A DNA stretch of 64,000 bases from Planctomycetales bacterium 71-10 (GTDB lineage: Bacteria; Planctomycetota; Planctomycetia; Isosphaerales; Isosphaeraceae). How positions within the stretch are numbered: position 1 is the first letter of the stretch; each line of letters begins with the position of its first letter. The notes under the pieces are model-generated. The model saw only the letters and a program-made list of their open reading frames with translations, was not told the DNA's origin and did not search any database. The stretch is taken from NCBI GenBank assembly GCA_001898385.1, contig MKTT01000067.1, forward strand, positions 48,264-112,263. The letters are read 5' to 3'. Positions 1 to 64,000 of this stretch are shown here, one piece after another. The position numbers were made by a program, and so were the translations under genes.

Positions 1-339
1 CGGGTCGTCGCCCTCGGGGATGTAGAAGCTGAAGACGCGGATCCGCGGGCACTCGTAGAAGGCGGCCAGGTCGAGCGCGCGGGCGAAGCGGTCCAGGTGC
101 GGCCCGAACGGCTCGGCGACCTTGATCTTGCCGATCGGCGAGCCGATCGCGCTGAGGCCGAACCCGGCGTCGCGGAGCATCGCGCGGAAGGCGTCGTGCT
201 GGGCGTCGGAGAGGTCCAGCACGTTCGTCCCGTGGATGGCGCGGAACTCGATGTTCCGGATCCCGTGGCGGGCCAGGACGTCGACCTGCTCGCGGGGGTC
301 CTGGGAGATCTCGTCGGCGAAGGCGCTGAGGCGGATCAT
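1..339 (-). CDS. Sugar-phosphate isomerase/epimerase, N-terminal part (runs off the window)
   Basis: The minus strand reads open from an ATG at 339 to the window edge, giving 113 residues beginning MIRLSAFADEISQDP. This opening, with the ADEI segment, a later NIEFRAIHG strand and a SAIGSPIGKIKV strand, is typical of the xylose-isomerase-like TIM-barrel family (AP endonuclease 2 fold), whose members isomerise or epimerise sugars and usually have about 270-300 residues. The metal-binding residues of the C-terminal half lie outside the window, so the substrate cannot be judged. No purine-rich ribosome site is visible before the ATG. The family call is fairly secure; the exact reaction is unknown. 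Confidence 0.75.
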   Translation of the reverse strand, partial: MIRLSAFADEISQDPREQVDVLARHGIRNIEFRAIHGTNVLDLSDAQHDAFRAMLRDAGFGLSAIGSPIGKIKVAEPFGPHLDRFARALDLAAFYECPRIRVFSFYIPEGDDP

Positions 340-513
340 CGGAGGGGATTCGCTCCCGGTCGTGGGCGTCTCGTTCTGTCTCTCGGCGATGATAGCACTT
401 CGGCGCGAAACCTCCAGGGGCCGGTGGTGCGGGCCTCGCCTTCCGAGTACGATACGGGCGGCCGATCGCCGACGGCCCCAAGTCAACCGCCTGGAAGCCC
501 CGGGACGCCTGCC

Positions 514-990
514 ATGTGGACGCTCTTCTTCACGTTCGTGGTCTACTGGGTCGTGGCCTTCGTCGGCTGCTTCACGGCCGTCGAGATCGCCCAGGACGCC
601 CTGTACGACGAGGTCACGCCCCGCGCCGGGCTGAAGGTCTCGCTCGCGGCGCTGCTCCTGGCCCTGACGATGACCTACTTCCACCCCTCGTTCGAGACGA
701 TGTTCACGGCGAACGTCGGCATGACGGTCCTCCAGGGGATCGTCTGGTTCGCGGTCTTCATGTTCGTGCTCCAGTTCCACCCCTGGCATGCGCTCGGCCT
801 GGGCGTCCTGATGATGTGCCTGGTGGCCCCGCTGGCCACGATGGGCGTCGACAGCATGCTCGCCCCCGACGACCAGGTGCAGCGGATCCGCAGGGGGACC
901 TCGGCCGCGACGCAGCCCGTGCGGCGATCGCTCTCGCCCGGCGGGGCCCCGGCCCCCCCGGGCGCGACGCCCGCGCCGGCGGCGAAGTGA
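514..990 (+). CDS. Small four-helix membrane protein, function unknown
   Basis: A 158-residue protein starting MWTLFFTFVVYWVVAFVG. Hydrophobic segments lie at about residues 3-22, 40-60, 70-90 and 92-113, followed by a charged stretch and a Pro/Ala-rich tail of about 30 residues. The reading frame stays open much further upstream, but that region antisense-overlaps the isomerase gene and lacks the hydrophobic character, so the ATG at 514 is the better start. It is convergent with the patatin-like gene, with only 15 bases between the stops. I do not recognise the family; a conserved planctomycete membrane protein is the best description. Confidence 0.65.
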   Translation: MWTLFFTFVVYWVVAFVGCFTAVEIAQDALYDEVTPRAGLKVSLAALLLALTMTYFHPSFETMFTANVGMTVLQGIVWFAVFMFVLQFHPWHALGLGVLMMCLVAPLATMGVDSMLAPDDQVQRIRRGTSAATQPVRRSLSPGGAPAPPGATPAPAAK

Positions 991-1005
991 TCGGGGCGTC
1001 CGCCG

Positions 1006-3321
1006 TCAGTCCAGGATCCAGTGCCCCTCATAGGTCGTGTCCGGATCCGGGCCGATGATCTCCCAGCCGACGACCGCGCCGTCGAGGGCGTCGAACAGTC
1101 GGGTCGGCCGGACGGGTCGGCGTTCCTCGGGCGTCGACGCCTTATAGGCGATCAGGCTCAGGCGGCCGGCCGGGCGGCTCGACGGCATGAGGATCCACAT
1201 CGTCGCGACCTTCGTGACGCCGTAGCTCGTGTGGACCAGCGCGTTCGCCCCGTCGCGGCCGGCGCGGATCTCCGGGCCGCGATAGATCTGATCGACGACG
1301 ACCTCGACCGGCTCGGCGATCGGGACGCCGCTGAAGTCCAGGTCCAGCTCCCAGCGATACGGGCCGCGGCCGTCGGCCGGCGGGATCTGCTTGAGCGTGG
1401 GTGCCAGGCTCCGGTTCGCGCAGGCGACGGCCAGGTCCGGAGACCGGCTGTCGAACTGGAACCGCAGGTGATCGTCGACCCCCTCGCCCCCGGTCCGGCG
1501 GACCAGGTAGCGGCGGTGCTGGTAGACCTGCGGCGTCGCGGCCGACGCCCAGGAGAGCACGGCCCGGTCCCAACGCCGGAGGTCGACGATGTGCGAATCG
1601 GTGAGGAACTCGAAGCCGCGGTAGTCGGTGGGCTCGAACCGATCGGCGGCGACGGGCCTGAGCCCCTCCAGGCTCGCGACCGGCCCGCCGCGGACCAGGG
1701 CCAGGAGCCGGGCCTCGTCAGGGTTCCCCTCGGCCACCAGCCCGAGCGCCTGGCGGACGTTCCTGGTGCTGACGTAGGTCCGGTACAGGAGGTAGGGCCC
1801 GGCGAGGATCACGGCGAGCATGAACGGCAGGAAGACGTAGGTCATCGCGTCCTTGCGGTCCAGCAGCGTGCTGAAGATGCGCCGGGCCGCCGACCCTTGC
1901 AGCTCCCTCGCCAGGGCGGTCGCCTCGGAGGCCGGGCGGTCGCGGCCGAGGAGCCGGGCGAGCTTCCGCGGCGGCTCCGGGACCGGATCCCAGGGCGGGC
2001 CGTCGGGGAGGTCGCGGCCGAAGACGTCGGGGCGGGAGCGGCACGCCTGGCGGGCCACGCAGTAGCCGTGGCGCACCAGGCCGCGGATCTCCGCCGTCGA
2101 GAATCGGTCCAGGTCGGTCCGCATGCCGACGATCTGGCGCTGGACGACCGGCTCCGGGGCGGTGGGATCCTCCTCGGGCTCGACCATCCGATAGATGGGC
2201 GTGAACAGGAACCCCTCGGCCGCGCCGAAGATCTCCTTCTCCAGCTGCCAGACGCGATCCATCAGGATGTCCGACGCCCGCATCGCGGTCTGGATCAGGC
2301 CGCCGCTGAAGGCGTCCCGGGTGATGCCGAGCTTGGCCCCGGCGTCGCTGACGATCACGGCGTCGAAGTCGTCGGCGGACGGCCGGACCGAGGGCGGCGC
2401 GCCGGGGACGTGGTCGGGGCTCTCGCCGGTCCCGTCGCCGGGTTCGGCGTCGCCGCCGCCGCGCGATCGGCCGTTCGTCGCGACGGCCGTCGCCGCCTTC
2501 TGGGCGGTCGCGCCCGACGCGGCGACGGCCGCCTCCAGGTCGCGGTCCTCGGGCTCCTCGACCTCGACCTCGCGGCCGTCGGCGTCGGTCGGGCGGCACG
2601 AGTCGGACCAGCAGCGCTCGATGAACCGGAAGGCGCGGATGCCCAGGTTGTCGAACACGCCGCCGTCGGTGAACGCCTGGTGCGAGAACGCCGCCTCGGT
2701 CGCCCCGATGTCGGCCGAGTGGAGCTGGATCGGCGGGAAGAAGCCGGGGAACGCCGACGACGCCGCCACCGCCAGCGGGACCGTCGCCAGCCCGGCCTGG
2801 ATCCGCTCGAACTGCACGCGGTCACCCGGCAGCCGGCGCTGCATGATGAGGCCGGACCGCGTGAACGAGGTGATGCACCCTTCGCTCAGGTTCGTGGCCA
2901 GGATGTGCAGCTCGGGGGACTCGGGCAGCTCGTACAGGCAGACGTCGCCGTACAGGTACTTCTTGTAGTGGTGCTCCAGCATGCCGGCCCGGGTGAACCG
3001 GCGATTGACGGGGCGTCGGAGCACCCACCGCGGGGCCGTCGCCAGGACCGCGAACGGGTAACGCCGCACGATCCGATTCCGGACGTCCATCCGGATGAAG
3101 TCGAGGACCTCCTTCGCGGCCTTGTCGAACTCCTCCGGCGGGCCGTTGTATCGCCCCCAGTTCAGGACGAGGTGGGCCGCCAGGATGCTCCCGCCGGAGA
3201 CCGACGTGATGTGCGTGACGTTGCGCAGGGCCCCGGTGTCGCGGAGGAACCGGATGATCCCCAGGTGGTAGAGCGTGGCTCGGAATCCGCCCCCGGACAG
3301 GGCCAGGCCGATCTTGGGCAT
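1006..3321 (-). CDS. Patatin-like phospholipase with C-terminal membrane anchor and extra domain
   Basis: A 771-residue protein. The N-terminal half is a patatin domain: the oxyanion-hole motif LSGGGFRA (residues 8-15), the nucleophile elbow SVSGGS with Ser42 (the first Gly of the usual GxSxG is Ser), and the catalytic Asp in TDGGVFDN near residue 218. Known patatins are Ser/Asp-dyad lipid acyl hydrolases. An Ala/Gly/Asp-rich insert lies near residues 240-330. A single membrane segment near residues 490-513 is followed by about 250 residues without recognisable homology. A clear GGAGG lies 7 bases before the ATG at 3321; the frame is open further upstream but that part is Arg/Pro-rich shadow. 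It lies downstream of the hopanoid genes on the same strand, so a membrane-lipid role is plausible but inferred. Confidence 0.85.
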   Translation of the reverse strand: MPKIGLALSGGGFRATLYHLGIIRFLRDTGALRNVTHITSVSGGSILAAHLVLNWGRYNGPPEEFDKAAKEVLDFIRMDVRNRIVRRYPFAVLATAPRWVLRRPVNRRFTRAGMLEHHYKKYLYGDVCLYELPESPELHILATNLSEGCITSFTRSGLIMQRRLPGDRVQFERIQAGLATVPLAVAASSAFPGFFPPIQLHSADIGATEAAFSHQAFTDGGVFDNLGIRAFRFIERCWSDSCRPTDADGREVEVEEPEDRDLEAAVAASGATAQKAATAVATNGRSRGGGDAEPGDGTGESPDHVPGAPPSVRPSADDFDAVIVSDAGAKLGITRDAFSGGLIQTAMRASDILMDRVWQLEKEIFGAAEGFLFTPIYRMVEPEEDPTAPEPVVQRQIVGMRTDLDRFSTAEIRGLVRHGYCVARQACRSRPDVFGRDLPDGPPWDPVPEPPRKLARLLGRDRPASEATALARELQGSAARRIFSTLLDRKDAMTYVFLPFMLAVILAGPYLLYRTYVSTRNVRQALGLVAEGNPDEARLLALVRGGPVASLEGLRPVAADRFEPTDYRGFEFLTDSHIVDLRRWDRAVLSWASAATPQVYQHRRYLVRRTGGEGVDDHLRFQFDSRSPDLAVACANRSLAPTLKQIPPADGRGPYRWELDLDFSGVPIAEPVEVVVDQIYRGPEIRAGRDGANALVHTSYGVTKVATMWILMPSSRPAGRLSLIAYKASTPEERRPVRPTRLFDALDGAVVGWEIIGPDPDTTYEGHWILD

Positions 3322-3502
3322 GGTCTCGCCTCCGTTCGTCGCCGTCTCTCGTCGCGGCGGCGCGGGGAGTCGCCGTCGCGGTTCGCGGTGGGCGCGGCGG
3401 GCCGGGGTCGGCCGCCGACGGTCGCGCGTCGACCTTCGCGGTCGGCGCGCACAAGACCGACGTGGGTTGCAATCCGCGCGCCGACCCGGTCGGGGCAGGG
3501 AT

Positions 3503-4264
3503 TCAGGCCAGGCCGCGCGAGAGGACCTGGACGGCGTCGGCGAGGCGGTCGGCGGCCTCCTGGGCATGGGCGTGGAGCGACCAGAAGTCCTTCACGACCG
3601 ACGGCCGGCCGACCAGCGCGCGGAGCGCCGCGCCGACGCGGTAGCTCCCCGAGGCGTTGAGCATCCGGCCGATCTCCGGCGGGAGTTCGGTCCGGGCGTC
3701 GTCGCTGACGATGCGGAGGGAGTGGAAGGAGACCCGGCGGGCGCGGGCGGCCTCGGCCGCGGCGTAGGTCTCCATGTCGATCGCGTCGGCCGCGTGCCCG
3801 GCCCGGAGGCGGGCCTTCTCGGCGACGCTCCCGATCACGCGGTCGACCAGCAGCAGCCGGCCGACGACCCGGACCGTGGGGACCGCCGCGACGGCCGTCG
3901 CGTCCAGCTCGATCGCGCCGCCGACGCCGTCGACGACCGACCGCGGGGCGATCAGGTCGTTGCGGTTCAATTCGGGATGGAGCGCCCCGGCGAACCCCGC
4001 CGAGACGATCGCGCGGGGCCGGTGGCCATCGATCAGGTGCTCGACCCCGCGCCGGGCCGCCGCCGCGCCGACGCCCGAGGCGACGACGACCAGCAGCCGG
4101 CCCTCAAGCTCCCCCTCGATCACGGTCAGCCCGCGCGAGGCGTAGCGACGCACCCCCTCCAGCCGGTCGACCAGGTGGCCGACCTCCATCGGCATCGCCG
4201 CGACCACGCCGACGTCGGCCGGCGTGGGGGGCGGGGCGAGGTTGGGGCGGGCGTCAGATCCCAA
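3503..4264 (-). CDS. hpnG: Hopanoid-associated nucleoside phosphorylase (HpnG type)
   Basis: A 253-residue member of the nucleoside phosphorylase / MTA-SAH nucleosidase superfamily: N-terminal strand VGVVAAMPMEV, a glycine-rich VASGVGAAAARRG segment, SAGFAGAL and the ribose-contacting AIDMETYAAA motif. In hopanoid producers HpnG removes adenine from adenosylhopane, the step after HpnH. Here hpnH and squalene-hopene cyclase are immediately upstream on the same strand, which supports HpnG over a generic MTA/SAH nucleosidase. The start is TTG at 4264, preceded by GAGGTGA at about 9 bases; the first internal ATG would delete the first beta strand. A repeat-bracketed membrane-protein gene separates it from hpnH. 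Confidence 0.85.
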   Translation of the reverse strand: MGSDARPNLAPPPTPADVGVVAAMPMEVGHLVDRLEGVRRYASRGLTVIEGELEGRLLVVVASGVGAAAARRGVEHLIDGHRPRAIVSAGFAGALHPELNRNDLIAPRSVVDGVGGAIELDATAVAAVPTVRVVGRLLLVDRVIGSVAEKARLRAGHAADAIDMETYAAAEAARARRVSFHSLRIVSDDARTELPPEIGRMLNASGSYRVGAALRALVGRPSVVKDFWSLHAHAQEAADRLADAVQVLSRGLA

Positions 4265-4323
4265 GGGGGCTCACCTCGCGGGGGGCGGGACATTGGTTTT
4301 CGGGGCGGCCGAGACCATCAAGT

Positions 4324-4368
4324 CCTTCTCCCCTTGAGGGAGAAGGTGGCCGAAGGCCGGATGAGGGG
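4324..4368 (+). repeat. Dispersed two-hairpin repeat, left copy
   Basis: Two adjacent hairpins: CCTTCTCCC / GGGAGAAGG around a 5-base loop, then GGCC-GAA-GGCC, ending in GGATGAGGGG. A related copy with the same architecture lies at 34983-35030, and an inverted, truncated copy at 4951-4980. Bases 4339-4368 and 4951-4980 form a perfect 30-bp inverted pair that brackets the membrane-protein gene at 4476-4910. It is a REP-like intergenic repeat; a role in termination or mRNA stability is possible. Confidence 0.8.
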
Positions 4369-4475
4369 GGCGTGACCGGCTGCCGTCGCCATCAAGTCTT
4401 CGTTGGTTGGGTCTTGGTCCGGCCTACCAGGCTCGGCCGCCATTGTCAGGACGCAAGGGCGGTGAGCCACAACGG

Positions 4476-4910
4476 TCAACCGTCCGACCGTCTCCATCGT
4501 CCGACCAACCAATTGTAGCAACCCGCCACGAGCGCGCTCACAACGCAACTTATGGAGTAAACCGCGAGTATGTTGTGCCAATTCGGGTCGGACCATTGTC
4601 TCGATGCCAGGCATATCAGGAAGGCGATGAACGGGCCGACCATGATAACCAGGAGGACGTCGTCCCGCCGGCCCCGTGAGGCGACAAAAGCGGTGAGGGT
4701 GAGGATGCTATGACTGGCCCAGCAGAGGACGGCGATTCGATTGAGATACCTGAAAGCATCCGGCCGCGCATGGCGACCGAAAGCGGATTTCAAAAGGTTC
4801 TCAACGTCTCCCCGCCCAACGAGCATGAGAACGGTTATCGCAAGCCATACGAGTAGGAGCGAGGCGACGATCCAGAGCCGCGGGTCGAAGGACCGACGAG
4901 CGGTGTTCAT
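4476..4910 (-). CDS. Membrane protein of unknown function inserted in the hopanoid gene block
   Basis: A 144-residue protein with four hydrophobic segments (about residues 13-32, 58-77, 84-103 and 114-135) and a basic C-terminus. Base composition is visibly less GC-rich than neighbouring genes, with stretches such as AACTTATGGAGTAAACC. It lies between hpnG and hpnH, and is bracketed by a perfect 30-bp inverted repeat, so it is probably a later arrival in the block. I recognise no family. Start is the ATG at 4910 and no upstream alternative is convincing. Confidence 0.65.
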   Translation of the reverse strand: MNTARRSFDPRLWIVASLLLVWLAITVLMLVGRGDVENLLKSAFGRHARPDAFRYLNRIAVLCWASHSILTLTAFVASRGRRDDVLLVIMVGPFIAFLICLASRQWSDPNWHNILAVYSISCVVSALVAGCYNWLVGRWRRSDG

Positions 4911-4950
4911 CCCCCGTCTCCGTCACCCAGGAATCGGCGACGGCGGTCGA

Positions 4951-4980
4951 CCCCTCATCCGGCCTTCGGCCACCTTCTCC
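4951..4980 (-). repeat. Dispersed repeat, right (inverted, truncated) copy
   Basis: This is the exact reverse complement of 4339-4368 over 30 bases (CCCCTCATCC...CCACCTTCTCC). The outer hairpin present in the left copy is mostly missing here, since the sequence changes after 4980. The two copies flank a single lower-GC gene. Confidence 0.8.
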
Positions 4981-5044
4981 GAAGGATGCTTGTCGTCGGC
5001 CTGTTCGGATCGTGCGAGGCCGGCATGCCCTCCGCACGCCGTCG

Positions 5045-5092
5045 ACCCTCACCCGCCGCTGCGCGGCCGCCCTCTCCCGGTGGGAGAGGGGA
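5045..5092 (+). repeat. Second dispersed repeat family
   Basis: Contains the hairpin CCCTCTCCC / GGGAGAGGG, preceded by a 21-base stretch (5056-5076) that recurs exactly at 17726-17746. It lies just downstream of the hpnH stop and could serve as its transcription terminator, although no T-run follows. Confidence 0.65.
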
Positions 5093-5129
5093 CGGACGCG
5101 AGGCTTCCCTTGCGGGGCGAAGCCTCATC

Positions 5130-6131
5130 TCAAAGGAACTGCCACTTCACCATCTTGAGCGTGTCGCCGAGCCGGCTGTTGACGCCCAGGGCGGCGGAGG
5201 TTTCGAAGCCCGAGTGCATCATGCAGTTCTCGCAGCGCGGGTCGCGGCCGGGGCCGTAGTCCTCCCAGTTCGTCTTGTCGATCAGGTCGCCGAACGTGGG
5301 GTGGTGGGTGTCGGTGATGAGGTAGCAGGGGCCCTTCCAGCCCTTGATGTTGCGCGTGGGGTTGGCCCAGGCAGTGCAGCTCAGCTCGCGCTTGCCCTGG
5401 AGGAACTCCAGGTAGATCGGCGAGGTGTAGAAGTTGTACTTGCGGAACATGGCCTCGGCGGCGCGGAACTTGGCGCGGATGTCGGCGCGGGTGAGGAACA
5501 TCCCCTTGTCGGCGACGGCGTCGTAGCCGTAGCCGGGGGAGATCAGGAAGCCGTCGACGCCCAGGCCGGTGAGGTGGGCGAACAGCTCGTCCAGCTCGGC
5601 CATGTCGGTCTCCTTGAAGACCGTCGTGTTCGTGCAGACGAGATGCCCGGCCTCCTTGGCCGCCTTGACGCCGTCGATGGCGATGTCGAACACGCCCTTG
5701 CGCTCGACGGCGAGGTCGTGGTTCTCGCGCATGCCGTCGAAGTGGACGTTGAAGAAGAAGCGGTTGTTCGGCTTGAAGTCGGCGATCTTCTTGCGGATGA
5801 ACATCCCGTTCGTGCAGAGGTAGACGACCTTCTTCCGCTCCAGGATCTTGGCCGTCAGCTCGCCGATCCCGGGGTAGATCATCGGCTCGCCGCCGCAGAT
5901 CGAGACCACCGGCGCGCCGCAGTCGTCGACGGCCGCCAGGCACTCGTCGATGCTGAGCTTCTGCTTGATCGTCTGGGAGTATTCGCGGATCCGGCCGCAG
6001 CCCGTGCAGGTCAGGTTGCAGGCGTGCAGCGGCTCCAGCATCAGGACCATCGGGAACTTCTTGGCCCTGGAGAGCTTCTTCTTCGCGACGTAGCCGGCGA
6101 TCCGGCTGGTCGCCTCGAATGGGAAACGCAT
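5130..6131 (-). CDS. hpnH: Adenosylhopane synthase, radical SAM (HpnH)
   Basis: A 333-residue radical SAM enzyme. The cluster-binding motif CNLTCTGC (Cys38, Cys42, Cys45) fits CxxxCxxC, followed by SICGGEPMIYP, the GGE motif that contacts SAM. The C-terminal half has conserved cysteines (for example CENCMMHSGFE), as in HpnH. HpnH adds an adenosyl radical to diploptene to form adenosylhopane, the entry to side-chain-extended hopanoids. Full family length, ATG at 6131 with GGGAG about 10 bases upstream. The squalene-hopene cyclase gene ends 73 bases upstream on the same strand, so product and user are adjacent. Confidence 0.95.
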   Translation of the reverse strand: MRFPFEATSRIAGYVAKKKLSRAKKFPMVLMLEPLHACNLTCTGCGRIREYSQTIKQKLSIDECLAAVDDCGAPVVSICGGEPMIYPGIGELTAKILERKKVVYLCTNGMFIRKKIADFKPNNRFFFNVHFDGMRENHDLAVERKGVFDIAIDGVKAAKEAGHLVCTNTTVFKETDMAELDELFAHLTGLGVDGFLISPGYGYDAVADKGMFLTRADIRAKFRAAEAMFRKYNFYTSPIYLEFLQGKRELSCTAWANPTRNIKGWKGPCYLITDTHHPTFGDLIDKTNWEDYGPGRDPRCENCMMHSGFETSAALGVNSRLGDTLKMVKWQFL

Positions 6132-6204
6132 GCGGCGATCACTCCCTTGTTCTGCTTGCGTGGGACCGGACCGGGCGGAAGTCGTCGACGGGGCGGATTC
6201 GGGC

Positions 6205-8226
6205 TCAGACGGTCGGCCGGGGGTCGGCCGGGATGCGGCTCGCCAGCGCGCCGGGGGCGAGGCTGCGCCCTCGGGCGACGGCCTGGCCGTAGCGGGCGAT
6301 CGCCATCAGCGGGAACGAGACCCGATACAGGTGATACCGCAGGTAGAAGACCCGGGGGAAGCCCGTGCCGGTGAAGTCGGCCTCGTCCCACGACCCGTCC
6401 TCGGCCTGGGTGTCGACGAGGTGTTGGATCCCGCGGGCCACCGCCGGGCTCGTCGCGCGGCCGGCGGCGATCAGCCCCAGCACGGCCCACGCCGTCTGCG
6501 AGGGGGTCGGGTTCCCGGTCCCCTTCAGGCTCGGGTCGTCGTACGTCCGGCAGGTCTCGCCCCAGCCGCCGCACGCCTGCTGCGTCGCTTCGAGCCAATC
6601 CGCGGCGCGGACGAGGGCGGGGTGGTCCATCGGGTGGCCGATCGCCTTGAGGCCCTGGAGCACCTGCCACGTCCCGTAGACGTAGTTCACGCCCCAGCGG
6701 CCGTACCAGCAGCCCTCGGGCTCCTGGGTCCGCCAGAGGTAGTCCAGGCCCTTGCGGACGGCCGGATGGTCGGCCGGGTAGTTCAGGTCGCCGAGGGCCT
6801 CGATCACCCGGGCGGTGATGTCGGCGCAGCTCGGGTCGAGCATGGCGTTGTGGTCGGCGAACGGGACCTTGGTCAGGACCTCGTTGTCGATGTCCACGTC
6901 GAACGCCGCCCAGCCGCCGTCCCTGTTCTGCATGGCCAGCAGCCAGTCGACGGCCCGCTTGATCGCGGCGGCGTAGCGGGGCTCGTCGGCCTTGCCGGCG
7001 CGGAGCAGGGCCATCAGGACCATCGCCGTGTCGTCGATGTCCGGGTAGAAGCCGTTGGCGTACTGGAAGTGCCAGCCGGTCGGCTCGATCCCCGGCCGCC
7101 GCACCTGCCAGTCGCCGCCGCGGCGGATCTCCTTGGAGAGCAGCCACTCGGCGGCCTTCTCCACCGCCCCCTCGTCGGCCGGTTCGTCGGCGTCCGACAG
7201 CGCGATGGCCGCGATGGCCGTGTCCCACACCGGCGAGACGCAGGGCTGGAACCGGGTGGTGTCGCCCTCGTCGATCCGCAGGTCTTCGAGCTGCCGCCAG
7301 GCCCAGGCCACGGCCTGCGAGTCGGGCTCATAGCCCAGGCAGTGCAGGGCGAGGATGGTGTAGACCATCGGCGGGTAGATCGCGCCGACGCCGTCGGAGT
7401 CTTCGAAGTGCTCGACCATCCAGCGGTGCGCCGCCTTCACGCCCCGGCGTCGCAGCGCGGCCGGCGCGAGCCGGTCGAACCACTTCAGGCCGCGGTCGGC
7501 GGCCAGGAAGAACCGGCTCCAGGAGAGCAGCGGGTGCTTCGGCCGCGTCCACCGCTTGACGCCGTCCACGAACAGCTCGTCGATCCCGACCGGCGGTTTG
7601 CGCACCGGCTTGAAGTGGGAGACGATCGACAGCGGCACGACGATGGTCCGCGTCCACGAGGACATCGCGTACAGGCTGAATCCCCAGTGCTTGGGGATGA
7701 GCGTCAGCTCGGGCGGGACGGTGGGGCATTCGTCGTAGCGGATCTGCCCCAGCAGCGCCAGGTAGAACCGGGTGAAGCTGTTGCAGCCCCCGGCGCCCCC
7801 CATCTTGAGGACGGCCTCGCGGGCCTTGGCCATCTCGGGGTGGTCGACGGGCGTGCCGGTCAGCTTGAGGGCGAAGTAGCCCTTGACCGACGTGCTGAGG
7901 TCGGCGGGGCCGCCGGGGTAGTTGGGCCAGCCGCCCTCGGGGAGCTGATGCTCCAGGAGGTATCGGGCGGAGCGGAGGCAGACGCCCTCGCGCTCGCGGC
8001 CGAAGAAGGCCATCAGGAGGACCGTCTCGGATTCGAGGATCGTGTCGCCTTCCAGCTCGCCGACCCAGTGGCCGTCGGCCTGCTGGCGGTCGCGGAGCCA
8101 TCCCCGGGTCCGGTCGAGCGCGGCGTCGTGACCGCCGGCGAGGGCCGTCTCGCGAGGCATCGTCGACCGGGCGAAGGAATGGGCCGCGGTGCCGTGGGGA
8201 GCGCCTCCCTCCTTGTTGGCGATCAT
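6205..8226 (-). CDS. shc: Squalene-hopene cyclase
   Basis: A 673-residue class II triterpene cyclase of normal length. The acid motif DIDDTA (near residues 396-401) protonates squalene, and several QW-type repeats are visible, for example QNRDGGWAAF, QEPEGCWYG and QACGGWGETCRTYDD. It converts squalene to hopene/hopanol on the membrane. The order shc - hpnH - (inserted gene) - hpnG on one strand forms a compact hopanoid block; squalene synthesis genes are not in the window. Start is the ATG at 8226; about 230 bases of untranslated sequence separate it from the next gene upstream. Confidence 0.95.
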   Translation of the reverse strand: MIANKEGGAPHGTAAHSFARSTMPRETALAGGHDAALDRTRGWLRDRQQADGHWVGELEGDTILESETVLLMAFFGREREGVCLRSARYLLEHQLPEGGWPNYPGGPADLSTSVKGYFALKLTGTPVDHPEMAKAREAVLKMGGAGGCNSFTRFYLALLGQIRYDECPTVPPELTLIPKHWGFSLYAMSSWTRTIVVPLSIVSHFKPVRKPPVGIDELFVDGVKRWTRPKHPLLSWSRFFLAADRGLKWFDRLAPAALRRRGVKAAHRWMVEHFEDSDGVGAIYPPMVYTILALHCLGYEPDSQAVAWAWRQLEDLRIDEGDTTRFQPCVSPVWDTAIAAIALSDADEPADEGAVEKAAEWLLSKEIRRGGDWQVRRPGIEPTGWHFQYANGFYPDIDDTAMVLMALLRAGKADEPRYAAAIKRAVDWLLAMQNRDGGWAAFDVDIDNEVLTKVPFADHNAMLDPSCADITARVIEALGDLNYPADHPAVRKGLDYLWRTQEPEGCWYGRWGVNYVYGTWQVLQGLKAIGHPMDHPALVRAADWLEATQQACGGWGETCRTYDDPSLKGTGNPTPSQTAWAVLGLIAAGRATSPAVARGIQHLVDTQAEDGSWDEADFTGTGFPRVFYLRYHLYRVSFPLMAIARYGQAVARGRSLAPGALASRIPADPRPTV

Positions 8227-8459
8227 GCGTCGTCGATCCTCTTTCGCTCGTGAAGAATCCCGGCCTGCCGGGATCGCCGATGATCCCCGGCGCGCAAGGA
8301 GGCGCGCCGGACGCCCTCCCCGGATTGGGAGGTCATCCTAAGCGCGTCGCGGAGATCCGATCAAGATCAAACCCCCGCCCGATTTGCGGCCGGCGATTTC
8401 GGCGCTTGCGTCGAGGGGCGGAGAGATCGCCCATCCTTTCCAGAGTCGCGCGGCCCGGG

Positions 8460-9734
8460 TCAATCGGCCGTGAAGGTCGATTCGATGCGGAAGTCGCGGA
8501 GCAGGGGGATGGAGCGGAGGATCGCCTCGACCCGCTCGGGCGACTCGCCCGGCGAGAGCGCGCCGCGGACCTGGACGACGTCGCCCCGGACGTCGACGCG
8601 GTCGACGTGGGCGGCGTCGCCGGCGTGGCGTCGGATCTGGTGCAGGAGGTACGGCTCCAGGTCGTCGGGCCGGGCCTTGTCGCGGAGCGGGTTGGGGGTG
8701 TTCTCGTCGGGGAGCGGGAATTCCAGCTCGTCGACGACCTGGCGCACGCCCGGCGTCTGCTCGACGGCGCGGAAGGCCAGCATCGCCTCATAGGCCGACG
8801 GGACCTTGCCTCGGATCGTCGCCGCATCCCCCTGCGCCTGCACGTCGATCCCCAGATCCTTCAGCGCCGGCCTCCGCTCGATCGCCTGCTCGGCTCGCGC
8901 GGCGAGGGCGTCGGTCGCGGGGGCGGCCGGCGCGAGGGCCTCGGCGGGCGGGGGAGGGGGCGGGACGACCTCGGCTTGCGCTTGCGCCTCCTCGGCCGGC
9001 AGCGTCTCGACGGGCTTGCCGTCGTAGGGCTGCGGCGGGGGCGGGGGCGTGGCGCGGTCGAGCACCTTCAGGTCGCTGGAGACCCGGGTCACGCCGGGGG
9101 CCTTCATCGCCTCCTGCTCGATGAGACGCTTGTCCTCCTCGCTGGCGACCACGCCCGAGAGGTGGACCTGGCCGAATTCGTCGACCGAGAGCTGGATCTT
9201 CCCCTTCGCCGGCGCGGAGGCGCGGCGGGTTCGTTCATCGGGCGTGGGCCGCTTCGCGGCGGCTGGGACATCGCCCCGGCGCGCGTAAGCATGGTCGGGC
9301 GGGAAGCTGACAAGCGGGGGCTCCATGCCCCAGAACGGGTCGTCGAGCCGGCCGAACAGGGGCTCGGGATAGACGAAGTACGGGGATGGCCCGACGGCCG
9401 ACGCGACGGCGGGGCCGGCCGCCTGGGCCTGCTCGGCCGCGACCCGATGGGCCTCGGACGTGTCGATCGTCAGGGAGTCGTGCGGGACGAGGCCCATGTC
9501 GATGACGGTGCGGATCACCAGGTCGTGGACGCCCTTGGTCCCCACCTTGCCCGACAGGACGATCTCGCCCGACTTGCCCGTGGTGACGCGCACCGGGTAG
9601 GGGAGGATCAGCGGGTTGGCCCGGAGGGCGTCGACGACGGCCTGCTCGGGGCCGGCGGGGGCTTCGGCGAGCGCCGGGGCCGTCGCGGAGGCGGCGGACG
9701 CGGCGAGGACGATCGATCGGAGGCGTCCAGACAT
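8460..9734 (-). CDS. Exported multi-BON-domain protein
   Basis: A 424-residue protein with a likely signal peptide (MSGRLRSIVLAASAASATAPALAEA). Four BON-like modules can be seen at about residues 30-95, 170-222, 283-345 and 368-424, each with a strand - glycine - hydrophobic pattern such as GEIVLSGKVGTKGVHDLVI, QVHLSGVVASEEDKRLIEQE and ATIRGKVPSAYEA. They are separated by Pro/Ala-rich linkers, including a PPPPPP run. BON domains bind membranes or peptidoglycan-linked lipids (OsmY family). It probably acts in the periplasm or on the outer membrane. No partner gene is evident; the next gene downstream is shc, 233 bases away. Confidence 0.8.
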   Translation of the reverse strand: MSGRLRSIVLAASAASATAPALAEAPAGPEQAVVDALRANPLILPYPVRVTTGKSGEIVLSGKVGTKGVHDLVIRTVIDMGLVPHDSLTIDTSEAHRVAAEQAQAAGPAVASAVGPSPYFVYPEPLFGRLDDPFWGMEPPLVSFPPDHAYARRGDVPAAAKRPTPDERTRRASAPAKGKIQLSVDEFGQVHLSGVVASEEDKRLIEQEAMKAPGVTRVSSDLKVLDRATPPPPPQPYDGKPVETLPAEEAQAQAEVVPPPPPPAEALAPAAPATDALAARAEQAIERRPALKDLGIDVQAQGDAATIRGKVPSAYEAMLAFRAVEQTPGVRQVVDELEFPLPDENTPNPLRDKARPDDLEPYLLHQIRRHAGDAAHVDRVDVRGDVVQVRGALSPGESPERVEAILRSIPLLRDFRIESTFTAD

Positions 9735-9904
9735 GATTCGCCCCTTCCTTGTCGACGTGCGGTGCGGAGGGCCTCTCGATGAAGTCTATCGGCGACGCCG
9801 ACCCGACGACAAGTCGTCGTGATCGGGCCGGGCCGGCCGACAAACCCATCGAGACGCCCGGGGGCGACCGATCCGTTTCGCTTCAGAGCTTGTGAATCGA
9901 TGTA

Positions 9905-10270
9905 GATCGCCTTGGCCTCGGGCGTGGCCATCCGCCGCCAGGCGGCCACGGCCGGGGCGTCGCCCGGCTTGGGCTCGTGGCGGTCGACCTTCGGGGCCTG
10001 CGAGGCCGGGACCGGGGCGTAGGCCGTGCAGCCGAGCCCTGGGGCGGACGCGGCCTCGATCTGGTCGTGCTAGGCGAAGCCGCCGTCGACGAGGTATTCG
10101 GCCGGGGCTCGGCCGGCGCGGGCGACGAGTTGGACGGCCATCGGGGCCATCAGCCCGGCGTCCGAATCGGCGACGACCACGTCGACGCCGACGATCACCC
10201 GGCCGCCCACGTCGGAGGCGAACTGGACGTTGTAGGCGGGGCGGAAGCCGCCGTCGGCCATCCCCGTCAC
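9905..10270 (-). pseudogene. Decayed IS1182-type transposase fragment
   Basis: The minus strand encodes MADGGFRPAYNVQFASDVG, then GLMAPMAVQLV, LVDGGFA, YAPVPASQAPKVDRHEPKPG and WRRMATPEAKAIY, matching the central part of an IS1182-type DDE transposase as I recall it. An in-frame TAG lies at 10070-10072, and homology ends on both sides: the left end runs into unrelated sequence after EAKAIY, and the right end abuts the stop of the next gene. Only about 120 of the expected 450 or so residues remain and no terminal inverted repeats were seen, so the element is dead. Confidence 0.8.
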
Positions 10271-10773
10271 CGCCGCTTCTCCTCGTTCAGCCAGATCTCG
10301 GACTCCATGCGCAGGTATTTGACTTCATACTCACTGTATGATGGATGATGGTGATTGGGCTGGCCGTGGCAAATCTCCTCGAACCTGCCCAGGTCGTTGT
10401 TGTATTTCTCCAACGCCGTGACGATCTCGGCCTTCCCGGCCCCCGCCCTGCGAAGCGCCTCCAGTCTGCGGCTTCCCCACGGGCCGATCGTCCCCCCGTT
10501 GATCTCCATCCTGCCGCTTCGAGACAGATTCTCCAGGATCGCCCAGGCTTCGTCGATCACGGCGAGTTGCCGCCTGGCAAGGTCTCGGTCGGCCGCCAGG
10601 TCCGCGGCACCCGCGTCGAACGGTGGCGGCACATCTTGGGCTAGAGGGGCGTCCTTGACCGTCCCCCTCTGGGGCGAAGGCAGTCGGATTTCCTGCGCGG
10701 CGACCGCGACGATGGCGAGGATTGAGATCGCGGCGACAGCGGCCAGCGGTCTCAGCCCGGAAGGGTGCATCAT
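10267..10773 (-). CDS. Small exported protein of unknown function
   Basis: 168 residues from the ATG at 10773, which has AAGGAG 8 bases upstream; the frame continues 16 codons further to 10821 but without a ribosome site. A signal peptide fits residues 1-30 (hydrophobic core LAAVAAISILAIVAVAA). The rest is charged and probably helical, with a segment LEALRRAGAGKAEIVTALEKYNNDL. The 3' end overlaps the transposase remnant by four bases and may have been altered by that insertion. Its ribosome site and start lie inside a 37-bp direct repeat. No family recognised. Confidence 0.6.
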   Translation of the reverse strand: MMHPSGLRPLAAVAAISILAIVAVAAQEIRLPSPQRGTVKDAPLAQDVPPPFDAGAADLAADRDLARRQLAVIDEAWAILENLSRSGRMEINGGTIGPWGSRRLEALRRAGAGKAEIVTALEKYNNDLGRFEEICHGQPNHHHPSYSEYEVKYLRMESEIWLNEEKRR

Positions 10774-10873
10774 CCGGATCGCTCCTTCGGCAAGAAAGGA
10801 TGGAATGCCCGACGAAACCAAGCCCGCCGATGCCCAGCATCATCCGGATCGCTCCTTCGGCAAGAAAGGATGG
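10767..10873. repeat. 37-bp direct repeat around the start of the small exported gene
   Basis: Bases 10767-10803 and 10837-10873 are identical (GCATCATCCGGATCGC... through CAAGAAAGGATGG), offset by exactly 70 bases. Each copy carries the same ribosome site and tandem ATG on the minus strand; the inner copy starts the exported protein, while the outer copy would open a different frame. This looks like a small tandem duplication with the intervening 33 bases diverged or unrelated. Confidence 0.85.
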
Positions 10874-10925
10874 GGACCAAGTCCCTGAACGCTATCGCCT
10901 CAGGCGTGGCGCGAGCCAGCGATCG

Positions 10926-10961
10926 GTCGGGTAGGCGCGGCAACGCCCGCGCCTACCCGAC
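10926..10961 (-). terminator. Strong hairpin downstream of the haem/HEAT protein gene
   Basis: A perfect 15-bp stem (GTCGGGTAGGCGCGG / CCGCGCCTACCCGAC) with loop CAACGC, about 60 bases after the stop of the gene at 11023-14106. No clear T-run follows, as is common in GC-rich genomes. A terminator or mRNA 3'-end stabiliser is the likely role. Confidence 0.65.
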
Positions 10962-11022
10962 CCGGCGGGCAGACCCCTGGACATTAGCGAGGATCGACGC
11001 GGCGCCGGCCGGATTCGGAAGC

Positions 11023-14000
11023 TCACTTCACCGGCTTCTCCTCGCGGCGGCTGAGGAGGTAATTGAGCAGGTTGTAGAACTCGGGCTCGGGGATCTGCTG
11101 GGCGAGGTCCGCCGGCATGGGGGAGAGCTGGACGGTCTTGCGCTCCTCGACCTCGTCGGCGGGGACGCGGACCTCCTGGCCCTGGGCGTCGGCCATGACG
11201 AGGATCTTCCCCTCCTCGCGGAGCAGCAGGCCGGAGATCACGCGGCCGTCCTCCAGGGCGAGGACCGTGGTGCGGAACATCTGGTCGACGTTCCGGTTCG
11301 GGTCGAGCACGTCTTCGAGGATCCGGTCGAGCCCACGGCCGCCGACGCCGTCGAGCTGCGGGCCGACGCGGGCCCCCTTGCCTTCAATCTGATGGCAGAC
11401 GCCGCAGCGGACCTCGAACACCTTCGCGCCGGCGGCGACGTCCGCCGCGGCCTTGCCGAAGCCCTCGCGGCGGCCGTCGAGCAGCGCCTTCACCTGCTCG
11501 TCGGCCGGCGGCAGGCCGGCGAGGAGCTTGGCGATGCGGTCGCCGACGCCTTCGATGCCGGCGTTCTCCAGGCCGATCGTGATCGGCCGCTGCTGGAGCA
11601 GGCGGGCCGACGCCTTGCCGTCGGCGATCGCCTTCAGCAGGGCCTCGCCGCCGTCCTTGCGGCGCACCAGCGCCGCGGCGGCCGTGGACTGGACGCGCTC
11701 GGGGGCGGTGGCCAGCGAGGCGATGATGGCGTCGCGGGCCTCGGGCTTCTCGATGTTCGCCAGGGCCACGGCGGCGGCCTCGCGGAGCGGCGGGGGCAGC
11801 GAGCCGTCGTCGAGCGCCCCCTTCAGCTTCGCCAGCCCCAGCGGCATGTCGAGCGCCGCGATCCCCGCCAGCGCCGCCGCCCGTTGTTCTTCCGGCAGGT
11901 CGCCGCGGGCGAAGACGGCCTCCAGGCCCGGGATCGCCTCCTTGAGCTGGAACTCGCCGACGGCCTCGATACCGCGCTTCACCCGGCCGGCCTCCTTGGC
12001 CTCCAGGAAGCCGGAGACGAGGCCCATCGCGAGGGCCCGCAGGTCGGCGGGCGTCTCGGCCCCGCGCTCGGCCAGGCCCTGCCGGACCTCCTTGATCGCC
12101 GCGAGCTGCGAGCCCGGGCCGCCGCCCATGGTGCTCGTCCGCTGGCCGAGGTTTTGCACGTACTCCGTCAGCGAGGGGATGATCGATCCTTCCCCGTGAC
12201 GTGCGACGTGGTGCAGATACCGAGCGACGTTTCCAGGATTTTCGAGGGTGTTCCACAGGTGGGCCATCAGGAACGCCGAGGCCGCCGCGTTCGGCGCCGC
12301 CACTGCGACGTCCGCCAGGTCCGCGCGGTCTTGGTCGCTCAGCTTCATCGCCGCGACCCCGGGCCAGACGCCGGGGTTCGCGAACTGGTCTCGCAGGGCC
12401 TTGCGGGCCGTGTAGAGCAGGTGCGTGTCGTCGGCCGACGTCGACTGGCGCAGGTCGAGCAGCGGCCGGACGAAGGCGAGTTCCGGATGGGCCCCCAGCA
12501 CCTCGGCCGCGGCGCGGCGGACGTGGGCGTCGGGCGAGGCGATCGCCTTCAACGCGATCGATCGCGTCGCCGGCGAGAGCGTCGGCCGGTCGACCAGGAC
12601 CCGCAGGCCGTGGGCCTGGAGCGCCGGGGCCTGCCAGGGGCCGTCGACCGTCTTGAACAGGCTCGCGTCATCCAGGGCGCCCAGGCGTTCGAGGATCCAG
12701 ATCGCATGGACCTGCGAGGTCGGCCCGGCCCCGGGGCCCAGGGCCCGTTCGCGGAGCTTGGCGACGGCCTCATCGCCGCCGCGGGCGACGAGCTGGTTGG
12801 CCGCGGTCATGCGGACGGGGAGCGTGGGGCTCTTGAGGTCTTCGATCAGCTCGTCGACGCTCGACTTCGTCCGGTCGACGGCCTCGGGCGAAGGGACGGG
12901 CTTGGAGCCGTCGCCCTTGTAGACGATCCGCCAGATCCGGCCGCTGGTGAAGTCGCGGCCGGGGTGGGTGAGCGGGACCTCGTAGTGGCCGATGATCCGG
13001 TTGTAGAAGTCGGCGACGTAGATCGCGCCGTCGGGGCCCAACTCCAGGTCGACGGGGCGGAACCAGTTGTCCTCGCTCCAGACGAAATCGGGCTGCTCGA
13101 TCCCCTTCGGCGTCGAGCCGTGCCACTCGACGATATCCTGATTGATCCGGTTCGTGACGACGTTGCCGACCATCAGGCGGTCGCGGTACTCGGCCGGGAA
13201 CTGGTCGGACTGGTACGAGATGATGCCGGAGATCGCCGTGGAGCCGTGGTCGTGCGTGACCATCTCGGGGGCGAAGTCGAGGCCGTCGTGAGGCTTGCCG
13301 AAGCTGGGGTAGTAGCCGCCCCGGATGAGCTGATACAGCGGCTTGCTGTGGCAGTCGGACGAGTAGAGGTAGCCGAGCGAGTCGAACGCCAGGCCGAACG
13401 GGTTCACCTGCCCGTGGGTGATCTGCTCCAGGTGCGAACCGTCCGGGCGCATCCGGTAGGTGTTGCCGGAGTTCATCTTGATCGACTGCTTGTCGGCCCC
13501 GGCGACCTCGGAGTCGTTGGAGAAGCCGTGGCAGGCGTAGATCCAGCCGTCGTAGCCCCACGAGAAGGCGTTGGTCATGCCGTGGGTGTCGCGATGGCCG
13601 TAGGTCGCGTACGCGGGCTCCTTGACGTCGGCCTTGCCGTCGCCGTCCGAGTCCTTCAGCTTCCAGATGTTGGGGATGCCGTGGACCAGCGCCTCGTTCG
13701 CCGAGGGCATCGGCAGCAGGCCGATGGGGATGTTGAGGCCGTCGGCGAAGGTCTCGATCTTGCGGGCGCGGCCGTCGGGGCCGAAGTCGGACAGGATCTT
13801 GACCGTGTCGCGGGGCTTCTCGCCCTCCTTCGCGCCGAAGGGATATTCGACGGTGTCCGTGACCCAGAGCCGGCCCTTGTCGTCGAAGGCCAGGTTCAGC
13901 GGCTTCTGGATGTCGGGCTCGGCGGCGACGAGCTGGATCTCGAACCCGGGCGGGACGTGGAGCGCCTTGCGCTCGTCCTCGGGCGACCGATGTTCGAAGG

Positions 14001-14106
14001 TCGAGACGTTCTCGACCGGGGCCGGCTGCTGGCCGACGACGCGAGCCGTCAGGAAGGCCGTCGCCAGGCCCACGCACGCGAGGGCCGGCACTCTCAGATG
14101 ACGCAT
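11023..14106 (-). CDS. PVC-type haem-binding protein: beta-propeller, HEAT repeats, CxxCH
   Basis: 1027 residues from the ATG at 14106 (GGAG 7 bases upstream). A signal peptide is followed by a propeller-like dehydrogenase domain (about residues 50-440; phrases such as PPGFEIQLVAAEPDIQKPLN, DDKGRLWVTDTVEYP, GPDGAIYVADFYN), then alpha-helical HEAT-like repeats (about 450-870), then a single c-type haem site CGVCH near residue 900 and a C-terminal cytochrome segment. This architecture is expanded in Planctomycetes and PVC relatives; such proteins are thought to be exported sugar- or alcohol-oxidising enzymes, but substrates are largely unknown. It stands alone, with a strong hairpin after its 3' end. 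Confidence 0.9.
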   Translation of the reverse strand: MRHLRVPALACVGLATAFLTARVVGQQPAPVENVSTFEHRSPEDERKALHVPPGFEIQLVAAEPDIQKPLNLAFDDKGRLWVTDTVEYPFGAKEGEKPRDTVKILSDFGPDGRARKIETFADGLNIPIGLLPMPSANEALVHGIPNIWKLKDSDGDGKADVKEPAYATYGHRDTHGMTNAFSWGYDGWIYACHGFSNDSEVAGADKQSIKMNSGNTYRMRPDGSHLEQITHGQVNPFGLAFDSLGYLYSSDCHSKPLYQLIRGGYYPSFGKPHDGLDFAPEMVTHDHGSTAISGIISYQSDQFPAEYRDRLMVGNVVTNRINQDIVEWHGSTPKGIEQPDFVWSEDNWFRPVDLELGPDGAIYVADFYNRIIGHYEVPLTHPGRDFTSGRIWRIVYKGDGSKPVPSPEAVDRTKSSVDELIEDLKSPTLPVRMTAANQLVARGGDEAVAKLRERALGPGAGPTSQVHAIWILERLGALDDASLFKTVDGPWQAPALQAHGLRVLVDRPTLSPATRSIALKAIASPDAHVRRAAAEVLGAHPELAFVRPLLDLRQSTSADDTHLLYTARKALRDQFANPGVWPGVAAMKLSDQDRADLADVAVAAPNAAASAFLMAHLWNTLENPGNVARYLHHVARHGEGSIIPSLTEYVQNLGQRTSTMGGGPGSQLAAIKEVRQGLAERGAETPADLRALAMGLVSGFLEAKEAGRVKRGIEAVGEFQLKEAIPGLEAVFARGDLPEEQRAAALAGIAALDMPLGLAKLKGALDDGSLPPPLREAAAVALANIEKPEARDAIIASLATAPERVQSTAAAALVRRKDGGEALLKAIADGKASARLLQQRPITIGLENAGIEGVGDRIAKLLAGLPPADEQVKALLDGRREGFGKAAADVAAGAKVFEVRCGVCHQIEGKGARVGPQLDGVGGRGLDRILEDVLDPNRNVDQMFRTTVLALEDGRVISGLLLREEGKILVMADAQGQEVRVPADEVEERKTVQLSPMPADLAQQIPEPEFYNLLNYLLSRREEKPVK

Positions 14107-14429
14107 CACGACGCTCCGTCGCGGGGAGGGATCAAGGTGTGGTGTCGGGCGGGGGACGCCACCTAGACTGGACGGAACACGCGGTGAAATCAAGGGGAGG
14201 GCGTCTGACACGGCCGTGCCTCACGACCGCTCGCCGGCTTCGGCCGAGGCCGTCGCGCGACTCGCGACCGGATATGGACTAGGCGCCAAGCCTTCAGGCC
14301 GAACCACGGACGCGGTGCGAGGGTCGGAGAGGGAAGACGGACATGCCGGTCCGGCGACCGCCGCCGGCTCGGCCTCGCCGTCCCGTTCTTCCTTCACCAA
14401 AGGAGGCCCGATTCAACAAGGGAGGCCCT
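14107..14429. other. Divergent intergenic region
   Basis: 323 bases between the haem-protein gene (minus) and a small plus-strand gene. It presumably holds both promoters. Near its right end, GGAGGCCC occurs twice 23 bases apart (14402-14409 and 14421-14428), each after a TTCA-ACAA-like stretch; the second serves as the ribosome site of the next gene. No other structure was seen. Confidence 0.4.
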
Positions 14430-14810
14430 ATGTGGAACCCGATCTCGCTGGATGATCTGTCGGAACAAGTCGCCGCTTCGCTCGCCCAGATGGAGGACGT
14501 GGAGCGGACGCTCTGGGAGATGGTTCGCGTGCCGCCGGTGAAGTGGCGTCTGCACCCCTGGGGCGATCTGGGCGGGGGCTTCTGGATTGTCGGCCTCATC
14601 GGACGCCGGGCCATCTGGTACAACGACATCGAACACGGATTCAACGTCAGCCCGTATGATGAAACCGGGACGATCGCGGAATACTGGTGCAACCAGGACG
14701 AACTCCATCACGTCATCTGGCAACTGCGTCAGCAGATCGAGACCGGGACTTTGCAGGGGAGGTTCGGACCTCCTACGCCGACGGATACTGATCCGAGGGC
14801 CGAAGACTGA
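14430..14810 (+). CDS. Small soluble protein of unknown function
   Basis: 126 residues from the ATG at 14430, with GGGAGG 4-6 bases upstream. The protein is acidic and rich in Trp and aromatic residues (for example RTLWEMVRVPPVKW, HPWGDLGGGFWIVGLIG, AEYWCNQDELHHVIW), with no signal peptide or membrane segment. It resembles small immunity-type or hypothetical proteins in general character but I recognise no family. The longer upstream frame starting at 14343 overlaps the intergenic repeat and lacks a ribosome site. Confidence 0.7.
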   Translation: MWNPISLDDLSEQVAASLAQMEDVERTLWEMVRVPPVKWRLHPWGDLGGGFWIVGLIGRRAIWYNDIEHGFNVSPYDETGTIAEYWCNQDELHHVIWQLRQQIETGTLQGRFGPPTPTDTDPRAED

Positions 14811-15003
14811 TCCGGCGACGTCGAAAAAATTGACATAGTATGATCCGTTGTGTGCAGCCGGGGTGGGTCGGGCGCATGGCGACACGGCCTCGGAGGGCGG
14901 GGCCGTCGCCGGATCGGTTGCCGTTGTGCCCCGTCGGCCCGGCCACTAGAATAGGCCCTTCGTTTCCCCAAGTCGAAACCCAGAAAAGAGCTAAGGCGTC
15001 GAG

Positions 15004-16518
15004 ATGTCCGAAGAGTCGCGGGACGGCCTGGAGGCGGTGCGGGCCGAGAAGTTGCGGAAGATCGCCGACCTGGGCATCGACCCCTGGGGCCATCGGTTCG
15101 ACGACCACAAAGCCATCGCCGCCGTGCGCGCGATCGACCTCCCCAAGCCCGCGGAGGGCGAGACGCCCGAGCCCGGCCCGGCGGTCCGCATCGCCGGCCG
15201 GATCATGCTGCGGCGCGGGCAGGGGAAGGTCGTCTTCCTCGAAGTCCGCGACTGGACCGAGCGGATCCAGGTCTTCATCGGCAAGAAGCAGGTGGGCGAC
15301 CAGGCGTGGGCGCTCGTGGACCTGTTGGACCTCGGCGACCTCATCGGCGTCGACGGGACGCTCGGCTACACCAAGACGGGCGAGTTGACCGTCTTCGCCA
15401 CGGCCCTGACCTTCCTGGGCAAGAGCCTGGCCCCGCCCCCGGAGAAGTGGCACGGGCTCACCGACCAGGAGGAGCGATACCGCCGCCGCTACGTCGACCT
15501 CTATTCCAACCCGGAATCGCTCCGGACCTTCCTGGGCCGGTCGACCATCGTCCGGACCTTCCGCAAGGTGATGGAGGAGCGCGGGTTCGTCGAGGTCGAG
15601 ACTCCGACGATGCAGGCCATCGCCGGCGGCGCCGCGGCCCGGCCGTTCGTCACGCACCACAACACGCTGGACATCGACCTGTTCCTGCGGATCGCGCCGG
15701 AACTGTACCTGAAGCGGCTCCTCGTCGGCGGCATGGAGCGGGTCTTCGAGATCGGCCGCGTCTACCGCAACGAGGGGATCAGCCCCAAGCACAACCCCGA
15801 ATTCACGATGATGGAAGCCTACCAGGCGTACGGCGACTATCATGCGATGATGGACCTGACCGAAGGGCTCATCTGCGCCTCCATCGAGGCCGTCGGCGGC
15901 GGCTTCGTCCGCCCCTGGGGCGAGAAGACCGTCGACTTCACCCCGCCCTGGCCCCGCCGCTGCTACCTCGACCTCCTGCGCGAGCACGCCGGCGTCGACC
16001 CCGACGACTACGAGGCCGTGAAGGCCCGCGCGAAGGCCGCCGGGATCGCGACCGAGGGCCGCGACCGCGACGTCGTCATCAGCGACCTGTTCGAGGCGAC
16101 CGTCGAGGATGCGCTCGCCGGCCCGGTCTTCGTGATCGACTACCCGGCCGCCATCTGCCCGCTGACCAAGCGGAAGGCGTCCGACCCGCGCGTGGCCGAG
16201 CGGTTCGAACTGTTCGTCGACGGCATCGAGCTGGCCAACGCCTACACCGAGCTGAACGACCCCTATCTGCAAGAAGACCTCTTCCGCAGCCAGCTCGCCG
16301 GCCAGAAGGAGGAGGACTCCATGGCCAAGATGGACGACGACTTCGTCCAGGCCCTCAAGAACGCCATGCCCCCCGCCGGCGGACTCGGCATCGGCATTGA
16401 CCGCCTCTGCATGCTCCTGCTGAACAAGGCCAGCATCCGCGACGTCGTTCTGTTCCCCCTGATGCGTCCGCAGGCCGCCCGCCCCGCCGCGGCCGTGGAC
16501 GACGAGTCGGAGATTTGA
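15004..16518 (+). CDS. lysS: Lysyl-tRNA synthetase, class II
   Basis: 504 residues. An N-terminal OB-fold tRNA-binding domain (about residues 60-155, RIAGRIMLRRGQGKVVFLEV) precedes a class II catalytic core with motif 2 (FEIGRVYRNEGISPKHNPEF) and motif 3 (GGLGIGIDRLCMLLL). Normal family length. It charges tRNA-Lys in the cytoplasm. The ATG at 15004 follows AAGG at about 8 bases. It appears to be a single-gene unit: the preceding 190 bases contain no gene, and the following 340 bases hold a MITE and then a toxin-antitoxin pair. Confidence 0.97.
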   Translation: MSEESRDGLEAVRAEKLRKIADLGIDPWGHRFDDHKAIAAVRAIDLPKPAEGETPEPGPAVRIAGRIMLRRGQGKVVFLEVRDWTERIQVFIGKKQVGDQAWALVDLLDLGDLIGVDGTLGYTKTGELTVFATALTFLGKSLAPPPEKWHGLTDQEERYRRRYVDLYSNPESLRTFLGRSTIVRTFRKVMEERGFVEVETPTMQAIAGGAAARPFVTHHNTLDIDLFLRIAPELYLKRLLVGGMERVFEIGRVYRNEGISPKHNPEFTMMEAYQAYGDYHAMMDLTEGLICASIEAVGGGFVRPWGEKTVDFTPPWPRRCYLDLLREHAGVDPDDYEAVKARAKAAGIATEGRDRDVVISDLFEATVEDALAGPVFVIDYPAAICPLTKRKASDPRVAERFELFVDGIELANAYTELNDPYLQEDLFRSQLAGQKEEDSMAKMDDDFVQALKNAMPPAGGLGIGIDRLCMLLLNKASIRDVVLFPLMRPQAARPAAAVDDESEI

Positions 16519-16557
16519 CGACGGTCGCTCCCAATTTCCCGACATCGGCGGGCTAAG

Positions 16558-16633
16558 AAGTGGTTTCAGAACTCAACCCCAACACTGTCTGGCAAGGACT
16601 TACGTCCAGCCTCGCCAGGTTCTGAAACCACTT
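16558..16633. mobile_element. 76-bp MITE with 15-bp terminal inverted repeats and 5-bp target duplication
   Basis: Left end AAGTGGTTTCAGAAC (16558-16572) and right end GTTCTGAAACCACTT (16619-16633) are perfect inverted repeats. Both are flanked directly by CTAAG (16553-16557 and 16634-16638), which fits a target-site duplication. The 46-base interior has no coding capacity. It is therefore a non-autonomous miniature element mobilised in trans; the parent IS is not in the window. It lies 40 bases after the lysS stop, where it may also act as a hairpin in the transcript. Confidence 0.8.
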
Positions 16634-16858
16634 CTAAGCGACGTCGTCTCGCGGCGGGGCGTGCCCCCGGAGACGTCTCGCGGCCCGGTGATGGACCTGG
16701 CGATGGTTCCGAGTACGATGATGTGGACGCATCGCCGTTTCCGATCCCGGTTTCGCGTCCGAACATCCTGATCCGATAGGGCCCCGTGCCCGTCCGAATT
16801 CCACCTCCGGACGGCCCGGCCGAGTCGGGAGCTACGGAAACCAGGAGGATGCACGATC

Positions 16859-17119
16859 ATGAGCGCCACGCACGTCGTCGTGGAAGGGACGCTGAAACCG
16901 GATGGGTCCTTGGAAGTGGCCGAGAAGTTCGGCCTACCGCCGGGCCGGGTGCGGGTGACGGTCGAGGTTCTGGATGAATCGACCTCGTCCGGGGAGGACT
17001 GGTTCGACTTCCTGCAACGGGCCAGGCGAGAGAGGGAATCGGCCGCCGCTGAATTCCGGACCAGGGAAGAGATCGACGCCCAGATCAACGCCATGCGAGA
17101 CGATTGGGACCGCTCCTAG
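16859..17119 (+). CDS. Antitoxin-like protein of a VapBC-type pair
   Basis: 86 residues from an ATG preceded by AGGAGG at about 9 bases. The N-terminal part (VVEGTLKPDGSLEVAEKFGLPPGRVRVTVEVL) has the look of an AbrB/SpoVT-like or DUF-type swapped-hairpin DNA-binding segment. The C-terminal half is charged and helical (residues 45-86), as expected for the toxin-neutralising tail. The PIN-domain gene starts 21 bases downstream, so the pair fits a type II toxin-antitoxin module, with likely autorepression from the upstream region. Confidence 0.7.
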   Translation: MSATHVVVEGTLKPDGSLEVAEKFGLPPGRVRVTVEVLDESTSSGEDWFDFLQRARRERESAAAEFRTREEIDAQINAMRDDWDRS

Positions 17120-17140
17120 TTCGGATCGGGGGTCGCCAGG

Positions 17141-17542
17141 TTGCTTGTCTTCATCGACACCAACATCCTCATCTACCACCTCGAAGCCAATCCCGAGCTT
17201 GGAGCGAAGGCGTCGGCTCGGTTGGCGGCCCTGCATGCGGCGGGCGCTCAGGTCGTCGTGAGCGATCTGATCCGGCTGGAGTGCCGAGTCGGCCCGCTCA
17301 AGTCGGGGGATGCGATGTTGCTCTCCCGGTACGATGGTTTCTTCTCGCTCCCCAGCGTCGAGATCGTCTCCCTGACCGCCGCCGTTTGCGATCGAGCGGC
17401 GATCATCCGGGCCGGGTATGGTTTCCGCACGCCCGACGCCCTCAATCTCGCCGCCGCCGTCGAGTCGGGCTGCGGTCTCTTCCTGACCCACGATGCGAGA
17501 CTCGGTCGATTTCACGAATTGAACGTCGAGGCGCTGCCATGA
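17141..17542 (+). CDS. PIN-domain ribonuclease (VapC-type toxin)
   Basis: 133 residues from a TTG start; the first residues after it (LVFIDTNILIYHLE) are the classic PIN opening with the first catalytic Asp in FIDTN. Further acidic positions are Glu in DLIRLECRV, Asp in RTPDALNLA and Asp in LTHDARL, giving the full metal-binding set expected of a VapC RNase that cleaves tRNA or rRNA. It sits 21 bases after the antitoxin-like gene. All active-site residues are present, so it is probably functional. Confidence 0.9.
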   Translation: MLVFIDTNILIYHLEANPELGAKASARLAALHAAGAQVVVSDLIRLECRVGPLKSGDAMLLSRYDGFFSLPSVEIVSLTAAVCDRAAIIRAGYGFRTPDALNLAAAVESGCGLFLTHDARLGRFHELNVEALP

Positions 17543-17720
17543 CCACAAGGCTGCCGCAAGCCGAGGCGATCACCTTCAGATCACCGGCGTCCGGCCCGAG
17601 GAGCGGGCCAAGGTAGACGACTTCGCCGAACACCTGCTCTACCGGGAAGGGAAGCCTATCCCGCCCTCGTTCGAGGCGGTCGACGCCATCAAGGCCCCGT
17701 CGCCCGCCGCTCGTCAACTG
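17539..17720 (+). pseudogene. Possible frameshifted small gene after the toxin
   Basis: An ATG overlaps the vapC-like stop by four bases (ATGA) and opens MTTRLPQAEAITF, but this frame ends at 17616. From about 17570 another plus frame reads QITGVRPEERAKVDDFAEHL and on to SFEAVDAIKAPSPAARQLN with codon use typical of the genome. Joining the two would need one frameshift and gives a protein of about 60 residues. It runs into a dispersed repeat and antisense-overlaps the 3' end of the epimerase gene. It could be a remnant, or a chance frame. Confidence 0.3.
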
Positions 17721-18870
17721 AATCACCGCTGCGCGGCCGCCCTCTCGCGCCGGGAGGGGGGACCTCGGGGTCGGGCTTCGCGCCGAAGAGCGTCCGGCGG
17801 AGGGCCACCATCGTCGGGGTGCGGCGATGGGGGAGACGGGCGGGTTCGTCGTCGAGGAACCAGCGCACGGTGTGGGCGATGGCCTCTTCGTAGGTCAGGG
17901 CGGGGGACCAGCCGAGCTTGCGGCGGGCCTTCTCCGTGCTGTAGCTCAGGCGACGGCCCAGCAGCCACGCCCCGTAGCGCGTGACCCGCGGGGGCTTCGG
18001 GTTGCGGAGCAACCGCTCGCGAAGCTCCAGCGCGAAGCCGCCGTAGAACGCGTACCAATAAGGATAGCGGAACGTCGGCCGCGCGACGCCCACCGCGTCG
18101 GCCAGCATGTCGAGGAACTGGCGCTGGGTGATCGCCGAGTGGCTGGTGACGTTGTACGCCTCGCCCGTCGAGGCCGGGTCGTCGGCCGCGAGGATCATGG
18201 CGTCGGCGACCACGCCGGCGTACACCGCGCTCAGGGGGTTGTCGCCGGGGCCGACGAGCGAGACCCGGCCCCAGCGGTACTCCCGGATCATGCGCGGGAT
18301 CGTCGTCCGGTCGCGCTCGCCGAAGATCCAGCTCGGCCGGATCACGGTGAGGGGGAGCCGGCCCGCGTCGGAGAGGCCCCAGAGGAGCCGTTCGCAGTCG
18401 ACCTTGCTGCGGGTGTAGTAGTCCAGCGGCCAGATGTTCTCGCCCAGCGGGTGGCCCTCGGCGATCGGCTCCTCGCGGTCTCGGGGGTGGCCGTAGGCGC
18501 TCGTGGAGCTGACGTGGACGAACCGCGAGACGCCCGCCCGCGCGGCGGCCTCGGCGAGCGTCCGGGTGGCGTCGATGCAGCCGACCTGGAACTCGCTCCA
18601 ACTCCCCCAGTCGCCGACCTTCGCGGCGCAGTGATAGACGACGTCCACGCCGTCCAGCGCCCGCTCCACGGCCGGGACGTCCAGGAGGTCGCCGCGCGCC
18701 GGCTCGACGCCGATGGCGTCGAGGAACGCCGTGTCGGAGGAAGGCCGGACCAGGGCGCGGACGCGGTCGCCGCGGGCGCGGAGACGCTCGACGAGGTGGC
18801 TCCCCAGCAGGCCGGTGGCCCCGGTGACGAGGGCGCGGCGGGGCGTCTCGGGTCGGCCGTCCTCGTTCAT
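17689..18870 (-). CDS. NAD(P)-dependent epimerase/dehydratase (extended SDR)
   Basis: 393 residues. The Rossmann motif VTGATGLLGSHL (residues 14-25), the catalytic serine region HVSSTSAYG and the catalytic pair YYTRSK place it in the extended SDR family, near 3-beta-hydroxysteroid dehydrogenase / sugar-nucleotide epimerase types; the substrate cannot be told. The ATG at 18870 overlaps the stop of the Fur-type gene by four bases (ATGA), so the two are translationally coupled. The last 50 or so residues (after TLFGAKPDPEVPP) are encoded by a dispersed repeat and look unlike the family, suggesting that the original stop was lost. Confidence 0.85.
   Translation of the reverse strand: MNEDGRPETPRRALVTGATGLLGSHLVERLRARGDRVRALVRPSSDTAFLDAIGVEPARGDLLDVPAVERALDGVDVVYHCAAKVGDWGSWSEFQVGCIDATRTLAEAAARAGVSRFVHVSSTSAYGHPRDREEPIAEGHPLGENIWPLDYYTRSKVDCERLLWGLSDAGRLPLTVIRPSWIFGERDRTTIPRMIREYRWGRVSLVGPGDNPLSAVYAGVVADAMILAADDPASTGEAYNVTSHSAITQRQFLDMLADAVGVARPTFRYPYWYAFYGGFALELRERLLRNPKPPRVTRYGAWLLGRRLSYSTEKARRKLGWSPALTYEEAIAHTVRWFLDDEPARLPHRRTPTMVALRRTLFGAKPDPEVPPPGARGRPRSGDSVDERRATGP
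17719..17763 (+). repeat. Dispersed repeat, second family, inside the epimerase 3' end
   Basis: Shares a 21-base exact stretch (17726-17746) with 5056-5076, followed by a degenerate CCCTCTCGC...GGGAGGGGG hairpin. Read on the minus strand, it encodes part of the Arg/Gly-rich C-terminal tail of the epimerase. Confidence 0.65.
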
Positions 18871-19337
18871 GAGTCCTCGCCCGCCTCGCCGCATCGGTCG
18901 CAGACGCCGTAGAGGACGACGTCGCGCCCGCTGACGACGAACCCCGGCGGGGCCATGCCTTCGAAGCCCATCGTGCAGCCGGGGATGTCGTACGCGCGGC
19001 CGCAGGCGTTGCAGATGAAATGGTGGTGGTGATTCAGGGCCGCGTCCCGGTGCTCGTAGCGGTCGGACGAGCCGGGCAGGGGGACGGCGATGAGGTCGCC
19101 CTCCTCGATCAGGCTCTTGATGGTCCGATAGACGGTGGCCACGCCCAGCCCCGGCACGTCCCGCTGGGCCAATTCCAGGACCTCCACGGCGCTCAGGGGG
19201 CGGCCGGCCTCGCGGAGCGATCGGCGGATCGCCTTGCGCTGGGCGGTGTTTCGACTCAAGACCTCGGCCCTCGCGATCGCGGCGCGACGTGGCGGGGGCT
19301 CGCACCCCCCCGGCATGGAAAGACCGATTATCGACAT
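18867..19337 (-). CDS. Fur-family transcriptional regulator
   Basis: 156 residues. A winged helix (TAQRKAIRRSLREAGRPLSA and ATVYRTIKSLIEEGDL) precedes the metal-binding region: four consecutive histidines at HHHHFICNACG and two CxxC pairs (CNAC, CDRC), the structural zinc site of Fur/PerR/Zur. Which metal or peroxide signal it senses cannot be decided. The start at 19337 gives a 24-residue lead; an internal ATG eight codons in is also possible. It lies 42 bases after the porin gene and overlaps the epimerase start, so all three may share a transcript. Confidence 0.9.
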   Translation of the reverse strand: MSIIGLSMPGGCEPPPRRAAIARAEVLSRNTAQRKAIRRSLREAGRPLSAVEVLELAQRDVPGLGVATVYRTIKSLIEEGDLIAVPLPGSSDRYEHRDAALNHHHHFICNACGRAYDIPGCTMGFEGMAPPGFVVSGRDVVLYGVCDRCGEAGEDS

Positions 19338-19379
19338 CCGCGCCGAAACCTCAAGGGGACCGACCGGCTCCCGCCCAAT

Positions 19380-20993
19380 TCAATAGTAGAGCTGGCCGCG
19401 GATCCAGAAGAGGTCGTTGACCTTGCTGCGCAGGTCGGTGTTGAGTTGGATGGGCGTGTCGTAGTACGAGCGCTGCCAGTCGAGATAGATCTTCAGGTAG
19501 CTGGTGAGATACCAGTTGAGGCCGACGTCGGTCATCCCCATGCCGCGGGTCCACCTCTCGGGGTCGGCGAGCCCGGCCCGGAAGACCTCCTCGCCGAGTT
19601 CCAGCTTGCTATAGCGGGCGAACAGCTCCACGGCCCCGGGCCCCCACGAATTGCGGTTGGGGTCGAACGGGCGGAGGGGATCGACGCGGCTGCGGTCGCG
19701 CACCTTCTCGCCGGTGATGAAGTAGGCGAGGGTGAAGTGGTTCCCCGTCACGGGGATGGAGAACAGGCGGAATGGGATGCCGCTGCGGGTGTAGTGGTCG
19801 CGGCTGGTCTGCCATTCGGCCTCGAACGACATCCCGCCGACGTACCAGGCCAGGTGGGCGGCGCCGGCCTCGTGGGGCCCGCTGAGGAAGGCGTCCTCCT
19901 CGAAGTCGAGGAAGATCGACGTGGCGCGACGGGCCGCCTCGTCGTTCTCGGACGACTGGAGCGAGGTCCGCAGGGGCAAGGGATGCTGGGGGACGATCTG
20001 CCGCCCCAGATACCCAGAGATCCCCACGTTGAAGTCTCGCAGGAACGGGAACCGTTCGGAGTTCAGGAACGGCTTGAAGTTGAAGTACGAGACGACGTCG
20101 CGGGTGGTGTTCTCGTCGGCGACGCCGGTGAGGTGGCCGTCGAAGCCGCCGAAGGCGTACTGGAGCCGCTCGTCCAGCAGGCGGCCGTGGGCCATGAGGC
20201 CGGCGGACCGCGAGAGGCCGAAGTTGAGCGGGAACAGCGAGCGCTCGGGGGTGATGAAGTATTGCTCCAGGTGGTCGTACCAGTCGTAGCTGTACGGGAC
20301 CAGGGTCCGGCCGAATTTCAGGCGGAAGCGGGGGCTGAAGTTGACGTCGACGTTGCCGTCGAGCAGGTCCCAGACCCCTTCGACGCTGCGCTGGACGGAC
20401 AACTCGTAGTCGAAGAGGCGCGTCAGGCTGCCTTCGAAGTAGATGCGGACGCGGGGGATGTAGAGGCCGCTGGAGGCCGGCCGCTGGTCGTTGGGCGAGA
20501 AGACCTTGAAGTCGGTCTGGTCCAGGAGGCGGAAGCGGAGCTGGTACTCGTCGTCCCAGGTCTTCAGCCCGAAGCCCTCCTCGCCGAAGACGCCGCGGAC
20601 CGGGAAGTTCTTCCAGGCGTCCTCGGCGTCGGCCGCCGCCGGGCCGGTCTCGTCGTCGGGCGAGGATCGGTCCTTGTCGGACGGTGCGTCGCGGAAGCGT
20701 TCGGGCCCCGGCTCGCCGAGGGGCAGGGGGGCGAGGCGCGTCGCCGGGCCCTCCGGCTCGCCGTCGGCGAGGCGTCGCCGCAGGTCGTCGTACTTCCCTT
20801 CGAGGGAGCGATAGCGCTCGTCGGCCTCCCGGCGCTCGCGCTCGGAGCGGTCGAGCCGTTCGAGGATGGCGCGGTTCATGGCCTCCAGGTCGCGGAGGCG
20901 GGCGTCCAGGGCGTCGGCCGGCGGGCGCGCGGGCTCGTCGGCCGCGGCGGTCGCGACCAGCGTCGCCAGCATCAGGAACGCCGCGGATCGCAT
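19380..20993 (-). CDS. Outer-membrane porin, OprP/OprO-like
   Basis: 537 residues. Signal peptide (MRSAAFLMLATLVATAAA), then an N-terminal coiled coil (about residues 30-75), an acidic linker, and a beta-rich domain with alternating aromatic/charged strands, for example PRVRIYFEGSLTRLFDYEL, KFGRTLVPYSYDWYDHL and the C-terminal VGLNWYLTSYLKIYLDWQRS. This matches the phosphate-selective porin O/P family common in planctomycetes. The coiled coil would sit in the periplasm. It is divergent from the adaptor/M50 operon across 349 bases and may supply an outer-membrane channel for it; that link is inference. Confidence 0.85.
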   Translation of the reverse strand: MRSAAFLMLATLVATAAADEPARPPADALDARLRDLEAMNRAILERLDRSERERREADERYRSLEGKYDDLRRRLADGEPEGPATRLAPLPLGEPGPERFRDAPSDKDRSSPDDETGPAAADAEDAWKNFPVRGVFGEEGFGLKTWDDEYQLRFRLLDQTDFKVFSPNDQRPASSGLYIPRVRIYFEGSLTRLFDYELSVQRSVEGVWDLLDGNVDVNFSPRFRLKFGRTLVPYSYDWYDHLEQYFITPERSLFPLNFGLSRSAGLMAHGRLLDERLQYAFGGFDGHLTGVADENTTRDVVSYFNFKPFLNSERFPFLRDFNVGISGYLGRQIVPQHPLPLRTSLQSSENDEAARRATSIFLDFEEDAFLSGPHEAGAAHLAWYVGGMSFEAEWQTSRDHYTRSGIPFRLFSIPVTGNHFTLAYFITGEKVRDRSRVDPLRPFDPNRNSWGPGAVELFARYSKLELGEEVFRAGLADPERWTRGMGMTDVGLNWYLTSYLKIYLDWQRSYYDTPIQLNTDLRSKVNDLFWIRGQLYY

Positions 20994-21342
20994 GGAGATT
21001 CGGTGGATCCTCCCGCCGGACGACTGGCCGCCGGCCGGCGTCGCCCGTCGAGGATTATCGGTCGCACCGAAGGGCCGACTTTGATCGCAGGCCGGGAATT
21101 CGGGCGATTCGATCTCGCTCGCATGCAACGGGTTGCGTCGCGGCGTCGGGCCCCGCGGCGGTTTTTCGACGGCGGCGTCAGGAAGGTGCGAGGATTGGTC
21201 GTCCCGTTGTCTGCGTCAAGCTGCCTCGCGCGTCGGGCGACGTGGATCGGTCCGGGCGGGCGGGTGTCGGCGGTCGCCGATGTGGACGAGGACATCGCCG
21301 GGGAGCGCAGTCGGCCCCGGCCCTTCACGAACTGGTGCCACC
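20994..21342. promoter_or_regulatory. Divergent promoter region, porin versus adaptor operon
   Basis: 349 bases without a supported gene, between the divergent starts at 20993 (minus) and 21343 (plus). It should carry both promoters. I saw no clear -35/-10 pair or long dyad; a TTTTTC run lies at about 21163-21168. Confidence 0.4.
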
Positions 21343-23439
21343 ATGCCGGAAGAAACCATCGACGCCGGTCTGCTCGAGCAGACGAAGAACCAGATCCGCA
21401 AGCTGGTGGCCGAGATCGCCGACCTCGCCGAGTCGGACGTCCAGCCCGCCGAGTTCTACGGCGAGTTCCTCAACCGCGCCGTGGCCGCCACCGCGGCGTC
21501 CGGCGGCGCCTTCTGGCTGCTCGACGGCCGGGGCGGGCTCCGGCTCCAGTATCACCTGGACTTCGCCCAGACCGGCCTGATGGACGGCCGCGTGAAGACC
21601 GCCCCGCACGACGCGCTGCTGGGCTGCATGATCCAGGCGTCGCAGCCCCAGGTGATCCCCCCCGGCGCGGTCATCGAGGGGATGCCCCAGGCGTTCAACC
21701 CGACCCACCTGGCGATCATCCTGGCCCCCCTGATCGTGGACAAGCAGGTGGTGGGCCTGCTGGAAGTCCTGATGGATCCGGCCCGGCGGGCCGCCCAGCA
21801 GAAGAGCACCCTCCGGTTCGTGGGCGACCTGGCCGACCTGGCGGCGAACTATCTGAAGAACCGCCAGATGCGGCAGATGGCCTCGCAGCAGCGGATGTGG
21901 AACCAGCTGGAGACCTTCACCCACCAGATCCACCACACGCTCGACTTCAAGGAGACCGCCTACGCCGTCGTCAACGACGGCAAGCGGCTGGTCGGCTGCG
22001 ACCGCATGAGCGTCGCCCTGAAGCTCTCCGGCCGCACGATGGTCGAGGCCATCAGCGGCCAGGAGGTCGTCGAGCAGCGCTCCAACCAGGTCCGCGAGCT
22101 GACCAAGCTCTGCAAGGCCGTCATCCGGTCGGGCGAGGACCTGGTCTACACCGGCCACACCGAGGGCTTCGCCCCCGACCTCCGCGACGCCCTGGAGATG
22201 TACGTCGACGAGTCCGGCTCCAAGGCCGTCGCCGTCGTCCTCCTGTACAAGCCCGAGAAGGAGGAGGGGGCCGAGCGCAAGGAGAAGGTCCCCTACGGCT
22301 GCCTGGTCTCCGAGCAGATCGGCGACGAGGTCGCCCCGACCGACATGCACGCCCGGACCGAGGTCGTGGCCCGGCACTCCTCGACGGCCCTCTGGAACGC
22401 CCAGGAGCACCACCGGATCTTCCTCCGGCCGGTCCTCAAGGCGATGGGCTCCCCCTGGCGGCTCCTGCGGGGCCGGACGCTGGCGAAGATCCTCGCCGTC
22501 CTGGGCCTGATCGTCGCCCTGATCGGCGTCCTGACCTTCGTCCCCTGGAACCTCCGCATCGAGGGCCGCGGCTCCCTGATGCCCGAGCAGCGCAGCATCG
22601 TCTACGCCCCGGACCAGGGGATCATCGCCGAGGTCCCCGTCGAGCACGGTCAGCGTGTCAAGAAGGGCGACCTCATCGCCCGCCTCGACAGCCGCAAGCT
22701 GGACCGCGAGCTGAAAGAACTCCAGGCCCAGCACAACAAGGCGACCTCGCAGGGCCTGATCCTCCAGCAGCAGGAGCAGGCCGCCAGCCAGCGCGAGCAG
22801 AACCGGCAGGAGGGGTTGCAACTGGTCGCCCAGCGCACCGAGGCCCAGATCACGGCCAAGAGCACCGCCCAGCAGATCGAGATCGTCAAGGAGCAGATCG
22901 AGCAGCTCTCGGTTCGGGCCCCGCACGACGGGATCATCACCACCTGGGAGGTGAAGACGAACCTCTTCGGCCGCCCGGTCGACATCGGCACCGAGCTGCT
23001 CCAGCTCGCCGAGACCGACGGCGAGTGGGTCCTGGAGGTCGAGGTCCCCGACGACGACATGGGCCCGGTCCTGGCCGCCCAGGCGAGGCTGGAGGACGAG
23101 ATCAAGTCCGGGGCCAAGCAGCCCGGCGCCGCCCTCTCGGCCTACTTCGTCGTGATGACCGAGCCCGAGCACCGCTACCAGGGCTACGTCCGTCGGATCG
23201 CCTCCAAGGCCGAGACCAAGGCCGAGAGCGCCGAGCAGCGCCACACCGTCAAGGTGACCGTCGGCTTCAACGAGGCCGTCCGCAACGAGTTCCTCGCCCG
23301 CAACCAGGAGTTCCGCCCCGGCGCCGAGGTCCGCGCCCGGATCGACTGCGGCGACGCCCGCCTGGCCTACGTCCTGTTCCGCAAGGTCGTCCAGGTGTGG
23401 CACGAGTCGGTCCTGTTCCGCTGGCCGTTCCTCCGCTGA
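21343..23439 (+). CDS. GAF-domain HlyD-type membrane adaptor
   Basis: 698 residues. The cytoplasmic N-terminal half contains two GAF-like regions (about residues 25-170 and 195-345), the first with a predicted coiled-coil edge (RQMASQQRMWNQLETF between them). A single membrane helix near residues 384-402 (LAVLGLIVALIGVLTFV) is followed by a HlyD/RND-type adaptor: half a lipoyl barrel (YAPDQGIIAEVPVEHGQRVKKG), a glutamine-rich coiled-coil hairpin (about residues 445-525), the second half-barrel (LSVRAPHDGIITTWEV) and a beta-barrel/membrane-proximal domain. The GAF domains suggest that a cytoplasmic ligand controls the transport machine. First gene of the adaptor - adaptor - M50 set. Confidence 0.85.
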   Translation: MPEETIDAGLLEQTKNQIRKLVAEIADLAESDVQPAEFYGEFLNRAVAATAASGGAFWLLDGRGGLRLQYHLDFAQTGLMDGRVKTAPHDALLGCMIQASQPQVIPPGAVIEGMPQAFNPTHLAIILAPLIVDKQVVGLLEVLMDPARRAAQQKSTLRFVGDLADLAANYLKNRQMRQMASQQRMWNQLETFTHQIHHTLDFKETAYAVVNDGKRLVGCDRMSVALKLSGRTMVEAISGQEVVEQRSNQVRELTKLCKAVIRSGEDLVYTGHTEGFAPDLRDALEMYVDESGSKAVAVVLLYKPEKEEGAERKEKVPYGCLVSEQIGDEVAPTDMHARTEVVARHSSTALWNAQEHHRIFLRPVLKAMGSPWRLLRGRTLAKILAVLGLIVALIGVLTFVPWNLRIEGRGSLMPEQRSIVYAPDQGIIAEVPVEHGQRVKKGDLIARLDSRKLDRELKELQAQHNKATSQGLILQQQEQAASQREQNRQEGLQLVAQRTEAQITAKSTAQQIEIVKEQIEQLSVRAPHDGIITTWEVKTNLFGRPVDIGTELLQLAETDGEWVLEVEVPDDDMGPVLAAQARLEDEIKSGAKQPGAALSAYFVVMTEPEHRYQGYVRRIASKAETKAESAEQRHTVKVTVGFNEAVRNEFLARNQEFRPGAEVRARIDCGDARLAYVLFRKVVQVWHESVLFRWPFLR

Positions 23440-23464
23440 GCCGAGGACCGCAGCCCGAAGCCCC

Positions 23465-23490
23465 GGGGCCCGGCGCGTCGGCCGGGCCCC
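23465..23490 (+). other. Intercistronic hairpin between the two adaptor genes
   Basis: GGGGCCCGG / CCGGGCCCC, a perfect 9-bp stem with an 8-base loop, lies in the 93-base gap between the adaptor genes. With no T-run and the same-strand genes continuing, it more likely tunes mRNA stability or partial termination than ends the transcript. Confidence 0.5.
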
Positions 23491-23532
23491 ACCCGCACAC
23501 CGCACCCGACCGTCCGTGGAGGATCGCACCGC

Positions 23533-24465
23533 ATGTCGCCCCTCAAGACCGCCGCGTCCGTGGCCCTCGGAACCCTGGCGACCCTGTCGGCCGCCGCCTT
23601 CGGCCAGGGCGGGGCCGCCCCGGCCCCCTCCGCCGCCACGCTCGTCCTCGATTCGCACGAGAACCTGGCCACCATCCAGTGGATCCAGGTCTCCGACGTC
23701 GCCGCCCTCCGCGAGGGGGTCATCGAGAAGATGGAGCTCCAGCTCGGCGACGCCGTCCAGGAAGGGGGCGTCATCGGCACCCTCCACAAGGAGATCGCCG
23801 AGCTGACCGTCGCCAAGAGCAAGCTCGCCGCCGAGAACCAGGGCCCCGCCCTCAAGGCCGACGCCGCCAAGGAGGTCGCGGCCGCCGTCGTCGCCCGCAA
23901 CCGCCGCCTCCTCCAGCGCAAGCCCGACCTGGTCTCGCAGGAGGAGGTCACCAAGGCCGAGGGCGAGCTGAAGGTCGCCGAGGCCCAGCTCAAGGAGGCC
24001 CAGGAGCAGGACGCCATCAACGAGGCCGAATTGGCCCTGGCCGAGGAGATGCTCCGGGAGCATACGATCGTCGCCCCGTTCAGCGGCGTGATCATCAAGC
24101 GCTACAAGGAGCCGAGCGAGAGCGTCCAGGCCAACACCGCCGTCGTGAAGATCGGCAACCTCTCGCGGCTGGCCGCCAACGCCTTCGTCCCGCTGGAGTA
24201 CGTCTCCCGCGTGAAGGTCGGCCAGGTCGTCGAGCTCCAGCCCCGCCTGGAGGGGACCTCCGGCGACCAGCCCATCGAGCGCAAGACCTTCCGCGGCGTC
24301 ATCAAGTTCGTCGACCCGGAGATCCAGCCGATCAACGAGACCGCCGTGCGGATCCGCGTCGAGTTCGAGAACACCGACCTGGCCCTGAAGCCGGGCCTCA
24401 AGGCGGCGATGACCATCTTCCTCGACGACGCCGTCGCCGCGCGGCCCGCCGCCACCGCCCGCTGA
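23533..24465 (+). CDS. Exported HlyD/RND-type adaptor protein
   Basis: 310 residues with a signal peptide (residues 1-25, TLATLSAAAFGQG). The layout is that of a membrane-fusion protein: half lipoyl barrel (SDVAALREGVIEKMELQLGD), an alpha hairpin of about 90 residues (SKLAAENQGP... EEMLREHT), second half-barrel (HTIVAPFSGVIIKRYKEPSE) and a beta-barrel domain (PLEYVSRVKVGQVVELQPRL). It should act in the periplasm as a partner of the neighbouring membrane adaptors. It is the second gene of the set, 93 bases after the GAF adaptor and 64 bases before the M50 fusion. Confidence 0.88.
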   Translation: MSPLKTAASVALGTLATLSAAAFGQGGAAPAPSAATLVLDSHENLATIQWIQVSDVAALREGVIEKMELQLGDAVQEGGVIGTLHKEIAELTVAKSKLAAENQGPALKADAAKEVAAAVVARNRRLLQRKPDLVSQEEVTKAEGELKVAEAQLKEAQEQDAINEAELALAEEMLREHTIVAPFSGVIIKRYKEPSESVQANTAVVKIGNLSRLAANAFVPLEYVSRVKVGQVVELQPRLEGTSGDQPIERKTFRGVIKFVDPEIQPINETAVRIRVEFENTDLALKPGLKAAMTIFLDDAVAARPAATAR

Positions 24466-24529
24466 CACGAGCCGGACCCGCACGGAGCCCGAGGACGCCC
24501 CGACTGGACCCGCCGAGGATCGCCGATCG

Positions 24530-26716
24530 ATGAGCGCAGCCCCTTCCACCTCGCCGGCGCCGTTCGGACAGGCCGCCGAGCACCTCCGCGTCCGGCTCCG
24601 CCCCGACCTGGTGGTCCAGCCCCAGTTCTACGAGGGGATGACCCACTACGTCGTCAAGGACCCGCTGGCGCTGAAGTACTTCCGGTTCAAGATCGAGGAA
24701 TACTTCCTCCTCCAGCAGTTCGACGGCAAGCAGAACCTCCAGGACGTCAAGCGGGCCTTCGAGCGCAAGTACCGGCCCCAGACGATCTCGATCGACGACC
24801 TCACCCGCTTCGTGGCCCAGCTCCACGAGGCGGGCGTGGTGGTCATCGACAGCCCGGAGCAGGCCGCCGCGCTGATCCGACGCCGCCGCAAGAACAAGTG
24901 GCGGAAGGTCTGGGGCTTCCTCGCCAACATCCTGTTCATCAAGATCCCGGTCATCGACCCCGAGCGGCTCCTGACCTGGATGTACCCCTACTTCCGCTGG
25001 ATCTACACCCGGACGTTCGTCGCCCTCAGCACCGGCCTGATGCTCGCGGCGATCACGCTGGTCGTCAGCCACTGGAGCGAGTTCTACGCCAAGCTCCCCG
25101 AGTTCCAGAGCTTCTTCAACTGGTGGACGATCTTCACGTTCTGGATCAGCCTGGCCGTCGTGAAGATCATCCACGAGTTCGGCCACGGCCTCACCGCCAA
25201 GCACTTCGGCGGCGAGGTCCACGAGATGGGGATGCTGTTCCTGGTCCTCACGCCCGCGCTCTATTGCGACGTGACCGACTCGTGGCTCCTCCCCAACAAG
25301 TGGCACCGGATCTGGATCTCGGCGGCGGGCATCTACGTCGAGCTGTTCCTGGCCTCGATCGCGACCTTCGTCTGGTTCAACACCGAGCAGGGGCTGCTGA
25401 ACAGCCTGGCGATGGCCGTCATGTTCATCTGCTCGGTGAACACGGTCCTGTTCAACGCCAACCCGCTGCTGCGGTACGACGGCTACTACGTGATGTCGGA
25501 CTGGCTGGAGATCCCCAACCTGCGGATCAAGAGCACGCAGTTCTTCACGTACCTGCTCCAGGAGAAGGTGCTGGGCCTGGAGGTGCCGGTCCAGAGCTAC
25601 CTGCCGCGGTCGCGGCGGACCCTGTTCGTGACCTACGCGATCGCCAGCTACCTGTACCGCTGGGTGGTGACGTTCAGCATCCTGTTCTTCCTGTCGCAGG
25701 TCCTCAAGCCGTACAAGCTCCAGGCGGTCAGCTACATGCTGGCCCTGGGCTCCATGGTGCCCATGGTGGGCATGCCCCTCTACCAGACCGTCAAGTTCCT
25801 ACGCACGCCCGGGAGGATGCGCAAGGTGAAGAAAGCACGAGCGGCGGCCTTCGCCGCGGCCTTCGCGGCCGTCGTGGCGGGCGTCCTGTTGATCCCCACC
25901 CCCCTCCGCGTCCAGGGGACCCTGGTCCTCTCCCCGGCCCATCCCGACGAGGTCTACTCCGAGGTCGAGGGCCGCCTCGTCGAGCTGGCCGTCCGCGACG
26001 CCGAGTGGGTCAAGGCCGGCACCGTCATCGCCAAGATGGTCAACCCGGAGAAGCAGCGCGAGCTGATCGAGCGCCAGGCCGAGCACGACTCGTACTGGGT
26101 CAAGGCCCTCTCCTACAGCCAGAGCCCCGAGAACGAGGGCCGCGCCCAGGCCCGCCAGAACGCCCGCATGGCCGAGGAGCTGGAGCCGGCCCTGGCCAAG
26201 CTCAGCGAGCAGCTCGGCAAGCTCGTCCTGACCGCCCCCCGCGACGGCCAGGTGCTGGGCCTGCCGCACGAGGAGACGCTCGGCCAGTGGGTCAAGCCGG
26301 GCAAGGCGTTCTGCGAGGTCGCCGACCCGCACGCGCTCGAGGCCCACCTGATCGTCGACCAGTCGGACATCGACCTGATCCGCATGGATCCCCCGCCGAC
26401 GGCCTGGGTCAAGGTCTACGGCCGCTCGGAGACCACGCTCAAGAGCCAGGTCGCCCAGATCGCCAAGCGCAACCGCGAGGAGATCCCCCCCGAACTGTCC
26501 AACACCGCCGGCGGCGAGATCGCCGCCAAGCCCGACCCCAAGACCGGCCAGATCAAGCCCCAGTCGGCCGTCTACGAGGTCGTCATCCCGGTCGACAACC
26601 CCCGCCTGGAGTTCCATCCCGGCCAGCGCGGCTTCGCCAAGATCGACGCCGGCCACGCCACCTTCGGCTGGTGGCTCTGGCGGCTCGTCACCAAGACGTT
26701 CCACTTCACCATCTGA
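24530..26716 (+). CDS. PqqD-like / M50 site-2 protease / HlyD fusion protein
   Basis: 728 residues in three parts. Residues about 25-115 look like a PqqD-type winged helix, a peptide-recognition fold (YVVKDPLALKYFRFKIEEYF). A polytopic M50 metalloprotease-like core follows, with the zinc motif HEFGH (about residues 215-219) and the third ligand region NPLLRYDGYY. After the last helix (AAFAAAFAAVVAGVLLIP) comes a HlyD-type lipoyl/hairpin domain (PDEVYSEVEGRLVELAVRDA, LVLTAPRDGQVLGLPHEE). Similar fusions occur in bacterial peptide-export or processing loci. All active-site residues are present. No ABC ATPase or RND pump is nearby, so the fusion may itself be the translocating component; this is inference. 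Confidence 0.85.
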   Translation: MSAAPSTSPAPFGQAAEHLRVRLRPDLVVQPQFYEGMTHYVVKDPLALKYFRFKIEEYFLLQQFDGKQNLQDVKRAFERKYRPQTISIDDLTRFVAQLHEAGVVVIDSPEQAAALIRRRRKNKWRKVWGFLANILFIKIPVIDPERLLTWMYPYFRWIYTRTFVALSTGLMLAAITLVVSHWSEFYAKLPEFQSFFNWWTIFTFWISLAVVKIIHEFGHGLTAKHFGGEVHEMGMLFLVLTPALYCDVTDSWLLPNKWHRIWISAAGIYVELFLASIATFVWFNTEQGLLNSLAMAVMFICSVNTVLFNANPLLRYDGYYVMSDWLEIPNLRIKSTQFFTYLLQEKVLGLEVPVQSYLPRSRRTLFVTYAIASYLYRWVVTFSILFFLSQVLKPYKLQAVSYMLALGSMVPMVGMPLYQTVKFLRTPGRMRKVKKARAAAFAAAFAAVVAGVLLIPTPLRVQGTLVLSPAHPDEVYSEVEGRLVELAVRDAEWVKAGTVIAKMVNPEKQRELIERQAEHDSYWVKALSYSQSPENEGRAQARQNARMAEELEPALAKLSEQLGKLVLTAPRDGQVLGLPHEETLGQWVKPGKAFCEVADPHALEAHLIVDQSDIDLIRMDPPPTAWVKVYGRSETTLKSQVAQIAKRNREEIPPELSNTAGGEIAAKPDPKTGQIKPQSAVYEVVIPVDNPRLEFHPGQRGFAKIDAGHATFGWWLWRLVTKTFHFTI

Positions 26717-26747
26717 CGGCCGATCCGCCCGTTCGACGACTCTCTTC

Positions 26748-26787
26748 GAGGCCCGCCCGCGACCCTCACCGGCCGCCGGCGGGCCTC
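26748..26787 (+). terminator. Hairpin after the adaptor/M50 operon
   Basis: GAGGCCCGCC and GGCGGGCCTC form a perfect 10-bp stem around a 20-base loop, starting 32 bases after the stop of the M50 fusion gene. No T-run follows. It is a likely operon terminator, since the next gene starts 127 bases further on. Confidence 0.55.
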
Positions 26788-26914
26788 GTCGCGCCACCGG
26801 CCGTCGCGATTTCGCGGCGAACTTCCGGCGGCCCGGCGTCGAATGATAGGTGGACCGACGAGGAGACCCCCGGCCCTCGGGCCGTCGGATGATAAATCGA
26901 GGAAGCGGAATCTG

Positions 26915-27664
26915 ATGAGCCTCTCGTGGAAACTCGGCCGCATCGCGGGGATCGACGTGTTCCTGCACCCGACGTTCCTGCTGCTCCTGCTGCTGCCCGG
27001 CGTGGCCGAACGGCTGCCGCTGCTGCTGGCGACGTTCGGCTGCGTGCTGCTGCACGAGCTGGGGCACGCCCTGGCCGCCCGGCGGTTCGGGATCGGTACG
27101 TCCGACATCACGCTCTATCCCATCGGCGGCGTCGCTCGCCTGACCCGGATGCCGCGCGCCCCGGGCGTGGAGCTGCTGATCGCCCTGGCGGGGCCGGCGG
27201 TGAACCTGGCGATCGCGGTCGGGCTGTATCCGCTCGCCCGGGGCGGGGGCGAGTTCCTGGCGGACCTGCTGGCGGTGAACCTGGTGCTGGCCCTGTTCAA
27301 CCTGATCCCGGCCTTCCCGATGGACGGCGGCCGGGTGCTCCGCGCCCTGCTGGGGGGCTGGATCGGCCGCGCCCGCGCGACGAGCTTCGCCGCGGCCGTC
27401 GGCCGTACCCTGGCCGTCGGCTTCGGCGTCTACAGCCTGCTTTCCTGGCAGCCGTTCCAGGCGGCCCTGGCCGCGTTCATCTACCTGGCCGCCGGGGCCG
27501 AGGAGGCGGGCGTCCTGGCCGACGAACGCCGACGCTCCGGCGCGGCCCGGGGGGTCGACTGGTCGGCCCCGGCCGGCTACCGCTGGATCCAGACCCATCC
27601 CGGCGTCTGGCGGCTGGCCCCGAAGGCATCGGCGCGAGACTCCTCGTGGAGCGGTGCCCGATGA
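26915..27664 (+). CDS. Site-2 protease family membrane metalloprotease
   Basis: 249 residues. The zinc motif HELGH is at residues 47-51 within a membrane helix, and the third ligand motif NLIPAFPMDGGR near residues 126-137, as in M50B proteases that cleave within membranes. CBS domains, present in many relatives, are absent; the C-terminus is instead soluble and Arg/Trp-rich. I chose the ATG at 26915, which has GAGGAAG upstream, over one 24 codons earlier whose extension is Arg/Pro-rich. The next small gene overlaps its stop (ATGA). Its closeness to another M50 protein suggests linked function but it has its own upstream hairpin. Confidence 0.9.
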   Translation: MSLSWKLGRIAGIDVFLHPTFLLLLLLPGVAERLPLLLATFGCVLLHELGHALAARRFGIGTSDITLYPIGGVARLTRMPRAPGVELLIALAGPAVNLAIAVGLYPLARGGGEFLADLLAVNLVLALFNLIPAFPMDGGRVLRALLGGWIGRARATSFAAAVGRTLAVGFGVYSLLSWQPFQAALAAFIYLAAGAEEAGVLADERRRSGAARGVDWSAPAGYRWIQTHPGVWRLAPKASARDSSWSGAR

Positions 27665-27891
27665 GCCTCCGCCCGGTCGTCGAGCTGGGCGTCGCCGAGG
27701 CTTACGCCATCCTCTCCGTCCGCCCCGGCGACGACGACCTCCCCCCGCTCGACGCGATCGAGAACGAGGACTGGGGCCGCGACTGGCTCCTGAGCCGCTT
27801 CGAGGCGATCCCCGCCGACGAGTTGGCCGCCCTGGGCCTGCGCTGGGACGACGGCCGGGGAGAGGACGACTGGACCTCTCCGCACTCGTAG
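27661..27891 (+). CDS. Small acidic protein coupled to the site-2 protease
   Basis: 76 residues, starting with an ATG that overlaps the previous stop by four bases (ATGA), which strongly supports translation. The sequence is acidic (PGDDDLPPLDAIENEDWGRD) with a short hydrophobic segment and no membrane helix. It could be a modulator or substrate of the upstream protease; no family recognised. Its stop codon lies at the edge of a palindromic repeat. Confidence 0.6.
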   Translation: MSLRPVVELGVAEAYAILSVRPGDDDLPPLDAIENEDWGRDWLLSRFEAIPADELAALGLRWDDGRGEDDWTSPHS

Positions 27892-27955
27892 GCTGGGTCT
27901 CGACCCAGCTCTCGCGAGCTTCGGCTTCTCCGGGCTGGGTCTCGACCCAGCCTAC
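27889..27955. repeat. Paired palindromic repeat between convergent genes
   Basis: Two copies of the palindrome GGCTGGGTC-TC-GACCCAGC(C) at about 27891-27909 and 27933-27952, the outer ends reading TAGGC and GCCTA. Between them is CTCGCGAGCTTCGGCTTCTC. The left copy provides the stop codon TAG of the small gene. It lies between convergent genes and may act as a bidirectional terminator. Confidence 0.7.
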
Positions 27956-27985
27956 AGGACCTGGAGGCGGAATCGGGACGGCCGA

Positions 27986-28600
27986 TCAGTCGGGCTGGAC
28001 CCGGATCGTCAGGTTCTTCCACTCGTAGTCGCCGGCCTTGTCGTAGAGGCCGAGGTGGCCGGCGGCGGGCTCGACGTCGTCGGCGGTGGTGACGAGGACG
28101 CCGTTGAGCCGGACCTCGACGTGCGCCCCGGCCGCCTTGAGGGCGAGCTTCTGCCATTCGCCGGGGGGCTTCGCGGCCGAATTCAGGGCGTCGGCCTTGC
28201 GTTCGAACCGGGGGGGGCTGGTGGCGTGGCCGAACAGCATGAGGCGGCCGTCGCCGTCGCCGAGGGGGATCTGGTAGCCGCGGGCCGGCCATCGGGGCTC
28301 GGCCTCGCCGGTCTCGGCCCCGGTGCGGAAGAAGAGTCCCCCTTCGGATCCCTCCTTCAGCATGCGGAACTCGGCCTCCAGCTCGAAGTTCTTGTACGCC
28401 TGGGCGGACCGGAGCCAGCCCTCGCCGGGCCTGGAGGCGAGCACGCCGTCGGCGACGGTGAAGCGGTCGGTGTGCTCGGCGACCCAGCCGGCCAGCGACT
28501 TGCCGTCGAACAGGGGGGCCGCCGCCGGGGGCTCCTCGGAGCCGGACAGGAGCCCGGTCGTTAGAAGGACGGCGGCGATCGCCCCCGGCAGACGTCTCAT
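27986..28600 (-). CDS. DUF1080 (3-keto-disaccharide hydrolase-like) exported protein
   Basis: 204 residues with a signal peptide (MRRLPGAIAAVLLTTGLLSG). The domain opens with PLFDGKSLAGWVAE and has the family's lectin-like beta-sandwich strands, for example NFELEAEFRMLKEGSEGGLFFRT and GYQIPLGDGDGRLM. DUF1080 proteins are abundant in planctomycetes and some hydrolyse 3-keto-glycosides or bind glycans. ATG at 28600; the frame continues upstream but there is no ribosome site. It is convergent with the small acidic gene. Confidence 0.88.
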   Translation of the reverse strand: MRRLPGAIAAVLLTTGLLSGSEEPPAAAPLFDGKSLAGWVAEHTDRFTVADGVLASRPGEGWLRSAQAYKNFELEAEFRMLKEGSEGGLFFRTGAETGEAEPRWPARGYQIPLGDGDGRLMLFGHATSPPRFERKADALNSAAKPPGEWQKLALKAAGAHVEVRLNGVLVTTADDVEPAAGHLGLYDKAGDYEWKNLTIRVQPD

Positions 28601-28742
28601 CGCTCGAAGCCTCGCGGTGCGGCATGCAAAAGTCCGGCGCGGGGGGCGATGGGCGACGCTCCCCGCATCCACACCCTGATTATGTCCTATCCGGGGGGCG
28701 AAGGGGGATTTCCCGGCGGCTTTTGCGGAAAACCGCGGATCG

Positions 28743-29963
28743 TCACCGGGCCCCGGGGACGTCGGCCTGGATCCGGGCGGCCAGGTAGTGGACCGGGTGC
28801 TTCATCCGGACCGCGGCCTCGGCCAGCCGGTCGAGCCGGCCGGAGCGCTGGCAAAGCTCGGCGATCGGCGGGCAGGCGAGCATACCCTCGGGGACGTCCA
28901 GCAGGTGCCGCGTCGCCTCCTCGACCGCCTCGTCCTCCCGGCCGACCCGCATCAGCAGGTTGACGAGCACCTGGGCGGGGAGCGTCGATTCCAGGTCGCC
29001 GTCCCCGGCCGCGGCCGGCGCGGGGAGCTTGGCCCGGAAGTGCTCGACCGCCGCGTCGACGTCCCGGCCGACGAGCGCCTTGAGGTAGACGTTGTGGTCC
29101 TCGAAGGTCTTCTCGAACGGCGGGGCCGAGTCGTACTGGAGCCGAGGCGAGAGCCGACGGCCGTACTCGGTCAGGTCGAGCGCCAGGCGGAGGATCTCGG
29201 GGTCGGTCGCCATGACCGACCAGCGGACGATGGTGGACAGGTGGGAGACGTCGGTGTGGTAGGCGTCCTCGGCGAACAGCCAGGGGCGGTCGGCGACCAT
29301 CTCGGCGAGCGAGGCCCCCGCCGCCGATTGCGGCTGGCCGCGGCGGGCGACGTCGGCCCGGACGTTGTCGACGAGCTGCTCGTGGAGGTGCCGGACCAGC
29401 TTCTCCACGCAGGCGACGCGGGCCGTCGGGTCGGCCGGCCCGGACTGCTCCAGCGACGTGATGGCCGAGCACGCCCCGTAGGAGCGCAGGATCCACTCGA
29501 AGCCCTTCGTCGGGTTGGCCCCCTGGTGGAAGGCGACCTCGATCAGCCGGCCCATCCGGTCCGGGTCGTCGGGCGTGGGGAGGTCTTCCAGCGCCTTCGC
29601 GACCGGCTCGGGCTCGCCGATGGCCTGGAAGTAGGCCCAGGCGGTGGGGACGTCGCCGGCCTCCAGGAACTTCGAGCCCACGCGGCGGAGGGCGTCGACG
29701 TAGCGGCCCTCGAACCGGACGCGGTCCTCCTCCGGCAGGTCGGCGTAGCGGCCGACCTGGATCAGCGGCAGCCCCAGCTCGTGGCGGGCCTTGAGCAGGA
29801 GGGCGTCGAGGAGCATCCGGTACTCGCCCCGGCCTTCCAGGTCGGCGACGAGGCGGTCGATGGCCTCGGCGGGGCCGCCGCCCTCAAGGGCGGCGTCGAG
29901 GTCGGGGAAGCCGGGCTCGGCGACGGCGGCCGTCGCGGCGTCCGGGGTCCTGGGGTCTCTCAT
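28743..29963 (-). CDS. Soluble alpha-helical repeat protein of unknown function
   Basis: 406 residues with no signal peptide or membrane segment. Helical pairs with TPR-like spacing can be seen, for example FLEAGDVPTAWAYFQAIGEP, QVLVNLLMRVGREDEAVEEA and ELCQRSGRLDRLAEAAVRMK. A conserved-looking core is HQGANPTKGFEWILRSYG. Related proteins probably exist in planctomycetes but I recognise no named family. It starts 46 bases after the LOG-type gene on the same strand and is probably co-transcribed with it. Confidence 0.65.
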   Translation of the reverse strand: MRDPRTPDAATAAVAEPGFPDLDAALEGGGPAEAIDRLVADLEGRGEYRMLLDALLLKARHELGLPLIQVGRYADLPEEDRVRFEGRYVDALRRVGSKFLEAGDVPTAWAYFQAIGEPEPVAKALEDLPTPDDPDRMGRLIEVAFHQGANPTKGFEWILRSYGACSAITSLEQSGPADPTARVACVEKLVRHLHEQLVDNVRADVARRGQPQSAAGASLAEMVADRPWLFAEDAYHTDVSHLSTIVRWSVMATDPEILRLALDLTEYGRRLSPRLQYDSAPPFEKTFEDHNVYLKALVGRDVDAAVEHFRAKLPAPAAAGDGDLESTLPAQVLVNLLMRVGREDEAVEEATRHLLDVPEGMLACPPIAELCQRSGRLDRLAEAAVRMKHPVHYLAARIQADVPGAR

Positions 29964-30009
29964 CGGCGGTCGTCCCCCGTGGGGTCGGGTGGGCTCGGTC
30001 GTGGCGGGA

Positions 30010-30972
30010 TCATTCGGCGTCGGACTTGGCGGGGTCGACGGCCGTCGCGGGCGCTCCGGGCGGGTCGGCGTCCAGGCTCGCGCCGACGGATTGCTTCCAG
30101 GCCTCCCAGCAGCGCGACTGGTAGCATTCTACGAGCAGGTCGCGGATTTCTTCGAGCGAATCCGTCACGATCAGCAGGTTCATGTCCTCCGGCGAGATCG
30201 TCTTCCGCTCCAGCAGGGTGCCGAGGACCCAGTCGACGAGGCCCTTCCAGTAGGCCGAGCCGTACAGGATGATCGGGAACCGCTTGATCTTGCGCGTCTG
30301 GACCAGGGTGAGGGCCTCGAACAGCTCGTCGAGCGTGCCGAAGCCGCCGGGGAAGATGACGAAGCCGTCGGAGAACTTGACGAACATGGTCTTCCGCACG
30401 AAGAAGTAGCGGAAGTTGACCGAGACGTCGGTGTAGGGGTTCCCCTCCTGCTCGAACGGAAGCTCGATGTTGCAGCCGATCGAGACGCCGTCGGCCTCCT
30501 GGGCGCCGCGGTTGGCGGCCTCCATGATGCCGGGCCCGCCGCCGGTGATGACGGCGAAGCCGGCCTCGGCGAGCAGGCCGCCCAGCCGGCGGGCGTCCTC
30601 GTACAGCGGATCCCCCTCGGCGATGCGGGCCGACCCGAACACGGAGACCGCCGCCCCCAGCTCGGCCAGGGCGTTGATGCCGTGGACGAACTCGCCCTGG
30701 ATGCGGAGGACGCGCCAGGGCTCCTCGTGGGTGAAGGCGCCCAGCTCGGGCATGCGGGGGGTGGGGATGCGCCCGACGTTGGCGTTCGGGCGGTTGAGGA
30801 GCTGTTCGTCCTCGGTCGGCTCCTTGAGGGCCGCGCGGGCGTTGGCCCCGGTGCGGAAGGCCGGCCGGGGCTTCCGGATGCGCGGCTCCTCGCGGTCGGG
30901 CCCCGGGTTCGGGCTTCCGTTCGCCGCGTCGCACGCCGGCCGGGGCGTGCGTCCGTCTTGGTCGTGGTCCAT
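30010..30972 (-). CDS. LOG family protein (TIGR00730 type)
   Basis: 320 residues. The Rossmann-like core holds the family signatures GGGPGIMEAANRGA and PGGFGTLDELFEAL, together with VFGSARI near the start of the domain. LOG proteins release cytokinin base from the riboside monophosphate, and bacterial relatives act as nucleotide 5'-monophosphate nucleosidases. About 75 N-terminal residues are an Arg/Pro-rich, probably disordered extension before GAFTHEEPWRVLRIQGEF. ATG at 30972. Divergent from hemE across 181 bases, in which TTATACATACG may be a -10 region. Confidence 0.88.
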   Translation of the reverse strand: MDHDQDGRTPRPACDAANGSPNPGPDREEPRIRKPRPAFRTGANARAALKEPTEDEQLLNRPNANVGRIPTPRMPELGAFTHEEPWRVLRIQGEFVHGINALAELGAAVSVFGSARIAEGDPLYEDARRLGGLLAEAGFAVITGGGPGIMEAANRGAQEADGVSIGCNIELPFEQEGNPYTDVSVNFRYFFVRKTMFVKFSDGFVIFPGGFGTLDELFEALTLVQTRKIKRFPIILYGSAYWKGLVDWVLGTLLERKTISPEDMNLLIVTDSLEEIRDLLVECYQSRCWEAWKQSVGASLDADPPGAPATAVDPAKSDAE

Positions 30973-31153
30973 GGAACCGTCCGCTTTCCTGTCGATCCGC
31001 GGGAGAGGCCGGCGGCCCGCTCGCTGCGGCCCGGCTCCTCATTATACATACGCACGGGGGGAGACGTCCGCCGGCGCGTCTCGTCGGCCGGGGGGCCGTC
31101 CGGTTAGGATGGAGGCCGCGACCGGACCCCGCCCTCTCAGGATCGCCCGACCG

Positions 31154-32224
31154 ATGACGACCGACCCCGCGCCTCAACCGACCACGACGGACGCCCTGTG
31201 GAACAGCCGGTTCCTCCGGGCCTGCCGCCGCGAACCCGTCGACGCCACGCCCGTCTGGCTGATGCGGCAGGCGGGGCGATACATGGCCGAATACCGCTCG
31301 CTCCGGTCCAAGGTGTCCTTCCTGGAACTGTGCAAGAACCCCGAGCTGGCCGCGGAGACCACCATCTTCGCCGCCGAGGTCCTGGGGGTGGACGCGGCCA
31401 TCCTCTTCGCCGACATCCTCCTGATCCTGGAGCCGCTGGGCTTCGACCTGGAATTCTCCAAGGGCGAAGGCCCCGTCATCCACAACCCGGTCCGCGAGGC
31501 GGGCGACGTCGCCGGGCTCCGGCCGCTGGAGGACGTCTCGGCGCTGGGGTACGTCTACGAGGCCGTCCGGAAGATCCGCGACGGGCTCCCCGGGAACATC
31601 CCCCTGATCGGCTTCGCGGGTGCCCCGTTCACCCTGGCCTGCTACGCCATCGAGGGGGGCGGCTCGCGGAACTACGAGAAGGCCAAGACCTTCATGTACT
31701 CCGACCCCGGGGCCTGGGACGCCTTGATGACCGTGCTGACCGAATCCACCGCCCGCTACCTCAACGCCCAGGTGACGGCCGGGGCCCAGGCCGTGCAGGT
31801 CTTCGACAGTTGGGTCGGCTCGCTGGGGCCGGACGACTACCGGCGGTTCGTCCAGCCCCACATGAAGCGGCTGTTCGCGGCGATCGACCCCTCGGTCCCC
31901 AAGATCCACTTCGGGACCGACACCGGCTCCCTGCTGGAACTCCAGCGCGACGCCGGCGGCGACGTCATCGGCCTGGACTGGCGGGTGGAGCTGGACCGCT
32001 GCTGGGATCGGCTGGGGCCCGAGGTCGGCGTCCAGGGGAACCTCGACCCCGTCGTCCTGTTCGCCCCGCTCGCCGAGATCGCCCGCCAGACGCGCCGGAT
32101 TTTGGGCCAGGCGGCGAACCGCCCCGGCCACATCTTCAACCTGGGCCACGGGATCCTGCCGCACACCCCGGTCGACCACGTCCGGGCCCTGGTGCAGATG
32201 GTCCACGAGTTCTCCGCGCGATGA
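31154..32224 (+). CDS. hemE: Uroporphyrinogen decarboxylase
   Basis: 356 residues, full length. Signature 1 RQAGRYMAEYR and the region GFAGAPFTLACYAIEGGGSR identify HemE, which decarboxylates uroporphyrinogen III to coproporphyrinogen III. Further active-site segments include FADILLILEPLGF and the C-terminal NLGHGILPHTPVDHV. The gene for a protoporphyrinogen oxidase-type enzyme starts 91 bases downstream on the same strand, so haem synthesis steps are grouped, though no hemN or hemH lies in the window. Confidence 0.96.
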   Translation: MTTDPAPQPTTTDALWNSRFLRACRREPVDATPVWLMRQAGRYMAEYRSLRSKVSFLELCKNPELAAETTIFAAEVLGVDAAILFADILLILEPLGFDLEFSKGEGPVIHNPVREAGDVAGLRPLEDVSALGYVYEAVRKIRDGLPGNIPLIGFAGAPFTLACYAIEGGGSRNYEKAKTFMYSDPGAWDALMTVLTESTARYLNAQVTAGAQAVQVFDSWVGSLGPDDYRRFVQPHMKRLFAAIDPSVPKIHFGTDTGSLLELQRDAGGDVIGLDWRVELDRCWDRLGPEVGVQGNLDPVVLFAPLAEIARQTRRILGQAANRPGHIFNLGHGILPHTPVDHVRALVQMVHEFSAR

Positions 32225-32315
32225 CCCCCCTGGCGAAATCGTGAAGGATCGGCGAAAATGGCGGGATGAGGGGACGAGGGACCGGGAGGGGTTTCCGGAG
32301 AAGGGACTCGACCTG

Positions 32316-33800
32316 ATGGTGACGACGACCGATCGGAATGCGGGCGGGAAGGCCGCGGGCCGGGTGGTGGTGATCGGCGGGGGGCTCTCGGGCCTGGCCG
32401 TCGCCAGCCGCCTCCAGCAGGCCGCGGACGCCGCGCGCCGGCCGACGGAGGTCGTCGTCCTGGAGGCCAAGGACCGCGTCGGCGGGCTGATCGCCACCGA
32501 GCGTCGCGACGGCTTCACCCTGGAGCGCGGGCCGGACTCGTTCATCACGAACAAGCCGTGGGCCCTGGACCTCTGCCGCCGGCTGGACCTGGAAGGCCAG
32601 CTCATCGAGGCCGAGGCGTCGCACCGGCGGTCGTTCGTGGTCCGCAAGGGGAAGCTGCTGGCCGCGCCCGAGGGGTTCGTCCTGATGGCCCCGCACCGGA
32701 TCTCGCCCGTGCTGGCCTCGCCGATCCTCTCCCCCTGGGGCAAGCTCCGGCTGCTGATGGAGGCCCTGATCCCGCGCCGGGAGTCCGACGCGGAGGAGTC
32801 GCTGGCCGCCTTCGCGCGGCGCCGCCTGGGGCGCGAGGCGTTCGACCGCCTGGTCCAGCCGCTGGTGGGCGGCAGCTACACCGGCGACCCCAACAACCTG
32901 AGCCTCCGGGCCACGCTGCCGCAGTTCCTGGAGATGGAGCGCGAGCACGGCGGCCTGATCCGCGCCGCATGGCGGCGCCGCAAGGAGGCCGACGCCCGGA
33001 TCGAGACCGAGTCGTCCGGCGCCCGCTACGGCATGTTCGTCTCGCTGGCCGACGGCATGGGCGAGCTGCCGCGGGCCCTGGCCGCCGGGCTGCGGCCGGG
33101 GACGGTCCGGCTCAACGCGCCCGTCCGCCGGCTGAGCCGGGCGGCGCACGGCTCGGGATGGGTCGTGGAGCCGCTGAACGGCCCGCCGATCGAGGCCGAC
33201 GCCGTCGTCGCGACGACCGAGGCCCACGCCACGGCCCGCATGATCGACGGCTGCGATCCCTCGCTGGCGCTGCAACTCCGGGCGATCCCCTACGCCTCGT
33301 CGATCATCGTGAACGTCGCCTACCGCCGCGAGCGCGTGAAGCACCCGCTCGACGGCTTCGGCTTCGTGGTGCCGTCGATCGAGGGGCGTCGGATCTTCGC
33401 GGCGTCGTTCCTCAACGTGAAGTTCCCCCGCCGCGCCCCGGAGAAGACGGCCCTGATCCGCGCCTTCGTCGGCGGCGGCTCCCAGCCCGAGCTGTTCGAC
33501 CTCGACGACGACGAGGTCCGCCGGGTCGTCGCCGCCGAGCTGGGCGAGCTGATCGGCGCGTCCGGCCCGCCGATCTTCATGGAGATCGCCCGCCACCCCC
33601 GGTCGATGCCCCAGTACGTCCTGGGCCACCTGGAGGCCGTGGAGACGATCCGCCGCAAGGCCGCGATGCACCCCGGCCTCTTCCTGGCCGGCGTGGCCTA
33701 CGACGGCGTCGGCATCCCCGACTGCATCCGCGCCGCCGAGTCGACCGCCGACGCCGTCCTCGCCCGCCTCGCCGACCCCGGCTCCATCGCCGCCGCCTGA
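32316..33800 (+). CDS. hemY: Protoporphyrinogen/coproporphyrinogen oxidase, FAD-dependent
   Basis: 494 residues. The FAD-binding GxGxxG region VVVIGGGLSGLAVASRL (residues 17-33) is followed by VVLEAKDRVGGLIATE and ERGPDSFITNKP, typical of HemY-type enzymes, and the C-terminal FAD segment GLFLAGVAYDGVGIPDCIRA. It oxidises protoporphyrinogen IX or, in the coproporphyrin-dependent branch, coproporphyrinogen III; sequence alone does not decide. I took the ATG at 32316 rather than one 25 codons earlier, since the added residues are charged and unlike the family. Confidence 0.92.
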   Translation: MVTTTDRNAGGKAAGRVVVIGGGLSGLAVASRLQQAADAARRPTEVVVLEAKDRVGGLIATERRDGFTLERGPDSFITNKPWALDLCRRLDLEGQLIEAEASHRRSFVVRKGKLLAAPEGFVLMAPHRISPVLASPILSPWGKLRLLMEALIPRRESDAEESLAAFARRRLGREAFDRLVQPLVGGSYTGDPNNLSLRATLPQFLEMEREHGGLIRAAWRRRKEADARIETESSGARYGMFVSLADGMGELPRALAAGLRPGTVRLNAPVRRLSRAAHGSGWVVEPLNGPPIEADAVVATTEAHATARMIDGCDPSLALQLRAIPYASSIIVNVAYRRERVKHPLDGFGFVVPSIEGRRIFAASFLNVKFPRRAPEKTALIRAFVGGGSQPELFDLDDDEVRRVVAAELGELIGASGPPIFMEIARHPRSMPQYVLGHLEAVETIRRKAAMHPGLFLAGVAYDGVGIPDCIRAAESTADAVLARLADPGSIAAA

Positions 33801-33827
33801 TCGGCCCCCCGGAGAACGAGGCGACCC

Positions 33828-34934
33828 ATGCCCGACGCCCCCCTCGACCCCCGCGCCCACCTGCCGGAGCTTCCCGAACGCCGGGACTGGGGGATCGGCG
33901 TCGTCGGGGCCGGCTTCATCGTCCGGGACTGCCACCTGCCGGCGTATCGCGAGGCCGGGTTCCCCGCGACCGCGATCACCTCGCGCACCGAGGCCGCGGC
34001 CCGGGAGGTCGCGGCGCTCCGCGGCGTGCCGAAGGTCTTCCCGACGCTCGAAGCCATGCTCGACGACCCGGCGATCGAGGTCGTCGACGTCGCCGTCCCG
34101 CCGGCCGAGCAGCCGGGCGTGATCCGTCGGATCCTCGCCCATCCCCGCAAGGTCCGGGGGATCCTGGCGCAGAAGCCCTTGGCCCTGTCGCTGGCCGAGG
34201 CCCGCGCGCTGGTCGACGCCTGCGACGCCGCCGGCGTGGCCCTCCAGGTGAACCACAACATGCGGCACGACCACTCGGTCCGGGCCCTGAAATGGCTGCT
34301 GGACCGGGGCGTCCTGGGCGATCCCGTGCTGGCGACGATCGAGATGCGCGCCATCCTCCACTGGATGCCCTGGGCCCGCGACGGCCGGTCGCTCTCGACG
34401 TTCATCATGAGCATCCATCACCTGGACACGATGCGGTACTGGCTGGGCGACCCCGAGCGGGTCCTGGCCAGCACCCGGCCCGACCCGCGCACGAAGTTCG
34501 CGCACGCCGACGGGATCAACCTGACGATCCTGGAGTACGCGAGCGGCGCCCGCGCGTCGTGCTGGGACGACGTCTGGGCCGGCCCCGCGCGCGAGGGCGC
34601 CGCCGCCGACCTGGGCGTGCGCTGGCGGTTCGAGGGGACCGAGGGCCTGGCGAAGGGGACGATCGGCTGGCCGTCGTGGCCCCGGCGCGCGCCCAGCACC
34701 CTCGACTACTCCACGGCCCGAGACGGCGGCGCGTGGCATCGCCCGCGATGGCCCCAGGCCTGGTTCCCCGACGCCTTCGCCGGGACGATGGCCGGCCTGC
34801 TGGCCGCCCTGGAGCGCGGGGGCGAGCCCGACATCCCCGGCCGCGACAACCTCAAGACCGTCGCCCTCTGCGAGGCCGTCCTGGCCGCCGCGACCGAGCA
34901 CCGAGTTGTATCGTTCGGCGACGCGGCCGGATAG
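33828..34934 (+). CDS. Gfo/Idh/MocA family oxidoreductase
   Basis: 368 residues. N-terminal nucleotide-binding fold GVVGAGFIVRDCHLPAYREAG (the family pattern GxGxxG with a short insert), followed by AITSRTEAAAREVAAL and the lysine-containing QKPLALSLAEARALVDAC with the EKP-like segment, and a HMRHDHS/IHHLDTMRYWLGD C-terminal domain. Such enzymes oxidise or reduce sugars or inositols with NAD(P); the substrate is unknown. It starts 27 bases after hemY and is likely co-transcribed, although functionally unrelated. Confidence 0.88.
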   Translation: MPDAPLDPRAHLPELPERRDWGIGVVGAGFIVRDCHLPAYREAGFPATAITSRTEAAAREVAALRGVPKVFPTLEAMLDDPAIEVVDVAVPPAEQPGVIRRILAHPRKVRGILAQKPLALSLAEARALVDACDAAGVALQVNHNMRHDHSVRALKWLLDRGVLGDPVLATIEMRAILHWMPWARDGRSLSTFIMSIHHLDTMRYWLGDPERVLASTRPDPRTKFAHADGINLTILEYASGARASCWDDVWAGPAREGAAADLGVRWRFEGTEGLAKGTIGWPSWPRRAPSTLDYSTARDGGAWHRPRWPQAWFPDAFAGTMAGLLAALERGGEPDIPGRDNLKTVALCEAVLAAATEHRVVSFGDAAG

Positions 34935-34982
34935 GATGAAAATAGACAACCGCGCCGGATTCTGGAGATGCCATCATAACGG

Positions 34983-35164
34983 CCTTCCCCCCCGGCGGGG
35001 GAAGGTGGCCCGGAGGGCCGGATGAGGGGGAGGACGCGTCAGACGGCCGTCGGATCTCGCGACGGCCGGCATGGGCGGGCCTTCGGGGCTCGAAGGCCCC
35101 TGTGCTTCGCATCCCCCTCATCGGACCGCTTCGCGGTCTGTCTTCCCCCGCGAGGGGGGAAGAC
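34983..35164. repeat. Dispersed two-hairpin repeat, two inverted copies
   Basis: 34983-35030 repeats the architecture seen at 4324-4368: CCTTCCCCC / GGGGGAAGG hairpin, then GGCCC-GGA-GGGCC, then GGATGAGGGGG. 35112-35164 is a diverged copy in reverse orientation, with GACCGC-TTC-GCGGTC and CTTCCCCC / GGGGGGAAG. They fill the 299-base gap between the oxidoreductase and the histidine kinase; the 80 bases between the copies encode nothing recognisable. Confidence 0.75.
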
Positions 35165-35233
35165 CGGCGGCGTCGAGATAACCTCGGGATCCGCGACGGT
35201 CGAGCGAACGTCCGCCTCTTCGGGCCCCCAGCC

Positions 35234-36823
35234 ATGGACACCGTGCTCTCGGCGGGACAAGGCGACGCCCCCGCGCTGCTGGCGGCCCTGCCGCCGGGGG
35301 TCGAGTGGGCGCTCGTCGCCCTCGCCTTCGCCGCCTCCGTGGCGATGGTCGCCGCGACGGCCCTGGCGCGGCGGGCGCGGGCCGAGGCGCACCGCATGGC
35401 GGCGATCGCCGGCGGGGCGGTCGAGCGGGTGGAGGAGGCGGAGCGCACCATCGACGAGATGGCCGCCGTCTACCGCTCCCTGGTCGAGACCCTGCCGCAA
35501 TCGTTCCTCCGCAAGGACCTGGAAGGCCGCTTCACGTTCGCCAACCAGCGGTTCTGCGACGAGCTGGGCCACCCCCGCGACGAGGTCGTCGGCCGGACCG
35601 ACTTCGACTTCTTCCCGCGCGAACTGGCCGAGAAGTATCGCGCCGACGACGCCCTGGTGGCCGTGACGGGCCGCGTCCTGGACGTGGTCGAGCAGCACGT
35701 CACGCCCCGCGGCGAGACGCTCCACGTCCAGGTGATGAAGACCCCGCTCTACGCCGCCGACGGCTCGCTCATCGGCACCCAGGCCATCTTCTGGGACGTC
35801 ACCGCCCGCATCCGCGCCGAGGAGCAGCTCCGCGAGAAGAACGCGGAGCTGGAGGGCCTCGCCCGCTCCGAGCACCAGGCGCACGAGGCCCTCAAGCAGG
35901 CCCAGAGCCTCCTCGTCCAGAACGAGAAGCTCGCCAGCCTGGGCCAGCTCGTCGCCGGCGTGGCCCACGAGATCAACAACCCCCTCGCCTTCGTCAGCAA
36001 CAACGTGGCCGTCCTGGAACGCGACCTGATCGACCTCCTGCGCCTGGTCGAGATCTACACGGAGAAGGCCGAGGCCGGCGACCGCCGCGACCCGGCGACG
36101 GCGGCCGAGGTCGAGGCCATCTCCGAGCGGATCGACCTGGGCTACTGCCTGGACAACTTCCCCCGCCTCATCGAGCGCACCCGCGAGGGCCTGCGGCGGA
36201 TCGAGCGGATCGTCAAGGAGCTGCGCCTCTTCGCCCGGGTCGACGAGGGGGAATGGAACGAGGTCGACCTCAACCCGGGCATCGAATCGTCGATCAACAT
36301 GGTGAAGGGCTATGCGCGGAAGAAGGGCGTGCAGATCGTCATGGACCTGGGCGCCCTGCCGGCCGTCCGCTGCCGCGCCGCGCGGATCCACCAGGTCATC
36401 CTCAACCTGCTGACCAACGCGATCGACGCCTGCCGCGACGACGGCCAGGTCACGGTCCGCACCGAGACCGAGGCCGACGCGATGGGCGTGCGCGTGGACA
36501 TCGACGACAACGGCGGCGGCATCCCGCCGGAGATCCGCGAGCGGATCTTCGACCCGTTCTTCACCACCAAGCCGCTCGGCCAGGGGACGGGCCTGGGGCT
36601 CTCGATCAGCTACGGGATCGTCCAGGAGCACAACGGGCGGATCGAGGTGCAGTCGACCGTCGGCTACGGGTCGTGCTTCTCCGTCCACCTTCCGCTGGAG
36701 CCGGCGAGGTCCCCCTACGCGGCCGCCGCCCCCGCCCGCGAGGCGGCGAAGCGGCCCGTGGTCGAGGAGCGCGTCCCGCAGGCGGCCCTCGTCGACGGCA
36801 GGCCGCCGGAGGGGCCGCCTTGA
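35234..36823 (+). CDS. PAS-domain sensor histidine kinase
   Basis: 529 residues from the ATG at 35234. One membrane helix (about residues 25-45, [19 protein letters not shown]) precedes a PAS domain (about 75-190, [20 protein letters not shown], ending [10 protein letters not shown]), a coiled coil, and a HisKA-type H-box with [12 protein letters not shown] (His245). The ATPase domain shows the N-box [15 protein letters not shown]1 [20 protein letters not shown] and G2 [13 protein letters not shown]. No response regulator is adjacent. The stop overlaps the start of the downstream permease (TTGA), so the two may be functionally paired. Confidence 0.93.
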
Positions 36824-38463
36824 CGGGGAGGCTCGCCGGATCGCTCGTCCTGGCGGGGCTGACGATCCTGGTATACTGGCCGGCCGCCGCGACGGTCCTC
36901 GAAGCCGCCCGGCCGACGGCCGACGTCGCCGCGCCCGCCGCGCTCGACCCGACGGCGACCGCGGCCGTCGCGGCGGACTCCGGGGGTGTGGCCCGGCCCG
37001 CCCGACTGGCGCTGGAGACCCTGATCGTCGCCGCCGGCGCCGAGGCCCTGGCGATGCCCGTCGGCGTCGCGCTCGCCCTGCTGCTGTTCCGCACCGACGC
37101 CTGGGGCCGCCGGCCGCTGCTGGCGGCGCTGGGGCTCGCGCTGTTCGTGCCGCTCCCGCTGCACGCGACGGCCTGGCTGGGGGCGTTCGGAGACGCCGGC
37201 CGGATGCAGGCGTTCGGCGTCCGGCCGTTCCTGGTCGGCCGGACGGGCGTGGTCGTCGTCTCGGCGATGGCCGCGCTCCCCTGGGTCGTCCTCCTCTCCG
37301 GCGTCGGCCTGCGGCTGGTGGAGCCCGAACTGGAGGAGGCCGCCCTGCTCGACATGCCGGCCCGTCGCGTGCTGTGGTCCGTGACAATCCGCCGCGGCCT
37401 GGGGGCGATCGCCGCCGCCGCGCTGGCCGTGGCGGTCCTGACGGCCGGCGACATGACCGTGACCGACCTGCTGCAAGTCCGGACCTATGCGGAAGAAGCC
37501 TACGTCCAGTTCACGCTGGGGAACGGGCCCGCCGGCGCCGCGGCCGTCGCGCTCCCGCCGCTGGTCGTCCTGGGGGCCGGCGTGTTCGTCCTCGCGCGGG
37601 CGCTGGGTCGCGACGCCCCTGCGCGGCCGGCGTCGGCGTTCGGCCGGGCGAAGGTCTGGCGGCTCGGGCCCTGGCGGATCCCGCTGGGGGCGGCGGCGGT
37701 CGCGATCGCGGGGGCCGTGCTGGCGTTGCCGCTGGGAGGGCTGGTCTGGAGGGCCGGGCGGGTCGGCGGGCGGGCGACGCTCGGCGCGCCGCCGTCGTGG
37801 TCGCCCGCCGGGCTCGTCGTCACGCTCCGCGCGGCGGCCGAGGAGTGCATCGACCCGATCGCGACCAGCGCCCTGCTGGCGGCCGTCGCCGCGACGTTCG
37901 CCGTCGCCCTGGCCTGGGGGCTCGGCTGGCTGGGGCGCGATTCGCGGGCCTGGCGCGGCGTCGCGCTGCTGACGGTCGCCTTGACGCTCGCCGCGCCGGG
38001 GCCGGTGGCGGGGATGGCGCTCCTGCTGGCGTACCGGACGGTCGACGCGATCTACGACGCGCCGGCGATCGTCGTCCTGGCGATGGCCGCGCGGACGCTG
38101 CCCTACGCCGTGCTGATCCTCTGGCCGGCCCTGCGGGCGCTGCCGCGCGAGCAGCTCGACGCCGCGGCGGTGGACGGCTGGGGGCCGGCCGCGCGGGCCT
38201 GGCGGGTGGCGCTGCCGCTCTCGCGGCGGGCGACGGCCGCGGCGTGGGCGTCGTGCTTCGTCCTGGCCGTGGGCGAGCTTCCGGCGACGAACCTCCTGGC
38301 GCCGCCGGGGGTCGACACGATCAGCCAGCTCATCTGGAGCCTGCTGCACACCGGCGTCGAGAGCCACCTCGCGGGCGTCGCCCTGGTCACGCTGTCCGCC
38401 GTGGCCGCGGCCGGCGGCCTGGCGGCCGTCCTGCTGAGGAATGCCGTGTCGCGGGGCCCGTGA
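36820..38463 (+). CDS. Two-domain ABC transporter permease (iron/thiamine type)
   Basis: 547 residues from a TTG that overlaps the kinase stop by four bases, with GGAGGGG just upstream. About 12 hydrophobic segments. The binding-protein-dependent permease loop motif is seen twice: EEAALLDMPARRVLWSVTIR in the first half and AAAVDGWGPAARAWRVALPL in the second, as in FbpB/ThiP-like fused permeases that work with a periplasmic binding protein and an ATPase. Neither partner is in the window. Coupling to a sensor kinase is unusual. A ferric-iron or thiamine substrate is only a family-level guess. Confidence 0.85.
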   Translation: MTGRLAGSLVLAGLTILVYWPAAATVLEAARPTADVAAPAALDPTATAAVAADSGGVARPARLALETLIVAAGAEALAMPVGVALALLLFRTDAWGRRPLLAALGLALFVPLPLHATAWLGAFGDAGRMQAFGVRPFLVGRTGVVVVSAMAALPWVVLLSGVGLRLVEPELEEAALLDMPARRVLWSVTIRRGLGAIAAAALAVAVLTAGDMTVTDLLQVRTYAEEAYVQFTLGNGPAGAAAVALPPLVVLGAGVFVLARALGRDAPARPASAFGRAKVWRLGPWRIPLGAAAVAIAGAVLALPLGGLVWRAGRVGGRATLGAPPSWSPAGLVVTLRAAAEECIDPIATSALLAAVAATFAVALAWGLGWLGRDSRAWRGVALLTVALTLAAPGPVAGMALLLAYRTVDAIYDAPAIVVLAMAARTLPYAVLILWPALRALPREQLDAAAVDGWGPAARAWRVALPLSRRATAAAWASCFVLAVGELPATNLLAPPGVDTISQLIWSLLHTGVESHLAGVALVTLSAVAAAGGLAAVLLRNAVSRGP

Positions 38464-38523
38464 CGAGTGTAAGATGGACGGCCGGCCGGAGGAGATCGGG
38501 ACCCCTCGCCCTGGGAGCGTGGC

Positions 38524-40305
38524 ATGGCGATGCAGGACGCGTTCGGCCCGGTGTTCGCTTGCGAATGGCTCCGCGCCTCGCGGAGATGGCAGTTGTACGC
38601 CGCCCGCGCGGCGTTCGTCGGCGTGATCCTCGGCGGCCTGCTCGTGCTCTGGGAATCGCTGGCCCGGCGGCCCGACGGCATGGACCTGCGCGAGATCGCC
38701 GCGTTCGGCCGCTCGGTCTCCTGGACGGTCGCCTTCGTCGAGCTGACGCTCCTCCTGCTGGCGGCCCCGGCGGCGACGGCCGGCTCGATCTGCCTGGACA
38801 AGGCGCGGGGCTCCCTCATCCAGGTCATGGCGACCGACCTGACCGACTCGGAGATCGTCCTGGGCAAGCTCGCCGTCGGGCTGATCCCGGTGGTCGGCCT
38901 GGTGTTCTGCGCCTTCCCGGTGCAGATGCTCGCCTCGCTCCTGGGAGGCTCCGACCCGGCCGCGCTGTTCGGGACGCTCCAGGTCGCGCTGGGGTCGGCC
39001 GTGCTGGGCTGCACGCTGGCGTTCGCGCTCTCGGTCTGGGGGCGGAAGGTGCACGAGGTGCTGAGCGCGACGTACCTGGTCATCGTCCTTTGGGTCGTGA
39101 TCCTGCCGTTCCTCGGGAGCGCCGCGAGGATCGCCGGCTGGTCGACGCTGGGATGGTGGGGCGAGGCCCTGTACCTCCTGGAATGGGTGACGCCCTACGC
39201 CCTGATCCAGCCCTTGTACAACGAGACGGCCGCGGCCCGCCTGGGGAGGACCTCGCTGTTCCTGGGGGCCTGCCTGGGGCTGTCCGCGCTCCTGACGCTG
39301 GCGACGATCCTGCGGATTCGCCCGGTCACGCTGAACTCGCGCGGGGAGGCCGCCCCAACGGAGGGCCGATGGGCTCGTCTCGGCCGGCTGCGGCTGCCTT
39401 CGCCGCTGCCGTCGCCGTCGCTGGACGCCAACCCGGTCCTCTGGCGCGAGTGGAGCCGCATGCGTCCGTCGCGGTGGATGCGCGTCACCTGGGCGGCCTA
39501 CGCCGCGTGCGCCCTGGGCGGGACGGCCCTGGCCCTGATGGACGTGGTCGCGGGGGTCGGCGGCGTGGGCGAGATCGCCGTCTTCACGAACATGCTGCTG
39601 ATCGTGGTCGGGCTGCTGCTCCTGAGCGTGCGGGCGGCGACGTCGCTGTCGGAGGAGCGGATCCGGGGGAGCCTGGACGTCCTGCTGACCACGCCGATGA
39701 CGACGTCGGAGATCCTGGCCGGCAAGTGGTGGGGGACGTTCCGGATCGTCCCGGGCCTGGCGTTCCTCCCCGGCCTGATCGTGGGCGTCGGATGCCTGAA
39801 GTCCGGGAACTGGGCGCATGGCGCGGGGCTCGTCGCGCTGATCCACGCGTACGGCGCGGCGGTGACGAGCGCCGGGCTGGCGCTGGCCGTCTGGATCCCG
39901 CGCCAGGGGCGGGCGCTGGCGGCCTGCGTGGGGCTGTACGCCGTGGCCTGCGTGGGCTGGTTCGTCGTCGCGATCGCGCTGCTCGGAAACGACACCGCGG
40001 CCCCGATCGTCCTGATCGGCTCGCCGCTCTGGGGGGCGATCTGCGGGACCGTGCCGGCGATCGGCCAGCACCTGGGGCCGGCCCCGTTCGACGAGCTGGT
40101 GCCGCTGGGCCTGGCCGTCTGGTCGCTGTTCTACTTCGTCGCGGCGATCGGCCTGTTCGCGGCGGCCTGCCTGACGTTCGACCGCTGCCTGGGCCGCGCG
40201 CCGGGGCGGAGCGTCCACGAGCCGGAAGGGCCGCCGCTGCTCGCCCTGTTCCCCAGCTTCCGCCGCGAGCCGACGGCGGCGATCCTGGAGGAGGCGCGGC
40301 CATGA
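38524..40305 (+). CDS. ABC-2-type permease paralogue 1
   Basis: 593 residues with about 12 membrane segments in two similar halves. Each half carries a cytoplasmic loop of the ABC-2 permease kind: KARGSLIQVMATDLTDSEIV in half 1 and RIRGSLDVLLTTPMTTSEIL in half 2, each followed by a GK pair. Such permeases need an ATP-binding subunit, which is not in the window. It is the first of three tandem paralogues; the next gene overlaps its stop (ATGA). Upstream at 38470 TAAGAT may be a -10 box. Confidence 0.85.
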   Translation: MAMQDAFGPVFACEWLRASRRWQLYAARAAFVGVILGGLLVLWESLARRPDGMDLREIAAFGRSVSWTVAFVELTLLLLAAPAATAGSICLDKARGSLIQVMATDLTDSEIVLGKLAVGLIPVVGLVFCAFPVQMLASLLGGSDPAALFGTLQVALGSAVLGCTLAFALSVWGRKVHEVLSATYLVIVLWVVILPFLGSAARIAGWSTLGWWGEALYLLEWVTPYALIQPLYNETAAARLGRTSLFLGACLGLSALLTLATILRIRPVTLNSRGEAAPTEGRWARLGRLRLPSPLPSPSLDANPVLWREWSRMRPSRWMRVTWAAYAACALGGTALALMDVVAGVGGVGEIAVFTNMLLIVVGLLLLSVRAATSLSEERIRGSLDVLLTTPMTTSEILAGKWWGTFRIVPGLAFLPGLIVGVGCLKSGNWAHGAGLVALIHAYGAAVTSAGLALAVWIPRQGRALAACVGLYAVACVGWFVVAIALLGNDTAAPIVLIGSPLWGAICGTVPAIGQHLGPAPFDELVPLGLAVWSLFYFVAAIGLFAAACLTFDRCLGRAPGRSVHEPEGPPLLALFPSFRREPTAAILEEARP

Positions 40306-42083
40306 GGTTCGGGATCGGGCCGGGCCCGGTGTTCGCGTATGAGTGGCTGCGGATCTCGCGGCGGCGGTCGATGTATCTCGTGCGGGCGGCGGCCGTGGCG
40401 GCGGTCCTCCTCAGCATGCTGACGGCGTGGTCGCCGATGCGGTCCGCCCACGCCGAAATGGACCGGATGATCCTGGTCGCGATGGGGCAGGCGATCGCGA
40501 TGGCCGTCGGCCTCGCCGAGCTGACGTTCCTCCTCCTCGTCGCGCCGGCGGCGACGGCCGGCGCCGTCTGCCTGGACAGGGCGCGCGGGGCGCTCGTCCA
40601 GGTCATGGCGACTGACCTGACCGACTCGGAGATCGTCCTGGGCAAGCTCGCCGCGGCTCTGCTGCCGGTCGCGGGCCTGGTGGCGGCGCTGCTGCCGGTG
40701 AAGATGCTGGGCTCGCTGCTGGGGGGCGTCGAGCCGATGGCGATGTTCGGCTCGTCGGCGGTCGCCCTGGCGACGGCCGTCCTGGCGAGCACGCTGGCGT
40801 TCTCGCTCTCGGTCTGGGGGCGGAAGCCGCACGAGGTTTTGAGCGCGGCCTACCTGATCCTCCTGGCCTGGATCGGGGCGCCCATCTTGTTCGAGCTGGC
40901 GACGGTCCCGCTGAGGGACGGCCTCCCCTGGGTCCGGATGGCGCTGTGGCGGGCGGCGCTCGCGTCGAATCCCTACAATCACATGTCGCCGGAGTTCAAT
41001 GAGGTTCAGTCGGATTACCTGACGAGGGTCGGCGTGTTCGCGGGCGTCTGCCTGGCGGTCTCGGCCCTGCTGGCCCTGGCGACGACCCTGGGGATCCGCC
41101 GCGCCGTGCTGACGACGAAAGACCACTCGGAAGCGAGCCTGCCCCGCCGGGCGTGGCCGACGCTCCGCCTCCCCTCGATCCTGCCGGCGCCGTCGCTGGA
41201 CGCGAACCCGGTTTTATGGAGGGAGTGGAGCCGGTCGCGACCATCGCCGGCGATGCGATATGTCTGGGGCTTTTACGTCCTGCTCGCCCTGTCCCTGGCG
41301 ACGGCCTCCCTCTCGGCGTTCCCACAAGCGGGCGTGCGGGCGCGAGAGACCCCCACCCTGTCGACCATGATCCTGGTGGGGGTCGGCCTGCTGCTGCTGA
41401 GCGCGCGGGCGGCGACGTCGCTCTCCGAGGAGCGGGCGCGCGGCAGCCTGGACGTGCTGATGTCCACGCCGATGACGACGCCGGAGATCCTGGCCGGCAA
41501 GTGGTGGGGGACGTTCCGGCTGGTCCCGTCCCTGATCTTCCTGCCGGCGCTCCTCGCGTATCTGTCCACGCTGATGACGGACGGCTGGCTCGTCTACCTG
41601 CTGACCGTGGGATACCTGCTGGCCTGCGGCGCGGCGCTGACCGGCCTGGGCCTGGCCTTCTCGGTCTGGATCCCCCACCAGGGGCGGGCGCTGGCGATGA
41701 GCATGGGGGGCTACGTCGCGATGGCCCTGGGGCCGCTCCTGCTGGCGATGGTCGTCGACTCCCGCCCCGGCGGCCACGACGGGGAGATGCTGGCCGTCGG
41801 CTGCCCGATCTACGGGTCGGCGGCGGGGATGATCTACGCCTTCAACCCCGGCCCGACCCCGTACCGATTCCGCGACGCGCTCCCTTACTGCCTGGCGTCC
41901 TGGGGAGTATTCTATGCGTGCGTGGCGACGGGGGCCTACCTGGCCGCCTGCCTGACGTTCGACCGCTGCCTGGGCCGCGCGGCGAGCCCGGAGGACGGCG
42001 AGGCCCTGCGCGAGCACCTCCGCGCCCTGCGGCCCCGGTTCGGCCGCGGGCGCGAGCCGGCCGCGGCGGCCGAGTCGACCTGA
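40302..42083 (+). CDS. ABC-2-type permease paralogue 2
   Basis: 593 residues, the same length and layout as paralogue 1: opening PGPVFAYEWLRISRRRSMYL, half-1 loop RARGALVQVMATDLTDSEIV, and half-2 loop RARGSLDVLMSTPMTTPEIL. Start ATG overlaps the stop of paralogue 1 by four bases. The segment encoding MATDLTDSEIVLGKLA differs by one base (C to T) from the other two copies, so the three genes share near-identical blocks. Differences lie mainly in the linker region before SLDANPVLWREW. Confidence 0.85.
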   Translation: MRFGIGPGPVFAYEWLRISRRRSMYLVRAAAVAAVLLSMLTAWSPMRSAHAEMDRMILVAMGQAIAMAVGLAELTFLLLVAPAATAGAVCLDRARGALVQVMATDLTDSEIVLGKLAAALLPVAGLVAALLPVKMLGSLLGGVEPMAMFGSSAVALATAVLASTLAFSLSVWGRKPHEVLSAAYLILLAWIGAPILFELATVPLRDGLPWVRMALWRAALASNPYNHMSPEFNEVQSDYLTRVGVFAGVCLAVSALLALATTLGIRRAVLTTKDHSEASLPRRAWPTLRLPSILPAPSLDANPVLWREWSRSRPSPAMRYVWGFYVLLALSLATASLSAFPQAGVRARETPTLSTMILVGVGLLLLSARAATSLSEERARGSLDVLMSTPMTTPEILAGKWWGTFRLVPSLIFLPALLAYLSTLMTDGWLVYLLTVGYLLACGAALTGLGLAFSVWIPHQGRALAMSMGGYVAMALGPLLLAMVVDSRPGGHDGEMLAVGCPIYGSAAGMIYAFNPGPTPYRFRDALPYCLASWGVFYACVATGAYLAACLTFDRCLGRAASPEDGEALREHLRALRPRFGRGREPAAAAEST

Positions 42084-42105
42084 CCCGGATCGAGGAGCGT
42101 CCCGG

Positions 42106-43854
42106 ATGGCGAGCCTGCGGATCGGCCCCGGCCCCGTCTTCGCCTGCGAGTGGCTGCGGATCTCGCGGCGCTGGCAGCTCTACGCCGCGCGGTCGCTGTC
42201 CATCGGCCTGGTGCTGCTGGGCCTGGCCTTCACCTGGGGCTCGTGGTCGGGCCGCGAGGCCGAGGTCGACCTGGCGCTGCTGGCCTTCCTCGGCCAGATC
42301 ATCTACGCGACCATCGCCACCATCGAATTGACCCTGGTCCTCGTCGCCGCCCCCGCCGCGACGGCCGGCTCGGTCTGCCTGGACAAGGCCCGAGGCTCGC
42401 TGATCCAGGTGATGGCGACCGACCTGACCGACTCGGAGATCGTCCTGGGCAAGCTCGCCGCGGCGCTCCTGCCGGTGGTCGGCCTGGTCTTCAGCGTGCT
42501 CCCCGTGCTGATGCTGGCGTCGCTGCTGGGGGGCATCGACCCGATGCTGCTGCTGGGCTCGTTCCTGATCACGCTGGCGACGGCCGTCCTGGCCTGCACC
42601 CTGGCGTTCACCCTCTCGGTCTGGGGGAAGAAGACGCACGAGGTCCTGGGGGCGACGTACCTGATCCTGCTGGCGTGGCTCGCGCTGGTCCCTTTCTTCG
42701 GGGCCATGCTGCTCCAGGCGGTGGGGTACGGGGGGGGCGTCCAGCAGTGGATGGAACTCGTCTGGAGGGGCAACCCTTACGGCCTGATGTATCCCGACTA
42801 CAACCAGCCCTCGGCCGAGCATCTCATCCCCGTCGCGATCTACGCGGCGGCTTGCCTGGGGCTCTCGGCGGCGATGGCCGTCGCGTGCATCGGGACCATC
42901 CGGCCGGCGGCCCTGAAACAGCGGGCCGAAGGGGGGACGACGGCGCGTCGACGCCGGCTCCTCCCGCGGCTCCCGTCGCTCCTGCCGGCCCCCTCGCTCG
43001 ACGCCAACCCGGTGCTCTGGCGCGAGTGGTGCCGGGCCCGGCCCTCGCGCTGGGGGCGGTTCGTCGCGGGTGGCTACGGGCTGTTCGCGATCATGCTGGC
43101 CGGGCTGGCGATCTGGGAGGCCAACGCCCGGCCGAGCATGTTCGGCGAGATGACGTTCCTCGCCAACGTCTACATCGTGTCGGTCGGCCTGCTGCTGATG
43201 AGCGTGCGGGCGTCGACGGCGCTGTCGGAGGAGCGGGTGCGCGGCAGCCTGGACGTGCTGCTGACGACCCCGATGCCGACGACGGCCATCATGGCCGGCA
43301 AGTGGTGGGGGACGTTCCGGGGCGTCGCGCCGCTCCTGCTCCTCCCGGCGCTGATCGCGGCCGGCCCGTGCCTGAGGTCGTGGCGATGGCCGCACCTGGC
43401 GGCGTACCTGGGCCTGATCGCCAGCTACGCGGCCCTGACGACGAGCGCGGGCCTGGCGATCGCCGTGCGGGCGGCGCGGCAGGGCCGGGCCGTCGGCCTC
43501 GGCGTGGGGCTGTACGCCGCGTCCTGCATCGGCTGGCCGATCCTCACGGCGCTGTCCCGGCAGGGCGACCACGGCCTGATCTTCCTGCTCGGCTCGCCGA
43601 TCGCCGGTGCCGTGATGGGGTCGTCGGCGGTGATCGCCGCCGAGGCCAGCGATTGGCCGGCGCGGGCGCTCATCCACTGCACGATCTGGGGGGCGCTGCA
43701 ATTCGGCGTCGCGCTCCTCTTGTTCCGCCTCGCCTGCGAGTCGTTCGACGAGAAGCTGGGGCGGGCCGCCGACCCCGCCGAGCGAAACGTCCCCTGGCGG
43801 TTCGCCCGCGCCCTGATCCCCCGCTTCCGCGCCGAGCCCGACGAGGCCGCCTGA
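42106..43854 (+). CDS. ABC-2-type permease paralogue 3
   Basis: 582 residues, third copy with the same two-half layout (KARGSLIQVMATDLTDSEIV; RVRGSLDVLLTTPMPTTAIM). It starts 22 bases after paralogue 2. The protein opens PGPVFACEWLRISRRWQLYA, closer to paralogue 1 in this segment than paralogue 2. Together the three encode six ABC-2 modules on one likely transcript. A complex of two or three of them with one ATPase encoded elsewhere is possible. Confidence 0.85.
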   Translation: MASLRIGPGPVFACEWLRISRRWQLYAARSLSIGLVLLGLAFTWGSWSGREAEVDLALLAFLGQIIYATIATIELTLVLVAAPAATAGSVCLDKARGSLIQVMATDLTDSEIVLGKLAAALLPVVGLVFSVLPVLMLASLLGGIDPMLLLGSFLITLATAVLACTLAFTLSVWGKKTHEVLGATYLILLAWLALVPFFGAMLLQAVGYGGGVQQWMELVWRGNPYGLMYPDYNQPSAEHLIPVAIYAAACLGLSAAMAVACIGTIRPAALKQRAEGGTTARRRRLLPRLPSLLPAPSLDANPVLWREWCRARPSRWGRFVAGGYGLFAIMLAGLAIWEANARPSMFGEMTFLANVYIVSVGLLLMSVRASTALSEERVRGSLDVLLTTPMPTTAIMAGKWWGTFRGVAPLLLLPALIAAGPCLRSWRWPHLAAYLGLIASYAALTTSAGLAIAVRAARQGRAVGLGVGLYAASCIGWPILTALSRQGDHGLIFLLGSPIAGAVMGSSAVIAAEASDWPARALIHCTIWGALQFGVALLLFRLACESFDEKLGRAADPAERNVPWRFARALIPRFRAEPDEAA

Positions 43855-43897
43855 GCCGGGCGGGGGGGGGAGAGGCTCCCGTCGATCCTCGCGCCGC

Positions 43898-43930
43898 CTT
43901 CATCGGATCTTCACGCGGATCGTGTAAGCT
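43898..43930 (+). promoter_or_regulatory. Candidate PHO box and -10 region upstream of pstS
   Basis: CTTCATC-GGAT-CTTCACG (43898-43915) has the PhoB layout of two 7-base direct repeats with a 4-base gap, resembling CTGTCAT-N4-CTGTCAT in E. coli. TAAGCT follows nine bases later (43925-43930), the usual distance between a PHO box and the -10 element when the box replaces the -35. The pstS start is 117 bases downstream, and a PhoB-like regulator gene follows the pst genes. Confidence 0.5.
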
Positions 43931-44046
43931 GGACGGACGGCCGCCGGGCGGGGACAATCACCACCGGCCCGCGCGTCGGCGGCCGGGCGGTCGCGGCGTG
44001 CGTGCGGCGGCCTGGATCCTTGTCCACGAAGAGGAACGGCGAACTT

Positions 44047-45030
44047 ATGCGGCTCCGGCTCGATCGACGGCGGTTCCTGGCGTTGGGGGCCTGCCTCGGC
44101 CTCGTCGGCTGCGGCGGCGGCGAGACGACGCCCGCCCCGACGATCATCGTCGACGGCTCCAGCACCGTCTTCCGGATCAGCAAGGCGGCCCAGGAGGCGT
44201 TCGCGGACGTCGACCCGGACGTCACGGTGGTCGTGGACAACCACGGCACCGGCGGCGGGTTCGGCCGCTACCTCCAGGGCGAGGTCGACATCGTCGACGC
44301 CTCGCGCGACGCCAAGGCCGACGAGAAGGAGAGGGCCTGGGCGCAGGGGATCGAGTGGACCCGCCTGCTCGTGGGCTACGACGGGATCACCATCGCCGTG
44401 AACCCGAAGAACGACTTCGCCCGCGAGATCAGCGTCGAACAGCTCCAGAAACTCTGGGGCGAGGGCTCGACCGCGACGACGTGGAAGGACCTCGACCCTT
44501 CGTGGCCCGACCGCAAGATCGTCCTCTACTCCCCGGATAACGACTCCGGGACGTTCGAGTTCTTCGTCGAGGCGATCCTGGGCAAGGGGAAGCACCCGCG
44601 CGAGGGCGTGCAGCAGAGCTCGGACGACAACATCCTGGTCAACGGCGTGGCCGGCGACCCGGACGGGATCGGCTACTTCGGATACGCCTACTACCAGGCC
44701 AACAAGGAGCGGCTCCGGGCCGTGGCGCTGAGGGCCTCGGCCGACGCCCCCGCCGTGCCGCCGTCGCCGGAGACGATCGCCGACAAGTCGTACGCCCCGC
44801 TGTCCCGGCCGCTCTACCTGTTCGTCAAGAACTCGGCCGCGCGGCGGCCCGAGGTGGCGAAGTTCCTGAACTTCTACCTCGACGAGATCTCGACTCTGGC
44901 GGTCAAGGGCGGTTACGATCCACCGACCCCGGAGGACGTGCAGGCCGGCAAGGCCGCCCTCGCCGGGATCGCCGCCGCGGCGAAGGCCGACAGCCCCGAG
45001 CCCGCCGCCAAGGCCCCCGCGACCCCCTGA
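44047..45030 (+). CDS. pstS: Phosphate ABC transporter substrate-binding lipoprotein
   Basis: 327 residues. The N-terminus carries a twin-arginine-like RRRF followed by a hydrophobic stretch and a lipobox LVGC, so a Tat-exported lipoprotein is likely. Phosphate-binding segments typical of PstS are visible: VDGSSTVFRISKAA, DNHGTGGGFGRYLQGEVDIV and SPDNDSGTFEFFVEAILG. The C-terminal tail is Ala/Pro-rich. The frame opens 15 codons earlier, but the ATG at 44047 puts the signal at the normal position. First gene of the pst operon. Confidence 0.93.
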   Translation: MRLRLDRRRFLALGACLGLVGCGGGETTPAPTIIVDGSSTVFRISKAAQEAFADVDPDVTVVVDNHGTGGGFGRYLQGEVDIVDASRDAKADEKERAWAQGIEWTRLLVGYDGITIAVNPKNDFAREISVEQLQKLWGEGSTATTWKDLDPSWPDRKIVLYSPDNDSGTFEFFVEAILGKGKHPREGVQQSSDDNILVNGVAGDPDGIGYFGYAYYQANKERLRAVALRASADAPAVPPSPETIADKSYAPLSRPLYLFVKNSAARRPEVAKFLNFYLDEISTLAVKGGYDPPTPEDVQAGKAALAGIAAAAKADSPEPAAKAPATP

Positions 45031-45037
45031 GCGAGCG

Positions 45038-46012
45038 ATGCCCGCCCCCCCAACGACACTGAACCCGACCGACCCGCCCCCCCCGGCCGACGACCCGTGG
45101 GGGGGGCAGTCGCGCGCCTCGGCCGTCGCCGAGGTCGTCGCGCCCGTCCTGCTGGCCCTCTGCGGCCTGGTCACGGTCCTCACCACGCTGGGCATCCTGC
45201 TGGTCCTCACCGTGCAGTCGGTCCAGTTCTTCCTCAAGGCGCAGGTCGGCGTCGGCGACTTCCTGCTCGGCGCGGTCCTCAAGCCCGAGGCCAGCCCGCC
45301 GAAGTTCGGCATCCTGCCGCTGGCCTGGGGGACGTTCCTGGTCGCGTTCGGGGCGTCGTGCATCGCGCTGCCCATCGGCCTGATGAGCGCGATCTACCTG
45401 AGCGAGTACGCCCCGCGGGCCGTCCGCGCCGTCCTCAAGCCGGCGCTGGAGCTGCTGGCCGGCGTGCCGACGATCGTCTACGGCTACCTGGCCCTGCTGC
45501 TGGTGACGCCGGTGCTCAAGGCCGTGCTGGAGCCGCTGGGGTTCCGGGTCGACCAGTTCAACGCGCTCTCGGCGTGCATCGTGGTCGGGGTGATGATCGT
45601 GCCGCTGGTGTCGTCGCTGAGCGAGGACGTCCTGTCGGCCGTGCCGCTGGGGCTCCGCGAGGCGGCCTACGGGCTGGGGGCGACGAAGTTCGAGGTGTCG
45701 ACGCGGGTGGTGCTCCCCGCGGGGCTCTCGGGCGTGGCGGCGTCGTTCATCCTGGCCGTCAGCCGCGCGGTGGGCGAGACGATGGCCGTCGTGCTGGCGG
45801 CGGGGACGATGCCCCAGATCACGGCCAACCCGCTGACGTCGGTGGAGACGATGACGACGTACATCGTCCAGGTGGTCGGCGGCGAGGCGTCGTACGGGTC
45901 GGCGAAGTACCTGTCGCTGTTCGCGGTGGGCCTGGCCCTGTTCGCGATCACCCTGACGCTGAACATCCTGTCCAACCTGGTGCTCCGGCGCTATCGCGAG
46001 GTCTACCAATGA
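45038..46012 (+). CDS. pstC: Phosphate ABC transporter permease PstC
   Basis: 324 residues with six membrane segments. The permease loop EAAYGLGATKFEVSTRVVLP and the following AVSRAVGETMAVVLAAG are diagnostic of PstC. It forms the inner-membrane channel with PstA. A Pro-rich N-terminal tail of about 25 residues precedes the first helix. It starts 7 bases after the pstS stop, and pstA overlaps its stop. Confidence 0.95.
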   Translation: MPAPPTTLNPTDPPPPADDPWGGQSRASAVAEVVAPVLLALCGLVTVLTTLGILLVLTVQSVQFFLKAQVGVGDFLLGAVLKPEASPPKFGILPLAWGTFLVAFGASCIALPIGLMSAIYLSEYAPRAVRAVLKPALELLAGVPTIVYGYLALLLVTPVLKAVLEPLGFRVDQFNALSACIVVGVMIVPLVSSLSEDVLSAVPLGLREAAYGLGATKFEVSTRVVLPAGLSGVAASFILAVSRAVGETMAVVLAAGTMPQITANPLTSVETMTTYIVQVVGGEASYGSAKYLSLFAVGLALFAITLTLNILSNLVLRRYREVYQ

Positions 46013-46959
46013 GCGGCGGGGCCTCGGCCGACCACTTCCGGCCGCATCGCAGGCTGCGGACGCTGGCGGGCCCGATCTTCGGGGCGGCCTGCCTGCTGGC
46101 GACGCTCACCGGCGTCGTCGTGCTGGCCGTGCTGATGCTGGCGATCGTCGCCGCGGCGCTGTCGGGCGGGCCGGAGGCCGGCGCGTTCGACGTCGGCGGG
46201 GCGGCCCGCGAGCTGGCCAGCCTGCTGGGACGGCTCGTGAGCGGCAGGCAGTCGAGCGACCCGGCGAGGGCCGGGTATCACGCGGGGGTCGTCAGCAGCC
46301 TGTGGCTCCTGGGGCTGACCGCGGCGATCGGCATCCCGGCGGGCGTGGGGGCGGGCGTCTTCCTGGAAGAGTACATGCCCGCCGGCCGCCTGCGGCGGAT
46401 CATCCAGACCAACATCGCCAACCTCGCGGGCGTGCCGTCGGTCGTCTACGGCATCCTCGGCCTGGCCCTGTTCGTGCGGGCCTTCGGCGTCCCCGGCCTC
46501 GCCCTGGGGCCGAGCCTGCTGGCCGGGGCGCTGACGCTCTCGCTCCTGATCCTGCCGACGATCGTCATCACGACCCAGGAGGCGCTGCGGACCGTGCCGC
46601 CGTCGCTCCGGCAGGCGGCCCTGGCCCTGGGGGCGACGCGCTGGCAGGTGGTCAGCGGCCACGTCCTGCCGGCCGCCCTGCCGGGGATCATGACGGGGAC
46701 CATCCTGGGCCTCTCGCGGGCCATCGGCGAGACCGCCCCGCTGCTGATGGTGGGCGCCGCCGGCTCGCTGCTGCGGGCCCCGCGCGGGCCGCTCGACCGC
46801 TACACGGCCCTGCCGGTCGAGATCTACAACTACGCCAAGGAGCCCGACCGGGCGTTCCAGCCCGTCGCCGCGGGCGGTATCCTGATCCTGGTGGCCCTGC
46901 TGCTGACCATGAACGCGGTCGCCATCGTGATCCGGAACCGCTTCCGGCGACGACGCTGA
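46009..46959 (+). CDS. pstA: Phosphate ABC transporter permease PstA
   Basis: 316 residues, six membrane segments. Family segments include GVFLEEYMPAGRLRRIIQTN, NIANLAGVPSVVYGILGLAL, the permease loop QAALALGATRWQVVSGHVLP and GLSRAIGETAPLLMVGAA. ATG overlaps the pstC stop (ATGA). It has a longer first periplasmic loop (about residues 50-88) than many PstA proteins. Confidence 0.95.
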   Translation: MSGGASADHFRPHRRLRTLAGPIFGAACLLATLTGVVVLAVLMLAIVAAALSGGPEAGAFDVGGAARELASLLGRLVSGRQSSDPARAGYHAGVVSSLWLLGLTAAIGIPAGVGAGVFLEEYMPAGRLRRIIQTNIANLAGVPSVVYGILGLALFVRAFGVPGLALGPSLLAGALTLSLLILPTIVITTQEALRTVPPSLRQAALALGATRWQVVSGHVLPAALPGIMTGTILGLSRAIGETAPLLMVGAAGSLLRAPRGPLDRYTALPVEIYNYAKEPDRAFQPVAAGGILILVALLLTMNAVAIVIRNRFRRRR

Positions 46960-46989
46960 CCCGAACCGGCCAGGACCCGCGACCCGACC

Positions 46990-47844
46990 ATGAACGCACC
47001 GGAGCCCCGCCCGATGTCGGCCACGCTCGCCACCCCCCCGGCCGCGACGCCCGCCGCCGCCCCCGACGAGCCCGCCCTCCAGGCCCGCGGCCTGCGCGTC
47101 TGGTACGGCCAGTCGCTCGCCCTGAAGGACATCGACCTCGACATCCCCCGGCACCGGATCACCGCCCTCATCGGCCCCTCCGGCTGCGGCAAGAGCACCC
47201 TCCTGCGCTGCTTCAACCGGATGAACGACCTGATCGCCGACGCCCGCATGGAGGGGGACGTCCGGTTCGACGGCGAGTCGATCGCCGGGCCGAAGGTCGA
47301 CGCCGTCTCGCTCCGGCGGCGCATCGGCATGGTCTTCCAGAAGCCGAACCCGTTCCCCAAGAGCATCTACAACAACATCGCCTGGGGCGCGCGGATCAAC
47401 GGCTACCGCGGCGACATGGACGAGCTGGTCGAGCGCTCGCTCCGCCGCGCCGCCCTGTGGGACGAGGTCAAGGACAAGATCCACCGCTCCGGCCTGGACC
47501 TCTCCGGCGGCCAGCAGCAGCGGCTCTGCATCGCCCGGACGCTCGCCGTGGAGCCCGAGGTCATCCTGATGGACGAGCCCTGCTCGGCGCTCGACCCGAT
47601 CTCCACCGCCCGGGTCGAGGACCTGATGGACGACCTGAAGGACGATTACACGATCGTCATCGTCACGCACAACATGCAGCAGGCCCGCCGCGTCAGCAAC
47701 ATGACCGCCTGCCTGATGCCCGACGTCGACGCCGTCGGCGGCCACCGCACGGGCGTCCTGGTGGAGTTCAGCCCCACCGACCTCCTGTTCACCAACCCCA
47801 AGGATCCCCGGACCGAGGCCTACATCACCGGCCGCATCGGCTGA
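46990..47844 (+). CDS. pstB: Phosphate ABC transporter ATPase PstB
   Basis: 284 residues. Walker [10 protein letters not shown] (residues 62-70), the PstB-specific [17 protein letters not shown] and [16 protein letters not shown], signature [16 protein letters not shown] and Walker [14 protein letters not shown] are all present. It energises phosphate import. The first 28 residues are a Pro/Ala-rich extension; an internal ATG at residue 9 is an alternative start. The gap to pstA is 30 bases. No phoU follows. Confidence 0.97.
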
Positions 47845-47887
47845 CCTGACCGACCTCCCGCCGCCGGGGCGAAGGACCCGCCCGACC

Positions 47888-49090
47888 ATGCCCGACTGGC
47901 GCCCCGCGCTGGACCGCTACATCGACTCCCGCGCCGACCGGATCCGCGACGTCCGCCGCCACCTCCACGCCCATCCCGAGCCCAGCCGCGAGGAATACCA
48001 GACCACCCGGTTCCTCGCCGACCGGCTGGAGGAGGCCGGCGTGCCGTTCTCGGTCGTCCCCTCGCGCCGGGGGATCCTCGCCGGGACGCTCGACGCCTCC
48101 CGCCCGCTGGTCGCCTTCCGCGCCGACGTCGACGCCCTGCCGATCGCCGACGCCAAGGACGTCCCGTACCGCTCGACGCGCGACGGCGTCATGCACGCCT
48201 GCGGCCACGACGCCCACGCCGCGATGGCCCTGGCCGCCGCCGAGGCCCTCTGGGCCTGCCGCGACGCGCTCCCCGGCCCCGTCCCCTGGCGCGCCGTGTT
48301 CCAGCCGGCGGAAGAGGTCGGCGAGGGGGCCCGCGAGATGGTCGCCGCCGGCGCGATGGAGGGCGTGAAGGCGGTCGCCGCCCTGCACGTCGACCCCGAG
48401 CGGCCCGTCGGCCGCGTCGGCTGCCGCGCCCGCGAGCTGACCGCCTTCTGCCACGACCTCGGCGTCGTCGTCCGGGGCGCCGGCGGCCACGCCGCCCGGC
48501 CCCACCTGGCCCGCGACCCGCTCCTCGCCGCCGCCCAGTTCCTCACCGCCGTCTACCAGCTCATCCCCCGCAACATCGACGCCCGCGACCCCACCGTCGT
48601 CACGTTCGGGATGGTCCGCGCCGGGGCGGGCTGCAACGTGATCCCGGAGGAGGTCTCCCTCCGTGGGACGATCCGCACCCTCTCCCGCCAGTCCTCCCAG
48701 CGCGTCGCGGAGCGGCTCCAGCAGATCGCCCGCGGGGTCGGCGAGGCGACCGAGACCTGGTTCGAGCTGGACCTCGGCAACAGCACCGACGGCGTCTTCA
48801 ACGACCCGGCCGTGACCGCCGTCTGCGCCCGCGCCGCGGGCGAGGTCGTCGGCCCGGGGAACCTGGACGAGATCCGCCTGCCGAGCATGGGGGGCGAGGA
48901 CTTCTCCGGCTACCTGGCCGAGGCCCCCGGCTGCCTCCTCCGCCTGGGCGTCGCCGGCGAGGGGGCCCCCGCCCACCACCTGCACTCCCCCTCGTTCGAC
49001 GTCGACGAGCGGGCGCTGGCCCTGGGCGCGAAGATCCTGGCCCGCTCGGCCGTCCTCATGGCCCTGGACTTCGCGGCCCCGGCTTCATGA
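47888..49090 (+). CDS. M20 family amidohydrolase (hippurate/N-acyl-amino-acid hydrolase type)
   Basis: 400 residues. Metal-binding motifs of the M20D group: FRADVDALPI, HACGHDAHAAM, FQPAEEVGEGAREMV and LPSMGGEDFSGYL near the C-terminus. Such enzymes remove acyl groups from amino acids or cleave related amides. It starts 43 bases after pstB on the same strand, so it may be part of the pst transcript, but its role there is unclear. Confidence 0.9.
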   Translation: MPDWRPALDRYIDSRADRIRDVRRHLHAHPEPSREEYQTTRFLADRLEEAGVPFSVVPSRRGILAGTLDASRPLVAFRADVDALPIADAKDVPYRSTRDGVMHACGHDAHAAMALAAAEALWACRDALPGPVPWRAVFQPAEEVGEGAREMVAAGAMEGVKAVAALHVDPERPVGRVGCRARELTAFCHDLGVVVRGAGGHAARPHLARDPLLAAAQFLTAVYQLIPRNIDARDPTVVTFGMVRAGAGCNVIPEEVSLRGTIRTLSRQSSQRVAERLQQIARGVGEATETWFELDLGNSTDGVFNDPAVTAVCARAAGEVVGPGNLDEIRLPSMGGEDFSGYLAEAPGCLLRLGVAGEGAPAHHLHSPSFDVDERALALGAKILARSAVLMALDFAAPAS

Positions 49091-49130
49091 TTTCTTCGCG
49101 CCGTATTCACCGCCGGGACAACCCCGCCCG

Positions 49131-49152
49131 TATATTCGAATGCATATCGAAT
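49131..49152 (+). promoter_or_regulatory. Possible -10 and dyad upstream of the PhoB-like gene
   Basis: TATATT (49131-49136) resembles a -10 element. It overlaps an inverted repeat ATTCGA-N7-TCGAAT (49134-49152). The PhoB-like gene starts 39 bases downstream. A regulator-binding site is possible; no good -35 was found. Confidence 0.3.
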
Positions 49153-49190
49153 CGTGCGGGCCGACCGCCCGCGAACCGGGCGACCCGACC

Positions 49191-49898
49191 ATGGCTAAGC
49201 CGAAGATCCTGATCGTGGAGGACGAGCGCCCGCTCGTCGAGGTCCTCCGGGCCAACCTCGAGCGCGAGGGCTACGAGGTGATCGTGGCGGGCGACGGCGT
49301 CGAGGGCCTGCGGCAGGCCCAGCTCAAGTCGCCCGACCTGGTCGTGCTGGACCTGATGCTCCCGTTGAAGGGGGGCCTGGACGTCTGCCGCGAGCTGAAG
49401 TCCGGCCCCCGGACGAAGGGCGTGCCGGTCGTCATGGTGACGGCTCGCGCCGAGGAGTCGGACCAACTCGTGGGCTTCGCCACCGGGGCCGACGACTACG
49501 TCACGAAGCCGTACAGCATGAAGGTGCTGGTGCAGCGGATCAAGAAGGAGCTGCGGCGGGCGCAGGCCCGCGAGGAGGCCCCGGCGGGCTCGCAGCTCTC
49601 CAGCCAGGGGGTCACCATCGACCGCCACGGCCACCGGGCGTTCTTCCGCGACCAGGAGATGACCCTCACCCCCACCGAGTTCCGCCTGCTGGAGACGATG
49701 CTCCGCCAGATCGGCCGGGCGTTCACCCGGTATGAGCTGATGGACGCCGCCATCGGCGAGGACGCCGTGGTCCTGGAGCGGACGATCGACGTCCACATCA
49801 AGAGCCTGCGGAAGAAGCTGGGGGAGGGGGGGGACCTCATCGAGACGGTTCGCGGCGTCGGATATCGCTTCCATGAGCCGCGGCTCGTAGGGGCCTGA
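49191..49898 (+). CDS. phoB: OmpR/PhoB-type response regulator
   Basis: 235 residues from the ATG at 49191. Receiver domain: acidic pair ED (residues 10-11), phospho-acceptor Asp54 in VVLDLMLP, Thr/Lys positions in VMVTARAE and YVTKPYSMK. The C-terminal winged helix contains LTPTEFRLLETMLRQIGRAF and a recognition-helix region RTIDVHIKSLRKKLGEGGDL. The location at the end of the pst block favours PhoB over other OmpR-family members. The partner kinase PhoR is not nearby. The last 62 bases overlap csrA on the other strand. Confidence 0.88.
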   Translation: MAKPKILIVEDERPLVEVLRANLEREGYEVIVAGDGVEGLRQAQLKSPDLVVLDLMLPLKGGLDVCRELKSGPRTKGVPVVMVTARAEESDQLVGFATGADDYVTKPYSMKVLVQRIKKELRRAQAREEAPAGSQLSSQGVTIDRHGHRAFFRDQEMTLTPTEFRLLETMLRQIGRAFTRYELMDAAIGEDAVVLERTIDVHIKSLRKKLGEGGDLIETVRGVGYRFHEPRLVGA

Positions 49899-50076
49899 AC
49901 GGGGCCCCCGTCGCGCCGGCGTCGCGCTCCGGGACCAGCTCGGCCCGCACGACGGAGACGTCGCGCGGGGCCTCGATGCCCAGGCGCACCTGGCCCCCTT
50001 CCAGCCGCACGACGGTCACGCAGACGTCGTCGCCGATGTAGAGCCTCTCCATGAGCTTTCGCGTCAGAACCAGCAT
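49837..50076 (-). CDS. csrA: Carbon storage regulator CsrA
   Basis: 79 residues. MLVLTRKLMERLYIGDDV and RLEGGQVRLGIEAPRDVSVV cover the whole CsrA beta-domain, including the conserved RNA-contacting Leu4/Arg6 and the GIEAPRD region with Arg. CsrA binds GGA-containing mRNA leaders to block or promote translation. ATG at 50076 with GGAGG about 10 bases upstream. The C-terminal 25 residues are an Arg/Ala-rich extension encoded antisense to the 3' end of the response-regulator gene. Confidence 0.93.
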   Translation of the reverse strand: MLVLTRKLMERLYIGDDVCVTVVRLEGGQVRLGIEAPRDVSVVRAELVPERDAGATGAPFRPLRAAAHGSDIRRREPSR

Positions 50077-50300
50077 GGCGTCGCGTCCTCCGATCGTCCC
50101 TGACGTGGCTCGTCTTCCCTCGCGGCGGCCTCGCGGCCCCGCCCCTCTCCGGGGTGTCTGCTGGAAATCTAGGTCATGAGCCCCTACCATTGGGGGTCGA
50201 TCGGCGAGATTGCGCGGAAATTCCCCGGGGCGGCGACCCGGCCGTCCCGACGCCGCCCCGATCCCGGCGCATCCCTCGCCCGGAATCGGAAAGGGAGACG

Positions 50301-51332
50301 ATGCCTGCCGCCCATGCGTCCGTGATCATCATCGGCTCGGGATCCGCCGGGCTGACCGCCGCGATCTACGCCTCGCGCGCCAACCTCGCCCCCCTGGTCT
50401 TCGAAGGCAAGGAGCCCGGCGGCCAGCTCACGCTCACCACCACCGTCGACAACTTCCCCGGCTTCCCCGACGGCGTCGAGGGCCCCGAGCTGATGGACCT
50501 GATGCGCAAGCAGGCCCAGCGCTTCGGCGCCGACACCCGCTGGGAGACCGCCTTCGAGGCCGACCTCTCGAAGCGCCCGTTCACCGTCAGGACCACCGAC
50601 GACCCCAGCGGCGACCCCTCCAGCGGCGAGATCCGCACCTACACCGCCGACGCCCTCATCATCGCCACCGGCGCCTCCGCCCGCTGGCTGGGCGTCGAGG
50701 GCCCCTACCGCGGCAACGGCGTGACCACCTGCGCCACCTGTGACGGCGCGCTCTATAAGGGGAAGGAGATCGCCGTCGTCGGCGGCGGCGACTCGGCCGT
50801 CGAGGAGGCCACCTTCCTCACCCGGTTCGCCACCAAGGTCACGCTGATCCACCGCCGCGACGAGCTGCGGGCCTCCAAGATCATGCAGGACCGCCTGAAG
50901 AACTTCCCCAAGATCGCGTACGCCTACAACTCCGAGGTCCAGGAAATCCTGGGCGACGTCTCCGACGGCATCCCCAACCTCCAGGGCGTGCGCCTGAAGT
51001 CGACGAAGGACGGCTCCACGCGCGACCTGCCGATCGCCGGGCTGTTCCTGGCCATCGGCCACGACCCCAATTCGAAGATCTTCCGCGGCCAGCTCGCCAC
51101 CACGCCCGAGGGCTACATCCTCACCCGCACGGCCCTGGCCTGGAAGGACGCCGACGCCCCCGCCGGCCTGCTCGACGAGCTGCCGAACTACGGCACGTCC
51201 ACGAGCGTCGAGGGCGTCTTCGCCTGCGGCGACGTCGTCGACACCCACTACCGCCAGGCCATCACCGCCGCCGGCTCCGGCTGCGCCGCGGCCATCGACT
51301 GCGAGAAGTGGCTCGAAGCCCGGCACGTGTGA
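50301..51332 (+). CDS. trxB: Thioredoxin reductase
   Basis: 343 residues. FAD motif IIIGSGSAGLTAAIYASRA, the redox pair CATC (Cys144 and Cys147), the NADPH motif VVGGGDSAVEEATFL and the C-terminal FAD segment VFACGDVVDTHYRQAITAAG are all present. It reduces thioredoxin with NADPH in the cytoplasm. ATG at 50301 with AAGGGAG 5-6 bases upstream; the longer frame upstream reads Arg/Pro-rich sequence. Last gene before the CRISPR array, with a hairpin 9 bases after its stop. Confidence 0.96.
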   Translation: MPAAHASVIIIGSGSAGLTAAIYASRANLAPLVFEGKEPGGQLTLTTTVDNFPGFPDGVEGPELMDLMRKQAQRFGADTRWETAFEADLSKRPFTVRTTDDPSGDPSSGEIRTYTADALIIATGASARWLGVEGPYRGNGVTTCATCDGALYKGKEIAVVGGGDSAVEEATFLTRFATKVTLIHRRDELRASKIMQDRLKNFPKIAYAYNSEVQEILGDVSDGIPNLQGVRLKSTKDGSTRDLPIAGLFLAIGHDPNSKIFRGQLATTPEGYILTRTALAWKDADAPAGLLDELPNYGTSTSVEGVFACGDVVDTHYRQAITAAGSGCAAAIDCEKWLEARHV

Positions 51333-51340
51333 ATCTCGCA

Positions 51341-51376
51341 CGATCCCGCGGGGCGGCGAATCGATCCGCGGGATCG
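51341..51376 (+). terminator. Hairpin after trxB
   Basis: CGATCCCGCGG and CCGCGGGATCG form a perfect 11-bp stem around a 14-base loop, starting 9 bases after the trxB stop. TTGGAATT follows. A terminator here would isolate trxB transcription from the array. Confidence 0.6.
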
Positions 51377-51479
51377 TTGGAATTCCTGCGCGGATCAGTC
51401 CCCCCCGAACCCGCGCCAGGATCCGAAGGACCGAGGGCCGGCCGCTCGGCCCCCTTCGATGAAGACCCGCGAGACGCTT

Positions 51480-51661
51480 CATCGCGAACCCCTAGCGCGC
51501 GTCGATTCACCGAGAGGTTCGCGTTGTGTTCCAACTCGTTGTTCTGTAATTGTTTGTGTTCAGGTTTGCCGCGATGCAGCCCTCCTGCCCGAAATTATTA
51601 CGCCAGGACCGCGTCAAGGTTGACGCAACCCCCTTGATGATTGATGCTTAAACGACACGCA
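51480..51661 (+). promoter_or_regulatory. Putative CRISPR leader
   Basis: The 180 bases before the first repeat are visibly less GC-rich than the surroundings (for example GTTCTGTAATTGTTTG and GATGATTGATGCTTAAACG). No gene is supported here. TGTAAT at 51545-51550 could be a -10 region, with TTGTGT upstream at a short spacing. The position upstream of the uniform end of the array and the predicted transcription direction both fit a leader; this is inferred. Confidence 0.55.
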
Positions 51662-54600
51662 GTTCCCTCCGCCGATGAGGCGGAGGGTGGGTTGAAACGC
51701 GTTTCGAAGGGTGCCGGCCCGGCGGGGCGGGGGGTTCCCTCCGCCGATGAGGCGGAGGGTGGGTTGAAACCAGCAGGCCCACGTCAACGCGCGGGCCGTC
51801 GCGAGTTCCCTCCGCCGATGAGGCGGAGGGTGGGTTGAAACCCGCTCGCGCCCTCGCCGGCCCCCGCGACGGTGCGTTCCCTCCGCCGATGAGGCGGAGG
51901 GTGGGTTGAAACCTTCGTGAATCTCGCCGCGAACCCCCTGGCCGGGTTCCCTCCGCCGATGAGGCGGAGGGTGGGTTGAAACATGACCGGCCTCGCCTGC
52001 TTCCTGCTGGGCTGGATGTTCCCTCCGCCGATGAGGCGGAGGGTGGGTTGAAACTGGACCCTGCAAGACCCCGACGCCGGCCGGTCGCGGTTCCCTCCGC
52101 CGATGAGGCGGAGGGTGGGTTGAAACGTCGCGGCGATCCGGGCGGCCCGCGACGCCTGGAAGTTCCCTCCGCCGATGAGGCGGAGGGTGGGTTGAAACAT
52201 CGACGGATCTTTACTCTTTACGAGTGAAGCCCGTTCCCTCCGCCGATGAGGCGGAGGGTGGGTTGAAACCGTACCCGATCCGCCGCGAGGCGTGGCCCCC
52301 CAGCGTTCCCTCCGCCGATGAGGCGGAGGGTGGGTTGAAACCTGGACATGACCGACTATCCAGAAAGCCTGATGGCGTTCCCTCCGCCGATGAGGCGGAG
52401 GGTGGGTTGAAACACCGACTCGCCGCTGTACGCCCGGTCGTTCGAGGTTCCCTCCGCCGATGAGGCGGAGGGTGGGTTGAAACGCCCTGCTCGGCCGTGC
52501 CGGCGTCACCCCGCCCGGTTCCCTCCGCCGATGAGGCGGAGGGTGGGTTGAAACCGCTTGCGGTCGGCCGCCTCCTTGTGCCGGGCGTGTTCCCTCCGCC
52601 GATGAGGCGGAGGGTGGGTTGAAACTGCGACCCGTGGTAGGCCAGGGCCAGGGCCATCACGTTCCCTCCGCCGATGAGGCGGAGGGTGGGTTGAAACCGC
52701 GTCCGCGACGGCGATCGCATCGGGACGGTCCGGTTCCCTCCGCCGATGAGGCGGAGGGTGGGTTGAAACGTAGGCGGCCGATTGCAGCTCGTCCGCCCGA
52801 TCGGGTTCCCTCCGCCGATGAGGCGGAGGGTGGGTTGAAACTTCGACCGACGACCCGAGGACGCTCCATGAACCTGGTTCCCTCCGCCGATGAGGCGGAG
52901 GGTGGGTTGAAACGACGACGCGCCGGCGCTGCTCTGCACGCTCTGGCGTTCCCTCCGCCGATGAGGCGGAGGGTGGGTTGAAACTACGACGCGACGGCCT
53001 CGACCGACTTCGTCTACAGTTCCCTCCGCCGATGAGGCGGAGGGTGGGTTGAAACAAGTCCCACGTCCTCGCCCAGCGACCCCGCCTCAGGTTCCCTCCG
53101 CCGATGAGGCGGAGGGTGGGTTGAAACGCATAGATCTTCGCTAGGTGCTGGCCGCTCGCGTGTTCCCTCCGCCGATGAGGCGGAGGGTGGGTTGAAACCA
53201 GCAACTCCAGGGCGGGTTCATGCAGCAGGCCCGTTCCCTCCGCCGATGAGGCGGAGGGTGGGTTGAAACTTCACGCTCGCCCCCGAGACGAGGGGCTTGG
53301 GAGTTCCCTCCGCCGATGAGGCGGAGGGTGGGTTGAAACTCCAGACGCAGGGACCACGAGTCGAAGTTCGTGGTTCCCTCCGCCGATGAGGCGGAGGGTG
53401 GGTTGAAACCAGGTCCCCGACGCCGGGGCCGACGAGAAGGCCCGTTCCCTCCGCCGATGAGGCGGAGGGTGGGTTGAAACGGGTACTGGGCGGCGTGGTT
53501 GACGGTAAAGCGGCCGTTCCCTCCGCCGATGAGGCGGAGGGTGGGTTGAAACCACGGCGCCGGTTGGACGTTCGAGGGCGTCCGTGGGGTTCCCTCCGCC
53601 GATGAGGCGGAGGGTGGGTTGAAACCGGGCTCGTGGAGCGTGTCGTTTAGCCGGGACGGGGTTCCCTCCGCCGATGAGGCGGAGGGTGGGTTGAAACGCG
53701 GAGAACGACACCCAGCGCCTCAACGCCCTGATGTTCCCTCCGCCGATGAGGCGGAGGGTGGGTTGAAACAACGGGGTGATCGTCGACACCCGGCGGTCGC
53801 TCTAGTTCCCTCCGCCGATGAGGCGGAGGGTGGGTTGAAACTCGGGCTTTGCCTTCGCCACGTCGCAGTCTCCAGTTCCCTCCGCCGATGAGGCGGAGGG
53901 TGGGTTGAAACTCCGTCTTCGCCGCGGCGGCGGGCCGCTCGACGTGTTCCCTCCGCCGATGAGGCGGAGGGTGGGTTGAAACCAGAAGTCGAAGGGGTTT
54001 ACGGAGATGTAGCCCGTTCCCTCCGCCGATGAGGCGGAGGGTGGGTTGAAACAGCGCCCGGGCCGAGGCGTGCAGGCCGCGGAAGCGTTCCCTCCGCCGA
54101 TGAGGCGGAGGGTGGGTTGAAACGTCCGCGCCTCCAGCAAGGCCGACGGCTCGCCCGGTTCCCTCCGCCGATGAGGCGGAGGGTGGGTTGAAACCTGCGG
54201 AAGGGCCAGCGGATCGTCGACGGCTCGAAGGTTCCCTCCGCCGATGAGGCGGAGGGTGGGTTGAAACAGCCAGCCCCCCTCGGGGAGCCGGACTTCGACG
54301 CGTTCCCTCCGCCGATGAGGCGGAGGGTGGGTTGAAACTTCGTAGCGATCGACGACGTCCGCGAGGGATGCGGTTCCCTCCGCCGATGAGGCGGAGGGTG
54401 GGTTGAAACCGGAAGTCCTGAACCCCGTCACGAAGGAATCCCGTTCCCTCCGCCGATGAGGCGGAGGGTGGGTTGAAACGACCTCCACCGGCCGCGGACG
54501 CCCGAGGACGGCGTTCCCTCCGCCGATGAGGCGGAGGGTGGGTTGAAACAATCGCGTCCAAGAAAACCTGGTCGAGGGGGGCCGTTCCCTCCGCCGATGA

Positions 54601-57600
54601 GGCGGAGGGTGGGTTGAAACCCGGGCGGCGTCTACCCGGCCGACAACGCCAACGTGTTCCCTCCGCCGATGAGGCGGAGGGTGGGTTGAAACTCTTTCGT
54701 GAACCTCCCCATGAACCCGCTCGCCGGCGTTCCCTCCGCCGATGAGGCGGAGGGTGGGTTGAAACTCGGGCCTGGCCCGCGAGCCCCTGGAAGTAGCCGG
54801 TTCCCTCCGCCGATGAGGCGGAGGGTGGGTTGAAACGTCACCGACTCCCGGCGATGGGCGAGCGGCGAGAAGTTCCCTCCGCCGATGAGGCGGAGGGTGG
54901 GTTGAAACGCCGCACGCATGGACGTCGATCCGAAGGAAGAACCCGTTCCCTCCGCCGATGAGGCGGAGGGTGGGTTGAAACACGACGTGGGCCCGATATC
55001 GCATGGACATGGCGAGTTCCCTCCGCCGATGAGGCGGAGGGTGGGTTGAAACTTAGCAAATCGCGAATCAGGGTGACCAGCGGGAGTTCCCTCCGCCGAT
55101 GAGGCGGAGGGTGGGTTGAAACGAGGTCGCGGCCTACAAGCAGTATCTCCAGATGGGTTCCCTCCGCCGATGAGGCGGAGGGTGGGTTGAAACATGCTCC
55201 AGAGCCCGCAAGACAGCCTCACGACCGGTTCCCTCCGCCGATGAGGCGGAGGGTGGGTTGAAACTGGCGCGACGGCGTTCGCCCGATCCGCCGCGAGGCG
55301 TTCCCTCCGCCGATGAGGCGGAGGGTGGGTTGAAACACGACGCAGGGCATGTCCCAGATGATCCGCCTCAGGTTCCCTCCGCCGATGAGGCGGAGGGTGG
55401 GTTGAAACGTCCCGAACACGCCTGTGCACGATTCGCTCGCCCGTTCCCTCCGCCGATGAGGCGGAGGGTGGGTTGAAACCTGTGCCCGGGTTGCGTCCGC
55501 GACGTGAGAGGGGGTTCCCTCCGCCGATGAGGCGGAGGGTGGGTTGAAACCAGCTTGCTGGTCGTCTTCGAGTTGGCCAGCCACTTGTTCCCTCCGCCGA
55601 TGAGGCGGAGGGTGGGTTGAAACTCCCGCCGAAGCGGCGGGATCGCGGCGAAGAATGCGTTCCCTCCGCCGATGAGGCGGAGGGTGGGTTGAAACTGAAG
55701 CCCGAGCCCCTGGCGGTGCAGCTTGATCGGTTCCCTCCGCCGATGAGGCGGAGGGTGGGTTGAAACTGGTGGGAGTACGACGCCGGCCGCACGAACGACG
55801 GTTCCCTCCGCCGATGAGGCGGAGGGTGGGTTGAAACCTGCTCGTGATGGTCCCGGGCGTCGGCTCCGGCGGTTCCCTCCGCCGATGAGGCGGAGGGTGG
55901 GTTGAAACGGCGTCCGGGCGATCGAGGAAGCTTTGGACCGGGCGTTCCCTCCGCCGATGAGGCGGAGGGTGGGTTGAAACCGCGATCTCGGCCGCGGCCT
56001 GACGTTCGGCTGCGGTGTTCCCTCCGCCGATGAGGCGGAGGGTGGGTTGAAACTTGTCGATGTGAGCGGCCGTCGTGGTGATGTTGTGTTCCCTCCGCCG
56101 ATGAGGCGGAGGGTGGGTTGAAACATCGCGATCGCGGCGCTGGTCGGCCTCGGATCCGTTCCCTCCGCCGATGAGGCGGAGGGTGGGTTGAAACGGTAGG
56201 GGACCGCATGTCCAGGAAGCGGATCACGCGTTCCCTCCGCCGATGAGGCGGAGGGTGGGTTGAAACATCGATGTTGCGATCGTCGAGGACCCACCATTCG
56301 GTTCCCTCCGCCGATGAGGCGGAGGGTGGGTTGAAACCGGCCCGGCCAGAGCGGCAACCCGGCCGGCGGCTCGTTCCCTCCGCCGATGAGGCGGAGGGTG
56401 GGTTGAAACAAGCCCTGCGACCTGGTTGTCGTGGCCGGGCGACCGTTCCCTCCGCCGATGAGGCGGAGGGTGGGTTGAAACCGGCTTGGCGTCCCGCTTC
56501 GCCCTCCGCTCGGCCGTTCCCTCCGCCGATGAGGCGGAGGGTGGGTTGAAACTTGACCCCGCCCGCGTCGGCGATGTCGTCGCCCCGTTCCCTCCGCCGA
56601 TGAGGCGGAGGGTGGGTTGAAACCTGGGCCCAGGCCAAGGGCGAAGTCCCGGCCGGCGGTTCCCTCCGCCGATGAGGCGGAGGGTGGGTTGAAACCGGGA
56701 TCACAGGTCGCCGTCCTGGGCCATGCGGCGTTCCCTCCGCCGATGAGGCGGAGGGTGGGTTGAAACCAGGGATTGCCGCGAGGCCCGCAGGCGGCGGCTG
56801 TTCCCTCCGCCGATGAGGCGGAGGGTGGGTTGAAACGCAAGAGAGGAGATGGGAGGGGAGACCGCCTCTGGTTCCCTCCGCCGATGAGGCGGAGGGTGGG
56901 TTGAAACCAGCCCAGGATCGCGTCGTGGCGGACGTGGACGGTTCCCTCCGCCGATGAGGCGGAGGGTGGGTTGAAACGAGGTTGAGCACGGCCGACGACC
57001 CGAGCACGAGGTGTTCCCTCCGCCGATGAGGCGGAGGGTGGGTTGAAACAACTCCTCCAACGTGTGGCATTGCTTGCATAGCGAGTTCCCTCCGCCGATG
57101 AGGCGGAGGGTGGGTTGAAACCAACTCGATCCCGCGTTCGTCATAGTCGCGGACGAGTTCCCTCCGCCGATGAGGCGGAGGGTGGGTTGAAACGCGACGC
57201 CCTCAAGGACATGGACGATGAACTCAAGAGTTCCCTCCGCCGATGAGGCGGAGGGTGGGTTGAAACGTCCGAGACGCCACCGCCGGCCAGCTCGACGCCC
57301 TGGTTCCCTCCGCCGATGAGGCGGAGGGTGGGTTGAAACACCTCGATGGCGAGTGTCTTTCCCGCCAGCGGCGTTCCCTCCGCCGATGAGGCGGAGGGTG
57401 GGTTGAAACGTCCGGCAAGTCCCACTCCTTGACCTTGTCTCGCGTTCCCTCCGCCGATGAGGCGGAGGGTGGGTTGAAACCAGCGGGCCCCAGACCACGG
57501 GCGCGGGAGGGGCCGTTCCCTCCGCCGATGAGGCGGAGGGTGGGTTGAAACTCGCGGACCCTCACCACCCCCGCCCTGAGGTCCCGTTCCCTCCGCCGAT

Positions 57601-60600
57601 GAGGCGGAGGGTGGGTTGAAACTTGATCTCATCGCCGCGGAGCGGCGTCACTCGGTAGTTCCCTCCGCCGATGAGGCGGAGGGTGGGTTGAAACCACGGT
57701 TCGGACATCAGCGAGGGGCGGCTGACGGAGGTTCCCTCCGCCGATGAGGCGGAGGGTGGGTTGAAACTGACCCACGCCTCGCATGCCGGCCCTGCGAGGG
57801 CGGGTTCCCTCCGCCGATGAGGCGGAGGGTGGGTTGAAACAACCCACCCGGCCCCATGGCCGGGAACCTACGCCGTTCCCTCCGCCGATGAGGCGGAGGG
57901 TGGGTTGAAACGCCGCCTCGTCGATCACCACGTGCTTGTACTTGCGTTCCCTCCGCCGATGAGGCGGAGGGTGGGTTGAAACGAGAACGGCATCGCCGTG
58001 ATGGCGGGCAAGACGAGTTCCCTCCGCCGATGAGGCGGAGGGTGGGTTGAAACATGAGCAAGTCCAAGCACGTCCGCCCGCGTCGCAGTTCCCTCCGCCG
58101 ATGAGGCGGAGGGTGGGTTGAAACGCCGTTGCGGGTCCAGTCGACGGGGAGGGAGACCGGTTCCCTCCGCCGATGAGGCGGAGGGTGGGTTGAAACGCGC
58201 CGAAGCCGAAGGTCGCGAAGGCGCCCAAGGTGTTCCCTCCGCCGATGAGGCGGAGGGTGGGTTGAAACGACGACGACCCGCGCGGCACCTACGCCTACGA
58301 CACGTTCCCTCCGCCGATGAGGCGGAGGGTGGGTTGAAACCGCGTCGCCCGGTGTTCGGACCCGATCTTCCTGGTTCCCTCCGCCGATGAGGCGGAGGGT
58401 GGGTTGAAACCCGCCGCTCCCGCCCCGCCCCGCCAAGCCCCTGAGGTTCCCTCCGCCGATGAGGCGGAGGGTGGGTTGAAACACCGGCGGGGCCTGGCTC
58501 GCCGCCGCGACGGCCGGGTTCCCTCCGCCGATGAGGCGGAGGGTGGGTTGAAACGAGTCTCACGTCATGCCCCGCCCACCCGCCACCGTTCCCTCCGCCG
58601 ATGAGGCGGAGGGTGGGTTGAAACACCACCCTCCCGACCGGGCGAACTTACCAATGGAGGGTTCCCTCCGCCGATGAGGCGGAGGGTGGGTTGAAACACC
58701 CCGGCCGCGTCTTGCGGACGATCGGCGGGAGTTCCCTCCGCCGATGAGGCGGAGGGTGGGTTGAAACTCCGAGTCGCTGGCGTCCTGCGTGTTCGAGCAC
58801 CGTTCCCTCCGCCGATGAGGCGGAGGGTGGGTTGAAACCCGATCGTGATCGGCTTGCTGAACGGCTTGCCGGGTTCCCTCCGCCGATGAGGCGGAGGGTG
58901 GGTTGAAACATCCGCTCGGGAGCCTACATAACGTCGGGGCCGGGGTTCCCTCCGCCGATGAGGCGGAGGGTGGGTTGAAACCGGACCCTGCCGGATGACG
59001 AGCGGATTCGCCGCGGTTCCCTCCGCCGATGAGGCGGAGGGTGGGTTGAAACCGTAGGCCCGGGACGCCGACTGGTAGGCCGCCGCGTTCCCTCCGCCGA
59101 TGAGGCGGAGGGTGGGTTGAAACTCGGCGAATTTCCGGGGATAGGTGTCGCTCATAAGTTCCCTCCGCCGATGAGGCGGAGGGTGGGTTGAAACTTGACG
59201 GTGGGGTGGCCGCCGACGATCCGGATCGGTTCCCTCCGCCGATGAGGCGGAGGGTGGGTTGAAACGGCCTTCGTCATCATCGCTCGGTCCTTTCGTGGTG
59301 GTTCCCTCCGCCGATGAGGCGGAGGGTGGGTTGAAACGCCGATCGCCTTGTCCGCCCCCCGTCCGACCTTGGTTCCCTCCGCCGATGAGGCGGAGGGTGG
59401 GTTGAAACCCGCAGACCTCGCAGCGGGTGAAGAGCCACCGCGTTCCCTCCGCCGATGAGGCGGAGGGTGGGTTGAAACAACCCACCCGGCCCGAGGGCCG
59501 GGGACCTACGCCCGTTCCCTCCGCCGATGAGGCGGAGGGTGGGTTGAAACGTGTTGATGGGCACGGCGTAGGTGCCGCCGCAGGCGGTTCCCTCCGCCGA
59601 TGAGGCGGAGGGGGGGTTGAAACTCTCAGGGGCCCGGGGGTCTGACTCACCCTCGGGGTTCCCTCCGCCGATGAGGCGGAGGGTGGGTTGAAACTCGTTC
59701 ATCGCCCCCTCCCCCCGGCCCCCACGGCGTTCCCTCCGCCGATGAGGCGGAGGGTGGGTTGAAACTTCGGGTGGGCGTGGTGATGCGGAGGCGAAGATGG
59801 TTCCCTCCGCCGATGAGGCGGAGGGTGGGTTGAAACGGGGTCGCCCGTTCGATCCTGCGGGTCCATCGCCGTTCCCTCCGCCGATGAGGCGGAGGGTGGG
59901 TTGAAACGCTTCGACCATCGTCGCGGTCCCATCCTCGACGTCGTGTTCCCTCCGCCGATGAGGCGGAGGGTGGGTTGAAACCACCCCCGACTGCGGCAGC
60001 GCGAGCGCCATCGCCGTTCCCTCCGCCGATGAGGCGGAGGGTGGGTTGAAACGGCGGGGCTCCGGACGTCGATGATGCGGATCACGTTCCCTCCGCCGAT
60101 GAGGCGGAGGGTGGGTTGAAACTCCCGAGGCCCACGCATGGTCTGCTTCCCACGCGTTCCCTCCGCCGATGAGGCGGAGGGTGGGTTGAAACACGCCGAC
60201 TCGCATGCTCATGGTCATGTCTCCTCGTTCCCTCCGCCGATGAGGCGGAGGGTGGGTTGAAACAAGACCGACGCGGTCCTCAGGTCGATCGGCGTCGAGG
60301 TTCCCTCCGCCGATGAGGCGGAGGGTGGGTTGAAACCGACGGCGCCCCGGCCGCCGGGCCCGACCCCAAGAAGGTTCCCTCCGCCGATGAGGCGGAGGGT
60401 GGGTTGAAACTGGACGCCGGAGAGGTTGCGGGGGCGGGTCGAGCGTTCCCTCCGCCGATGAGGCGGAGGGTGGGTTGAAACACGGTCTTCGGCCCCGGAT
60501 GGGATGACGATCGAGTTCCCTCCGCCGATGAGGCGGAGGGTGGGTTGAAACCTTCAGTCCATCAGCAAGCGGTGCGACCGCAAGAGGTTCCCTCCGCCGA

Positions 60601-63600
60601 TGAGGCGGAGGGTGGGTTGAAACCACGGTTCGGACATCAGCGAGGGGCGGCTGACGGAGTTCCCTCCGCCGATGAGGCGGAGGGTGGGTTGAAACAACTA
60701 CATCAAGCGGCAATACCCGAAGCTGAAGGCGTTCCCTCCGCCGATGAGGCGGAGGGTGGGTTGAAACCAGGAGGTCCCCGACGGCCTCCAGGATGCGATC
60801 CGTTCCCTCCGCCGATGAGGCGGAGGGTGGGTTGAAACAGGACGTCGACCGCATGTTTCGTCGACTCGGCGGGTTCCCTCCGCCGATGAGGCGGAGGGTG
60901 GGTTGAAACCGCCATCGCCCGGCCCTCCTTTCATCCATTGGGGTTCCCTCCGCCGATGAGGCGGAGGGTGGGTTGAAACCAAGTCGCCAGCTTCGGACAG
61001 GCGGCCAGCAACGGTTCCCTCCGCCGATGAGGCGGAGGGTGGGTTGAAACTTTCCAGGCGTCGGAACGTCGCACGAACGCGAGCCGTTCCCTCCGCCGAT
61101 GAGGCGGAGGGTGGGTTGAAACCCGAGTGATCCACATATATTTGCGGATAAAGTTGGTTCCCTCCGCCGATGAGGCGGAGGGTGGGTTGAAACGGGCTCG
61201 CTGAACGCGCCCGAGTCGGGGTCCCAGGTTCCCTCCGCCGATGAGGCGGAGGGTGGGTTGAAACGCTGATCCATTCGGGGTCGAAGAACCGGGCCGTCTG
61301 TTCCCTCCGCCGATGAGGCGGAGGGTGGGTTGAAACACCGATTGGAGGCAGCTCCCCAGCCTGACGGACGTGTTCCCTCCGCCGATGAGGCGGAGGGTGG
61401 GTTGAAACTCCGGTCGGGACGCCGATCTGGGCTTCACTCGTGTTCCCTCCGCCGATGAGGCGGAGGGTGGGTTGAAACCAAAATGACGAGGGGATCGACC
61501 GGGCCGGTCTGGTTCCCTCCGCCGATGAGGCGGAGGGTGGGTTGAAACAGCGGCAGCGACCGGATTCCGCGGCCGGAGTCTCGTTCCCTCCGCCGATGAG
61601 GCGGAGGGTGGGTTGAAACCTCGCCCGCGGTCGTGATGACGATCCGGATGGGTTCCCTCCGCCGATGAGGCGGAGGGTGGGTTGAAACTCGGCCAGGGCC
61701 GCATCGAACGCCCCCGGCAAGATGTTCCCTCCGCCGATGAGGCGGAGGGTGGGTTGAAACTCGGGAGCGTGCGGACGGGCCGACGTCAGACCGGTTCCCT
61801 CCGCCGATGAGGCGGAGGGTGGGTTGAAACATAGACGATCGCCGCTTGATCGCGGTCGCGTGCATGTTCCCTCCGCCGATGAGGCGGAGGGTGGGTTGAA
61901 ACCGGGTTGAGTTCGACGCCCACGAATGAGCGGCCGAGGTTCCCTCCGCCGATGAGGCGGAGGGTGGGTTGAAACGGGCCAAGTCGGGGTACGACTGGGA
62001 GGGCGTCAAGGTTCCCTCCGCCGATGAGGCGGAGGGTGGGTTGAAACGTCGGCATGGTCACCGGCCACGGTTCGGGCGTGGTTCCCTCCGCCGATGAGGC
62101 GGAGGGTGGGTTGAAACGCCGGTCGCGAGCTTGGAGACGCAGTAGGCGTGCGTTCCCTCCGCCGATGAGGCGGAGGGTGGGTTGAAACCAGACGAGGGCG
62201 GAAATCGAGCGGCAGGCGGCGGGTTCCCTCCGCCGATGAGGCGGAGGGTGGGTTGAAACAGCGGGAGCGGGACGACGGTGACGACGGCGGAACGGTTCCC
62301 TCCGCCGATGAGGCGGAGGGTGGGTTGAAACGGGTCGATGCTCACGGCTTCACCTCCATCCCGCGTTCCCTCCGCCGATGAGGCGGAGGGTGGGTTGAAA
62401 CTTTAGGTGTACCAGCCATGTCCACCTCGACTGGGGTTCCCTCCGCCGATGAGGCGGAGGGTGGGTTGAAACCTCATGGCGGTCCATCGCTTCCCGTTGT
62501 ACCTCGCGTTCCCTCCGCCGATGAGGCGGAGGGTGGGTTGAAACGTGATCCACGTCTTCGTCAGGCCGGAGGAGTGAAGTTCCCTCCGCCGATGAGGCGG
62601 AGGGTGGGTTGAAACTCATCGATCCAGGTCTGCTTCCGATCGTGCGTCGTTCCCTCCGCCGATGAGGCGGAGGGTGGGTTGAAACCACGGGCTGTTGTGA
62701 CCATGGCCTTCGATCAATCGGTTCCCTCCGCCGATGAGGCGGAGGGTGGGTTGAAACTCGACGAGGCGGCGCCTGGGCTTGGGGTCGTCATGTTCCCTCC
62801 GCCGATGAGGCGGAGGGTGGGTTGAAACGTGGCCGAGGCCGTCGAGACCCACCTGAGCCGGAGTTCCCTCCGCCGATGAGGCGGAGGGTGGGTTGAAACT
62901 CCCAGACCTCCCCGGCGTCCCCGTTCCAGACGGTTCCCTCCGCCGATGAGGCGGAGGGTGGGTTGAAACCGGGCCGCCATCGGCCTCGGCGACCGCAACT
63001 GACGGTTCCCTCCGCCGATGAGGCGGAGGGTGGGTTGAAACTCGACCCGCCTGTCCCGCTGAGGACCTCGTGACGGTTCCCTCCGCCGATGAGGCGGAGG
63101 GTGGGTTGAAACTGGGGCGCGACGCCGGTCGCGCGGCCGTCGGCCGTTCCCTCCGCCGATGAGGCGGAGGGTGGGTTGAAACTGGACCTTGTCCCGCACG
63201 GCGTCGCAGTAGCGGAGTTCCCTCCGCCGATGAGGCGGAGGGTGGGTTGAAACTCGACGGACAGCAGCGAGCCGACCGTGAACGACAGTTCCCTCCGCCG
63301 ATGAGGCGGAGGGTGGGTTGAAACATCGCCGACTCATTGGCCTGGCGCTGCATCTCCGTTCCCTCCGCCGATGAGGCGGAGGGTGGGTTGAAACTCGCCG
63401 TTGTAGGACTGGACCAGGCTGTCGTAGCGTTCCCTCCGCCGATGAGGCGGAGGGTGGGTTGAAACGTCCTGATATCCGAGCATGATCCGCCACGTCTCCG
63501 TTCCCTCCGCCGATGAGGCGGAGGGTGGGTTGAAACGAGTTGACGGATCGCCGTCTGGTCGCCCTGCAAGGCGTTCCCTCCGCCGATGAGGCGGAGGGTG

Positions 63601-63895
63601 GGTTGAAACTTGAGACCCTGGCCAAGCACGCGCGGCATCGGCACGTTCCCTCCGCCGATGAGGCGGAGGGTGGGTTGAAACCTGGACGCGCTGACGACCA
63701 GCGATTCCCACCTTTGGTTCCCTCCGCCGATGAGGCGGAGGGTGGGTTGAAACTTCGGCTTGGTCCGCTTGCGGTGGCCTTTCGGTGGTTCCCTCCGCCA
63801 ATGAGGCGGAGGGTGGGTTGAAACATAAAAATGCCGACGAAGGGGCCCTCACGACGCGGTTCCCTCCGCCGATGAGGCGGAGGGTGGGTTGAAAC
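51662..63895 (+). CRISPR. CRISPR array, 172 repeats of 37 bp, 171 spacers
   Basis: The repeat begins GTTCCC, contains a 9-bp stem CCCTCCGCC / GGCGGAGGG with loop GATGA, and ends GGGTTGAAAC. I located 172 repeat starts; successive starts are 69-74 bases apart (mean 71.3), giving spacers of 32-37 bases. All repeats read identical except one at 59587 (T to G at 59613) and one at 63788 (G to A in the loop at 63800). The last eight bases, GTTGAAAC, resemble the crRNA 5' handle of class 1 systems (type I or III), so transcription is most likely on the plus strand. The near-terminal variant at the right supports the leader being on the left. Long open frames on the minus strand are artefacts of a repeat without stop codons. 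No cas genes lie in the window. Confidence 0.99.
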
Positions 63896-64000
63896 GTCGA
63901 CATGGCCCGCTGGTGGGGCTAGTGCGTCCTCAGGCTTAAGAACTGGGGTTGGTGGCTTGGGGGCTTGCTGGGTAGCTTTGGGGCCTACGGAGGTGCCCCA
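63896..64000. other. Sequence after the last repeat
   Basis: 105 bases to the window end, starting GTCGACATGGCCCGC. It is G/T-rich towards the end (GGGGTTGGTGGCTTGGGGGC) and holds no supported gene. The cas operon, if linked, would have to lie further right. Confidence 0.4.

Follow-up and report, generated by a model that had tools for sequence, protein, structure and literature searches.

The locus described here raises the question of which Cas proteins, if any, make use of a very long CRISPR array that, in the assembly, lies on another contig than the only cas1-bearing operon found in the genome. The window (the whole stretch of 64,000 nucleotides that was analysed) comes from Planctomycetales bacterium 71-10, whose genome is a draft (7.73 Mb in 158 contigs, 99.91% complete, 2.92% contamination), and its end is the end of contig C67. 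The window holds the following features:

51662..63895, + strand: array of 172 CRISPR repeats (37 nt, GTTCCCTCCGCCGATGAGGCGGAGGGTGGGTTGAAAC) and 171 spacers
51481..51661, + strand: leader
51662..51698, + strand: first (leader-end) repeat, with hairpin CCCTCCGCC/GGCGGAGGG and the 11-nt tail TGGGTTGAAAC
57695..57730, + strand: spacer 85, 1 nt longer than spacer 126 and starting at the same 5′ base
59587..59623, + strand: repeat 112, T27G its sole substitution
60624..60658, + strand: spacer 126, with 35 nt in common with spacer 85 from the same 5′ start
63788..63824, + strand: repeat 171, G13A its sole substitution
63896..63919, + strand: truncated spacer 172, 24 nt, followed by an insertion
63920..64000, + strand: left end of a repeated, presumably IS630-like element that begins at TA; contig C67 ends inside it

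The script count agrees exactly with the repeat and spacer numbers and the coordinates given in the earlier note, and repeats 112 and 171 are the two for which that note had reported a single substitution; the remaining 170 of 172 repeats are exact copies. The 171 spacers are all distinct and 32–37 nt long, mostly 34 nt (n = 71) or 35 nt (n = 52). Spacers 85 and 126 probably represent one protospacer captured twice with a fixed 5′ end. Spacers 87 and 110 are also alike. Across the whole genome the repeat occurs 173 times at ≤3 mismatches, always on one strand (0 copies on the other), while a backwards-repeat control found 0 copies at the same threshold; the array is thus beyond chance. An exact repeat pattern with three free positions had 0 matches in the GTDB contigs, which may lack this genome itself, and therefore no named relative with this repeat was found.

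The size had been called well above usual. This is right in so far as arrays of more than 100 spacers occur but are uncommon, according to PMC8047081, and the array is indeed unusually large; yet it is not extreme, given that the longest array in a 2019 database is reported to hold 587 spacers (PMC7145573) and that the largest complete array among the operons fetched from the same family has 142 repeats (genome G042), with at least 142 in locus L030, where the fetched stretch ends. The nearest likeness is Haliangium ochraceum, a single bacterium described with very long single arrays of 587 and 189 spacers (PMC7145573, PMC8047081), one of which is longer than the present array. As for the near-invariance of the repeats, from which continuing adaptation or strong homogenisation had been deduced, 16 comparison arrays (3 of them cut) range from 0 to 0.0135 substitutions per site, against 0.0003 here. 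Since 12 of the 16 carry only 0–2 variant repeats (the other four have 3, 6, 7 and 15), with exact copies in, for instance, 140/142, 74/76 and 52/52 repeats, such uniformity is, on this comparison, ordinary, and special homogenisation is unneeded; it is the outcome to be expected if each new repeat is copied at the leader end.

At the far end, the element breaks into spacer 172, and this is also where the assembly ends. The first 55–81 bases of this element, which may belong to the IS630 family, are also found at the ends of five more contigs, and TA stands at the start of all six left ends; copies that reach further contain a frame opening MNKKYIVRLSDE, of which 12 residues could be read, all from other copies. 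Because the element breaks spacer 172 and the contig ends inside it, 172 repeats is a minimum. The final repeat is degenerate in 9 of the 16 comparison arrays, and the exactness of the last visible repeat here fits a missing array end. The 173rd copy falls outside the window; searches of C67:28264-112263, the last 40 kb of C89 and C113:1-60000 did not find it. Thus the extent first read from the sequence holds for the window, but the array is longer than the window shows.

Folding of the repeat recovers the 9-bp hairpin already proposed in the earlier note (-20.8 kcal/mol, z -4.0), which ends 11 nt 5′ of the spacer. Given this position, and since Cas5d of type I-C is described as leaving an 11-nt 5′ handle (PMC5965380), the crRNA handle is likely to be 11 nt long rather than the 8 bases first suggested. 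In minimum-energy folds an 11-nt tail is present in 17 of 21 repeats, this one included, and a tail of 6–10 nt in the other 4. Ten of the 21 compared repeats are 32 nt long.

A single Cas1 was found in the genome, at the end of contig C89, within an operon ordered cas3-ECF-type sigma-cas5c-cas8c-cas7c-cas4-cas1c-cas2; the contig ends within the last codons of cas2. Profile searches identified the type I-C genes (PF09709, E 4.5e-122; TIGR01876, TIGR02589 and TIGR03640 above their cut-offs), PADLOC recognised Cas3c (E 3.5e-191), and the best match of the single Cas1 is the I-C model. The genome therefore holds cas8c together with cas5c, cas7c, cas3 and cas1c, the combination that we took to define type I-C. 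Within the family, cas8c is present in 18 of 45 genomes, this one included. A PADLOC hit in the window at 49140-49898 to PD-T4-6 and SduA was rejected, Pfam assigning this frame to the response regulators.

The operon of the sister species (G029) is the same gene for gene, the sigma gene included; the Cas proteins are 62–84% identical and the sigma factors 38%. There, 204 nt separate the cas2 frame from an array of 47 repeats of 37 nt. The two repeats are identical at 30 of 37 positions, one stem change being compensatory (T7-A23 to C7-G23), and over its first 55 nt our leader shares 75% identity with the intergenic region between cas2 and array in G029 (41/55, E 5e-7 in a local blastn), at the same distance from repeat 1. 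The leader is single copy in the genome and AT-richer than the DNA that precedes it. By the cas operon, the single Cas1 and the kinship of repeat and leader with those beside cas2 in G029, the class 1 assignment made in the earlier note stands, and it narrows to type I-C.

The usual layout of such loci is an array directly after cas2. Among 13 operons fetched from the 17 other family genomes with cas8c, the array begins 176–383 nt after the cas2 frame in 12, and the 13th is cut by the contig. This layout is not found in our assembly, in which the cas operon is on C89 and the array is on C67, after the following gene:

50154..51332, + strand: pyridine nucleotide-disulphide oxidoreductase, whose usual downstream neighbour is replaced by the leader and array

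The oxidoreductase locus forms a conserved syntenic block in all five other genomes of the genus that were searched. A histidine kinase directly follows the oxidoreductase in four of these, and about 0.65 kb separates the two genes in the fifth (G028). In our genome, contig C113 carries the histidine kinase, with a kinase/TPR gene as its neighbour. Because both halves of the old oxidoreductase-kinase adjacency have new neighbours, we infer that a real chromosomal rearrangement detached leader and array together from cas2. With the genome a draft of 158 contigs, this displacement rests on assembly continuity, and a second, unassembled array may follow cas2.

The targets of the spacers were sought among relatives, phages, plasmids and IMG/VR. 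The array has a match at E ≤0.01 in 17 of 44 relatives, and three of the five best matches fall within one 32-kb stretch of G029 (at most six candidates per genome being scored in both cases). In this stretch, spacers 88, 105, 6, 4, 43 and 14 match with 4–7 mismatches; the best match in a control region has 8, shuffled spacers reach 9, and reversed spacers reach 6 once and then 8. Two of nine proteins tested from the stretch have a PHROG match (terminase large subunit and head maturation protease) and seven have none. The stretch is prophage-like. Spacers with matched sites include:

57912..57945, + strand: spacer 88, terminase large subunit gene of G029, 4 mismatches in 34
52055..52089, + strand: spacer 6, same terminase gene, 5 mismatches in 35
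54693..54728, + strand: spacer 43, head maturation protease gene of G029, site with 5′ TTC
51913-51945, + strand: spacer 4, head maturation protease gene of G029, site with CAG
58839..58872, + strand: spacer 101, three IMG/VR contigs, 2–3 mismatches

Weaker database matches of spacer 101 lie within genes for a portal protein, a structural protein and DUF4055. In 80 IMG/VR pieces with related terminases, 18 spacer matches at ≤8 mismatches were counted, against 1 for reversed spacers, and all 9 at ≤7 mismatches belong to spacers 88 and 6. Spacer 88 also overlaps a match to a Pseudomonas phage terminase (E 0.2). Blastn of the array against phages and plasmids gave only weak matches (E 0.004 or worse) and in one search none; matches in 49 mycobacteriophage records (E 0.4) were put down to chance. 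Exact IMG/VR scans with pieces of spacers 85/126, 8/137 and 9/51 returned 0 matches each, and an IMG/VR search with the head protease gave five stretches, none of them confirmed. Three of the matches to G042 lie within that genome's own CRISPR array.

According to PMC8406640, TTC is the PAM of type I-C. Of the 13 spacers with matches, 3 have sites flanked by TTC (background 1.65%) and the other 10 do not, all sites being diverged homologues; for spacer 6 it is found 5′ of the site both in G029 and in one IMG/VR contig. The phages, the plasmids, four IMG/VR pattern scans and the 44 relatives (at most six candidates per genome scored) yielded no protospacer that matched exactly over its full length, so that the targets found are homologues. 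Overall, the locus has in common with type I-C systems (Cas5c/Cas8c/Cas7c, TTC PAM) the gene set and its order, a structured repeat with an 11-nt tail and phage-like targets. It differs from the usual type in its 37-nt repeat with a 9-bp stem, in the separation of array and cas2 in the assembly, and in an ECF sigma gene between cas3 and cas5c.

We favour the reading that an array of at least 172 repeats lies on a contig apart from the only cas1-bearing operon found, and that this type I-C operon likely reads it in trans, with a probability of roughly 0.8. The main rival is a misassembly, in which the array really sits behind cas2, as it does in the relatives, and was wrongly joined to the oxidoreductase contig. 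It holds this rank because C89 ends within the last cas2 codons, and the 158 contigs of the draft, the place of cas2 at the very end of one of them and the family norm of array beside cas2 all lend it weight. However, the kinase likewise has a new neighbour on another contig, so that a misassembly would require two misjoins at the same junction; moreover, the leader is single copy, and C89 stops short of it with no overlap. We consider a misassembly improbable, though by no means negligible.

The array could also be an orphan, a relic no longer used by any Cas proteins, as might be suspected from the insertion element that interrupts it and from a PADLOC scan that detected no cas gene among eight frames of the window. 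Against this stand the 170 identical repeats of 172 (0.0003 substitutions per site), with no substitution at the leader end, the type I-C genes elsewhere in the genome, which are without stops, and the resemblance of the leader to that of G029; we hold such a relic to be very unlikely. Finally, repeats of 36–37 nt ending in GTTGAAAC occur with other class 1 types too, but a reading of the array by one of these (type III or other) is barely credible, for the genome has no RAMP (type III) gene in a search whose control was positive in 4 of 14 genomes, its sole Cas1 best fits the I-C model, and a homologous repeat adjoins the I-C cas2 in G029.

If the type I-C operon does serve the array in trans, the + strand would be transcribed from the leader, and Cas5c would cut at the base of each hairpin, leaving each crRNA with an 11-nt TGGGTTGAAAC handle. 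Cascade (Cas5c, Cas8c and Cas7c), guided in trans, would find TTC-flanked phage DNA for degradation by Cas3. Since the leader appears to have moved with the array, acquisition of spacers by Cas4-Cas1-Cas2 would continue at that end.

The cas operon also contains what looks like a guide of its own. Repression of cas promoters by CreR RNAs is reported for types I-B, I-E and V-A (PMC13131331), and PMC12737573 calls these RNAs widespread in type I and V-A. The 12-nt end of the repeat, GTGGGTTGAAAC, occurs once in each of the two sigma-bearing operons, ours and that of G029, just before cas5c. In our cas locus, L015, the features are:

L015:14250-14261: ectopic handle GTGGGTTGAAAC, the only GTTGAAAC past position 9000 of the locus
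L015:13593-13606, preceded by TTC: guide-matching site, 14/14 nt identical to the guide

The handle is followed by the guide TTATGTGAGTGTCG, and the matching site lies between cas3 and the sigma gene, 72 nt before the sigma start. The corresponding guide and site in G029 are CTATGCGAGTGGCGT and CTATGTGAGTGGCGT. Between the species, the sites diverge at positions 1 and 12 of the 14 nt, and the guides mirror both differences; the only change confined to the guides is at position 6, a base that Cascade flips out of pairing. The G029 site is flanked by CTT instead of TTC, which counts against an exact fit to the PAM rule. Single-strand folds were insignificant against shuffles for our CreR-like RNA (z -0.8), that of G029 (z -1.2) and the 59 nt before our handle (z -1.5). 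Taken together, the guide-like block looks like a CreR autoregulator, predicted to restrain the cas operon.

The same arrangement was searched for in 94 loci, 14 from the family and 80 named GTDB loci found by Cas1 (cas3 and cas5 both present in 64 of the 80, by phmmer). A pair was scored when the site lay ≤1 kb away, beside TTC, TTT, CTT, CTC or TCC, with positions 6, 12 and 18 forgiven. Under this rule 7 of 88 ectopic handle-like sites have a guide match of ≥12 bases, the next best being 8, and decoys with arrays masked gave 20/18,800, or 0.09 expected against the 7 observed. In another test (TTC only, 3-kb range), a score ≥14 was reached by 4 of 30 sites and by 2 of 3,757 decoys. Arrays were masked in the null since unmasked decoys gave a plateau, ascribed to decoys inside arrays; the masked null still includes decoys from a type V-like array (L037), an array left unmasked (L070) and a tandem repeat (G018), and is therefore conservative. 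The seven scoring loci are our own, G029, L030, L081, L095, L106 and L107. In the last five, Cas5 and Cas7 best match I-C models. Handle and site both lie between cas3 and cas5 in L081, L095 and L107; the L106 site abuts a TTGACA...TATATT sequence before cas3, and in L030 a hairpin and a T run follow the guide. Weak pairs in G030 and G010 probably arose by chance and were discarded. Judged by sequence, the handle-guide-site arrangement of the seven loci is the layout of CreR RNAs.

AAC is frequent in ECF promoters, and the guide-like block could instead be a promoter element, a shared motif bound by the ECF sigma factor. Two features of G029 would suit such a motif: a third, weaker copy of the element ahead of the sigma gene, and CTT in place of TTC at the site. 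Nevertheless, the shared part begins exactly where the handle ends, TTC stands beside our own target site, and the same layout recurs with unrelated guides in five other I-C loci with no detected homologue of our sigma factor, which makes a promoter element an unlikely explanation. As a candidate CreR, the block resembles those described for types I-B, I-E and V-A (PMC13131331, PMC12737573) in that a crRNA-like guide within a cas locus has a partial match close to the cas genes; it differs from those accounts in being predicted for type I-C and in the place of its site, ahead of an ECF sigma gene with which the cas5c-cas2 run begins. A literature search found no type I-C CreR, by titles and abstract openings among the matches listed, and no sigma gene in a cas operon, again by titles and abstract openings. 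The array itself is an already known sort of object; what sets the system apart is its probable displacement and the predicted CreR-like, sigma-linked control.

How these parts might work together can be sketched as follows. CreR-loaded Cascade would occupy the site that precedes sigma and cas5c, lowering their expression and shutting the sigma-cas5c-cas8c-cas7c-cas4-cas1-cas2 run, while the sigma factor is proposed to promote transcription of the system. The crRNAs would compete CreR-loaded Cascade off the site and so lift repression; a very long array would flood Cascade with crRNAs, free the site and raise the Cas supply. That type I-C systems carry CreR autoregulators, and that the one described here is wired via the operon-borne ECF sigma into a sensor of array size, is a speculative proposal which we consider rather less probable than its failure.

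Long arrays raise the question of mutual dilution among crRNAs and of trade-offs in array length, as discussed in PMC8047081. This genome combines a very long, apparently detached array with a predicted Cascade-guided brake on the operon, and type I-C guide-target pairs can be read from sequence. If the brake works, crRNA dilution would become testable through array length against cas output, and the CreR regulation reported for types I-B, I-E and V-A in PMC13131331 would extend to type I-C. Should the proposed sensing of array size be true as well, a bacterium could keep at least 171 spacers undiluted, even with the array torn from its cas genes.

Within the type I-C cas operon of contig C89 (stretch L015) of the same genome, as well as in the sister species G029 (cas locus L130), an ectopic repeat handle is followed by a guide; this guide matches a site that has a PAM beside it and lies upstream of an ECF-type sigma gene, itself located between cas3 and cas5c:

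L015:13590-13606 (contig C89), PAM-flanked site matched by the guide
L015:13679-14269, sigma gene, own genome
L015:14250-14275 (contig C89), handle and guide
L130:6473-6487 (G029), PAM-flanked site matched by the guide
L130:6524-7189, sigma gene, G029
L130:7184-7210 (G029), handle and guide

Judging from sequence, handle-guide and site likely constitute a CreR-like pair, CreR being a cas-regulating RNA. The stop codon of sigma falls within the guide in our operon and within the handle in G029; sigma has diverged far faster than the cas genes (38% versus 62-84% identity between the two genomes).

Five more loci of type I-C, belonging to bacteria of other groups, show this layout of handle, guide and site near cas3 or cas5:

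L030, site 2598, handle 2803
L081, site 5400, handle 5486
L095, site 5718, handle 5915
L106, site 3605, handle 3505
L107, site 4693, handle 4873

Separately, a Smithella genome carries a second array upstream of its I-C locus (L037:3727-6262), whose repeat, ending in TCTACTATTGTAGAT, we take to be type V-like.

Six window spacers match one prophage-like region of G029, which carries genes for a terminase and a head protease:

L193-L195, G029:C1 about 1391-1424 kb

A PADLOC defence hit at window 49140-49898 was rejected, Pfam indicating a response regulator. Finally, 17 tRNA genes cluster directly upstream of the G029 cas operon (L130:168-1862), which may reflect a mobile or island context.
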